Source of the DNA: Candidatus Omnitrophota bacterium
GTDB lineage: Bacteria; Omnitrophota; Gorgyraeia; B26-G9
DNA: 39,053 nucleotides
Direction of reading: 5' to 3'
Assembly: GCA_018817585.1 (NCBI GenBank)
Contig: JAHITE010000102.1
Location: 1-39,053, forward strand
Shown here: positions 1 to 39,053 of the stretch, one piece after another
How the letters are laid out: each line of letters begins with the position of its first letter
How positions within the stretch are numbered: the first letter of the stretch is position 1
Program-made: the position numbers and the translations under genes
Notes under the pieces: model-generated
Told to the model about the DNA's origin: nothing
The model's input: the letters and a program-made list of their open reading frames with translations, nothing else
The model's database searches: none

Positions 1-179
1 AAGGAGGGATAACTGACAAAATTAACCGCTGATTTCAGGTTTATGGGGAAAGATATTTCCTTTAATCAGTCAAACTGGGAAAAACAACTAATAGATGCTT
101 TAGGGCGTAGTTCTTGGGGAAGAATATGCTTAATATGAAAACATTGTTTTGATAAATATATATAACCGGAGGCATTAAG
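1..179. other. Leader region upstream of the first pilin; no clear gene
   Basis: A strong Shine-Dalgarno-like aaggaggg sits at 1-8 and a small open frame follows it (CTG at 13, ATG at 43, stop ending at 138). It would give a peptide of about 31-41 residues that I do not recognise. The pilin's own ribosome binding site (ccggagg, 166-172) lies just before its ATG. I see no tRNA, no convincing -35/-10 pair and no riboswitch motif I can name. The region may be the tail of an upstream unit or an untranslated leader. Confidence 0.25.
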
Positions 180-605
180 ATGAATAGAAAAGGTTTTACA
201 CTTGTTGAATTATTGATGGTAGTTATCATCATTGGTATATTGGTATCTATCGCGATACCAAATTATTTTAAAACAGTTGAAAGAACAAAAGGCGGTTCAG
301 CTAAGGCAGTTCTTGATACTATCAGAAAAGCGGAATTGCAGTATAGAGCTGCACATGACACTTTTGTTGATGTAGCTGTTGGTGATTGGGCTGCAGGTGA
401 TATTTCCGCGTTTGATTATCCTGAAGTTTTGGCAACTAATGCTGGTGATGATGGTAGCTGGACATATACTGTTGCCGGTTCTGATGAAGATGTTTTCACT
501 GCTACCGCAACGCGAAATCTTACGGCTCCTACCGTATATCAGAATGCTACCATAGACTTGGATCAAGATGGAGTTTGGACTTCATCCAATCCAGTTCATT
601 TATAA
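180..605 (+). CDS. Type IV pilin / type II pseudopilin
   Basis: The N-terminus is a class III (prepilin) signal: a short basic leader M-N-R-K-G, then the processed sequence F-T-L-V-E-L-L, with the conserved Glu at mature position 5 and a hydrophobic helix to about residue 28. Prepilin peptidase would cut after Gly5. The 141-residue length fits a minor pilin, pseudopilin or small major pilin. The C-terminal globular part ends with an I-D-L-D-Q-D-G-V-W motif that is echoed in the pilin at the end of the pilus operon (22664-23080), so the two are paralogues. The gene stands alone, about 15 kb before the pilM-pilC operon, with its own terminator at 635-669. Major pilin and pseudopilin cannot be told apart from sequence alone. 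Confidence 0.9.
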   Translation: MNRKGFTLVELLMVVIIIGILVSIAIPNYFKTVERTKGGSAKAVLDTIRKAELQYRAAHDTFVDVAVGDWAAGDISAFDYPEVLATNAGDDGSWTYTVAGSDEDVFTATATRNLTAPTVYQNATIDLDQDGVWTSSNPVHL

Positions 606-634
606 TTTGATTTGTTAAGCTTTGATGCTTACTT

Positions 635-669
635 AAGGCTATTGGCGGTTTACGTCAATAGCCTTTTTT
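635..669 (+). terminator. Rho-independent terminator after the pilin
   Basis: A 10-bp stem aaggctattg / caatagcctt encloses an 11-base loop and is followed directly by a run of T. This is a textbook intrinsic terminator and it isolates the pilin from the downstream parA-like cluster. Confidence 0.85.
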
Positions 670-677
670 ATAATTGC

Positions 678-706
678 TTGTAATAATTAATAACTTGGGT
701 TATAAT
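678..706 (+). promoter_or_regulatory. Candidate sigma70 promoter for the parA-like cluster
   Basis: TTGTAA (678-683) is separated by 17 bases from a perfect TATAAT (701-706). Transcription would start near 713, leaving a leader of about 208 bases before the ATG at 921. The spacing and -10 are good and the -35 is moderate. Confidence 0.45.
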
Positions 707-920
707 ATTTGACGAAGAAAGTATGAGAATTTTGGTTGTTTAAAAGATATGAACTAAGCAGTTAAAATGCGATAAAATCAGTAGGCATTGTTTTAAAATC
801 ATATAAGTTTAATTACCGGATAATGTAAGATAATGACAAGTTTTAAGTTTTGAGATTAATAAATAATTGGGTTTTAATTTTAATTTAGTTGACGGAAACA
901 GGTTTAGGAGGGAGGAATAA

Positions 921-2027
921 ATGAGGGTAATTGCAATTGCGAATCAAAAAGGTGGTTGCGGCAAAACAACGACATCAATTAATTTAGCTGCTTGTTTATC
1001 CGGACTTAAAAAAAATGTTTTATTAATTGACTTAGATCCTCAGGGACATGCTAGCTTAGGGTTAAATGTCCAGCCGCAAAATTTGGCAAAAACTATTTAT
1101 AATGTATTAACTACTGATCCTGAAGCAAAATTACGCTTGGATGAAATTATTGTTCCTATATCTGAAAACCTTGATCTTGCTCCGGCAAATATTTTATTAT
1201 CGGCAATTGAGCAGGAATTATCAGGAAAGCCGGAAAGAGAAGCAAAATTATTTCAAGCAATAACCTTAATGGTTAGTAAAAAAACATATGATTATGTGAT
1301 TATTGATTGCTCTCCCAGCCTGGGTATTTTGACTTTTAATGGTTTGCGCGCCTGTACTGAATTGATTGCTCCAGTTGATACAGGATTTTTTTCTTTGCAT
1401 GGAATAAGCCGTTTGCTGGAAACAGTTAATCTTATTGATAAACGTTTAAATTGCCAGATAAAAGTAAAAGCATTGATCACAATGTTTGATCAAAGAACAA
1501 AATTTTCACACGAAGTAAAGGATGAAATTTATAAATATTTTTCCGGGAATGTGTTTGAAACTGTTATTCATAATAATGTTCGGGTAAAGGAAGCTTCAAG
1601 CTATGGGGTTCCGGTTGCTGCCTATGATAAGCGCTGCCGCGGGGCAATTGATTATATTGCTTTAGCCAATGAAATTGATTCGCCCAAAAGCAAGGAAAAG
1701 GCTAAAGCAGTGACAAACAGTGCTGCTGAAAAAATTACGTCTTTTATCGAAGAAGTGCAGCATGTGAAAAAAGGCACTGTGGTTACATTCCAATCTGATA
1801 ACGCGCGAAATGTGGAAATCGCGGGTGATTTTAATAACTGGATAAGCTCAGTTGATAGCAAGCTTGAACGGATTGATAATGGAGTTTGGGCAAAAGTGAT
1901 TCATCTGAAACCAGGGGCTTATAAATATAAATTTGTTGTCGATGGTCAATGGGTAACTGATCCGAATAACCCTAATTTGGAAATAGATGAAGTTGGCAAT
2001 AGAAATTCGATTCTCGAAGTTAAATAA
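921..2027 (+). CDS. ParA-type ATPase fused to a C-terminal glycogen-binding (AMPK/CBM48-type) domain
   Basis: Residues 1 to about 255 form a ParA/Soj-type ATPase. They carry the deviant Walker A K-G-G-C-G-K-T-T (residues 10-17), the A' box L-L-I-D-L-D-P-Q-G-H and the Walker B region Y-V-I-I-D-C-S-P. After a linker, residues about 285-368 match the carbohydrate-binding module of AMPK beta subunits: G-D-F-N-N-W (302-307), G-V-W (W323), Y-K-Y-K-F-V-V-D-G-Q-W (W344), D-P-N-N and a closing N-S-I-L-E-V. The tryptophans that stack on alpha-glucan in that family are present. The start is clear: ATG after aggagggagg. The gene precedes a MinD-like gene by 16 bases and lies in the same region as DUF4912 and GH57 genes. 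Role by inference: nucleoid- or surface-based positioning of an alpha-glucan cargo. A chromosomal ParA would not normally carry this module, and no parB is visible nearby. Confidence 0.9.
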   Translation: MRVIAIANQKGGCGKTTTSINLAACLSGLKKNVLLIDLDPQGHASLGLNVQPQNLAKTIYNVLTTDPEAKLRLDEIIVPISENLDLAPANILLSAIEQELSGKPEREAKLFQAITLMVSKKTYDYVIIDCSPSLGILTFNGLRACTELIAPVDTGFFSLHGISRLLETVNLIDKRLNCQIKVKALITMFDQRTKFSHEVKDEIYKYFSGNVFETVIHNNVRVKEASSYGVPVAAYDKRCRGAIDYIALANEIDSPKSKEKAKAVTNSAAEKITSFIEEVQHVKKGTVVTFQSDNARNVEIAGDFNNWISSVDSKLERIDNGVWAKVIHLKPGAYKYKFVVDGQWVTDPNNPNLEIDEVGNRNSILEVK

Positions 2028-2043
2028 AAACAGGATTAGGTTT

Positions 2044-2961
2044 ATGAATAAATTAAAGAAGTTGGGCAAAGGATTAGATGATATTTCCTATTTATTTCTT
2101 TCTCCCGAGCAGGAAGACAGCGCTGAACAAGAAATTATGCTAGAGCCAGATAAAACGCGAACTAAAACTGTGGAGATGGCGACAAAAAATATTTGTTTAA
2201 TCGGCAATAGCCATGATTCGCGCGACGCGTTTTTAGTGATCAATTTATCCTTGGCTTTGGCAAGGCTGGGGATGCGGATTGCTGTAGTTGATATGGATGA
2301 AAAATTGCCTTGTGTTAATTTTTTATTAGGCAGAGCTAATGACATTATCCTGGAAAATAATGGTCAGGAATTTGTTAGTCAAGGCCCTTTTGGAGTGAAA
2401 TTAGCAGGACTAAATGCTGCTTTGATTGAAAATATGCTGGTTGATAAAGCTTTGCGAACAAAAATCATGTTGGAAATGAAAAAAATGGAACAAGAAGTTG
2501 ATCTTGTGCTGATTAGCGTTTCCCAGGACAGCCTGTTTTATATGAATCCATTGCTGCGTAAATCAATTGAGGAGTTTTTGGTTTTTGTTTCTCCGGATAA
2601 AAACTCGATGCTTAATTCATATAAAGTTATAAAAACAATTTTTTCCAATAATCCAGTGGCGAAGATAGGAACAATTATAACTGATATTGAACATATGTAT
2701 GAAATAGATGTGGTATTTAATAAAATGTTTTCCGCAGTAAGGAAATTTCTGGTTAAAGAATTATATAAATATGGATTTCTGTTTAAACTGAAACAAGAAG
2801 TGAATAATAATTCCAATATCGCTTCTTTTTATGACGCGGATCTTACGGCATGTATTTCCAATATCGCTCAGATTATTATCTTGCGCTTAAATCTTGAAGA
2901 AAATGTTAAATCAAACGGCGAATTATTCAAGAACGTGTTTAATGAGTTTGGCATAGAATGA
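2044..2961 (+). CDS. MinD/FlhG-like protein with degenerate P-loop and ParB-like N-terminal motif
   Basis: The likely start is the ATG at 2044. An in-frame ATG at 1987 exists but would overlap the preceding gene, and the product from 2044 begins at once with the motif. Residues 5-20 read K-K-L-G-K-G-L-D-D-I-S-Y-L-F-L-S, resembling the ParB N-terminal peptide that stimulates ParA. Residues about 48-95 follow a MinD/ParA fold pattern (I-C-L-I-G-N-S-H-D-S-R-D, then I-N-L-S-L-A-L-A-R-L-G and V-V-D-M-D). The P-loop lysines and GKT are lost, and the Walker B equivalent is D-L-V-L-I-S-V-S. It probably does not hydrolyse ATP and may act as a regulator or partner of the preceding ATPase. The next gene follows after 7 bases. 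I know no named family for it. Confidence 0.75.
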   Translation: MNKLKKLGKGLDDISYLFLSPEQEDSAEQEIMLEPDKTRTKTVEMATKNICLIGNSHDSRDAFLVINLSLALARLGMRIAVVDMDEKLPCVNFLLGRANDIILENNGQEFVSQGPFGVKLAGLNAALIENMLVDKALRTKIMLEMKKMEQEVDLVLISVSQDSLFYMNPLLRKSIEEFLVFVSPDKNSMLNSYKVIKTIFSNNPVAKIGTIITDIEHMYEIDVVFNKMFSAVRKFLVKELYKYGFLFKLKQEVNNNSNIASFYDADLTACISNIAQIIILRLNLEENVKSNGELFKNVFNEFGIE

Positions 2962-2968
2962 GGAAACA

Positions 2969-3670
2969 ATGACTACAATATTTCACAATGCGCAAATCAG
3001 TAATGATAAACTCCGAGAAATTATTTTAAAAAATCCGCAAACATTGCTTCCTGGATTGAGTTTTATTGATCTGCAGATGTCTACGGATGAATCAGAAGTT
3101 ATTGATTTCTTGGGAGTGGATACAAACGGCCGCATGGTGATTGTGAATTTTGATGTTAATCCTAATGATCAGATGTTGATTGATGTCTTATCGCAAATTC
3201 AGTGGCTTAAAAAAAATCAGGGTTTAATTAAAAGGTTGTTTTTTAGCGAAAGTGTGGATTTTGATAAATCTTTACAGATTGTTTTAGTTAGTCCTGTTTT
3301 TTCAAGTAAACTGCAGTCCGCGGTCAGGCAGTTGTCGGATAAGGATATAAAACTGTTTAGTTTTAAATATATTGTTTCCCAGTCGGATGACGCGATTATA
3401 TTTGATGAAATATTTTCTCATATTAAAACAGCAGATTCGCGATCTTTAAAAAATCAATCTTTGGATGAACAAGCGAAGAAAGCCGCTGAATGTTCTGTTT
3501 TTTTTCAAAAAGAACAAATTGTTAAAAATCCTGGATTAGGATTCGAAAAGAGCGAAGAGCTTAAAAAAGAACAAGCTCCTTTGTATGATGTTATTACGCT
3601 TACGCCTGAAGAAATCGCGGAATTTATGGATGTTGAGGCTGCTTTAGACCAAAATCAAGTATCTGAATAA
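2969..3670 (+). CDS. Uncharacterised protein with a degenerate PD-(D/E)XK-like domain
   Basis: The protein has 233 residues. Residues about 44-63 (E-V-I-D-F-L-G-V-D-T-N-G-R-M-V-I-V-N-F-D-V) follow the pattern of NucS/DUF91-type nuclease cores (I-D-L-L-G-x-D-x-x-G-x-x-V-V-x-E-x-K). Here the E-x-K is replaced by N60-F61-D62. The following D-Q-M-L-I-D-V-L-S-Q-I-Q-W-L helix fits the conserved helix of that fold. If the match is right, it is a catalytically dead nuclease-like domain. The C-terminal third is charged and probably flexible. The gene starts 7 bases after the MinD-like gene, so it is probably co-transcribed with it. The true function is unknown, and the fold assignment rests on pattern recognition only. 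Confidence 0.6.
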   Translation: MTTIFHNAQISNDKLREIILKNPQTLLPGLSFIDLQMSTDESEVIDFLGVDTNGRMVIVNFDVNPNDQMLIDVLSQIQWLKKNQGLIKRLFFSESVDFDKSLQIVLVSPVFSSKLQSAVRQLSDKDIKLFSFKYIVSQSDDAIIFDEIFSHIKTADSRSLKNQSLDEQAKKAAECSVFFQKEQIVKNPGLGFEKSEELKKEQAPLYDVITLTPEEIAEFMDVEAALDQNQVSE

Positions 3671-3753
3671 AGCGATAAGTCGGATTTAAATTATTTTAAT
3701 AAATCTCCCCCCAATAATTAACTTAAAAACCTTTGATTACTTTTTAAGGAAAA

Positions 3754-4503
3754 ATGAACAATTCAAAAAACGTAAACCAAATCTGCAAAATAGAAAATTT
3801 ATTTCCGAAAAATATTATAGCGGCTTTTTCAGTGGGCAAAGTGAATTATGATTATCGCGCTGAGCCGGCAAGCGAAGTTTTGAAAAACAGAAAAATTTTC
3901 TTCAGTCAATTAGATGTTGAATTAGCCAAAGCTGTTTTCCCCATGCAAGTTCATAAAGCTGATGTGGCAAAAGTTGATGAGCGGGATAGAGGCCGCGGAG
4001 AATTTTCTTTTGAACATGGGATTGCCCATACAGACGCGCTTATAACCAATGTTAAGGAAGTAGTGCTTTGTTTGCTGACCGCGGATTGTTTGCCAATTAT
4101 TTTTCATGAATTAAGCGGTAAAGCAATCGGGATTGTTCATGCCGGATGGAAGGGGATAAGATTAGGGGTTATTGAAAAGACAATTCAGGCAATGGTTAAT
4201 GAATTTGGGGTAAAACCCCAGGATCTCAAAGCCTTTTTTGCGCCAGCCATTGGCAGCTGTTGTTATGAAGTCGGTCTGGAATTTTTAGATATTTTTCCAG
4301 ATGATATTAGTTCGCGTAATCAGACAAGATTTCTGGATATTAAAAATCTAGCTAAAAAAAAGTGCTTAAATGCCGGCATCTTACCCGGTTCGATAAAGGA
4401 TGTATCTGTTTGCACAAAATGCAGTAATGAGAAATTCTTCTCTTATAGATCCGGCGATTATCTTAAACGAATGCTGACTATTGTGGCGATTAAAGCAGGG
4501 TAA
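3754..4503 (+). CDS. pgeF: Peptidoglycan editing factor PgeF (laccase-domain, YfiH family)
   Basis: The 249-residue length is normal for the family. Family signatures are visible: H-K-A-D near residue 67, T-A-D-C-L-P-I-I-F-H at about 109-118, G-I-V-H-A-G-W-K-G with the metal-site His, G-S-C-C-Y-E-V-G, and a C-terminal C-T-K-C. YfiH/PgeF proteins use a Zn/Cu-type His-Cys-His site. They are linked to removal of wrongly incorporated L-Ser from peptidoglycan precursors and to purine nucleoside phosphorylase or deaminase activity. The ATG is preceded by taagga. It sits between two parts of the ParA/DUF4912 region, 83 bases after the previous gene, and nothing visible ties it to that system. Confidence 0.92.
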   Translation: MNNSKNVNQICKIENLFPKNIIAAFSVGKVNYDYRAEPASEVLKNRKIFFSQLDVELAKAVFPMQVHKADVAKVDERDRGRGEFSFEHGIAHTDALITNVKEVVLCLLTADCLPIIFHELSGKAIGIVHAGWKGIRLGVIEKTIQAMVNEFGVKPQDLKAFFAPAIGSCCYEVGLEFLDIFPDDISSRNQTRFLDIKNLAKKKCLNAGILPGSIKDVSVCTKCSNEKFFSYRSGDYLKRMLTIVAIKAG

Positions 4504-4561
4504 TAATACTCAACTTTTTTTTAGGTTGGGAGGCTTCTTTTGGTTATAGCTAATTATCTGC

Positions 4562-4590
4562 TTGACATTTATTTGCATATGTAGTAATTT
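4562..4590 (+). promoter_or_regulatory. Sigma70-type promoter before the DUF4912 gene
   Basis: A perfect -35 TTGACA (4562-4567) is followed after 17 bases by TAATTT (4585-4590). Transcription would start near 4597, giving a leader of about 40 bases before the ATG at 4637. The consensus -35 makes this a good call despite a weaker -10. Confidence 0.55.
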
Positions 4591-4636
4591 CTTTAAAGAG
4601 ATAAAGGATTTTTAATTAATTAAATAAAGAAAAATC

Positions 4637-6487
4637 ATGGCAAAAAAAACTAGCGTTAAAAAAATAATCAAAGCAAGAAAAACTGATAAAGCGAATGCTG
4701 AAACAGGAGAAAATAAAGCTTTGAAAATTAAAGAAGTAAAAGCTGCTAAGCCAGCGCGGAAAAAACTGGGTAAGGGCTTGGAAGATATTTCTACTTTATT
4801 TTTATCGGATATTAAAAAAGATTCTGCCGCGGCTAAGAAAAAAACTCAGAAACCTTTAGTCGCGAAAAAACCAGAGCCAAAGCTGAAAAAAAATAAAACT
4901 ACTGTTGTTAAAAAGATGATAAAAGCCCCAATTACTAAAATCACGGAATCGGCAAGAGTAAAAGATTTTAAAAAAACCGTTGCTGATCTGGGTGAAAAAA
5001 CAATAGTAGAAAAGAAAATAATTTCTAAGAAAACTGTCGCGAAGGTTGTAAAAAAAATAATTACCGATAATAAAGATGCCGCTAAAAAAACTATGGCTAA
5101 GGCTATTAAAAAAACCGCTTTGTTGAAAAAGCAGGTTTCTGAAAAAGCGATGGCTGAAGTTGTTAAAAAAGCAGTTGTAGTTAAGGAAAATGTTCCTAAA
5201 AAAACTGTTGCTGAAATTGCTAAAAAAGTAACTGTAGTGAAGGAAAGCATTCCTGCGAAAGTGATTGTTAAAGCTGATCTAGAGCTGGAACTTCATAAGG
5301 ATATTAATTCTCCTAAAACTACAGTTTTAAATGATAAAAATCCTGAAAAAGGTGCAATGGAAAAAAAGATTGAAAATATTGCAGAAGAAAAGCTAAAAGC
5401 AAAAAAAGCAACTTCCAAACCGAATATGAAAAAAACAGAGGTGGTAAGGATGGGAACGTTAAAAAAATCTTCAAAAGAGGATACAAAGCCAACCCAGGTC
5501 AAAACAACAGCGAAAAAGAATAATAAAATAAATGCCGTTAGTAAGAAAACGCAGAACCTCGGGCCAATAAGTGAATTAAAAACGCTATTAAAGAAAAAAA
5601 CTAAGGCTGAGCAAACAGCTGATTCTCTGTCGATTCAAGCTGAACAAGTTATTGAAGATAGTAAGTTCTTCGTCAGCAAAGAGACGGTAAGCAGGATAAC
5701 TGAAGATGAGTTTTTTGAACTGCCTGAGGGGTATGGAGATAACCGGATTGTGATTCAGGTTAGGGATCCTTATTGGCTATTTGCTTACTGGGAAATTTCG
5801 CAGAGGAAATTAAATTCAGTTGTGGGAAAGTACGGCAATTATCTGAACAGAGCCCGAAGAGTTCTCAGGGTTTATGATATTACTGCTGTTTCTTTTAACG
5901 GTAATAACGCGAACAGTTTTTTCGATATAGATGTTAATGATATTGCCAAAAACTGGTATGTGAATGTTGGAAATCCGGGAAGAAGTTACTGCATTGATAT
6001 TGGTCTGATTTTAGAAAATGGAAGTTTTGTTGTCTTAGCGCGTTCTAATTTTGTGACAACTCCGATTGATGCTCCGAGTATGGTTACGGATGAAGAGTGG
6101 ATGATTGTTGAGGAAGATTTTAATAAACTTTACGGATTATCCGCGGGATTGGGAATTGGCTTAAGCTCGGGAGAGTTAAGGAAACAAATAAAGACAAGAT
6201 TAAGGAATTTATCATCCGGGATATTGAGTTCACCTGGGATTACGACTGTAAAGCCAAGCCGCAATTTTTGGATGGTAGTTAATACCGAATTGATAGTTTA
6301 TGGAGCAACTCAGCCAGGTTCTGAACTGACAGTTCAGGGTAAGCCGATTGTATTAAATGAAGATGGAACTTTTAGTCTTCGTTTTGCTTTGCCGGATGGA
6401 GAGCAGATTATTCCGGTTCGAGCGGTTTCTCCGGATAAGGTTGAAGAACGGGTAATTACTCCTGTTGTTACAAAAAACACGGTGTAA
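4637..6487 (+). CDS. DUF4912 protein with Lys/Ala-rich repeats and ParB-like motif
   Basis: The protein has 616 residues. Residues 1-41 are basic. Residues 42-57 carry K-K-L-G-K-G-L-E-D-I-S-T-L-F-L-S, 14 of 16 identical to the N-terminus of the MinD-like protein at 2044. Residues about 110-345 are Lys/Ala/Val-rich with imperfect repeats of about 19-20 residues built around K-K-T-V-A-x-x-x-K-K (131-212), histone-H1-like in composition. Residues about 360-480 form the DUF4912 domain, with I-V-I-Q-V-R-D-P-Y-W-L-F-A-Y-W-E-I. A beta-rich C-terminal module follows (about 545-605; V-N-T-E-L-I-V-Y-G-A-T-Q-P-G). DUF4912 is often found next to GH57 genes, as here. By inference it is an adaptor linking nucleoid, ParA and alpha-glucan enzymes. 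It has its own promoter and a strong terminator after the gene. Confidence 0.8.
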   Translation: MAKKTSVKKIIKARKTDKANAETGENKALKIKEVKAAKPARKKLGKGLEDISTLFLSDIKKDSAAAKKKTQKPLVAKKPEPKLKKNKTTVVKKMIKAPITKITESARVKDFKKTVADLGEKTIVEKKIISKKTVAKVVKKIITDNKDAAKKTMAKAIKKTALLKKQVSEKAMAEVVKKAVVVKENVPKKTVAEIAKKVTVVKESIPAKVIVKADLELELHKDINSPKTTVLNDKNPEKGAMEKKIENIAEEKLKAKKATSKPNMKKTEVVRMGTLKKSSKEDTKPTQVKTTAKKNNKINAVSKKTQNLGPISELKTLLKKKTKAEQTADSLSIQAEQVIEDSKFFVSKETVSRITEDEFFELPEGYGDNRIVIQVRDPYWLFAYWEISQRKLNSVVGKYGNYLNRARRVLRVYDITAVSFNGNNANSFFDIDVNDIAKNWYVNVGNPGRSYCIDIGLILENGSFVVLARSNFVTTPIDAPSMVTDEEWMIVEEDFNKLYGLSAGLGIGLSSGELRKQIKTRLRNLSSGILSSPGITTVKPSRNFWMVVNTELIVYGATQPGSELTVQGKPIVLNEDGTFSLRFALPDGEQIIPVRAVSPDKVEERVITPVVTKNTV

Positions 6488-6517
6488 GTACTATAATGCT
6501 TTAACATGTTTTAAACG

Positions 6518-6555
6518 CGCCGGAATGAGTTTTAACATTCCGGCGTTTTATTTTT
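6518..6555 (+). terminator. Rho-independent terminator after the DUF4912 gene
   Basis: A perfect 10-bp GC-rich stem cgccggaatg / cattccggcg with an 8-base loop is followed by ttttattttt. This is a strong intrinsic terminator. Confidence 0.92.
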
Positions 6556-6570
6556 AACAGTCAAAATCGC

Positions 6571-6599
6571 TTGAATTATTTAAAGCTGTATGTTAATAT
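6571..6599 (+). promoter_or_regulatory. Sigma70-type promoter for the GH57 gene
   Basis: TTGAAT (6571-6576), a 17-base spacer and TAATAT (6594-6599) lie directly after the terminator. The predicted start near 6606 leaves a leader of about 76 bases to the ATG at 6682. It supports starting the protein at 6682 rather than at the in-frame codon at 6571, which would overlap the -35 box. Confidence 0.5.
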
Positions 6600-6681
6600 A
6601 AGAACGTTGTTTAATTTATTTATAAGCCTGCAGGTTCAAAGGTTTTCTGTCAATTGGTTACTTAGAATAATAGGGGAAAAT

Positions 6682-8262
6682 ATGGAAAAAGGATATCTTT
6701 GCATTGTGTTACATGGGCATTTACCTTTTGTTCGCCATCCAGAGCATGAGAATTTTCTAGAGGAAGAGTGGCTTTATGAAGCTATAACCGAGACTTATAT
6801 TCCCTTGCTTAATATATTTGATAAGCTGATAGAAGATGGTGTGAATTTCCGGATAACCATGGGCGTTTCTCCGCCATTAATCTCGATGCTGCTTGATCCT
6901 TTATTACAGCATCGGTATATTATGCATATTGAGAAGTTAATTGAGCTGGCCAGCCGGGAAGTGGAAAGAACCCGATGGCAGCCAGAATTTAATAAGCTTG
7001 CTTTAATGTATTTAAGCAAATTTAATCTGGCCAGATACTATTTCGCGGAAAAACACAGAGGTAATCTTTTAGAAGCATTTAAGCGTGTCCAGGACGCGGG
7101 TAGGTTGGATATTATGACTTGTGGGGCAACGCATGGTTTTTTTCCCTTGATGGAGACTTGTAAAGATTCTATTCGTGCCCAGGTAAGAGCAGCGGTTGAA
7201 CAATATAAAAAGGTTTTTCAACGCCAGCCCAAAGGTATTTGGCTGCCGGAGTGCGGATATCATCCTGGCGATGATGAGATTCTAAAAGAAAACGGGATAA
7301 GATACTTTTTTACTGATACACATGGCGTTCTGCATGGTACGCCCAGACCGAAATACGGAGTTTTCGCTCCGGTTTATTGTAAATCCGGAGTAGCTTGCTT
7401 TGGCAGAGATCTTGAGTCCTCAAAACAGGTTTGGAGCGCGAAACAAGGATATCCCGGAGATTATAATTACCGGGAATTTTATCGGGATATTGGTTTTGAT
7501 TTAGAGTTTGATTACATAAAACCTTATATACATCCAGATGGGATCAGAACTAATACGGGAATAAAATACTATCGGATTACTGGTGAAACAGATAATAAGC
7601 AGCCTTATAATGAAGAAGTGGCGATGCAGACAGCCGCGTCGCATGCTGCTAATTTTATGTTTAACCGGGAAAAGCAGGCTGATTATGTTAAAGAAATTAT
7701 AAAAAGAAAGCCGATTATTGTCGCGCCATATGACGCGGAGTTATTTGGCCATTGGTGGTATGAAGGTCCGAATTGGCTTAATTTTTTAATCAGAAAAATT
7801 GCTTATGACCAGAAGAACATTAAACTTATTTCTCCCTCAGACTATTTAGATGAATATCCCAAGAACCAGGTAATTACGCCGTCTCTTTCCAGCTGGGGAT
7901 ATAAGGGCTATGCCGAGTTTTGGTTGGAAGGTTCCAATGCCTGGGTATATAGGCATTTGCACAAAGCTTCAGAGCGGATGAGTGAATTGGTTAAGCTATA
8001 TCCTGAAGCCGGAGGATTGACTCTGAGAGCGCTAAACCAGGCTTTACGCGAAGTCTTACTCGCGCAAAGTTCTGATTGGGCTTTTATTATGAAAACTGGT
8101 ACGCATGTTTCTTATGCTGTTGACAGAACTAAAAAACACGTGCTTAATTTTACCAAGTTATACAATCAGATAAAGGCGAATAATATCAAAGAACAATGGT
8201 TGGGTGAAATTGAGTCGAAAGATAATATATTTCCTGATATTAGTTATAAGTTCCATTCATGA
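6682..8262 (+). CDS. GH57 family 1,4-alpha-glucan branching-type enzyme (DUF1957)
   Basis: The start is the ATG at 6682 behind taggggaaaa; the N-terminus M-E-K-G-Y-L-C-I-V-L-H-G-H-L-P-F is the standard GH57 beginning (motif 1, His-x-His). The product is 526 residues, the usual size for this branch. The nucleophile motif W-L-P-E-C-G-Y has Glu190. Motif 4 (A-P-Y-D-A-E-L-F-G-H-W-W) supplies the catalytic acid Asp351. The C-terminal helical part (A-L-N-Q-A-L-R-E-V-L-L-A-Q-S-S-D-W) is typical of DUF1957 enzymes. Characterised relatives (the Thermococcus/Thermus type) transfer alpha-1,4-glucan segments to form 1,6 branches, though some members have unproven activity. No signal peptide is seen, so it is cytoplasmic. 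Lying next to the DUF4912 gene supports a role in glycogen-like polymer metabolism. Confidence 0.9.
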   Translation: MEKGYLCIVLHGHLPFVRHPEHENFLEEEWLYEAITETYIPLLNIFDKLIEDGVNFRITMGVSPPLISMLLDPLLQHRYIMHIEKLIELASREVERTRWQPEFNKLALMYLSKFNLARYYFAEKHRGNLLEAFKRVQDAGRLDIMTCGATHGFFPLMETCKDSIRAQVRAAVEQYKKVFQRQPKGIWLPECGYHPGDDEILKENGIRYFFTDTHGVLHGTPRPKYGVFAPVYCKSGVACFGRDLESSKQVWSAKQGYPGDYNYREFYRDIGFDLEFDYIKPYIHPDGIRTNTGIKYYRITGETDNKQPYNEEVAMQTAASHAANFMFNREKQADYVKEIIKRKPIIVAPYDAELFGHWWYEGPNWLNFLIRKIAYDQKNIKLISPSDYLDEYPKNQVITPSLSSWGYKGYAEFWLEGSNAWVYRHLHKASERMSELVKLYPEAGGLTLRALNQALREVLLAQSSDWAFIMKTGTHVSYAVDRTKKHVLNFTKLYNQIKANNIKEQWLGEIESKDNIFPDISYKFHS

Positions 8263-8285
8263 ATACAGAAAAAGCAAAAAGCGCT

Positions 8286-8317
8286 TGGCTAATAGTTGAT
8301 GGCTAATGGTCGATAGA
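8286..8317. repeat. Degenerate dispersed intergenic repeat, copy 1 (gctaatgg / gatag type)
   Basis: This is an AT-rich run of related words (ggctaatagttgatggctaa, then tggtcgatag). It resembles in direct orientation the copy at 36038-36080 and in reverse complement the copy at 25268-25299. All three lie between genes. They look like a degenerate repeat family, not coding sequence. Confidence 0.5.
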
Positions 8318-8420
8318 TAAAAAAAGAAAGAAAAAGAAAGAAAAATAAAGAAAAATAAAGAAAAAACAAATCGAATTAGTTAGTGTTTTTTCGCGATACG
8401 CGATACGCACGACGCAAGAC
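8318..8420. repeat. Purine-rich tandem tract (aaaga / aaataaaga) and cgcgatacg repeat
   Basis: 8318-8370 is almost pure A/G with short tandem units (aaagaaag, then aaaaataaag twice). 8392-8420 then repeats cgcgatacg and gacgcaagac words. Together they fill most of the gap between the GH57 gene and uppS. No terminator or promoter is evident. The tract could be slippage-prone or bend DNA, but nothing in the sequence fixes a role. Confidence 0.6.
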
Positions 8421-8472
8421 AGAAGAGAATAGCGGTTAGGAAAAATAGATCATAGAAATCAGGGAAATTGGA

Positions 8473-9198
8473 ATGTCTGCACAAAAAATCATACCAGAGC
8501 ATATCGCGATTATAATGGATGGCAATGGCCGATGGGCAAATAAAAGAAGATTACCCCGGATTGCCGGACATAGCCGCGGTGCTAAGGTAATAAAATCAAT
8601 TGTTCAATCTTGTGATCAAATCGGAGTTAAATATTTAACTCTTTATACTTTTTCAACGGAAAACTGGAAAAGACCGGAGCAGGAAGTAAATTTTTTGATG
8701 CAGCTTCTCAGCGGATTTCTGGCAAAGGAAATTCAACATTTGGTAGATAAAAACATTCAATTTTCTACTATCGGCAGGATTGAGCAGCTGCCGAAAAAAG
8801 CGCAGGAAGTCATTGCTAAAGCAAAGGATAAAACTAAAAACAATACGGGAATAACTTTAATTTTGGCTTTGAATTATGGCGGAAGATCAGAAATTCTTAA
8901 TGCAGCTATAAAATTATACGCTGATATCGAAACTGGCAAAGTTGCTTTAGATAAGATCAATGAAAAAATATTTGCTAAATATTTATATACAGCGGGGATC
9001 CCGGATCCTGATTTGTTGATTCGGACAAGCGGAGAAATGCGGATTAGTAATTTCTTGCTCTGGCAGTTATCTTATAGCGAATTTTATATTACGGAGAAAT
9101 TCTGGCCGGATTTTGATGAAACTGAACTAAAACTCGCGATCAATTGTTTTCAAAAAAGAAAACGGCGATTCGGTGGGATTGAACATAAAAAAGGATAA
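8473..9198 (+). CDS. uppS: Isoprenyl transferase (undecaprenyl diphosphate synthase)
   Basis: UppS makes the C55 lipid carrier for cell-wall and LPS synthesis by cis-condensing isopentenyl diphosphate onto farnesyl diphosphate. The protein has 241 residues, normal for the family. The N-terminal H-I-A-I-I-M-D-G-N-G-R-W-A with the Mg-binding Asp, R-I-A-G-H-S-R-G-A, the T-L-Y-T-F-S-T-E-N-W segment and the C-terminal R-T-S-G-E-M-R-I-S-N-F-L-L-W-Q are all intact. It opens a tightly packed block uppS-cdsA-dxr-rseP-ispG-proS (isoprenoid precursor, phospholipid and envelope genes), an order common across bacteria. cdsA follows after 9 bases, with its ribosome binding site overlapping the end of uppS. 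Confidence 0.97.
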   Translation: MSAQKIIPEHIAIIMDGNGRWANKRRLPRIAGHSRGAKVIKSIVQSCDQIGVKYLTLYTFSTENWKRPEQEVNFLMQLLSGFLAKEIQHLVDKNIQFSTIGRIEQLPKKAQEVIAKAKDKTKNNTGITLILALNYGGRSEILNAAIKLYADIETGKVALDKINEKIFAKYLYTAGIPDPDLLIRTSGEMRISNFLLWQLSYSEFYITEKFWPDFDETELKLAINCFQKRKRRFGGIEHKKG

Positions 9199-9207
9199 AT
9201 TTTAATT

Positions 9208-10023
9208 GTGAATGCCTTACAGAAAAGAGTGATCACCGCGATTTCGATTATTTTATTTGTTGGTTTAGGATTGTTTTTCCTGCCGCAATGGGTTTACGCG
9301 ATGGTGGTTATTCTCTTAATTGCCGGCGGTTTAAATGAATTTTATAATTTAATTGAGAAAAAAGGGATTTTTATCTATAAATACTTTGGGATTTTTATTG
9401 GGATAATCATTCCTTTAAGTATTTATTTTGGGTTTGAATTAACTAAAGGCTGGGAGCTGTTGTTTATTGTTACCTCAACCTTAATTTTCTTTGTTCTGCA
9501 GTTTATCCGCAAAGACAGTTCGCAAGCAATTGTTGGTATTTCCACAACACTTTTTGGCATATTTTATGTTAGCTGGTTCCTTTCTTTTTTAATTAAAATA
9601 AGATTTTTGCCTCAAGGAACTTTGTTTGCCGCGTTTCTTTTATTAGTTACTAAAATGGGAGATGTAGGAGCTTATTTGGTTGGCAAAAGTATTGGTAAAC
9701 ATACTTTGATTCCCCGGATTAGTCCCAAGAAAACATTGGAAGGTTCTCTGGGTGGGCTTATTTTTAGTCTGATTGCCGCGGGGATGAGTAAAATGTATTT
9801 GCCGTTCATTTCCATAGGGCATTTATTGGCTATGGGGGTTTTGCTGGGTTTCCTGGCGCAATTAGGTGATCTTTGCGAGTCTTTGATTAAACGCGATTGT
9901 CAGGTAAAGGACAGCGGTGATCGTTTGCCGGGTTTGGGCGGAATTCTTGATATTATTGACAGTATTATTTTTGCCGCGCCGATATTTTATTGTTATTTAA
10001 TTTATTTTGAATTAATCCCTTAA
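9208..10023 (+). CDS. cdsA: Phosphatidate cytidylyltransferase
   Basis: CdsA forms CDP-diacylglycerol from phosphatidate and CTP in the inner membrane. The 271-residue protein is almost entirely hydrophobic, with about seven or eight membrane segments. The C-terminal signature is present as S-L-I-K-R-D-C-Q-V-K-D-S-G-D-R-L-P-G-L-G followed by G-I-L-D-I-I-D-S. Compared with the E. coli form (P-G-H-G-G-x-L-D-R-x-D), the His is Leu and the Arg is Ile; the K-R, K-D and final Asp residues are kept. The start is a GTG with aaggat 11 bases upstream, inside the end of uppS. dxr begins 2 bases after the stop. Confidence 0.95.
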   Translation: MNALQKRVITAISIILFVGLGLFFLPQWVYAMVVILLIAGGLNEFYNLIEKKGIFIYKYFGIFIGIIIPLSIYFGFELTKGWELLFIVTSTLIFFVLQFIRKDSSQAIVGISTTLFGIFYVSWFLSFLIKIRFLPQGTLFAAFLLLVTKMGDVGAYLVGKSIGKHTLIPRISPKKTLEGSLGGLIFSLIAAGMSKMYLPFISIGHLLAMGVLLGFLAQLGDLCESLIKRDCQVKDSGDRLPGLGGILDIIDSIIFAAPIFYCYLIYFELIP

Positions 10024-10025
10024 TT

Positions 10026-11180
10026 ATGAAAAATATCGCGATTCTCGGTTCTACTGGTTCTATCGGCACGAATGCTTTAAAAATTGTGAGAAGCAGACCC
10101 AGGGATTTTAAAATCATTGGGATTAGTGGATATAGTAATATACCTTTACTTGCCCAGCAAATCAAAGAATTTAATCCGGAAATTGTCAGTGTTAAAGATG
10201 ATGCTGTTATTAGTCAACTTGAAAAAAAGGTCAGCCTTAAAGGGATAAAAATTTATGCCCAGAATATAGGTTTAGATAAAATAGTTACTAATAAAAAAGT
10301 AAGTATTGTTCTGGTAGCTACTTCCGGAACAGTTAGTCTTAATCCGACTTTAGAAGCAATTGAAAGAGGCAAAATAATTGCTTTGGCCAATAAAGAGCCG
10401 TTAGTTATGGCTGGTCAGATTGTAATGGAAAGAATTAAAAAAAACAAAGGGACTTTAATCCCAGTTGATTCAGAGCATAGTGCCATTTTTCAGTGCTTAA
10501 AACAGGAAGATATAAAACAACTTCGGCGGATTTATCTTACTGGCAGCGGCGGGCCGTTTAAGGATTTTAAAAAAAGCCAATTAGCAAAAGTGACGCTGGA
10601 GATGGCGCTGAAACATCCTAAGTGGAAAATGGGTAAAAAGATTACAATTGATTCAGCAACATTAATGAATAAAGGGCTTGAATTAATCGAAGCGCGCTGG
10701 CTGTTTGACATAGCGCCGGAAAAAATTGAGGTAATCATTCATCCTGAAGCGGTAATTCATTCAATGGTTGAATTTCTAGATCGATCGGTAATCGCGCAGC
10801 TGGGTATCACGGATATGCGCTTGCCCATACAATATGCTTTTGACTATCCGCGGAGGCTGGCAAATAAGTTACAGTCAATTGATTTTATTAAAACCAAAGC
10901 TTTAACTTTTTTTAAGCCAAACAGCGATAGTTTTCCTTGTTTGGCGATTGCTCGGCAGGCTGCTTTAAAAGGCGGAAGCAGCGGGGCGGTTATGAATGCC
11001 GCCAATGAAATAGCCGTAGAGGCTTTTTTGCTAAAAAAAATCAAATTTATCGAAATACCGAAAATAGTTTCAGCAATATTAAAAAAACACAGTTTTATTA
11101 AGCGGCCGGTACTGGATGAAATATTTCAATTAGATATTTGGGCGCGAAGGGAGGCAGAATTACTTTGTTATCAACATTAG
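10026..11180 (+). CDS. dxr: 1-deoxy-D-xylulose 5-phosphate reductoisomerase
   Basis: This is the second step of the MEP pathway, converting DXP to MEP with NADPH and a divalent metal. The 384-residue length is normal. The N-terminal G-S-T-G-S-I-G-T-N-A-L is the NADPH-binding loop. N-K-E-P-L-V, D-S-E-H-S-A-I-F-Q (metal and substrate ligands) and G-S-G-G-P-F are intact, as is the flexible-loop region K-W-K-M-G-K-K-I-T-I-D-S-A-T-L-M-N. It shares the isoprenoid pathway with ispG (12270) and ispE (33251) in this window. The 3' end overlaps the start of rseP by 16 bases, which suggests translational coupling. Confidence 0.97.
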   Translation: MKNIAILGSTGSIGTNALKIVRSRPRDFKIIGISGYSNIPLLAQQIKEFNPEIVSVKDDAVISQLEKKVSLKGIKIYAQNIGLDKIVTNKKVSIVLVATSGTVSLNPTLEAIERGKIIALANKEPLVMAGQIVMERIKKNKGTLIPVDSEHSAIFQCLKQEDIKQLRRIYLTGSGGPFKDFKKSQLAKVTLEMALKHPKWKMGKKITIDSATLMNKGLELIEARWLFDIAPEKIEVIIHPEAVIHSMVEFLDRSVIAQLGITDMRLPIQYAFDYPRRLANKLQSIDFIKTKALTFFKPNSDSFPCLAIARQAALKGGSSGAVMNAANEIAVEAFLLKKIKFIEIPKIVSAILKKHSFIKRPVLDEIFQLDIWARREAELLCYQH

Positions 11181-12250
11181 CATTTTTATTTGTATTAGGG
11201 GCACTTGTTTTTGTTCATGAGCTTGGGCATTTTATTGTAGCTAAAATGGTTAAAGTCCGAGTAGAGGTTTTTTCTTTAGGCTTTGGCAAGGTACTTTGGT
11301 CTTTTAAAAAAGGCGATACTGAATATAGAATTTCCCTGATTCCTTTGGGGGGGTATGTTAAGCCTGCAGGGGAAAATCCTGAAGAGGAAAGAAAAGGCGA
11401 ACCCTGGGAATTTCTCTCAAAATCAGTTGGCCAACGCGCGGCGATAATTGCTGCCGGACCGATATTTAATTATATTTGCGCGTTTATCTTGTTAATCCTG
11501 GTTTATTTTAGCGGCGTACCTAATCTTACTTCAACAATTGGAATGGTAAAAGAAAACTATCCGGCCGCGACTGCTGGTTTAAAAGAAAATGATAAAATCA
11601 TTGCTGTTGACGGTAAGCAGGTTAAGTATTGGGATGAACTTTCCGCCGCGATTCATCAGAAAATAGAACAAAATCCGGTTGAACTGCAAGTGCAAAGACA
11701 AGGAGAAGTTTTCGCTGTATCGCTTATTCCACAAGTTGAAACAGTTAAAACTCTCTTGGGTGAAGATAAAAAAATCGCGCTGATTGGGATTGGCCCATCA
11801 GAAGATGTAGAGGTGATAAAATATGGTTTTATTGGCGCGATATCCGAAGCAGCTAAGCAGGTAGTTTTTAGAACAAAAATGATATTTTTCGCGCTTTATC
11901 AAATGATCTGCGGAAAAATATCTCCGCGGGAAATGGCCGGGCCAGTGGGAATTTTTCAGATTACCGGACGCGCGGCACAGCTGGGATTTATTTATTTATT
12001 AGATCTTATGGCTCTATTGAGCATTAACTTGGCAATTATTAATTTATTTCCAATTCCGGTTTTAGACGGCGGGCATCTTTTGTTTCTGGCATGGGAAAAA
12101 ATCCGGGGCAAAGCCGCTAGTCTTAAAGTGCAGGAAATTGCTACCCGGATTGGATTTTCAATGTTAATGCTTTTAATGGTTTTGGTTTTGTTTAATGATT
12201 TAAACCGGATTGGTTTATTTGAAAAGATATTTAGTCTTTTTGCTAAATAA
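11165..12250 (+). CDS. rseP: RIP metalloprotease RseP (site-2 protease)
   Basis: This is an inner-membrane zinc protease that cuts transmembrane substrates, such as anti-sigma factors and remnant signal peptides. The active site H-E-L-G-H lies in the first membrane segment (A-L-V-F-V-H-E-L-G-H-F-I-V-A-K). The second metal motif N-L-F-P-I-P-V-L-D-G-G-H is near the C-terminus, with one PDZ-like domain between (about residues 105-190). The product is 361 residues from a TTG at 11165, chosen because aagggagg (11147-11153) lies 11 bases upstream and the protein then begins at the first membrane helix. A TTG at 11138 is possible but lacks this spacing. The single PDZ domain matches shorter RseP forms rather than the two-PDZ E. 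coli form. Confidence 0.93.
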   Translation: MLSTLAFLFVLGALVFVHELGHFIVAKMVKVRVEVFSLGFGKVLWSFKKGDTEYRISLIPLGGYVKPAGENPEEERKGEPWEFLSKSVGQRAAIIAAGPIFNYICAFILLILVYFSGVPNLTSTIGMVKENYPAATAGLKENDKIIAVDGKQVKYWDELSAAIHQKIEQNPVELQVQRQGEVFAVSLIPQVETVKTLLGEDKKIALIGIGPSEDVEVIKYGFIGAISEAAKQVVFRTKMIFFALYQMICGKISPREMAGPVGIFQITGRAAQLGFIYLLDLMALLSINLAIINLFPIPVLDGGHLLFLAWEKIRGKAASLKVQEIATRIGFSMLMLLMVLVLFNDLNRIGLFEKIFSLFAK

Positions 12251-12269
12251 TTAAAATTTAGGGCTGGCA

Positions 12270-13331
12270 ATGAAAATAAAACGCAGAAAAAGCAGAAAAA
12301 TATTTGTCGGTAATATTTCAATCGGCGGCAGCAGCAATATTACAATACAATCAATGACAACAACTGATACTAAAGATGTAGATGCTACAGTCCGGCAGAT
12401 AAGAGAACTGGAACTTGCCGGCGCGCAGATTATCAGAGTGGCTGTGCTGGATAATCAGGCGGCAATGGAAATTCGTAGAATTAAGCAAAAGATAAAAATT
12501 CCGATTGTGGCGGATATTCATTTTGATTATCGCTTGGCGCTATTGGCGATTGAAAATGGAGCGGATAAGATAAGATTGAATCCGGGAAACATTGAAAAGG
12601 CTTGGCAAATCGAGGCGGTTTTAAAAGCCGCGATTAAAAATAAAGTACCGATCCGCATCGGTTTAAATTCCGGTTCAGTAAAAAGAACCAGAAAAAACCT
12701 TGTTGATGATATGATCGCGGCAGCGCTTGGGTATGAAAAGATATTTAAAAAGTATAATTTTAAAGACATGATTTTCTCGTTTAAGACGCATGATGTTTTA
12801 TCAACCATTGAGGCTTATCGTAAATTCGCGAAATTAACAGACGCGCCACTGCATTTAGGGGTTACGGCCGCGGGCCTGGAAGCCACTGGCTTGGTTAAAT
12901 CAAGTATTGGAATCGGGGCATTACTGCTTGAAGGCATAGGCGATACTCTAAGAGTTTCTTTAACTGCTGAGCCTGTGCGGGAAGTTGAGGCTGGAAAAAA
13001 TATCTTATCAGCTTTAGGCTTGCGTTCTGAAGGAATTGAAATTATTTCTTGTCCGACTTGCGGACGCTGCAAAATCGATTTAATTAGTGTTGTGGAACAG
13101 GCGGTAGAAGCTTTTAGGCCTTTGCAAAAAAAATACACTGCCAAAAAACTAAAAGTAGCATTAATGGGCTGTGTAGTCAATGGGCCGGGAGAAGCAAAGG
13201 AAGCGGATATTGGTATTGCTTGGGGCGGCAGTTCCGGGATATTATTTAAAAAAGGAAAAAAAATAAAGAATATCAGTAAAAATTCATTAATAAAAACATT
13301 GGTCGCGGAGGTTAAAAATGAAGTGGTCTGA
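12270..13331 (+). CDS. ispG: 4-hydroxy-3-methylbut-2-enyl diphosphate synthase (flavodoxin/ferredoxin)
   Basis: This is the penultimate MEP pathway enzyme, an iron-sulphur protein that converts MEcPP to HMBPP. The 353-residue length is that of the two-domain bacterial form, without the extra domain of plant and Chlamydia types. The TIM-barrel part has V-A-D-I-H-F-D-Y-R-L-A and N-P-G-N-I. The 4Fe-4S ligands are in S-C-P-T-C-G-R-C and M-G-C-V-V-N-G-P-G-E-A. Its last 14 bases overlap the start of proS, so the two are probably coupled. All seven CGCG tetranucleotides I located in it (12422, 12629, 12716, 12827, 12842, 12869, 13304) begin at a third codon position. Confidence 0.97.
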   Translation: MKIKRRKSRKIFVGNISIGGSSNITIQSMTTTDTKDVDATVRQIRELELAGAQIIRVAVLDNQAAMEIRRIKQKIKIPIVADIHFDYRLALLAIENGADKIRLNPGNIEKAWQIEAVLKAAIKNKVPIRIGLNSGSVKRTRKNLVDDMIAAALGYEKIFKKYNFKDMIFSFKTHDVLSTIEAYRKFAKLTDAPLHLGVTAAGLEATGLVKSSIGIGALLLEGIGDTLRVSLTAEPVREVEAGKNILSALGLRSEGIEIISCPTCGRCKIDLISVVEQAVEAFRPLQKKYTAKKLKVALMGCVVNGPGEAKEADIGIAWGGSSGILFKKGKKIKNISKNSLIKTLVAEVKNEVV

Positions 13332-15027
13332 GCTTTTGCTCCCTACACTTAAAGAAGTTCCCTCAGAAGCAGAGGCAATAAGCCATATTCTGATGATCAG
13401 AGCCGGGCTTATCAGGAAGCTTACCTCAGGAGTATATTCATATTTGCCTGTTGGTTTAAGAGTATTGTTTAAGGTAGAAAATATAATCCGGCAGGAAATG
13501 AATAAAAAAGGCGCCCAGCAATTACTCCTGCCGGCAATCCAGCCAGCTGAATTATGGCAAAAAAGCGGACGGTTTGATGCTTTGGGGCAAGACATGATAA
13601 CCTTCATAGACAGACATAAAAAACTTAATGTTTTAGGCCCAACTCATGAGGAAGTAATTACTTCATTAGTAAAAAATGAGGTTAATTCTTATCGCCAGAT
13701 GCCGTTAATTCTCTATCAGATTCAGACAAAATTTCGAGATGAAGCTCGTCCGCGTTTTGGAATAATCCGTTCACGGGAATTTATTATGAAAGACGCTTAT
13801 AGTTTTGACCGGGACATTGAAGGCCTGGGTAAGAGCTATGACAAAATGTATGATGCCTATTGCCGGATTTTTACACGCTGCGGTTTAAAGTTTCTTCCGG
13901 TGGAAGCAGATACGGGAATAATGGGCGGTGACGTATCTCATGAGTTTATGGTTTTGGCTGAAAGCGGAGAAGATAAAATCGCCCAATGTGAACAATGTTT
14001 ATATGCTGCTAGTTTAGATAAAGCTGAGTGTCTGCCGGGACAAGAGACAAGAGACAAGACACAAGACACAAGAAAAGAAGTACCGGAGGAGGTCAGTACT
14101 CCGGGGGTTAGTTCAGTTGAACAGGTGGCAGAGTTTTTAAAAATCTCTGTTGATCATTTAGTAAAGACAATGATTTATTTAGCAGATGGAAAGCCGGTGG
14201 CTGTTTTAGTCCGGGGAGATCATGAAATAAATGAAGCGAAATTATCTAAAGTTTTAAAAGTTACTAAATTAGAAATGGCAAATTCCGCGGTAATTGAAAA
14301 AGCAACAAAAGGGCCGATGGGGTTTAGCGGTCCAATCGGGTTAAACGATATTGATATTTACGCGGATTACGCGGTTGAGGCAGCGACCAATGTAGTTGTC
14401 GGAGCAAATAAATTGAATACGCATACGCAATATGTTGATATTGTCCGAGATGTTAAAATTAAAAAATTCGCTGATTTACGCTGCATTACTGAAATTGATA
14501 AATGTCCGCGCTGTGGGGCAGGGATTAAAATTGAGCAAACAATTGAAGTGGGGCATGTTTTTAAATTAGGAACAAAATATACGGAAAGTTTGGGTGCTAC
14601 TTTTCTTGATGAACAAGGTAAAGCCAATTCAATTATAATGGGCTGTTATGGAATCGGAGTAACCAGAATAATCGCGGCTTTTATAGAACAGAATTTTGAT
14701 GAAAATGGAATTGTTTGGTCTAAAGAATTAGCGCCTTTTCAGGTAATTATAATGCCGCTTAATACAGCGGATGAACAGAGCATGGAAATTGCTGAATCTA
14801 TTTACAATCAATTGATGGAACAAAATATTGAGGTTATTTTAGATGACCGGGATGTAAGGGCCGGAATAAAATTTAAAGACGCGGATCTTATCGGGATCCC
14901 ATTGCAGGTTATTATTGGCCAAAAGAATATTATTAAAAATATTATTGAGCTAAAAGTTCGCAGAAGCAGTCAGAGAGAAGAAGTAGCGATTGATGATGCA
15001 ATTAATAAGATTATTGAATTGATTTAA
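13318..15027 (+). CDS. proS: Prolyl-tRNA synthetase (bacterial type, with editing domain)
   Basis: This is a class II synthetase charging tRNA-Pro. The protein has 569 residues, the normal length for the long bacterial form with an inserted YbaK-like editing domain. Motif 2 (R-D-E-A-R-P-R-F-G-I-I-R-S-R-E-F) and motif 3 (G-C-Y-G-I-G-V-T-R) are intact. The editing insertion runs from about residue 250 (S-T-P-G-V-S-S-V-E-Q-V-A-E-F-L) to 385, and the anticodon-binding domain is C-terminal. The linker just before the editing domain (residues 241-253) is encoded by a caagagac/caagacac repeat (14041-14073), an oddity. A 16-bp perfect inverted repeat spans the stop codon. The gene closes the uppS block. 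Confidence 0.97.
   Translation: MKWSELLLPTLKEVPSEAEAISHILMIRAGLIRKLTSGVYSYLPVGLRVLFKVENIIRQEMNKKGAQQLLLPAIQPAELWQKSGRFDALGQDMITFIDRHKKLNVLGPTHEEVITSLVKNEVNSYRQMPLILYQIQTKFRDEARPRFGIIRSREFIMKDAYSFDRDIEGLGKSYDKMYDAYCRIFTRCGLKFLPVEADTGIMGGDVSHEFMVLAESGEDKIAQCEQCLYAASLDKAECLPGQETRDKTQDTRKEVPEEVSTPGVSSVEQVAEFLKISVDHLVKTMIYLADGKPVAVLVRGDHEINEAKLSKVLKVTKLEMANSAVIEKATKGPMGFSGPIGLNDIDIYADYAVEAATNVVVGANKLNTHTQYVDIVRDVKIKKFADLRCITEIDKCPRCGAGIKIEQTIEVGHVFKLGTKYTESLGATFLDEQGKANSIIMGCYGIGVTRIIAAFIEQNFDENGIVWSKELAPFQVIIMPLNTADEQSMEIAESIYNQLMEQNIEVILDDRDVRAGIKFKDADLIGIPLQVIIGQKNIIKNIIELKVRRSSQREEVAIDDAINKIIELI
14041..14073 (+). repeat. In-frame caagagac/caagacac repeat inside proS
   Basis: The words caagaga, caagaga, caagaca, caagaca and caagaa follow one another and encode the hydrophilic stretch Q-E-T-R-D-K-T-Q-D-T-R-K. 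Related gacgcaagac wording occurs between genes at about 8411-8420. It looks like an intergenic-type simple repeat that has expanded within, or entered, a tolerant domain linker while keeping the frame. Confidence 0.6.
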
Positions 15028-15044
15028 AAATAATCTTATTAATT
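15000..15044. repeat. Perfect 16-bp inverted repeat over the proS stop codon
   Basis: The arm aattaataagattatt (15000-15015) is exactly complementary to aataatcttattaatt (15029-15044), with a 13-base loop holding the end of the reading frame. A short A-run, not a T-run, follows on the + strand, so it is not a standard intrinsic terminator for proS. It may stabilise the 3' end, or act as a protein-binding palindrome ahead of the pilM promoter. Confidence 0.8.
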
Positions 15045-15076
15045 GAACATAAAAAAATATAACTGCTAAAAATAAC

Positions 15077-15105
15077 TTGACATATAATTTCGTTTATATT
15101 AAAAT
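15077..15105 (+). promoter_or_regulatory. Near-consensus sigma70 promoter of the pilus operon
   Basis: A perfect TTGACA (15077-15082), a 17-base spacer and TAAAAT (15100-15105) precede the pilM ATG at 15172 by about 60 bases after the predicted start point. This is the strongest promoter match in the window and suggests constitutive housekeeping control of the pilus genes. Confidence 0.75.
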
Positions 15106-15171
15106 TATTTTATTAGGGAATATGGTTTAAGAGGTGAAATGGATTTTCACAAACATAAACGGATTTAAATT

Positions 15172-16824
15172 ATGGCTTTTTTTAGAACCACTGTAGGTCT
15201 ATATATAGGTCCTAAAACTGTACAGATTGCCCAAATGCAAGCAATCGCGGGCAAGATACAGCTTACCAATTTTGTTCATATCGATATATTCGATGGCGAA
15301 CAATCAGAATCTGCTGATAAAGAAGCGCTTATTCTTGCCGCGCTTAAAAAAGCAGTTAATAAATCCAAAATTGATCTGAAAAGAGTTAATACTGTACTTA
15401 TGCCGGGTATGGTATTATTGCGCTACTTTCAAATGCCGAGAATCAGCGCGGAAGAACTGGAAGAGGCAGTCAGATTTGAAGCAAGAAAATATATTCCTTT
15501 TCGATTAGAAGAAGCGGTGACCGGCTTCTATATATTAAAAGAAGACCAGGAAAAGAAAAAACTGGGAATCCTCTCATTAGTTACAAAAGAAGAATCAATC
15601 AAAAACCATCTAACTATTCTGCATAAAGTTGATATTCAGCCTACGGCTGTTGAAACCGCTTCTTTCGCGTTGTTGCGTTTATTGGAGCATTCCGGAGATA
15701 TAGAAAAAGATAAATCAAACGCGGTTTTGTATCTTTATGCCCAAAGAATAAATATTATAATCCTGAGAAATAGCATTCCTTATTTTGTCAGGGATATTTC
15801 TTTGGCTAAAAAAGAAGAGTGGATTGATGATGAAACCGCTGAATTTTTGATGGGCGGAAAGATTAGTTCTGCTGATAGTCGAATTACAACTCTGGAAAAT
15901 TTGATCAGTGAATTACGGATTTCATTTGAATATTATAAAAAAGAATTAGGCAAGGAGAGCGTCAGTAAAATAATTTTGTGCGGCGAAGTTGATGATTTTG
16001 ATGATTTAGAAAATGTGAGTAAGGCCGCGCAGGATCAGCCGGATAATCCTTGTCCGTTAAGTGTTTTTTTAGAAAAGCAATTTGATATCCCGGTTAGAAC
16101 AGTTGATCCATTGAAAAATATTGTTAGTCCTAAGTCCAAGCCGCTACCCTATACTTTTCCGATGCTTGCAGTTACTATCGGCGCTGCTTTGAGAAACTTA
16201 ACCAAATCTACTGTGGAAATTGATTTATTTCGGGCAAGAAAAAAGACTAGCTTAAAGGCTAAAGTTCTTACAATTAAAATGACGGGTATTGGATTAGCGC
16301 TGCTTTTAGCTTGTTTTATTATTATGTTTGTAGTTTCTTCTATATTTATCTCCAGAGAAAATAACCTGCTGGAGCTGGAAAAAAGATTAGCTCCCAAATT
16401 TATGGACTTGAGTAATTTTAGTGAAGATCAGCTAAAAAAAGGCGAGCAAGAGATAAAACAGAGAATTAGCGCGTATGATAAAATTGTTATTAATAGATTT
16501 ATTGTGACAGATAAATTAAGCGCTCTGCCTAAAATAATATCTTCAGGAATCTGGATAGATAAGCTTACTTTTATGGTGATGGCACCAGATAAAAATTATT
16601 TGGATCGTGATCTGGAATTATCGATGAGAGGTTTTATTTATTCGGAACAAAAAGGTATGGAAATAGAAATGGTAAATGATTTCACTGAATCTTTAAAAAC
16701 CAGCGATTTATTTTTTGGCGATTTTAAGGTGATAAAAACCGGTTCGGTTTCCCGAGAGAATTTTTTTGGTATACCGGTTATGACTTTTGAACTTACATGT
16801 TTTTCGAAAGCTGGAGAAAAGTAA
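15172..16824 (+). CDS. PilM-PilN fusion, type IV pilus assembly inner-membrane platform
   Basis: The protein has 550 residues. About residues 1-345 are PilM-like, an actin-fold (FtsA-like) cytoplasmic protein: V-G-L-Y-I-G-P-K-T-V-Q-I-A-Q at the start, F-E-A-R-K-Y-I-P-F, and an ATPase-fold core. A PilN-like part follows: a short V-E-I-D-L-F-R-A-R-K stretch (PilN begins with I-N-L-L-P-x-R, which contacts PilM), a membrane helix at about 370-392 (G-I-G-L-A-L-L-L-A-C-F-I-I-M-F-V-V), a coiled-coil stretch and a periplasmic beta-alpha domain. In most species these are separate genes; here they are one chain, and the next gene is pilO-like, which fits. The complex links the cytoplasmic ATPase to PilO, PilP and the secretin. 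Confidence 0.85.
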   Translation: MAFFRTTVGLYIGPKTVQIAQMQAIAGKIQLTNFVHIDIFDGEQSESADKEALILAALKKAVNKSKIDLKRVNTVLMPGMVLLRYFQMPRISAEELEEAVRFEARKYIPFRLEEAVTGFYILKEDQEKKKLGILSLVTKEESIKNHLTILHKVDIQPTAVETASFALLRLLEHSGDIEKDKSNAVLYLYAQRINIIILRNSIPYFVRDISLAKKEEWIDDETAEFLMGGKISSADSRITTLENLISELRISFEYYKKELGKESVSKIILCGEVDDFDDLENVSKAAQDQPDNPCPLSVFLEKQFDIPVRTVDPLKNIVSPKSKPLPYTFPMLAVTIGAALRNLTKSTVEIDLFRARKKTSLKAKVLTIKMTGIGLALLLACFIIMFVVSSIFISRENNLLELEKRLAPKFMDLSNFSEDQLKKGEQEIKQRISAYDKIVINRFIVTDKLSALPKIISSGIWIDKLTFMVMAPDKNYLDRDLELSMRGFIYSEQKGMEIEMVNDFTESLKTSDLFFGDFKVIKTGSVSRENFFGIPVMTFELTCFSKAGEK

Positions 16825-16828
16825 CTTA

Positions 16829-17365
16829 ATGGCTATTAAAAAAATTATCCCACGCGAAATTCAACAAGTTTTTATTATCGGAGCGGTTATTTTCTTTGTG
16901 TTGCTGTTTTTTGGAGGACGTTTAATTCTTAAATATCATGACGCGCAAATTCTGAAGATTAAAAAACAGCGTAAAAGAGTAGAACTGGAAAATAGAGTTG
17001 CTAATCAGTTAAGTAAGTTAAAAAAAATTAAGGAAGAAATAACAGTTGTCAATGAAAGTTCACGTTTTTTGGCGGAAATCGCGAAAATGTCTGGACAGAT
17101 TAATTTAAAGATTACTTCTATATCCGCGATTCCCATTGAGAAACGAGATGAATTTATCAAATTAGGGGTAAATCTTGAACTGGATACGACATATCATGAA
17201 GTGGGTGTTTTTATGAGTAAACTTGAGGCTTCTGAAATCTTCGTGACAGTTGAAAAGCTTGAAATGGTGCCGGTTTTCGGAAAAGAAAATCCTCAGGCGC
17301 CGAGAATAAATGCCAAAATTAGTCTTTCAACTTTTGTTTTAACAGATACTGTTTTGGAGAAATAA
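16829..17365 (+). CDS. pilO: PilO-like type IV pilus assembly protein
   Basis: The product is 178 residues from the ATG at 16829, which comes right after the stop of pilMN. An upstream in-frame ATG at 16787 would lie inside pilMN. There is a short basic N-terminus, one membrane helix (about 14-33; V-F-I-I-G-A-V-I-F-F-V-L-L-F-F), a coiled coil (about 35-70), then a ferredoxin-like periplasmic domain. This is the PilO/GspM plan. Sequence similarity within the family is low, so the call rests mainly on topology and position between pilMN and the pilP-like gene. PilO pairs with PilN and sets the inner-membrane alignment complex. Its stop overlaps the next start by one base. Confidence 0.75.
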   Translation: MAIKKIIPREIQQVFIIGAVIFFVLLFFGGRLILKYHDAQILKIKKQRKRVELENRVANQLSKLKKIKEEITVVNESSRFLAEIAKMSGQINLKITSISAIPIEKRDEFIKLGVNLELDTTYHEVGVFMSKLEASEIFVTVEKLEMVPVFGKENPQAPRINAKISLSTFVLTDTVLEK

Positions 17366-17889
17366 TGCTCAAGAAAATATTATTAGTAATAGCAATAAGT
17401 ACAGTCTTTTTTAGCAGTGAGTTTTGCTATTGCGCTTTGGCTAAGAAACCTGTTGCTAAAAGCCCAGTCGCGAAAAAAGGCGGGGATAAAGCGGTTGTTG
17501 CTGATATTAATCAAGTGCCGGAGGTTAAAAAAATTAAATATAAATCGAGAAGTGAAATTAAATATACGGGCTTTGATGCTAAAAGAGATCCTTTTTGCCC
17601 TCCAGCAGCGGTTGGTAAATTACTGGAAAAACCTGAGAAACTTCTAGGTTTTGAACCTTTGGCAAAAGATGTCGTATTGCCAAAAATTGATTTGCAGGGA
17701 ATTATTTGGTCAAAAAGAGTCCCTCAGGTTATTATAAACGGTGGGGTAATGAATGTCGGAGATTTTATTGAGGCGTTTGAAATAAAGGAAATTCAGCGAA
17801 CAGGAATAGTCTTATTTTATAAGGGAAATGATTATTTTATTAAAATGCTTGGATATGTAAGGCCAAATAAGCAAAAGAAAAAAAGATAA
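17365..17889 (+). CDS. PilP-like periplasmic pilus assembly protein
   Basis: The protein has 174 residues with an N-terminal signal segment (M-L-K-K-I-L-L-V-I-A-I-S-T-V-F-F). A Lys-rich linker follows, then Y-T-G-F-D-A-K-R-D-P-F near residue 65-75, which matches the R-D-P-F motif of PilP. The C-terminal beta domain (L-Q-G-I-I-W and V-P-Q-V-I-I-N-G to the G-x-V-L-F-Y strand) fits the PilP/GspC HR-domain that binds the secretin N-domain. No lipobox Cys is evident at the usual place, although a Cys occurs near residue 21-23. Its position between pilO and the secretin supports the call. Confidence 0.7.
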   Translation: MLKKILLVIAISTVFFSSEFCYCALAKKPVAKSPVAKKGGDKAVVADINQVPEVKKIKYKSRSEIKYTGFDAKRDPFCPPAAVGKLLEKPEKLLGFEPLAKDVVLPKIDLQGIIWSKRVPQVIINGGVMNVGDFIEAFEIKEIQRTGIVLFYKGNDYFIKMLGYVRPNKQKKKR

Positions 17890-17899
17890 GGAGTTCTAA

Positions 17900-19564
17900 A
17901 TGAAAAGGATTTTTGCGATACTAATTATGTTGGGGCTGAATTTAGCTTTTTTGATGAGTATCCATCAACCTAGTTTTGTTTTTGCCCAGGCGCAGACAGA
18001 GTATGCGATAGAGGATGATTTAGATATTGCAGAGACTGATGATGAGGGATTGGTTTCTCTGGATTTTAAAGACGCGGATCTAAAGGATGTATTAAAAGTT
18101 TTTTCGCAGCAATCGGGCTTAAACTTCGTGGCTGCAAAAAATATAGAAGATAGAGCAATTACCTTGTATATGAATGATGTTTTAGTTGAAGACGCGCTAA
18201 AAACTCTTTTAGACGCGAATAATCTGGGGCTTCAACAGAATCCAGGCAGCAATATTTTAATTGTTAATGCTAAGCCAACCCTGCCAATTCAAACTATCAC
18301 CAGAGTATATAAAATAAGATATTACCATGGCAATGTTTCTCCAGGGTCATATCTTTTAACTGAAGGTAAAAAAAATGAAACAAAATCCGCTGGGGGGTGG
18401 TCAGGAATTATTAAGCCTTTGCTTAGCGAATTTGGCGTGGTGATTGATTATACTAATATATTAATTATTACTGATGTTCCGGACAGGTTTAAACTTATTG
18501 ACCAGGTTATTGGTGAAATTGATCGGCCGATTCCTGAGGTAATGCTTGAAGTTGAATTGATTGAAACAACATCTAATTATTTAAAGTCTATAGGGATGAA
18601 ATGGGGCAAAGAAATGATGTCTTTTGTCGGAGCAGAAACAATAACCTCTTTTCCTTTTACTAGTGAGCGTACCCGTAAGGCTACAGGCTTTACTACTTTG
18701 CTGACTCCTTTGGCAGATGACGGAGCTTTTTTTAATTACGGACTTTTATCTTCAAGAGCGATGCAATGGGTTATGGAAATGCTGCAGACAGATTCAAATA
18801 CAAAATTTCTGGCTAAGCCGAGAATCCTGGTTCAGGATCGAGAATGGGCGGAAATTAAAGTAACTGCTAATCAAATTGTTTCATTGGAAACTACTATTGA
18901 CGCTGAGTCAGGCGATACAACAACAAAAGTAGAAAGAATGGAAGTGGGCACAATTCTCCGGTTAGTGCCGATTATTAATGTCGAAGAGGGCTTTGTCTCA
19001 ATTCTTTTAGAACCAAGTATTTCCCGTCCGGTTGATTCTGTATTCGGGAATGCTGACGGTCAATTTGTTGATCCCCATGCCAGGAGTATGCGTACAGTTG
19101 TTATGTCGCGTGACGGCGAGACTATAGCAATCGGAGGATTTATTACTACCGAGGATCAGGAGACAAAGACAAAGGTGCCGTGGTTGGGAGATTTACCGCT
19201 TTTTGGCGCTTTATTTCGGCATACTGCTAATGATCGGGTTGACAAGGAATTATTGATTTTTGTTACGCCGCGAATCGTAAATCCATCTGAAAAAGTAGAA
19301 ATGTGGATGAGTGATAGTTTTAATAAAGGAGTATCGGCAAATGGTCAGGCAAAAAATGAGGCTAAAGCCGAACCCCTAGCAGATAATAAGGCTGTGAGAG
19401 AAGAAAAAACTGATGATAAGTCGGGTAAACAAAAAAACACCGCTGCAATGATGGATGATATGCTGAAAGAAATGCCGTTTAGAGAACAGGAAGATGTTCT
19501 AGATGAAAGCTTAGATTTAACTGTTCAGAGTTCAAGTTTGAGTACTGTGGATATGGTAAAATAG
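17900..19564 (+). CDS. Outer-membrane secretin (PilQ/GspD family)
   Basis: The protein has 554 residues with a signal peptide (about 1-30). An STN/N0-like domain (about 50-110; V-S-L-D-F-K-D-A-D-L-K-D-V-L-K-V-F-S) is followed by an N1-type domain and then the secretin barrel (about 190-455). The barrel carries E-V-E-L-I-E-T, V-G-T-I-L-R-L-V-P and the signature V-P-W-L-G-D-L-P-L-F-G-A-L-F-R. The last 100 residues are charged and probably disordered; they could carry a pilotin-binding or anchoring segment. It forms the outer-membrane pore for the pilus or pseudopilus. PilQ is preferred over GspD because the neighbours are pilM/N/O/P-like. Spacing to the previous gene is 10 bases with a clear aaggag. 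Confidence 0.92.
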   Translation: MKRIFAILIMLGLNLAFLMSIHQPSFVFAQAQTEYAIEDDLDIAETDDEGLVSLDFKDADLKDVLKVFSQQSGLNFVAAKNIEDRAITLYMNDVLVEDALKTLLDANNLGLQQNPGSNILIVNAKPTLPIQTITRVYKIRYYHGNVSPGSYLLTEGKKNETKSAGGWSGIIKPLLSEFGVVIDYTNILIITDVPDRFKLIDQVIGEIDRPIPEVMLEVELIETTSNYLKSIGMKWGKEMMSFVGAETITSFPFTSERTRKATGFTTLLTPLADDGAFFNYGLLSSRAMQWVMEMLQTDSNTKFLAKPRILVQDREWAEIKVTANQIVSLETTIDAESGDTTTKVERMEVGTILRLVPIINVEEGFVSILLEPSISRPVDSVFGNADGQFVDPHARSMRTVVMSRDGETIAIGGFITTEDQETKTKVPWLGDLPLFGALFRHTANDRVDKELLIFVTPRIVNPSEKVEMWMSDSFNKGVSANGQAKNEAKAEPLADNKAVREEKTDDKSGKQKNTAAMMDDMLKEMPFREQEDVLDESLDLTVQSSSLSTVDMVK

Positions 19565-19586
19565 TTTATTTTTTATAGGTAAAATT

Positions 19587-21290
19587 ATGATTAAATCAAA
19601 TTTAAAATTAGGTGATATTTTAATTAAACAAGGATTGCTTTCTGAGGAGCAATTACTTGCTGTTTTAGATGAACAGAAAGAATCCGGAGTTAAGCTGGGA
19701 GAAATTTTAATTCAAAAGAAGTTTGTCTCGGAAAAGGATATAGCCGGAGCACTTTCAAAGCAGCTGGGTATTTTATTTGCTTCAATAGAAAAGGGTTTAT
19801 TGCGTCCTAATTTGCACCAAGAGCTTGAAAAATTAATTCCTGAGGATTACGCTAGATATCATCGAACGATTCCTTTGTCCAAACACAGTAATACCATAAC
19901 CATTGCCATGGTTGATCCATTGGATATCATGACTATTGATGATGTTATGAAAATGGCTGGTTGTGATGTGAATGTGGTCGTGACTACAAACAGCGATATG
20001 GACAAAGCAATTAATGATTTCTATAAAAGTAAAGATATGGAGAAGAAGAACATCCAGGAAAAGTTTATATTAATGGATGGCGATGATGTTAAAGACCAAA
20101 GAGAAACCGATGTGCGTGATGTTGTTTCAGAAGCAGATGCGGCGCCAGTTGTCAAGTTTGTAGATCTTATATTAAGTGATGCTATAGAACAGGGAGCTTC
20201 GGATGTCCATATTGAACATTTTGAGGAAAGAGTAAGTTTGCGCTATCGGATAGACGGAGTTCTTTACGATGCGAATGCCCCTGATTCAAAAATGTATTTC
20301 GCGATTATCTCTCGTATTAAAATTTTAGCTAAAATGGATATCGCTGAACGCAGACTTCCTCAAGACGGAGGGTTTTCTATTGCTTTTGGCGAAAAAATTA
20401 TTGATGTCCGGGTAAATAGTATTCCGGCGATATTTGGAGAAAAAATAGTTATGCGCTTGCTTGATCAAGCGAAATTACCTCTTGAATTTAAATATTTAGG
20501 GTTTGACGCGCGTGATCTGAAATTGCTGCGCAGAGAAATTTTTAAACCATATGGGATGATTTTTGTCACAGGTCCGACTGGTTCAGGAAAATCCACATCT
20601 CTATATACAATGCTCAACGCGATTAAAAGCCCGCGCAAGAATATTATTACTTGCGAAGATCCGGTTGAATATAAACTTGATGGGATTAATCAGGTTCAGG
20701 TTAAGCCGCTGATTGGGCTTAATTTTGCTAATACGCTGCGGGCTTTTTTAAGACAAGATCCTGATGTTATAATGGTTGGAGAAGTTAGGGATTTGGAGAC
20801 AGCGCAAATGTGTATTCGGGCTGCCTTAACTGGTCACTTGGTTTTAAGTACTTTGCATACTAATGACGCGCCTACCGCGGTAACAAGAATTATGGATATT
20901 GGAATTGAGCCGTTTTTACTGGTTTCGGCCCTAAGACTGGTTGTTGCCCAAAGATTAATCCGCAGGTTATGTGATAAATGTAAACAGCCGCTGGAAAATC
21001 CTGGTGTTAAGTATAAAGATTTGAATTTAGAAGCAGGCGATACTATTTTTGAATCTCAGGGCTGTGAAGAATGCCGATTTACCGGGTTTAAAGGCAGAAT
21101 AGGTATATATGAACTACTTCCAATTAATGAGGAAGTTAGAAATATGATTTATTACCGCAAATCAAGTGATGAAATCAGAAAAAGAGCAGAAGCTACTGGA
21201 ATGAGAAGCTTGTATCAATGCGGCATAGAGAAAATGAAACAAGGGATTACAACCTTAGAGGAAGTAATCGCGGTTACTGTTTCTGATTAA
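19587..21290 (+). CDS. pilB: Type IV pilus/type II secretion assembly ATPase (PilB/GspE)
   Basis: This is a 567-residue hexameric ATPase that powers pilin polymerisation. The N-terminal domain (L-G-D-I-L-I-K-Q-G-L-L-S-E-E-Q-L) is the GspE N-domain. Walker A is G-P-T-G-S-G-K-S-T-S-L-Y. The Asp box (I-T-C-E-D-P-V-E-Y), Walker B (I-M-V-G-E-V-R-D) and His box (T-G-H-L-V-L-S-T-L-H-T-N-D) are intact. The zinc-binding tetracysteine is C-D-K-C ... C-E-E-C. No PilT-type retraction ATPase is encoded in the window. The gene follows the secretin by 22 bases. Confidence 0.95.
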   Translation: MIKSNLKLGDILIKQGLLSEEQLLAVLDEQKESGVKLGEILIQKKFVSEKDIAGALSKQLGILFASIEKGLLRPNLHQELEKLIPEDYARYHRTIPLSKHSNTITIAMVDPLDIMTIDDVMKMAGCDVNVVVTTNSDMDKAINDFYKSKDMEKKNIQEKFILMDGDDVKDQRETDVRDVVSEADAAPVVKFVDLILSDAIEQGASDVHIEHFEERVSLRYRIDGVLYDANAPDSKMYFAIISRIKILAKMDIAERRLPQDGGFSIAFGEKIIDVRVNSIPAIFGEKIVMRLLDQAKLPLEFKYLGFDARDLKLLRREIFKPYGMIFVTGPTGSGKSTSLYTMLNAIKSPRKNIITCEDPVEYKLDGINQVQVKPLIGLNFANTLRAFLRQDPDVIMVGEVRDLETAQMCIRAALTGHLVLSTLHTNDAPTAVTRIMDIGIEPFLLVSALRLVVAQRLIRRLCDKCKQPLENPGVKYKDLNLEAGDTIFESQGCEECRFTGFKGRIGIYELLPINEEVRNMIYYRKSSDEIRKRAEATGMRSLYQCGIEKMKQGITTLEEVIAVTVSD

Positions 21291-21324
21291 ATGCTGCGGA
21301 ACGCCAGCCTAAATGCCAATTATA

Positions 21325-21333
21325 TGGTATACT
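21325..21333 (+). promoter_or_regulatory. Possible extended -10 promoter before pilC
   Basis: TGGTATACT matches an extended -10 (TGn-TATACT) in the 121-base gap between pilB and pilC, the largest gap within the operon. No good -35 is visible at 17 bases. It may give extra expression of pilC and the pilin. Confidence 0.3.
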
Positions 21334-21411
21334 AATATATATAATTGAAATTTCAGATAGTTAAATAATTGTAATTCTGACTAAATAAAGTTTTAGGAGA
21401 TATTTACTGAA

Positions 21412-22647
21412 ATGTCGGATTTTTTATATAAAGCAAGAGACTCTGATGGGAATTTAGTGCAGGGCACTATGATTGCTGAGAGTCAGTCTGAAGTTATAGA
21501 AATACTTCAACGCCGAGCATTGTTGATCACTTCAGTTCAGGAAATTATTATAAAACCAAAATCAAAATCTTTAAATTTTAAATTTGGGAAAAGTATCGCG
21601 CTTTCCAGAAAAGTTAAAGTAGATGATTTGTGTATTTTTGCCAGGCAGCTGGGAACGCTGCTTAATGCTGGAGTGCCGTTGTTAAGAAGTTTATCGGTGT
21701 TAGCTAAACAGATAAGCAGTGCCCCTTTACGGGATGCTGTTGAGAAGATCAAAGAAGATATTCAAAGTGGCAGTACTTTACGTGATGCTTTAGACAAACA
21801 TCCTAAAGTTTTTTCTTCCTTTTGGGTTAATTTAGTGGGAACAGGTGAAGCTTCGGGACAATTACCTTCAGTGCTTGAACAAATAGCTCAGTATTTTGAA
21901 AGTTCAGGAGAATTGCAGCGAAAGGTTGTTTCAGCTTTAACTTATCCAGCGATTCTTATGGTTGTTTGTTTTTTTTCTATCTTAGTCTTTGTAGTAAAAA
22001 TTGTTCCGGTTTTTGCTAATATGTTCTCGGGTTTTGGAACTGCGCTTCCTCCGGCAACTCAATTTGTCGTAGATCTTAGTAACTTTTTGCGTAAGTTTTT
22101 TATACCGCTGATTATCTCAATTCCCGCTTTCATATACTTTGCGAAAAAAGTTTTAAAAACAAGCAAAGGCAGGTTGTATTTTGACCACTTTAGGCTTAAA
22201 ATGCCTATTTTTGGTTCATTGTTTAGAAATATCGCGATTGCTAATTTTGCCAGGGGTTTGGGAACCATGATTTCTAGCGGTGTTCCAATTCTTTATGCAT
22301 TAGAAATTGTTACTAAAACTGTAGGCAATCGAGTTATTGAAGATGCTTTAGAAATGGTTAAAGATAGTGTGCGTGATGGAAAATCAATTGCTGAACCGCT
22401 TGAACAATGCGGGATTTTTCCGCCGATGGTTGTGTTGATGGTTAATGTTGGGGAAGAAACCGGTGAACTTGCGGACATGCTTAAGCACGTAGCTGTGTTT
22501 TACGAGGAGAGAATATCAATGGTTGTGGAACGATTATCCGCGCTTATTGAACCGTTTATGTTAGTATTTATGGGCGGACTAGTGGGGTTTTTAGTTATCG
22601 CGATGTTTATGCCGATATTTAAATTAGCAAGTGCCGTAACTGGGTAA
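21412..22647 (+). CDS. pilC: Type IV pilus/type II secretion inner-membrane platform protein (PilC/GspF)
   Basis: This 411-residue polytopic protein has two T2SSF domains. The first begins after the N-terminal F-L-Y-K-A-R-D-S-D-G region (D-L-C-I-F-A-R-Q-L-G-T-L-L-N-A-G-V-P-L at about 70-90). The second is the matching N-F-A-R-G-L-G-T-M-I-S-S-G-V-P-I-L at about 280-297. Membrane helices lie at about 180-205, 225-243 and 380-405. G-E-A-S-G-Q-L and G-E-E-T-G-E-L are the paired conserved motifs of the repeats. It couples PilB to pilin insertion. The pilin gene follows after 16 bases with its own ggagg. Confidence 0.95.
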   Translation: MSDFLYKARDSDGNLVQGTMIAESQSEVIEILQRRALLITSVQEIIIKPKSKSLNFKFGKSIALSRKVKVDDLCIFARQLGTLLNAGVPLLRSLSVLAKQISSAPLRDAVEKIKEDIQSGSTLRDALDKHPKVFSSFWVNLVGTGEASGQLPSVLEQIAQYFESSGELQRKVVSALTYPAILMVVCFFSILVFVVKIVPVFANMFSGFGTALPPATQFVVDLSNFLRKFFIPLIISIPAFIYFAKKVLKTSKGRLYFDHFRLKMPIFGSLFRNIAIANFARGLGTMISSGVPILYALEIVTKTVGNRVIEDALEMVKDSVRDGKSIAEPLEQCGIFPPMVVLMVNVGEETGELADMLKHVAVFYEERISMVVERLSALIEPFMLVFMGGLVGFLVIAMFMPIFKLASAVTG

Positions 22648-22663
22648 TTAATTGGAGGATATA

Positions 22664-23080
22664 ATGAAGAAAAAAGCGTTTACATTGATTGAATTAATGC
22701 TTACGGTTATGGTTATTGCGATTTTAGTCAGCATTGCTATTCCTAATTATATTAATACAGTTGAAAGAGCCAGAGCGCGAGAAGCAGTGTCCACATTAGA
22801 ATCTATGCGCGCGGCTGAACAGAGCTATGCGGCGGAACGACGCTCGTTCATTAATCTGACTGATGGGGCTGGGACTGCTATTGCTGGGACTTGGGAAGCA
22901 ATTGGCTTGGAAGATCCGAATCTTAATGCCAATAATTCCTGGATATATATTTTAAATGATGTACCTGCGGCCGGCAATACTTTTAACGCAACCGCGTCCC
23001 GGATTAATGGTCCGTATAGTGGTAAAACTATTATTCTTGATCAGGATGGAGCGGATGGGGGATCAACATGGCCGCTTTAA
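22664..23080 (+). CDS. Type IV pilin-like protein, end of pilus operon
   Basis: The start is the ATG at 22664 with ggagg 5 bases upstream. The product is 138 residues. The prepilin signal is M-K-K-K-A then F-T-L-I-E-L-M, with Glu at mature position 5 and a hydrophobic helix. The residue before the cut is Ala, not the usual Gly as in the paralogue at 180-605; prepilin peptidases can accept Ala but less well. The C-terminus has I-I-L-D-Q-D-G, like the first pilin. Being last in the pilMN-pilC operon suggests the major pilin or an abundant pseudopilin. Its stop codon overlaps that of the convergent lpxB. Confidence 0.9.
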   Translation: MKKKAFTLIELMLTVMVIAILVSIAIPNYINTVERARAREAVSTLESMRAAEQSYAAERRSFINLTDGAGTAIAGTWEAIGLEDPNLNANNSWIYILNDVPAAGNTFNATASRINGPYSGKTIILDQDGADGGSTWPL

Positions 23081-24222
23081 GAAAAGGTTTTTAGGATAGC
23101 TTGAGCAGCATTTTGATTGACATTACCTGAGCCAAGCTTGTTTTTAACAATTAAAAGTTTTTGTTTTTGGCGTTGTTTAAATTCAGCATCTTGTTTTAAA
23201 AAATTAACAGTACAAGCAACAAGATTATTCGTGTTAGATTGTCCCTGGATAAACTCAGGGACAATTTTTTTTTGGGCAACAATATTGACTAAGCCAATAT
23301 AGGGCAACTTGATCAGTATTTTAGACATAAACCAAGTAAGCCAGCTGGTTTTGTAGGTAATCAGCATGGGAATTCCGATAATCGCTGTTTCCAAAGTAGC
23401 TGTTCCGGAGCAAACCCAGGCAAACGCGCAAATACTCATAAAATCATAGCTGTGCTCAGTAATTATCGTAAGAGGCAAATGCTGATGTTTTTTAAGATAA
23501 GTTTCAATTGTCCGGGTTTTGATATTAGCTGCTTTGATCAGCAAAAACTTAATATCAGGCATTTGCTGGCGCAGTTTATCAGCACTGGAGAGCATAACTG
23601 GTAATAGTCTTTTTACTTCGATTTGTCTTGATCCTGGAAGCAGGGCAATAATTGTATCTGTTGTTTTTAAACCTGCGGCTTTTAACAAATCAGCTTTATT
23701 TTTAGATATTTTAATGCTTTCCATCAGAGGGTGTCCGACAAATTCAGCTTCAATCCCATTATGCTTATACAATTCAGCTTCAAAATCAAAAACCACCAGC
23801 ATCTTATCAACGATTTTTTTAATTAGTTTTATTCTTTTTTTACCCCAGGCCCAGACTTGCGGACTGATATAATAAATTATTTTCACATCAGGATATAATT
23901 GTTTAACTTTTTTTGCCAAACGAAGGTTAAATCCGGGATAATCAATTAGAATCAAAGCCCTAGGCTGTATTTGCTGAATTTTTTCTATAGTTAAATCAAA
24001 TGCTTTTTTAAAAATCAAATAATGTTTTAAAACTTCAATAAAGCCAATAACCGCGTATTGCGCAAGATCAGTAAATATTTCCATCCCGGCTTTTCGCATA
24101 AGGCTGCTGCCAATGCCGTAAATCATTAATTCAGGCTTATGTTTTTTTAGTTCTTTTACTAAGGCAGCGCCATGCATATCCGCGGAAGGCTCACCAGCTA
24201 TAACAATTATTGAATCGTTCAT
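23077..24222 (-). CDS. lpxB: Lipid-A-disaccharide synthase
   Basis: This is a GT19 glycosyltransferase that condenses UDP-2,3-diacylglucosamine with lipid X to form the tetra-acyl disaccharide of lipid A. The 381-residue length is normal. Family marks are the N-terminal A-G-E-P-S-A-D-M-H-G-A, the V-W-A-W-G-K-K-R-I segment, F-V-G-H-P-L, L-L-P-G-S-R-Q-I-E-V and the late S-G-T-A-T-L-E-T-A sugar-nucleotide site. It shows that the organism makes lipid A. It lies 39 bases downstream of the oxidoreductase gene on the same strand and is probably transcribed with it. The 3' end converges on the pilin gene with a 4-base overlap (ttaa). Confidence 0.97.
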   Translation of the reverse strand: MNDSIIVIAGEPSADMHGAALVKELKKHKPELMIYGIGSSLMRKAGMEIFTDLAQYAVIGFIEVLKHYLIFKKAFDLTIEKIQQIQPRALILIDYPGFNLRLAKKVKQLYPDVKIIYYISPQVWAWGKKRIKLIKKIVDKMLVVFDFEAELYKHNGIEAEFVGHPLMESIKISKNKADLLKAAGLKTTDTIIALLPGSRQIEVKRLLPVMLSSADKLRQQMPDIKFLLIKAANIKTRTIETYLKKHQHLPLTIITEHSYDFMSICAFAWVCSGTATLETAIIGIPMLITYKTSWLTWFMSKILIKLPYIGLVNIVAQKKIVPEFIQGQSNTNNLVACTVNFLKQDAEFKQRQKQKLLIVKNKLGSGNVNQNAAQAILKTFS

Positions 24223-24261
24223 AGGAATACCGGATATTTGGTTTAGAGTTAAATTTTTTAA

Positions 24262-25206
24262 TTAAATATTGTTTTGGAGGATATTGTTTTGGTTTTTTTG
24301 GATGATCTTTGTAATTCTTAAGGCAATTTTCAAAGCTTCTTTGGCATCCTGGCCTTGAACTAAAGGTGTTTTTTTTGTTTTTATGCACTGGATAAAAGAA
24401 TAAAGCTCTTCGACCAAAGGCTCTTTTTTCTCAATAGAAATTTCTTTTCTGGTTATTTTTATTCCGGTTTTTTTATACATAATTATTTTCTGCAAAGCAT
24501 AATCTAAACTTATATAGGAATTTTTTTGAAATATCCTGATTTTGCGCATAATATCATCACTAATTCGGCTGGAAGTCAGATTGCAGACAGTGCCATTGGT
24601 AAAAGTAAGCCGGACATTGGCAATGTCCTCAAATTGAGAAATCGCGTTAACCCCAATCGCGTGAATGCTTTTTAGAGGGGATTTAACCAAAGAAAGAATG
24701 ATATCAATATCATGAATCATTAAATCAAGAATTACGCTGACATCAGTACCCCGTAAAGGGAAGGGGCTTAATCGATGGCATTCAATAAATTGCGGGTTTT
24801 TACAAAATCGAGACAATGCTTTAATTGCCGGGTTAAAACGCTCTACATGTCCTACTTGAAGCAGGACTTTGTTTTTTTCAGCTAAATCTATGAGTTTTTC
24901 TGCTTCGGTAATTTTTTTTGTTATTGGTTTTTCCACCATTACATGAACTTTATGTTTGAGGAATTCAGCGGCTATTTTAAAATGTGAACTAGTCGGGGTA
25001 GCAATGCTTACGGCATCAACTTTGTTTAAAAGCTGGGTGTAGTCTGTATATGCTTTTGTGGAGAAACTTTGAGCATGGGTTTGTGCTTTTTCCAAGTCAG
25101 TATCACAAATGCCGACTAGCGCGCAGTTTTTAAATTGAGAATAAATGCGAGCATGAATTTTTCCTAAATGTCCTGCGCCGATAACGGCAACTTTTATTTT
25201 CTTCAT
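24262..25206 (-). CDS. Gfo/Idh/MocA family NAD(P)-dependent oxidoreductase
   Basis: The start is the ATG at 25206, giving M-K-K-I-K-V-A-V-I-G-A-G-H-L-G-K at once (Rossmann G-x-G-x-x-G). An in-frame start 39 bases further up would overlap the -35 box. The product is 314 residues. The E-K-P-I-T-K motif and the catalytic-helix I-H-D-I-D are present. Such enzymes oxidise sugars or sugar nucleotides. Next to lpxB it may be GnnA-like (UDP-GlcNAc 3-dehydrogenase, for diamino lipid A), but no GnnB aminotransferase is in the window, so the substrate is open. There is no Shine-Dalgarno before the ATG, and the promoter suggests a leaderless message. Confidence 0.85.
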   Translation of the reverse strand: MKKIKVAVIGAGHLGKIHARIYSQFKNCALVGICDTDLEKAQTHAQSFSTKAYTDYTQLLNKVDAVSIATPTSSHFKIAAEFLKHKVHVMVEKPITKKITEAEKLIDLAEKNKVLLQVGHVERFNPAIKALSRFCKNPQFIECHRLSPFPLRGTDVSVILDLMIHDIDIILSLVKSPLKSIHAIGVNAISQFEDIANVRLTFTNGTVCNLTSSRISDDIMRKIRIFQKNSYISLDYALQKIIMYKKTGIKITRKEISIEKKEPLVEELYSFIQCIKTKKTPLVQGQDAKEALKIALRITKIIQKNQNNILQNNI

Positions 25207-25215
25207 AACTAATAA

Positions 25216-25245
25216 ACTGTAGCACACTTGAGAATATTTTGTCAA
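25216..25245 (-). promoter_or_regulatory. Promoter for the oxidoreductase-lpxB unit, probably leaderless
   Basis: On the - strand, TTGACA (25245-25240), an 18-base spacer and TACAGT (25221-25216) preceded by TGC form an extended -10 promoter. Transcription would begin near 25209, about three bases before the ATG at 25206. Confidence 0.6.
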
Positions 25246-25267
25246 CAGTTATGAGTTATTGACTTTT

Positions 25268-25299
25268 AACCATAAGCTATCAGCCATTAGCCATTAGCC
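25268..25299. repeat. Degenerate dispersed intergenic repeat, copy 2
   Basis: The words taagctatcagccattag and ccattagcc lie between the two divergent genes. The reverse complement (ggctaatggctaatggctga) resembles the copies at 8286-8317 and 36038-36080. It sits between the two promoters and overlaps neither. Confidence 0.55.
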
Positions 25300-25316
25300 T
25301 CTGTAACCTTTTAATA

Positions 25317-25345
25317 TTGACCTTGTTATATATTTATAGTATTCT
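25317..25345 (+). promoter_or_regulatory. Promoter for the LpxL-like gene, probably leaderless
   Basis: TTGACC (25317-25322), a 17-base spacer and TATTCT (25340-25345) end exactly at the ATG at 25346. Transcription would begin near 25352, where a second in-frame ATG lies. No Shine-Dalgarno is visible upstream. Confidence 0.5.
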
Positions 25346-26257
25346 ATGGCGATGAAGAAAATAATTAAGAAAAAAGTAGTTTCTTTGCTTAGTGTTCTCG
25401 GCCTACAGGTGCTGATCGGAACAATCCGGTTTTCCCCAAGAGGGATAGCTTATTTTGTGGGTAGTATTTTGAGCCGGGTTTATTATTTTTGTGCTAATAA
25501 AAACAGAAAAATCGCGCTGATGAACCTGAACCGTGCTATGGGTGACTCTTTTTCTTCAGCCGAATTAAAGTTAATCGCAAAGCAGAGTTTTAATACTATG
25601 GGGCATATAGTATTAGATACTGTCAGATACAAGGACTTTTCTAAACAGCAGCTGGCAGCTTCAATTGAAATTCAAGGCATTGAGCATTTAGAAAGAGCAT
25701 TGAGTAAAGGTAAAGGAGTTATTGGCGCGAGCGCGCATTTAGGCAGTTTTACTCTAATGGGCGGAATGTTAACCTCTTTGGGGTATAAATCTACTTTTGT
25801 AGCCAGGCATGCGCGCAATAAGCGGGTTGAAAAAATTATGATGGGTTTTTGTCGCCAGGCAGGACAAAAAGTTATATTTAATCGTCCGATTGTTACTTGT
25901 ATGCGTCGCTGTATTCAAACCCTTAGTCGTAATCATGTTTTAATTATTGAGATGGATCAGAATTTTGGTACAGAAGGGCTGCAAATTAATTTTTTTGGCA
26001 GAGCGGCCAAGGTAGCCAGCGGGCCGATTAAACTGGCTTTAAGTACGAAAGCCGCGCTGGTTCCAATGTTTATTGTCCGGAAAAAGGATAATAATCATAT
26101 TCTAAAAATTGAACCTCAGGTAGAACTGGATATTTCCGGGGACATGGAACGAGATGTTAAAGTTAATCTTCAGAATACGATTGACATTATCGAGAAATAT
26201 ATTCGCCAATACCCGGGACAATGGGTTAATTGGATTCATAAGCAATGGGAAGTTTGA
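25346..26257 (+). CDS. LpxL/HtrB-family lysophospholipid acyltransferase-like protein
   Basis: This 303-residue protein is related to the late lipid A acyltransferases that add secondary acyl chains at the inner membrane. It has a hydrophobic N-terminal anchor and the core G-I-E-H-L-E-R-A-L-S-K-G-K-G-V-I-G, followed by A-H-L-G-S-F-T. The family's catalytic H-x4-[D/E] motif is altered here: His131 is present but the sixth residue is Thr136. Downstream E-M-D-Q-N-F-G-T-E-G and the F-F-G-R-A-A-K-V-A-S-G-P segment are well kept. The start may be the second ATG at 25352 (see promoter). It is divergent from lpxB, consistent with an envelope role; activity is uncertain because of the substitution. 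Confidence 0.85.
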   Translation: MAMKKIIKKKVVSLLSVLGLQVLIGTIRFSPRGIAYFVGSILSRVYYFCANKNRKIALMNLNRAMGDSFSSAELKLIAKQSFNTMGHIVLDTVRYKDFSKQQLAASIEIQGIEHLERALSKGKGVIGASAHLGSFTLMGGMLTSLGYKSTFVARHARNKRVEKIMMGFCRQAGQKVIFNRPIVTCMRRCIQTLSRNHVLIIEMDQNFGTEGLQINFFGRAAKVASGPIKLALSTKAALVPMFIVRKKDNNHILKIEPQVELDISGDMERDVKVNLQNTIDIIEKYIRQYPGQWVNWIHKQWEV

Positions 26258-26263
26258 GGCTTT

Positions 26264-26315
26264 AGTCACTGTTTTGCTTAAATAATAATCTTGTTTAAGT
26301 TATCAGTGGCTTTTT
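26264..26315 (+). terminator. Probable terminator after the LpxL-like gene
   Basis: Arms agtcactg (26264-26271) and cagtggct (26304-26311; one G-T pair) enclose a loop with a second small stem (cttaaa/tttaag). A T-run follows at 26311-26315. The loop is long but the layout fits intrinsic termination. Confidence 0.55.
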
Positions 26316-26342
26316 ATATCGCTTTTTATATCTGGGTTTGTA

Positions 26343-26371
26343 TTGACATTTCAAAGATAAACATATAGAAT
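26343..26371 (+). promoter_or_regulatory. Sigma70-type promoter of hisG
   Basis: A perfect TTGACA (26343-26348), a 17-base spacer and TAGAAT (26366-26371) give a predicted start near 26378, about 36 bases before the hisG ATG. It follows a terminator, so hisG begins a new unit. Confidence 0.7.
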
Positions 26372-26413
26372 ATAAAGAAATTAAAATTTAACTATTCAAA
26401 TAATGGTGGGATA

Positions 26414-27289
26414 ATGAAGAAAAAGATAAGAATTGGATTGCCTAAAGGGAGTTTACAGGAATCAACACTTCGGATGCTGAAAAAAGCCGGATTTTCTGTT
26501 AGTGTTTCCAGCCGCTCTTATTTTCCGCGGATTGATGATCCGGAAATTGAGGCGGTGCTATTAAGAGCTCAGGAGTTACCGCGCTATATTGAAAATGGGG
26601 TTTTGGATTGCGGGATTACTGGTGCTGACTGGACTTTAGAGAATAACGCGAAAGTTGTAGTCGCGGCTGATTTAATGTACGCGAAACAAGGAAAAACACC
26701 TGTGCGCTGGGTACTTGCTGTGCCGAATGATTCAAAAATTAAAAGTGTTAACGATTTGCAAGGCAAAAGGCTGGCTACTGAATTAGTAAATGTTACAAAA
26801 CAATATCTTAAGAAAAATAAAGTTAAGGCTGATGTGGAATTTAGCTGGGGGGCGACTGAGGCTAAAGTGCCGGAGCTGGTTGATGCTATTGTTGAGCTTA
26901 CAGAAACCGGATCAAGTTTGCGGGCGCATAATCTTAAGATTATCGATACTTTATGTGAAAGTGTTACTCAGCTTATTGCCAATAAAACTGCTTGGAAGGA
27001 TGATTGGAAAAGGGAAAAAATTGAAAATATCGCCATGTTGTTAAAGGGTGCTATTTTAGCAGAAGATAAAGTCGGATTAAAGTTAAACGCGAGTGAAAAA
27101 AACCTGGAAAATATACTTGCTTTGCTGCCAGCAATGCGAAATCCTACGATATCAAATCTTTCCCGAAAAGATTGGTACGCGATTGAAATTATTGCTGATG
27201 AGAAAAATGTAAGAGAATTAATCCAGAAATTAAAAAAAGCGGGTGCTGAAGACATAATCGAGTATAATTTAACAAAAGTAATACCTTAA
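26414..27289 (+). CDS. hisG: ATP phosphoribosyltransferase, long form
   Basis: This is the first step of histidine synthesis, joining ATP and PRPP. The product has 291 residues, the long type with the C-terminal regulatory ACT-like domain (about 215-290), which does not need HisZ. The N-terminal [10 protein letters not shown], the D-C-G-I-T-G-A-D-W segment and the PRPP loop [10 protein letters not shown] are intact. No other his genes are in the window, so it is split from the rest of the pathway. It has its own near-consensus promoter and is followed after 29 bases by a very small basic gene. Confidence 0.96.
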
Positions 27290-27318
27290 GCGGAATACAC
27301 CTTGAAGGAGGAAATATA

Positions 27319-27414
27319 ATGCCTTGCGGAAGAAAAAGAAAAAGAAAGAAAATATCTACTCACAAAAGAAAAAAGAGATTAAGAAGAGATAGACATAAGA
27401 AAAAGAACTCATAA
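27319..27414 (+). CDS. Very small basic AURKAIP1/COX24 (mS38-like) domain protein
   Basis: This is a 31-residue gene. The ATG at 27319 has an excellent aaggagga 7 bases upstream, and the stop is at 27412-27414. The product begins M-P-C-G-R-K-R-K-R-K-K and continues with S-T-H-K-R-K-K-R-L-R-R-D-R-H-K; about two thirds is Lys/Arg. The H-K-R-K-K-R-L-R-x-x-R-H-K pattern is that of the AURKAIP1/COX24 family, whose mitochondrial member is ribosomal small-subunit protein mS38. It is probably a ribosome-associated peptide. It lies between hisG and the TPR lipoprotein gene. Confidence 0.8.
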   Translation: MPCGRKRKRKKISTHKRKKRLRRDRHKKKNS

Positions 27415-27428
27415 AGGCTAATATTGTA

Positions 27429-28994
27429 ATGAGAGCTGATAAGCGATATGCTTGCGGTGTGATACTGTTGCTGTTAATATTTTCTTTTATTTTAAATGGC
27501 TGTTCTTCCCATAAGGCATCTTTGGGAAGGAGTTTTAATAAAATAGATTATAACCACGCGGTTATTAGATCGAAAAACTCAGCAGGTAAAAAGCCCTTGT
27601 TCTCAAAAGCCTACGCACACTATTTGCGTGGGCTTTTATATGAAAAAGAAAATCAGCTGGAATTAGCGATAAAAGAATATGAGACCGCGGTTAATTTCGA
27701 CAAGAAATCTTCCGCTATTTTTGTTAAATTGGGAATCGCCTATTTTAAAAAAGGTGATTTTAATAATGCGATCGCTCAATTTGAAAACGTCTTAAATTTT
27801 TCACCTGAGGATATCAGAGTCAGATTACTTCTGGGTTTGATTTACACATCATTGGGTGATCTTAGTCTGGCGGAAAAGTTTTATGAGCAAGCGATTACTC
27901 TTGATCCGGAAAACAATCAGGCTAGTCTTAGTTTAGCTGATTTGTATGTTTTAGGTCATAAATTTGATAAAGCAATCTCGGTGTATGAATCTTTAGCTCA
28001 GAAGGAGATTAATCTGCCCTATGTATATTTTAATCTGGGTATGCTGAACAGCCAAATTGAAAAGTATGATTTGGCGATAACTTATTTAGAAAAAACAATC
28101 AGCATATCGCCTAAGTATATTGAAGCTTATTTAGGATTAGGTCTTGTCTATGAATTACAAAATGAAATCGCAAAATCACAGCAAGCTTATGAGCAATCAA
28201 TTGAACTTGATCCCACCAATGCTTTGGCATATTTCAGATTGGGACAGCTGTATGTGAATCGTAATATGCTGGGAGATGCTTTGGAAAACTTTAAGCAAGT
28301 TTTAGTGCTTAATCCCAGAGTGATTGATACTTATTTTGAAATAGCGCATATTTATCTAAAGCAAGACAAAACAGATCAGGCGATTGAGATATTATCGGAT
28401 GCTGAACCATTGCTGAAAGATAAATCCCGGCTGTATCTGCTTTTAGGATTGGCGTACAGTTTAAAGGAAGATTATATCCAATCCGAACAATTTTATGCCA
28501 AAACAATTGAAATCAACCCTAATGATGAACTTGTTTACTTTTATCTCGGAGCTTTATATGAGAAACAGGGTAAACGTGAATCGGCAAAAAAACAGTTCGC
28601 GAAGACTTTAGAACTAAATCCCAATAATGCGGATGCCTGTAATTATTTGGGGTATATGTATGTCGAAGAAGGTGAAAATCTCGATAAAGCGATTGAGTTG
28701 ATAAATAATGCTTTAAAGCTTGATCCGGAAAATGGGGCGTATATTGATTCTCTGGGATGGGCTTATTATAAAAAAGGGGATTTTAAAAAAGCTCAGGAAT
28801 TGCTCGAGCAAGCTGTTAGGATTTTAAGTTCTGACGCGGTGATTCATGATCATTTGGGTGATGTCTATTTTCAGAAAAACTTAAAAGATAAAGCTAAGGC
28901 GCAATGGGAAAAGTCGCTTGAAATTGATTCTAAGCAAAAAGATGTTCAGGAAAAGCTTGAGACGCTGAAAAATGATTCAGTTCAGGCTAAATGA
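27429..28994 (+). CDS. TPR-repeat lipoprotein
   Basis: The 521-residue protein has a lipoprotein signal peptide (I-L-L-L-L-I-F-S-F-I-L-N-G-C) with lipidation at Cys25. The rest is about twelve tetratricopeptide repeats of 34 residues, with the usual W/Y-x-x-L-G and A-x-x-x-Y-E-x-A-I-x-L-x-P pattern (for example Y-L-R-G-L-L-Y-E-K-E and A-I-S-V-Y-E-S-L-A). TPR lipoproteins scaffold envelope complexes such as pilus secretin assembly (PilF/PilW) or outer-membrane machines. A PilW-like role would suit the pilus genes in this window but is not shown, and the repeat number is higher than in PilW. The ftsH-like gene follows 13 bases after the stop. Confidence 0.88.
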   Translation: MRADKRYACGVILLLLIFSFILNGCSSHKASLGRSFNKIDYNHAVIRSKNSAGKKPLFSKAYAHYLRGLLYEKENQLELAIKEYETAVNFDKKSSAIFVKLGIAYFKKGDFNNAIAQFENVLNFSPEDIRVRLLLGLIYTSLGDLSLAEKFYEQAITLDPENNQASLSLADLYVLGHKFDKAISVYESLAQKEINLPYVYFNLGMLNSQIEKYDLAITYLEKTISISPKYIEAYLGLGLVYELQNEIAKSQQAYEQSIELDPTNALAYFRLGQLYVNRNMLGDALENFKQVLVLNPRVIDTYFEIAHIYLKQDKTDQAIEILSDAEPLLKDKSRLYLLLGLAYSLKEDYIQSEQFYAKTIEINPNDELVYFYLGALYEKQGKRESAKKQFAKTLELNPNNADACNYLGYMYVEEGENLDKAIELINNALKLDPENGAYIDSLGWAYYKKGDFKKAQELLEQAVRILSSDAVIHDHLGDVYFQKNLKDKAKAQWEKSLEIDSKQKDVQEKLETLKNDSVQAK

Positions 28995-29007
28995 TAAAGG
29001 GGGCATC

Positions 29008-30633
29008 ATGAATAAAATTACAATTTTCAGAAAAATCAAAATCTTCGTTGAAGATTATTGGGTAGCGATACTTATTATTTTTGTCGCACTGGTATTGATT
29101 GGTTTATCTGCTGTGGGGATATCGCGTCTTGAATCATATGCCAGGACATCAATCTTAGCGAGCATGCCTTTGCAGATGTTAATTATGCTGATAAGCGCGG
29201 CAATTGGCGCGTTTATATATGTTTCAGTTATGTTCGGTTATATGGGGAAAATGAAAACCAATAAAGTTGACCCGACAAAAGTAAATATTAAATTTTCTGA
29301 TGTTATCGGTATTGATCAAGCTGTTCAGGAAGCGCGGGAAGTAACCCAATTATTACTTGACCGTACTTCGCTTAAAAACATGGGCGCGCAGTTTATCAAA
29401 GGTATTTTGATGGTTGGGCCTCCTGGCTGCGGAAAAACCTATTTAGCTAAAGCAATTGCCACAGAAACTGGAGTGCCTTTTTTGAGCATGTCCGGTAGTG
29501 AATTTGTGGAAATGTTTGTCGGGGTTGGCGCCAGCCGAATCCGGAAGATGTTTCATAAGGCGCGAAGGCTGGCGTATGCTAATGGCGGCTGTATAATTTT
29601 TATTGATGAAATTGATGCCGTCGGCCGTGTGCGTTCTTTTAGCATGGGCGGTGGACAGGAAACTAATAATACTTTAAATCAGCTTTTAGTAGAACTTGAT
29701 GGTGTTACTGGAGGAGCGAATATTGTTATCATCGGAGCGACTAATGCCGCGGAAGGGCATTTGGATCCGGCTTTAATGCGTCCTGGAAGATTTGATCGAA
29801 AAATTTATTTTAGTCTGCCGGATTCAGACCAAAGAGAAGCTATTTTTAAATATTATCTTAATAAGGTGAAATGCGTGCCGGATCTTGATATTAAAAAACT
29901 GGCTAGGCAAGCGGTTGGGAAGACTCCGGCTGATATAGAAAATGTGGTAAGAGAATCTGCATTAGTTGCGGCCAGAAATAAAATTGATATGATTTCACAT
30001 AAAGAACTAAGTGAAGCAATGGAAAGAATTGATCTGGGGCTTAAGCATAGAATGAAAATGACGGATAAAGAGCGCATGATGACAGCCTATCATGAGGCAG
30101 GGCATCTTATTGCTACTTTTTTCCTGCATCCTTATAATGATGTGTTTAAAGCTTCAATTATTCCGAGGAAAAGTTCTTTGGGTGTTGTGCATCATCAGCC
30201 TAGAGAAGAATATGTCGGACTCAATCTAAATCACGTTATGGCGCAGATAAAAGTTTCTTTGGCCGGGTATGCCGCGGAAAAAATTCAGTTTGGGATTACA
30301 ACCCTTGGGGTATCTAGTGATTTTAAATCAGCAATGTCTTGCGCGCATCAAATGGTTTGGAAATATGGAATGGGGCTTTCCGGGCATATTGGCGATTATG
30401 ACGCGATTCCGCCAGATCAATTATCCGAATCTCTGAAGCAAAGCTTAAATGAAGAAACAAACCAGATTTTACAGAATTGCCTAAAAGAAGTACAGAATCT
30501 TTTAAAAAAAGAAAAGGATATTTTAGATAGATTTGCTAATGAATTACTCGAAAAAGAAGAATTAGAATATGATCAGATTGAAGCTATTTTTAAGGAATTT
30601 GGCAAGGTTGATCCGGGTAAGCAAAAGACTTAG
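29008..30633 (+). CDS. FtsH-like membrane AAA+ zinc protease with minimal periplasmic domain
   Basis: The start is the ATG at 29008 after aaaggggg. An in-frame codon at 28972 would lie inside the TPR gene. The product has 541 residues. Two membrane helices (about 18-38 and 54-78) are joined by only about 15 residues, whereas typical FtsH has a periplasmic domain of about 70. Walker A G-P-P-G-C-G-K-T is 137-144, the pore loop F-V-G lies near 170, and Walker B I-I-F-I-D-E is 196-201. The second region of homology ends R-P-G-R-F-D-R. The zinc site is H362-E-A-G-H366 with Asp438 as likely third ligand. All catalytic residues are present, so it should degrade proteins. It is probably a paralogue, since the main ftsH usually sits by tilS/hpt. 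Confidence 0.9.
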
Positions 30634-31450
30634 TCTTTTAAGCCTAATTTCTTTGCTAATTTTTAATATTAGTGGCTGCGCTCCTAGTTATCCTAAAGAA
30701 AAACTAGAGGAGTCATTGATTAATCTTTGCAAAGAAACATACAATATTGATGTTCAGGTAAAGCTGATAGGCCGCAGCATAGTTGTGTTTATACCGCTGG
30801 ATAAAATATTTAATTCTAATCTGGATATTTTACCAGAAGCTGTAAGCAAAATTGAAAATGTTATCCTCAGTACATCACGCATGCTGTTTAGTACTGACGC
30901 AAAAGTAGATTTTTATACAATTATTGCTGCCGATGTTAAGGCTACTGCCGCGGAAGTGATTTTGGTCCGCTGTATGGATGATGTCTATAAATTTATGAAT
31001 GGCTGGATAGGCAGGGAAGAGTATCGAAAAAGAATATTGTGGCAGGTAAATTTTAACGCGGAATTGATTAAAGAAGCGCCGTTTGATTTTGATATCGAAG
31101 AAATGACATTGCCAAAATTTTTGGCAGAGCAGATTACCCAAAGGATAAATCTCAGTCTGAATTCTTCAGTAGTTAACAAGGCTAAAGTTTCCTGTACTTT
31201 TATGGAAGATAAAGATGTGTTTTTCTTTTCTTTGTCTTTAAGGAATAATCAGCGGTTTAATAAAATTTACGTTCCGATAATTTTGAATATGGCTGAACAG
31301 GTTCTGGCACAATATAAATTTAGCGGATTTAAGCAGCTGATTGTAAAAAATGAATTACTGAGAAATTTTGTTGTTTTTGAGGAATCGGAACTTAAAGAAT
31401 ATCGGAATGTTGATGTTGACGAATTATTGACATTGCCGTATTATGATTAG
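30608..31450 (+). CDS. Uncharacterised lipoprotein
   Basis: An export signal ends in a lipobox (L-L-I-F-N-I-S-G-C), after which about 255 residues would be anchored to a membrane. I prefer a TTG start at 30608, with aagga 11 bases upstream, which gives a 24-residue signal. An in-frame ATG at 30569 would give a 37-residue signal with a weak binding site. Either way the gene overlaps the end of the ftsH-like gene, so the two are probably co-expressed. The mature part mixes alpha and beta, with M-N-G-W-I-G-R-E-E-Y-R and E-M-T-L-P-K-F-L as its most distinctive segments. I do not recognise a family. Confidence 0.7.
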   Translation: MIRVSKRLSLLSLISLLIFNISGCAPSYPKEKLEESLINLCKETYNIDVQVKLIGRSIVVFIPLDKIFNSNLDILPEAVSKIENVILSTSRMLFSTDAKVDFYTIIAADVKATAAEVILVRCMDDVYKFMNGWIGREEYRKRILWQVNFNAELIKEAPFDFDIEEMTLPKFLAEQITQRINLSLNSSVVNKAKVSCTFMEDKDVFFFSLSLRNNQRFNKIYVPIILNMAEQVLAQYKFSGFKQLIVKNELLRNFVVFEESELKEYRNVDVDELLTLPYYD

Positions 31451-31504
31451 AAAATAAAATGTTCAGCTAATTATTCGGACAGGATATCAACAAGGAGTTT
31501 ATAA

Positions 31505-32317
31505 GTGGAAATCAAGCAATTAGAGAAAAAAGCAAAACATATGAGGCGGGAAGTAATTAAGATGCTAACCAAAGCGCGATCAGGCCATCCCGGGGGATCA
31601 TTATCCGCTGCTGACATTTTAACTTGTTTGTTTTTTAAAGTTTTGCGGCATAATCCAGATGATCCCAAATGGCCGGATCGGGATAGATTTCATATGTCTA
31701 AAGGGCATTGTTGTCCGATATGGTATGTTGCTTTAGCTGAATGCGGATATTTTGATCGAGTGCATCTAGATAGTTTACGTAATTTTGGCGCTTTATTGCA
31801 GGGCCATCCGGATGTTAAAGTTCCGGGCATTGATGTTGCCAGCGGTTCATTGGGTCAGGGGTTATCTGTTTCCTTGGGAATGTCCTTAGCGGCTAAAGTT
31901 GATAAAAAAGACTATCGCGTATATTGTCTGATGGGAGATGGAGAGATTCAGGAAGGGAATATTTGGGAAGCGGCAATGGCCGCGGCGCATTTTAAAGCTG
32001 ACAATATTTGCGCGATTCTTGATCAAAATGGATTTCAGATTGATGGATGCATTAAAGAGGTGATGAATATTGAGCCGATTGGCGATAAATGGAAGGCTTT
32101 TGGCTGGAATGTTATTGAGATTGACGGCCATGATATTAAACAGATTCTTAATGCTTTTGAGCAGGCAAAAAAAATCAAGGGTAAACCAAGTATTATAATT
32201 GCCCATACGGTAAAGGGAAAAGATGTTTCTTTTATGGAGAATGTAGTTAATTTTCATGGAATTGCCCCAACAAAAGAAGAAGAAGCAATCGCGTTAAAGG
32301 AGTTATCTGATGAGTAA
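31505..32317 (+). CDS. Transketolase, N-terminal (TPP-binding) subunit
   Basis: This is a 270-residue subunit of a split transketolase. It starts with GTG after aaggag (31492-31497). The thiamine diphosphate motif is G-D-G-E-I-Q-E-G-N-I-W-E-A with the downstream D-N-I-C-A-I-L-D-Q-N. The S-G-H-P-G-G-S-L-S segment and the G-S-L-G-Q-G-L-S substrate-loop region are intact. Together with the next gene it transfers two-carbon units between sugar phosphates in the pentose phosphate pathway. The two genes overlap by 8 bases, so translation is coupled. Split transketolases are common in archaea and many deep-branching bacteria. Confidence 0.95.
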   Translation: MEIKQLEKKAKHMRREVIKMLTKARSGHPGGSLSAADILTCLFFKVLRHNPDDPKWPDRDRFHMSKGHCCPIWYVALAECGYFDRVHLDSLRNFGALLQGHPDVKVPGIDVASGSLGQGLSVSLGMSLAAKVDKKDYRVYCLMGDGEIQEGNIWEAAMAAAHFKADNICAILDQNGFQIDGCIKEVMNIEPIGDKWKAFGWNVIEIDGHDIKQILNAFEQAKKIKGKPSIIIAHTVKGKDVSFMENVVNFHGIAPTKEEEAIALKELSDE

Positions 32318-33248
32318 TGAAATGATGTACCAGCGTGATGTTTATGGAAAAACATTAATTGAATTGGGAAAAGAAAATAAAGATATTGTTGTTTTGGACG
32401 CTGATTTATCCGGTTCAACCAGAACCGCTTTTTTTGCCTGTGAATTTCCAGATAGATTTTTTAATTTTGGAGTTGCTGAGCAGAATATGATGGGAGCAGC
32501 CGCAGGGTTGGCTAGTTGCGGAAAAACTGTGTTTGCATCAACTTTTGCCATGTTTGCCACTGGAAGGGCTTGGGATCAGGTGCGCAATTCAATATGTTAC
32601 AGCAATCTGAATGTGAAAATAGTGGCAACTCATGCCGGAATAACTGTTGGCCCGGACGGAGCAACGCATCAGGCTTTAGAAGATATCGCGATAATGCGGG
32701 TAATTCCGAATATGACAGTGATCGTGCCTTGTGACGGTCCTCAGACAAAAGACGCGATAAAAGCGTCATTGGATATAAATGGACCAGTATATATCCGTTT
32801 GGGCAGATCAAAGGTTCCGACTGTTGAGCATAAGGAACCGTTTAAATTAGGAAAAGGGGAAGTGCTAAGACAGGGCGAAGATGTGTCGATTTTTGCTTGC
32901 GGAATCATGACGAAATTCGCGATGGATGCCGCGCTGGAACTTGAAAAAAACAATATTAAAGCTACGGTAATTAATATGCACACAATTAAACCGATTGATG
33001 TAGTCATTGTCAGAGAAATGATTAAAAAAACAAAGGCGATGGTAGTTTGCGAAGAACATTCGATTACTGGCGGTCTTGGCTGCGCGATCGAGGAAGTGGT
33101 TGCGGAATGCGCTTGCGCTATTCCGCTTGCCCGGATTGGGGTTAGGAATAGATTTGGCCAATCCGGTGATGAAACGGACTTGCTTAAAGAATATGGTTTG
33201 CAGTCAGAAGATATTGTTTGTTCAGTTATGAAAATGTTGAAGAAATAA
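32310..33248 (+). CDS. Transketolase, C-terminal subunit
   Basis: The protein has 312 residues. The pyrimidine-binding domain has V-V-L-D-A-D-L-S-G-S-T and the F-N-F-G-V-A-E-Q-N-M-M-G-A-A-A-G segment, whose Glu activates the thiamine cofactor. T-H-A-G-I-T-V-G-P-D-G-A-T-H-Q supplies the phosphate-binding His residues. The C-terminal Rossmann-like domain ends with E-E-H-S-I-T-G-G-L-G. It pairs with the upstream N-terminal subunit. Similar proteins include the C-terminal half of DXP synthase, but the partner gene and overall motif set favour transketolase. ispE follows after 2 bases. Confidence 0.94.
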   Translation: MSNEMMYQRDVYGKTLIELGKENKDIVVLDADLSGSTRTAFFACEFPDRFFNFGVAEQNMMGAAAGLASCGKTVFASTFAMFATGRAWDQVRNSICYSNLNVKIVATHAGITVGPDGATHQALEDIAIMRVIPNMTVIVPCDGPQTKDAIKASLDINGPVYIRLGRSKVPTVEHKEPFKLGKGEVLRQGEDVSIFACGIMTKFAMDAALELEKNNIKATVINMHTIKPIDVVIVREMIKKTKAMVVCEEHSITGGLGCAIEEVVAECACAIPLARIGVRNRFGQSGDETDLLKEYGLQSEDIVCSVMKMLKK

Positions 33249-33250
33249 CT

Positions 33251-34093
33251 ATGATTATTAAGGCTCCGGCGAAAATAAATTTATTTCTGGAAGTTTTAAA
33301 TAAACGCAAAGACGGTTATCATAATATTGAAACTTTGTTTTTGAAAATAGGGCTTTTTGACAAATTAAATTTTAAGTTAATCAAAAAAGGGATTAAAATC
33401 AGCTGTATGCATCCTGATGTTCCAGAGGACGCGACAAATCTTGTTTATAAGGCCGCAAAACTATTACAGCAGAAAACGGGTTCTGATAAAGGCGCGCATA
33501 TAATAATTCAGAAAAAGATACCGGTATTTGCCGGTTTGGGCGGTGGGTCTAGTGATGCTGCCGCGGCCTTGTTGGGTTTGAATAAACTCTGGAAATTAGG
33601 CCTGGAGCAAAAGGAATTATTGGGTTTGGCTCGAAAAATCGGGGCTGATGTGCCGGTTTTTGTAACAAATTATACTGCGGCAATCGGTAGAGCTAGGGGA
33701 GATAAATTAACTCCTTTAGATCTGGAAAATAAGTTCTGGATATTGCTGGTAAAACCCGATATTTCTGTTTCCACAAAAGAGGTTTATGGCAGGCTATCCT
33801 CAAGCTTGACAAGGACAAAAAATGATGTTAAACTGCTGGTTCATGCACTAAGAAGTAAAAGAATGGAACTGATTGAAAAAACATTGTTTAACCGTCTGGA
33901 ATCAGCGGCTTTTAAACAATATAAGCAGCTTAACAAGATAAAACAAATGATATCCGCCCATGGCGTGAGGGCGGTTTTAATGTCTGGGAGCGGTTCAGTA
34001 ATTTTTGGTTTGATGAATTCCCGAAAGGAGGCAATAAAGCTTAAGCAGGAGTTTCAGGGCGCTTATGATGTAATGGTGGTGAGAAGTCTATAA
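33251..34093 (+). CDS. ispE: 4-diphosphocytidyl-2-C-methyl-D-erythritol kinase
   Basis: This GHMP-family kinase of the MEP pathway phosphorylates CDP-ME. The start is the ATG at 33251, giving [13 protein letters not shown] at once; an in-frame codon 33 bases earlier would overlap the transketolase gene. The 280-residue length is normal. The ATP loop [16 protein letters not shown] is perfect, and the C-terminal [10 protein letters not shown] motif is present. ispE, spoVG, glmU, prs, rplY and pth follow in the same order known from Bacillus, suggesting an ancient gene cluster. Confidence 0.97.
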
Positions 34094-34125
34094 CTGCGTG
34101 CATCTTGGAAAGGAGTGGTTCGAAG

Positions 34126-34560
34126 ATGGAAGTTACTGAAGTAAGAGTATTTTTGCGTAATAAGGACAGTAATAAGAAATTAAAAGCTTATGTTACCGTA
34201 ACCTTTGATAATTGTTTTGTTGTCAGAGATGTGAAAGTAATCGAGGGCAGCAAGGGATTATTTGTTGCCATGCCATCAGCAAAAATGAAAATAACTTGTC
34301 CTGCGTGTGGACATCGCAATGTAGTACGCAGTAAGTATTGTAATCAGTGCAGCGCAAATATAGAGAACCAGCAAGTAAAGCCAGTTCAAACTCCAGAAGA
34401 AGCTCGTCAGACTGAGCATAAAGATATTGCACATCCGATTACTCCAGAGTGCAGGGAATACATACAAAAAAAAGTTTTAGAGTCTTATGATTTTGAAGCG
34501 GCAAAGGCCCCTGGATCTGAAGAGTATGAATCAGCACACAGTCATGATTTTATAGATTAA
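34126..34560 (+). CDS. spoVG: SpoVG-family protein with an inserted zinc ribbon
   Basis: The start is the ATG at 34126, with ggaaaggag 11 bases upstream and the SpoVG N-terminus M-E-V-T-E-V-R-V. The core is recognisable: [29 protein letters not shown], then [11 protein letters not shown] and I-Q-K-K-V-L-E-S-Y. Normal SpoVG passes from A-M-P-S to D-I-A-H-P-I through about ten residues. Here about 45 residues are inserted (54-98) with a Cys4 zinc-ribbon pattern: Cys58, Cys61, Cys72 and Cys75. SpoVG binds nucleic acids and regulates septation, sporulation or virulence genes; an added zinc ribbon may alter target binding. The product is 144 residues. Confidence 0.88.
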
Positions 34561-34588
34561 TAGTTTTAGAATTTGATTGAATAAAAAT

Positions 34589-34663
34589 TGCCCGGTGGTG
34601 TAATTGGCAACACGAAAGAATTTGGATCTTTTGTTCATGGTTCGAGTCCATGCCGGGCAGCCA
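34589..34663 (+). tRNA. tRNA-Gln (anticodon TTG)
   Basis: Acceptor TGCCCGG (34589-34595) pairs with CCGGGCA (34653-34659), followed by G and an encoded CCA (34661-34663). The anticodon stem AAAGA/TCTTT holds the loop ATTTGGA, with anticodon TTG at 34622-34624. The T arm CATGG/CCATG has the loop TTCGAGT. It reads CAA, and CAG by wobble. A tRNA-Gln at this place, near ispE and prs, is seen in other bacteria. Confidence 0.96.
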
Positions 34664-34681
34664 TTTTTATATATTTAATCT

Positions 34682-34718
34682 GCTTACTTAGGGTAGCTAA
34701 GCGAGTAATAGTTTTTTT
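34682..34718 (+). terminator. Possible terminator after tRNA-Gln
   Basis: Two alternative small stems (gctta/taagc or cttag/ctaag) precede a run of seven T at 34712-34718. The stem is weak, but the T-run and position after the tRNA fit. Confidence 0.4.
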
Positions 34719-34772
34719 GCTTTAAAACCAACAATAATTATTTAGAAATAGGAATTAACAAATCAGGCAAAT

Positions 34773-36053
34773 ATGAAAAATATTAGTGCGGTGATATTAG
34801 CTGCTGGTGAAGGCACCAGAATGAATTCAAATCTTCCGAAAATTCTACATAAAATGGGAAGCAAGCCAATGCTTGGGCATGTAATTGATAATGTTCAGGA
34901 TGCAGGGATTGAAAACATCTTTATTATAACTGGTTATAAATCAGAACTGGTGGAAAAATATGTTGGCCAAAAAGCTAAATGTGTACAGCAAAAAAATCTG
35001 CTGGGCACGGGCGACGCGGTTTGGCAAATAAATGATGAGGAAATTTTTAAAAATAAGGACCAACGCCTGCTGATTATTTATGGCGATACGCCGCTGATTA
35101 CTTGTACAACCATAAAAAATCTATTGGAAAAACATTGCGAAAATAATGCAGCGGGAACATTGCTTACAGTCCGGACCAATAATCCTGTTGGCTATGGGAG
35201 AATCGTCAGGAATGCTGTTGGAAATCTTGCTAAAATTGTAGAGGAGAATGATGCTACTGTTTATGAACGGGCTATTGAGGAAATAAATGTTGGGGTTTAT
35301 GTGTTTAAAGCTAATGAATTGTTTGATGCTTTAAAAAAAGTAAAGCCGGATAATAAGAAAAAAGAATATTATTTGACAGATGTTGTCGCTGTGATGAACA
35401 ATGCAAAGCTTATGATAAATGCGGTAGAGACATTGGATCAGGATGAAATATTGGGTGTTAATTCTCGAGAAAGTTTAGCTCAGGCTTATGAAATATTCAG
35501 AAATAGAATTCTGAAAAAAACCGTAGCCTCAGGGGTAACGGTTCTTGATCTGAAAACTACATTTATTGATGAAGCTGTTCAGATTGGAAAAGATACGGTT
35601 ATTTATCCGTTTACGATTATTGAAAGTAATGTTGTAGTTGGTGAAAACTGCAGTTTGGGGCCTTTTTGCCGGGTACGCTCTGGTTCAAATATTGCCAATA
35701 ATGTAAACTTAGGCAATTTTGTTGAATTTAATCGCTCAAGCATTGGTGAGTTTTCAAAAGTAAAGCATCAAAGCTATATTGGCGATACTGATATTGAAGA
35801 TAATGTTAATATCGGCGCCGGGACTATTGTCGCTAACTATGACGGTAAAAATAAAAATAAGACAATAATAAAATCAGGAGCGTTTATCGGTACAGGGACT
35901 ATTTTAGTTGCTCCAGTAAAAATTGGCAAATACGCGATGACGGGTGCTGGCACGGTTGTTACTAGAAATAAAGATGTGCCGGATAATACTGTAGTAATTG
36001 GTATTCCCGCGCGTGAATTAAAAAAGACAAATAAGTTAATAGCTAATGGCTAG
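34773..36053 (+). CDS. glmU: Bifunctional UDP-GlcNAc pyrophosphorylase / GlcN-1-P acetyltransferase
   Basis: This makes UDP-GlcNAc for peptidoglycan and lipid A (and so feeds lpxB in this window). The pyrophosphorylase domain has L-A-A-G-E-G-T-R-M-N-S, L-L-G-T-G-D-A-V and Y-G-D-T-P-L-I. The C-terminal left-handed beta helix has N-Y-D-G-K-N-K-N-K-T with acetyltransferase-site residues, and G-A-F-I-G-T. At 426 residues it is about 30 shorter than the E. coli enzyme, mostly at the C-terminal tail. It begins 109 bases after tRNA-Gln. Confidence 0.94.
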   Translation: MKNISAVILAAGEGTRMNSNLPKILHKMGSKPMLGHVIDNVQDAGIENIFIITGYKSELVEKYVGQKAKCVQQKNLLGTGDAVWQINDEEIFKNKDQRLLIIYGDTPLITCTTIKNLLEKHCENNAAGTLLTVRTNNPVGYGRIVRNAVGNLAKIVEENDATVYERAIEEINVGVYVFKANELFDALKKVKPDNKKKEYYLTDVVAVMNNAKLMINAVETLDQDEILGVNSRESLAQAYEIFRNRILKKTVASGVTVLDLKTTFIDEAVQIGKDTVIYPFTIIESNVVVGENCSLGPFCRVRSGSNIANNVNLGNFVEFNRSSIGEFSKVKHQSYIGDTDIEDNVNIGAGTIVANYDGKNKNKTIIKSGAFIGTGTILVAPVKIGKYAMTGAGTVVTRNKDVPDNTVVIGIPARELKKTNKLIANG

Positions 36054-36080
36054 TTGATAGCTAAAAGTTAAAAGCTAAAA
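36038..36080. repeat. Degenerate dispersed intergenic repeat, copy 3
   Basis: The words agctaatggctagttgatag and agctaaaagttaaaagctaa overlap the last codons of glmU and the gap before prs. They resemble the copies at 8286-8317 and 25268-25299 (reverse complement). The final codons of glmU may derive from the repeat. Confidence 0.5.
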
Positions 36081-36110
36081 ATGATTATAAAAAATTGAAA
36101 GGTCAGGCTA

Positions 36111-37049
36111 ATGCAAGAAAGATTGACAGTATTTACCGGTAACGCGAATCCTCAGCTGGCAAAAGATATCTGTAAACACTTGGGGGTTGCTTTAGGTGAT
36201 GCGTTTGTCGGTCAATTTAGCGAAGGCGAAATACAAGTTCGAGTTGATCAAAATGTCAGAGGAAAAGATGTTTTTGTGATTCAGCCGACCTGTCCTCCGA
36301 CTAATGATAACCTGATGGAGTTATTAATTCTTATCGATGCTTTAGCGCGGGCTTCTGCCGGAAGAATAACCGCGGTTATTCCTTATTATGGTTATGCCCG
36401 ACAAGATAGAAAAGATCAGCCGCGTGTACCGATTACGGCAAAATTAGTGGCTAATTTAATCGCGAATGCTGGCGCGGATAGAGTTTTAACCATGGATTTA
36501 CATGCTGGTCAAATTCAAGGTTTTTTTGATATTCCAGTTGATCATCTTTTTGCCGCTCCAGTCTTGATTGAACATTTTAGAAAATTTGCGGGTGAGAATG
36601 TTGTTATTGTTTCTCCTGATGTGGGCGGTGTGAAAATGGCCAGAGCTTTTGCTAAAAGACTGGACGCGCCTTTAGGGATTGTTGACAAGCGCCGGATTGA
36701 TGGCTTAAGTACGGAAGCAATGAATGTTTTAGGGGATGTTGAAGGTAAGATCGCGATTTTAATTGATGATATGTGTGCCACTGCCGGTTCTTTGACTGAA
36801 GCAGCAAACGCGCTTAAGAAAAAAGGGGCAAAAGAAGTATATGCCGGAGTTACCCACGGAGTATTTTCCGGACCGGCTTTGGAAAGAATAGAAAAAAGCG
36901 GTTTAAAAGAAATCGTTGTTACTGATTCTATTCCGATCTCTGCTGATAAAAAGCACCCAAAGGTTAAGGTTGTCAGTATCGCGAAATTACTTGCGGAGGC
37001 AATCAAAAGAATTCACAATGAAGAGTCTGTAAGCTCTTTATTTATATGA
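36111..37049 (+). CDS. prs: Ribose-phosphate pyrophosphokinase
   Basis: This makes PRPP from ribose 5-phosphate and ATP, feeding nucleotide and histidine synthesis (including HisG above). The 312-residue length is normal for class I. G-Y-A-R-Q-D-R-K, the flexible and metal region [19 protein letters not shown] and the PRPP-binding loop [10 protein letters not shown] are present; the loop has C-A in place of the usual I-D. prs-rplY-pth is a conserved order. Confidence 0.97.
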
Positions 37050-37086
37050 TTTATTTAAAATGATGCTTATAAAGGAGGAATTACAA

Positions 37087-37752
37087 GTGGAAAATGTATT
37101 ATTAAATGGAAAAATTAGAATAGGCAGCGGGACTTCCGCGGTACGAAAAATAAGAGCTCTGGGCGCTGTGCCGGCAATCATGTATGCTAAAAAAGAAAGT
37201 CCGGTTCAAATTGAAGTTAATCATAAAGAATTAGTTAAGCTTGTGCATAAGTATGGAGAAACCTCAATTATTACTTTAAAACTAGATATTAATGGCAAGA
37301 CTGCTGAGCATCCGGTGATTATTAAAGAGCTGCAGATTGATCATATTAAAAATAATGTTTTACATGTGGATTTTCAATTGATTAATATGACTGAAAAAAT
37401 TCGCGTATATGTACCGCTTATTACTAAAGGTGATAGTGATGCTCCGGGAGTAAAAGAAGGTGGAATTCTGGAACATGTATTGCATGAAATTGAAGTAGAA
37501 AGTTTGCCAATGAGCTTACCGAAACAGATAATTGTTGATGTTTCTGGTTTAAAAATTGGCGATTCAATTCATGTCAAAGAGTTGATTATGCCGGAAGGGG
37601 TTCATGCCGTTAGTAATCTTGAGCAGGTAGCTGTTTTAGTAAAATATGAAACAGAAGCAAAATCTGATGAAGAACTTGAAGCTGAACAATCTTCTGGTGA
37701 GCCTGAAGTAATTAAAAAAGGCAAAGCAGATGAAGAAGAAGTAAAGAAATAG
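37087..37752 (+). CDS. rplY: Large-subunit ribosomal protein bL25 (Ctc/TL5 long form)
   Basis: It binds 5S rRNA. The start is a GTG at 37087, 8 bases after aaaggagg, giving M-E-N-V-L-L-N-G-K-I-R. An in-frame ATG at 37060 would place the binding site inside the gene. The product has 221 residues: an L25 domain (about 5-93, with R-A-L-G-A-V-P-A-I-M-Y) and a C-terminal CTC/TL5 beta domain (about 100-185, with L-P-K-Q-I-I-V-D-V-S-G-L), then an acidic/basic tail. The order prs-rplY-pth matches other bacteria. Confidence 0.95.
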   Translation: MENVLLNGKIRIGSGTSAVRKIRALGAVPAIMYAKKESPVQIEVNHKELVKLVHKYGETSIITLKLDINGKTAEHPVIIKELQIDHIKNNVLHVDFQLINMTEKIRVYVPLITKGDSDAPGVKEGGILEHVLHEIEVESLPMSLPKQIIVDVSGLKIGDSIHVKELIMPEGVHAVSNLEQVAVLVKYETEAKSDEELEAEQSSGEPEVIKKGKADEEEVKK

Positions 37753-37832
37753 TTTTTAGTGCTAGATTGAAATTAAATTAGAAACAGCAAACTCGATTAA
37801 GCTCAAGGCTAAACTAAAGGTTGATTATTTAT

Positions 37833-38429
37833 ATGGCTATAAAACTTATAGTTGGACTTGGGAATCCCGGTATAAATTATAAAAACACAAAGCATAACGC
37901 GGGTTTTTGGGTTGTAGAATCAATAGCCAAAGAGCTGAATGTTTCTTTAAATCAACGTAAGTTTAATGCCAGTTTTATCCAGGGAAAAATTAATGATGTT
38001 GGTTTTCTTCTGGTAAAGCCGCTGACATATATGAATTTGAGTGGTAATGCGGTTAGAAGTTTTGTTGATTATTTTAAGATACCCTTGGCGGATATATTAA
38101 TTATTTTTGATGATGTGCATTTAAAATTGGGAAGTATTAGAATTCGTAAATTCGGCAGCGCTGGCGGGCATAATGGTTTGCGTTCTATTATAAAAGATCT
38201 GGGGACTTTGGATATTGCCAGATTACGTTTTGGTGTAAACGCGGCAATGCCTGGCGTGGATTTAGCTAAATATGTTTTGAGCGGTTTTGTTAATAAAGAT
38301 GATGAACTAACTGCTCAAAAAACAATAGAACTAGCAAAAAACGCGGCTTTGAGCTGGTTGGAAAAAGATATAGATTTTGCAATGAATAAATTCAATACAA
38401 AAGGAAGGGAGAATTCAGACGATGAATAA
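37833..38429 (+). CDS. pth: Peptidyl-tRNA hydrolase
   Basis: It recycles peptidyl-tRNAs released from ribosomes. The start is the ATG at 37833 (M-A-I-K-L-I-V-G-L-G-N-P-G), preferred over the in-frame TTG at 37821, which would sit directly on the aaagg ribosome site. The product has 198 residues. The catalytic region N-T-K-H-N-A-G-F, K-P-L-T-Y-M-N-L-S-G and the G-S-A-G-G-H-N-G-L-R-S loop are intact. The end overlaps rpsF by 8 bases. Confidence 0.97.
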   Translation: MAIKLIVGLGNPGINYKNTKHNAGFWVVESIAKELNVSLNQRKFNASFIQGKINDVGFLLVKPLTYMNLSGNAVRSFVDYFKIPLADILIIFDDVHLKLGSIRIRKFGSAGGHNGLRSIIKDLGTLDIARLRFGVNAAMPGVDLAKYVLSGFVNKDDELTAQKTIELAKNAALSWLEKDIDFAMNKFNTKGRENSDDE

Positions 38430-38709
38430 TTATGAAGGAGTTTTTATTTTAAAAGCTTCCCTGGACAATGACGCGCAGGAAAAGCAGGTTGAAGAAATCA
38501 AGGGAGTTATTACAAAGAATATCGGTGTTCCTGGAGAAGTGCAAAGCTGGGGAAAGAAAAAATTCACTTTTGATATTAAAAAACAGAGTGAAGGATTTTA
38601 TTATTGTATTGATTTTACTTTGGACCCTGCCGCGGTTAAAAAAATCGAAAGTATTTTTAAGCTTAACGATCAAATTCTGCGGGTTATGATCATTAACAAG
38701 GAATCATAA
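38422..38709 (+). CDS. rpsF: Small-subunit ribosomal protein bS6
   Basis: This 95-residue protein binds 16S rRNA together with bS18. It has the ferredoxin-like S6 pattern: M-N-N-Y-E-G-V-F-I-L at the start, W-G-K-K-K-F-T-F-D-I-K in the middle and the closing L-N-D-Q-I-L-R-V-M-I-I. The binding site aaggaaggga lies inside the end of pth. ssb follows after 9 bases, the standard rpsF-ssb arrangement. Confidence 0.95.
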   Translation: MNNYEGVFILKASLDNDAQEKQVEEIKGVITKNIGVPGEVQSWGKKKFTFDIKKQSEGFYYCIDFTLDPAAVKKIESIFKLNDQILRVMIINKES

Positions 38710-38718
38710 GGAGGAGAA

Positions 38719-39053
38719 ATGGCAAATTTAAATAAAGTTTTGCTCATGGGAAATCTTACTCGTGATCCTGAGTTGCGTTATGCGCCAAGCGGTACAGCAG
38801 TTACCACTTTTACTATCGCGATGAGCAGAGCGTTTAATTCTACTACTGGAGAAAAAAAAGAAGAAGTTAGTTATGTTCGGGTTGTTTGCTGGGCAAAGCT
38901 GGCTCAGATCTGCAGTGAATATTTATTTAAAGGCCGTCCGGTATTTGTTGAGGGAAGATTGCAGAGCCGTTCATGGCAGGCTCCTGATGGGGCCAAGCGG
39001 AATACTCTCGAAGTTATCGCGCAAAATATACAATTTTTAGGAAAAGGAAAAAC
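38719..39053 (+). CDS. ssb: Single-stranded DNA-binding protein (cut by the window end)
   Basis: The ATG at 38719 follows aaggaggag closely. About 111 codons are visible before the window ends: M-A-N-L-N-K-V-L-L-M-G-N-L-T-R-D-P-E-L-R, then the OB-fold with F-T-I-A-M-S-R, V-S-Y-V-R-V-V-C-W-A-K and F-V-E-G-R-L-Q-S-R-S-W. This is the complete OB-fold; the acidic tip expected at the C-terminus lies outside. Placement after rpsF is standard, and rpsR and rplI would be expected next. Confidence 0.95.
   Translation, partial: MANLNKVLLMGNLTRDPELRYAPSGTAVTTFTIAMSRAFNSTTGEKKEEVSYVRVVCWAKLAQICSEYLFKGRPVFVEGRLQSRSWQAPDGAKRNTLEVIAQNIQFLGKGK

Follow-up and report, generated by a model that had tools for sequence, protein, structure and literature searches.

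The 39,053-nt window, by which we mean the whole stretch of DNA analysed, carries on its forward strand a gene cluster whose order (pilin, ParA-CBM, MinD-like, nuclease-like, laccase, DUF4912, GH57) is maintained throughout the 12-genome family of the source Omnitrophota MAG, our comparison set. ParA-CBM (921–2027, + strand) is a ParA-type ATPase with a C-terminal AMPK-type glycogen-recognition module (Pfam AAA_31, 1e-51; AMPK1_CBM, 1e-15). Its Walker A motif is intact (KGGCGKT at 948), IDLDPQ is also present and columns 36, 37, 58 and 60 are conserved, consistent with a canonical ParA domain with catalytic Asp; the best PDB match is Myxococcus xanthus ParA (8ray). Unexpectedly, an AMPK-type glucan-binding module is also present in the SMC protein of this family, where it directly follows the hinge. 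The nuclease-like gene encodes a 233 aa, possibly degenerate PDDEXK/NucS-like protein (2969–3670, + strand; NucS family match E 5e-5, under the model cut-off) and is syntenic in all family members having that stretch. It is followed by a laccase-domain (YfiH/PgeF-type) protein (3754–4503, + strand; PF02578, 1.7e-57), which has a conserved cluster position and is probably housekeeping. The next gene after DUF4912 encodes a GH57 alpha-glucan branching enzyme (6571–8262, + strand; PF03065, 1e-40; BE_C, 2e-40; also placed by synteny), with the ORF listed from a TTG at 6571 and homology starting near 6682.

The MinD-like gene (2044–2961, + strand, ATG at 2044) gives a weak CbiA match. The AF2 model of its product (pTM 0.69) is closest by Foldseek to FlhG 4rz2 (E 1e-13, TM 0.77 by target length), which bears out the fold implied by the label given in the initial annotation. 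The activity implied by that label is a different matter: the deviant Walker A P-loop KGGxGK[TS] is found in none of the 12 orthologues and is replaced here by IGNSHDSRDAF (from nt 2200), making the protein a pseudo-ATPase of FlhG/FleN fold. It also resembles, at the sequence level, the intact FlhG homologues of family f5, but has a ParB-like peptide in place of their DQAxxLR start. Residues 1–44 have pLDDT below 50 and are predicted to be disordered, with a short helix at 15–18. Orthologues were found in all 12 family members and in none of the other class genomes scanned.

The DUF4912 protein (4637–6487, + strand; PF16258, 2e-38) consists of a Lys-rich tail (89 K in 340 residues), the DUF4912 domain and an Ig-like C-terminal domain, and probably binds DNA or a polyanion. 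A recognisable carbohydrate-binding fold was rejected for DUF4912, as the model is largely beta with only FN3/Ig-type matches and low pTM; a viral fold library search gave no useful match. Alignment revealed a second conserved short peptide in the tail (PISELKTLLKKK; 5564–5599, + strand), which recurs in relatives; a divergent version is seen even in some of those without the LGKGL motif described below.

Residues 5–20 of the MinD-like protein (KKLGKGLDDISYLFLS; 2056–2103, + strand) and residues 42–57 of the DUF4912 protein (KKLGKGLEDISTLFLS; 4760–4807, + strand, inside the Lys-rich tail) are identical at 14 of 16 positions. Coordinates and count agree exactly with the initial annotation, as does our recount of codons, which differ at 10 of the 14 shared residues and are the same at four. 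The two carriers are otherwise unrelated, with only the motif stretch rising above noise in a BLASTP of the pair (E = 3e-5). By chance, the binomial expectation for a match as good is about 6e-10, and 60 shuffles gave a 16-mer identity of 8 at most. The synonymous fraction between the two copies is equal within and between genomes (0.82 and 0.83), so there is no sign of recent copying, and gene conversion between the two genes is rejected. The earlier proposal of conservation at the protein level thus holds.

The motif is intact in 10 of the 12 MinD-like orthologues, and no other block of that protein is as constrained (of the codon differences, 81% are synonymous, versus 7% in the adjoining linker); D13 and S15 are invariant and the LGKGL core is strict in the family orthologue alignment. 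The exceptions are G005, in which the motif has decayed to LNKGLEDLSHLFLA, and G007, in which LGKGL is gone and DISYLFLS is retained. Among the 10 DUF4912 orthologues with a readable N-terminus, seven carry the motif and three (G003, G004 and G007) do not; the carriers cluster on a tree whose backbone is unresolved. In the seven copies 79% of codon differences are synonymous, and the motif forms an island in a hypervariable, hardly alignable tail, which indicates purifying selection. No DUF4912 protein read outside the family has the motif. Within the source genome, the only proteins seen to have LG[KR]GL close to the N-terminus were the MinD-like protein, the DUF4912 protein and ParB, in scans that used DNA patterns only and in which some matches were judged by DNA letters only; the search for further proteins with this N-terminus, suggested in the initial annotation, thus left only ParB. 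The one other match to the GKG[LF]DDI-type DNA pattern, GKGFDDI in contig C10, was rejected as a third carrier because it lies mid-protein in a secretin-like protein, and EF-G-like and other LGKGL matches were rejected for the same mid-protein position.

That ParB N-termini carry a similar peptide, as previously noted, is true of this organism's own ParB, which is encoded elsewhere than the cluster and begins MDRKVLGKGLGALISPE; VLG[KR]GLxALI is common to the ParBs of the family. In M. xanthus, the ParB motif L11-G-R13-G-L15-x-A-L18-I19 binds ParA, with L11, L15, L18 and I19 each critical and R13 driving ATPase stimulation (PMC12462528). Both motif copies contain the Leu-Gly-[Lys/Arg]-Gly-Leu core, here as L, G, K, G, L, and position 8 is again hydrophobic; both lie at or near the N-terminus, within a segment predicted to be disordered or of low complexity. 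As in the ParA-binding motif of ParB/Spo0J, a glycine-flanked basic residue is followed by hydrophobic residues. Three of the four hydrophobic hot spots are kept (L, L, I); Ser stands at the fourth, and L17, F18 and L19 follow as extra hydrophobic residues. In contrast to ParB/Spo0J, the second half reads [DE]DISxLFLS where ParB has xALI (A17 to D, I19 to S), and neither carrier has a Pfam match to the ParB/Srx N-terminal domain. Since the organism's own ParB starts with MDRKVLGKGLGALISPE, we conclude from sequence comparison that the motif is in its core a ParA-binding peptide of the ParB type, changed in its second half. As the same conserved peptide, built like the ParA-docking peptide of ParB, occurs in both carriers, each of them probably has a ParA as its partner.

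The initial annotation named ParA-CBM as the shared docking partner. Experimentally mapped ParB-pocket residues were placed on 8ray. The ParA-CBM of the source genome retains Y81, E117, L150, G151, L187 and L192, with 152 and 155 conservatively changed. ParA-CBM proteins differ from the canonical pocket at 116 (V to Q), at 110 (D to L/M/V) and in most cases at 82, differences that are also seen in the ParA-CBM of families lacking the motif. Residue 12 of the MinD-like protein covaries in charge with ParA-CBM residue 190, being D/E with K/R in nine genomes, G with Q in G004 and K with D in G007. Only column 190, of 349 ParA-CBM columns, shows the matching charge pattern, although this was noticed after looking and rests on two or three independent changes; it fails for the DUF4912 copies of G002 and G011, which place K opposite K190. 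The NMR shift of residue 190 moves when the ParB peptide binds (PMC12462528). Docking of both proteins on ParA-CBM is thus favoured by the motif core, the mostly kept pocket and the position of ParA-CBM just upstream in a conserved cluster, and is weakened by the departure of the second half from ParB, with the loss of one hot spot of four, and by the two sets of genomes considered below.

With slightly better than even confidence, we interpret the motif as a ParA-docking, ATPase-activating peptide of the ParB type that has been transferred to two proteins other than ParB, with ParA-CBM as its likeliest target. The MinD-like and Lys-rich DUF4912 proteins would each insert an amphipathic peptide into a hydrophobic cleft at the edge of the ParA dimer, through a face formed by L7, L11 and I14 plus L17/F18, and K9 would be the counterpart of the Arg/Lys with which ParB triggers hydrolysis of ATP. 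Cycling of ParA-CBM on the nucleoid would then be coupled to the cargo of the two carriers and of the glucan-binding module, which is plausibly alpha-glucan-associated. The motif might instead dock on the chromosomal ParA, the carriers riding on or competing with ParB in ParABS and ParA-CBM having another partner. We regard this as unlikely, but it stays a rival because ParA-CBM was lost at the syntenic site in G005 and not found elsewhere in that genome (88% complete), which nevertheless retains the MinD-like protein with the decayed motif, and because G003, G004 and G007 all have ParA-CBM alongside a motif-less DUF4912 protein. The chromosomal ParA, equally available, also has a near-canonical pocket in all family members read, and its ParB shares the LGKGL core. 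Against it, the motif genes adjoin ParA-CBM and not parAB, the MinD-like protein is confined to the family, the second half is unlike that of ParB, the charge covariation is with ParA-CBM, and the G007 MinD-like protein lost LGKGL while ParB and the chromosomal ParA remain canonical. It is less probable again that one peptide binds both ATPases, as adaptors linking cargo held by ParA-CBM to the chromosome-segregation ParA. The match of the LGKGL half to ParB beside a family-specific second half would suit such a role, as would the retention of L150, G151, L187, Y81 and mostly L192 in both ParAs, but ParA/MinD systems sharing one cell have been argued to keep their partners specific (PMC10241942).

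Readings that do not involve a ParA fare worse. The motif ranks in the top 1–3% of window peptides by hydrophobic moment, as would be expected of an amphipathic helix serving membrane attachment or carrier–carrier self-assembly. Amphipathic helices that act at the membrane are known from FlhG and MinD relatives, but the invariant D13 and S15 and the strict core exceed the needs of a membrane helix, and we consider this explanation improbable. That the DUF4912 copy is a functionless relic of a partial duplication of the MinD-like gene 5' end would fit its clustered occurrence in part of the family, but is very improbable given the purifying selection on its seven copies.

In other Omnitrophota families, ParA-CBM has a different neighbour. 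At nearly every one of the 19 loci read, the product of the gene upstream of it has a conserved N-terminal peptide of its own, unlike the family motif, and then basic and hydrophobic stretches. Homology between the family motif and this class-wide peptide ([ILV]Ax[TVI][YF][LF]) looked convincing by eye but is not claimed, as profiles in either direction rank only in the top 1–5% of windows.

If docking on ParA-CBM is correct, the activating peptide of ParB is a portable module that recruits a cargo-positioning ATPase to unrelated proteins, even to a dead ParA-fold protein, and adaptor–ParA pairing would follow a sequence rule of LGKGL core, variable second half and covarying ParA residue 190. 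The glycogen-recognition module has the FNNW and DGQW motifs of the AMPK-beta module (CBM48 clan), but resides here on ParA and, in the family, on SMC, instead of on a kinase subunit or amylolytic enzyme. Its presence on both suggests that chromosome organisation and the storage of carbon are physically linked in an uncultured phylum, and opens this link to testing. A nucleoid-to-alpha-glucan coupling system, in which ParA and the SMC condensin bear the same glycogen-recognition module, the two adaptors address ParA-CBM via the ParB-type peptide, and the chromosome serves to position or segregate glucan granules or glucan-associated complexes, is a speculative extension that we hold with low confidence. 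Literature searches on DUF4912, and on ParA or SMC with a glycogen-binding module, found no relevant paper in the collection searched.

Non-ParB activating partners of ParA/MinD ATPases are known in TlpT (for PpfA), McdB (McdA), PomX and PomY (PomZ) and MinE (MinD), and PomZ has two activating partners (PMC7993993). The putative system described here resembles these in that unrelated proteins address a single ParA-type ATPase through a short basic N-terminal peptide, a mode of action that is either established or proposed. It differs from them in that two unrelated carriers share one peptide almost letter for letter, that one of these carriers itself has a pseudo-ParA fold, and that the presumed ATPase bears a glucan-binding module.

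The initial annotation had described a ParB-like peptide of 16 residues in two otherwise unrelated proteins, the MinD-like protein (window 2044-2961, +; motif at residues 5-20, 2056-2103) and the DUF4912 protein (4637-6487, +; motif at residues 42-57, 4760-4807), and our analyses confirm this observation in a stronger form than first put. The two stretches lie at the positions given and are identical at 14 of 16 residues, and ten of the 14 common residues use different codons, as stated there. The motif was the sole match above noise between the two proteins in BLASTP, shuffling both proteins yielded a best 16-mer identity of 8/16, and the binomial expectation of the real match was 6e-10. The synonymous fraction between the motif copies was 0.82 within genomes and 0.83 between genomes, which indicates that the two copies evolve independently.

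The genome containing the window as contig C39 (G000; 2.64 Mb, 92% complete) belongs to an Omnitrophota family of 12 genomes. The MinD-like protein was present in all 12 of those searched, and when 292 genomes of the class were scanned, its orthologues turned up only in these same 12, with intact FlhG-type ATPases in one further family. The motif is retained in homologues, being intact in ten of the 12 MinD-like orthologues; that of genome G005 reads LNKGLEDLSHLFLA, and that of G007 has lost the LGKGL half and kept DISYLFLS. Among the DUF4912 orthologues of the family, seven have the motif and three with readable N-termini lack it (one further orthologue is truncated at the edge of its contig, and one genome gave no DUF4912 match); it was found in none of the DUF4912 proteins read outside the family. 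Counted across all genome pairs, synonymous changes made up 81% of the codon differences in the MinD-like motif and 79% in the DUF4912 copy, compared with 56% in the most conserved portions of the MinD-like fold and 7% in the linker behind the motif. The shares of 81% and 79% indicate strong purifying selection on the peptide in both carriers.

The MinD-like protein gave a marginal Pfam match only. Its structure model (pTM 0.69, from a 12-sequence alignment) matched FlhG first (4rz2, E 1e-13), and residues 1-44 are predicted to be disordered. No orthologue retains the Walker A segment, other sequence standing in its place, and the protein is therefore a pseudo-ATPase. The DUF4912 protein consists of a tail of 340 residues with 89 lysines, which holds the motif, followed by the DUF4912 domain and an Ig-like domain. 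Alignment revealed two other conserved short peptides in this tail, KKTEVxRM (window 5429-5452) and PISxLKxLxKK (window 5564-5599), the latter surviving in a divergent form in some relatives without the LGKGL motif. On inspection by eye, DUF4912 proteins elsewhere in the class (loci L025-L054) often begin with basic tails or with apparent helices of the SAP/Rho-N type, a hint that binding of nucleic acids may be a general trait of these proteins.

Neither carrier has a ParB domain according to Pfam. The ParB of G000, encoded on contig C111 next to the canonical ParA, starts with MDRKVLGKGLGALISPE, and its family orthologues show the same pattern. In Myxococcus xanthus, ParB binds ParA through L11-G12-R13-G14-L15-x-A17-L18-I19; binding depends on the four hydrophobic residues, and stimulation of the ATPase on the basic one (PMC12462528). 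The motif retains the L-G-K-G-L core of this peptide and is likewise hydrophobic at position 8; it has D for A17, S for I19 and an additional LFLS. As a helix, it is strongly amphipathic. Its assignment as a putative ParB-type docking peptide is well supported.

The proposed target, ParA-CBM (window 921-2027, +), is an intact ParA ATPase that carries a glycogen-recognition module of the AMPK type at its C-terminus. Its best PDB sequence match is 8ray, the same ParA from M. xanthus on which ParB binding was studied, so that the pocket residues are directly transferable. ParA-CBM of G000 keeps Y81, E117, L150, G151, L187 and L192, has I at 152 and F at 155, and departs from the M. xanthus pocket at 82, 110 and 116; the pocket of the chromosomal ParA in the same genomes is nearly canonical. 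Residue 12 of the MinD-like peptide and residue 190 of ParA-CBM covary in charge, with D/E facing K/R in nine genomes, G facing Q in G004 and K facing D in G007, and none of the other columns among the 349 shows this pattern. Q190 of M. xanthus ParA is among the residues shifted by the ParB peptide (PMC12462528). Because this pattern was spotted post hoc from the pocket table, depends on two or three changes and fails for the DUF4912 copies of G002 and G011, we regard it as support, not proof, for the putative pairing. Docking of both carriers on ParA-CBM, as initially suggested, is the most likely single reading, with roughly an even chance of being correct.

That ParA-CBM does not account for everything is argued most strongly by G005, which keeps the motif in decayed form. 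The family gene order is pilin, ParA-CBM, MinD-like, nuclease-like, laccase-type, DUF4912, GH57 branching enzyme, UppS and CdsA, and holds wherever contigs allow, apart from a few cases; G003, for instance, has two additional genes ahead of GH57. On contig C211 of G005 (L018), the MinD-like gene directly follows the pilin gene, with ParA-CBM cleanly missing between them, and the sole AMPK-type module detected in this genome belongs to another protein. This natural deletion could serve for testing the ParA-CBM/MinD-like partnership. The third cluster gene (window 2969-3670), syntenic across the family, shows only a weak likeness to the C-terminal PDDEXK domain of NucS, and the sequence where the active site would be expected (VNFDV) seems to be altered.

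ParA-CBM is widespread in other families of the class, without the MinD-like protein. At essentially all of the 19 non-family loci read (L066-L084), the gene just upstream encodes one type of protein that seems to consist of a cytoplasmic N-terminus of basic character, a membrane-spanning segment and a jelly-roll-like domain, the last with weak matches to CBM30, CBM17 and CBM11; no copy was detected in the 12 family genomes. We infer a change of partner. The N-terminus of the upstream protein carries a conserved peptide too, for example IYEHLAKVYLGKKKK, whose likeness to DISxLFLS was below significance, and no homology between the two is claimed.

The closest match in G000 to the module of ParA-CBM (54% identical) lies in an SMC protein of 1318 aa (contig C81, L194:376-4329, +; module at contig positions 13852-14094), at residues 621-702 of the scanned fragment and right behind the hinge (485-588). 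SMC with this AMPK-beta-type glycogen-recognition module occurs in 11 of the 12 family genomes, the hinge-plus-module match being contiguous in ten and split in G007; in G003 and in the non-family members of a set of 58 genomes, SMC matched by the hinge alone or not at all. Most copies of the ParA and SMC modules keep the FN.W and DG.W motifs, which include the tryptophans that serve as glycogen contacts in AMPK-beta. The SMC module makes a nucleoid link of the putative glucan-binding theme more likely.

Short N-terminal peptides on unrelated adaptors are already known from TlpT, McdB and PomX/PomY (PMC7993993, PMC10241942). Given these precedents, the present case represents a variation on a known principle and not a new one.
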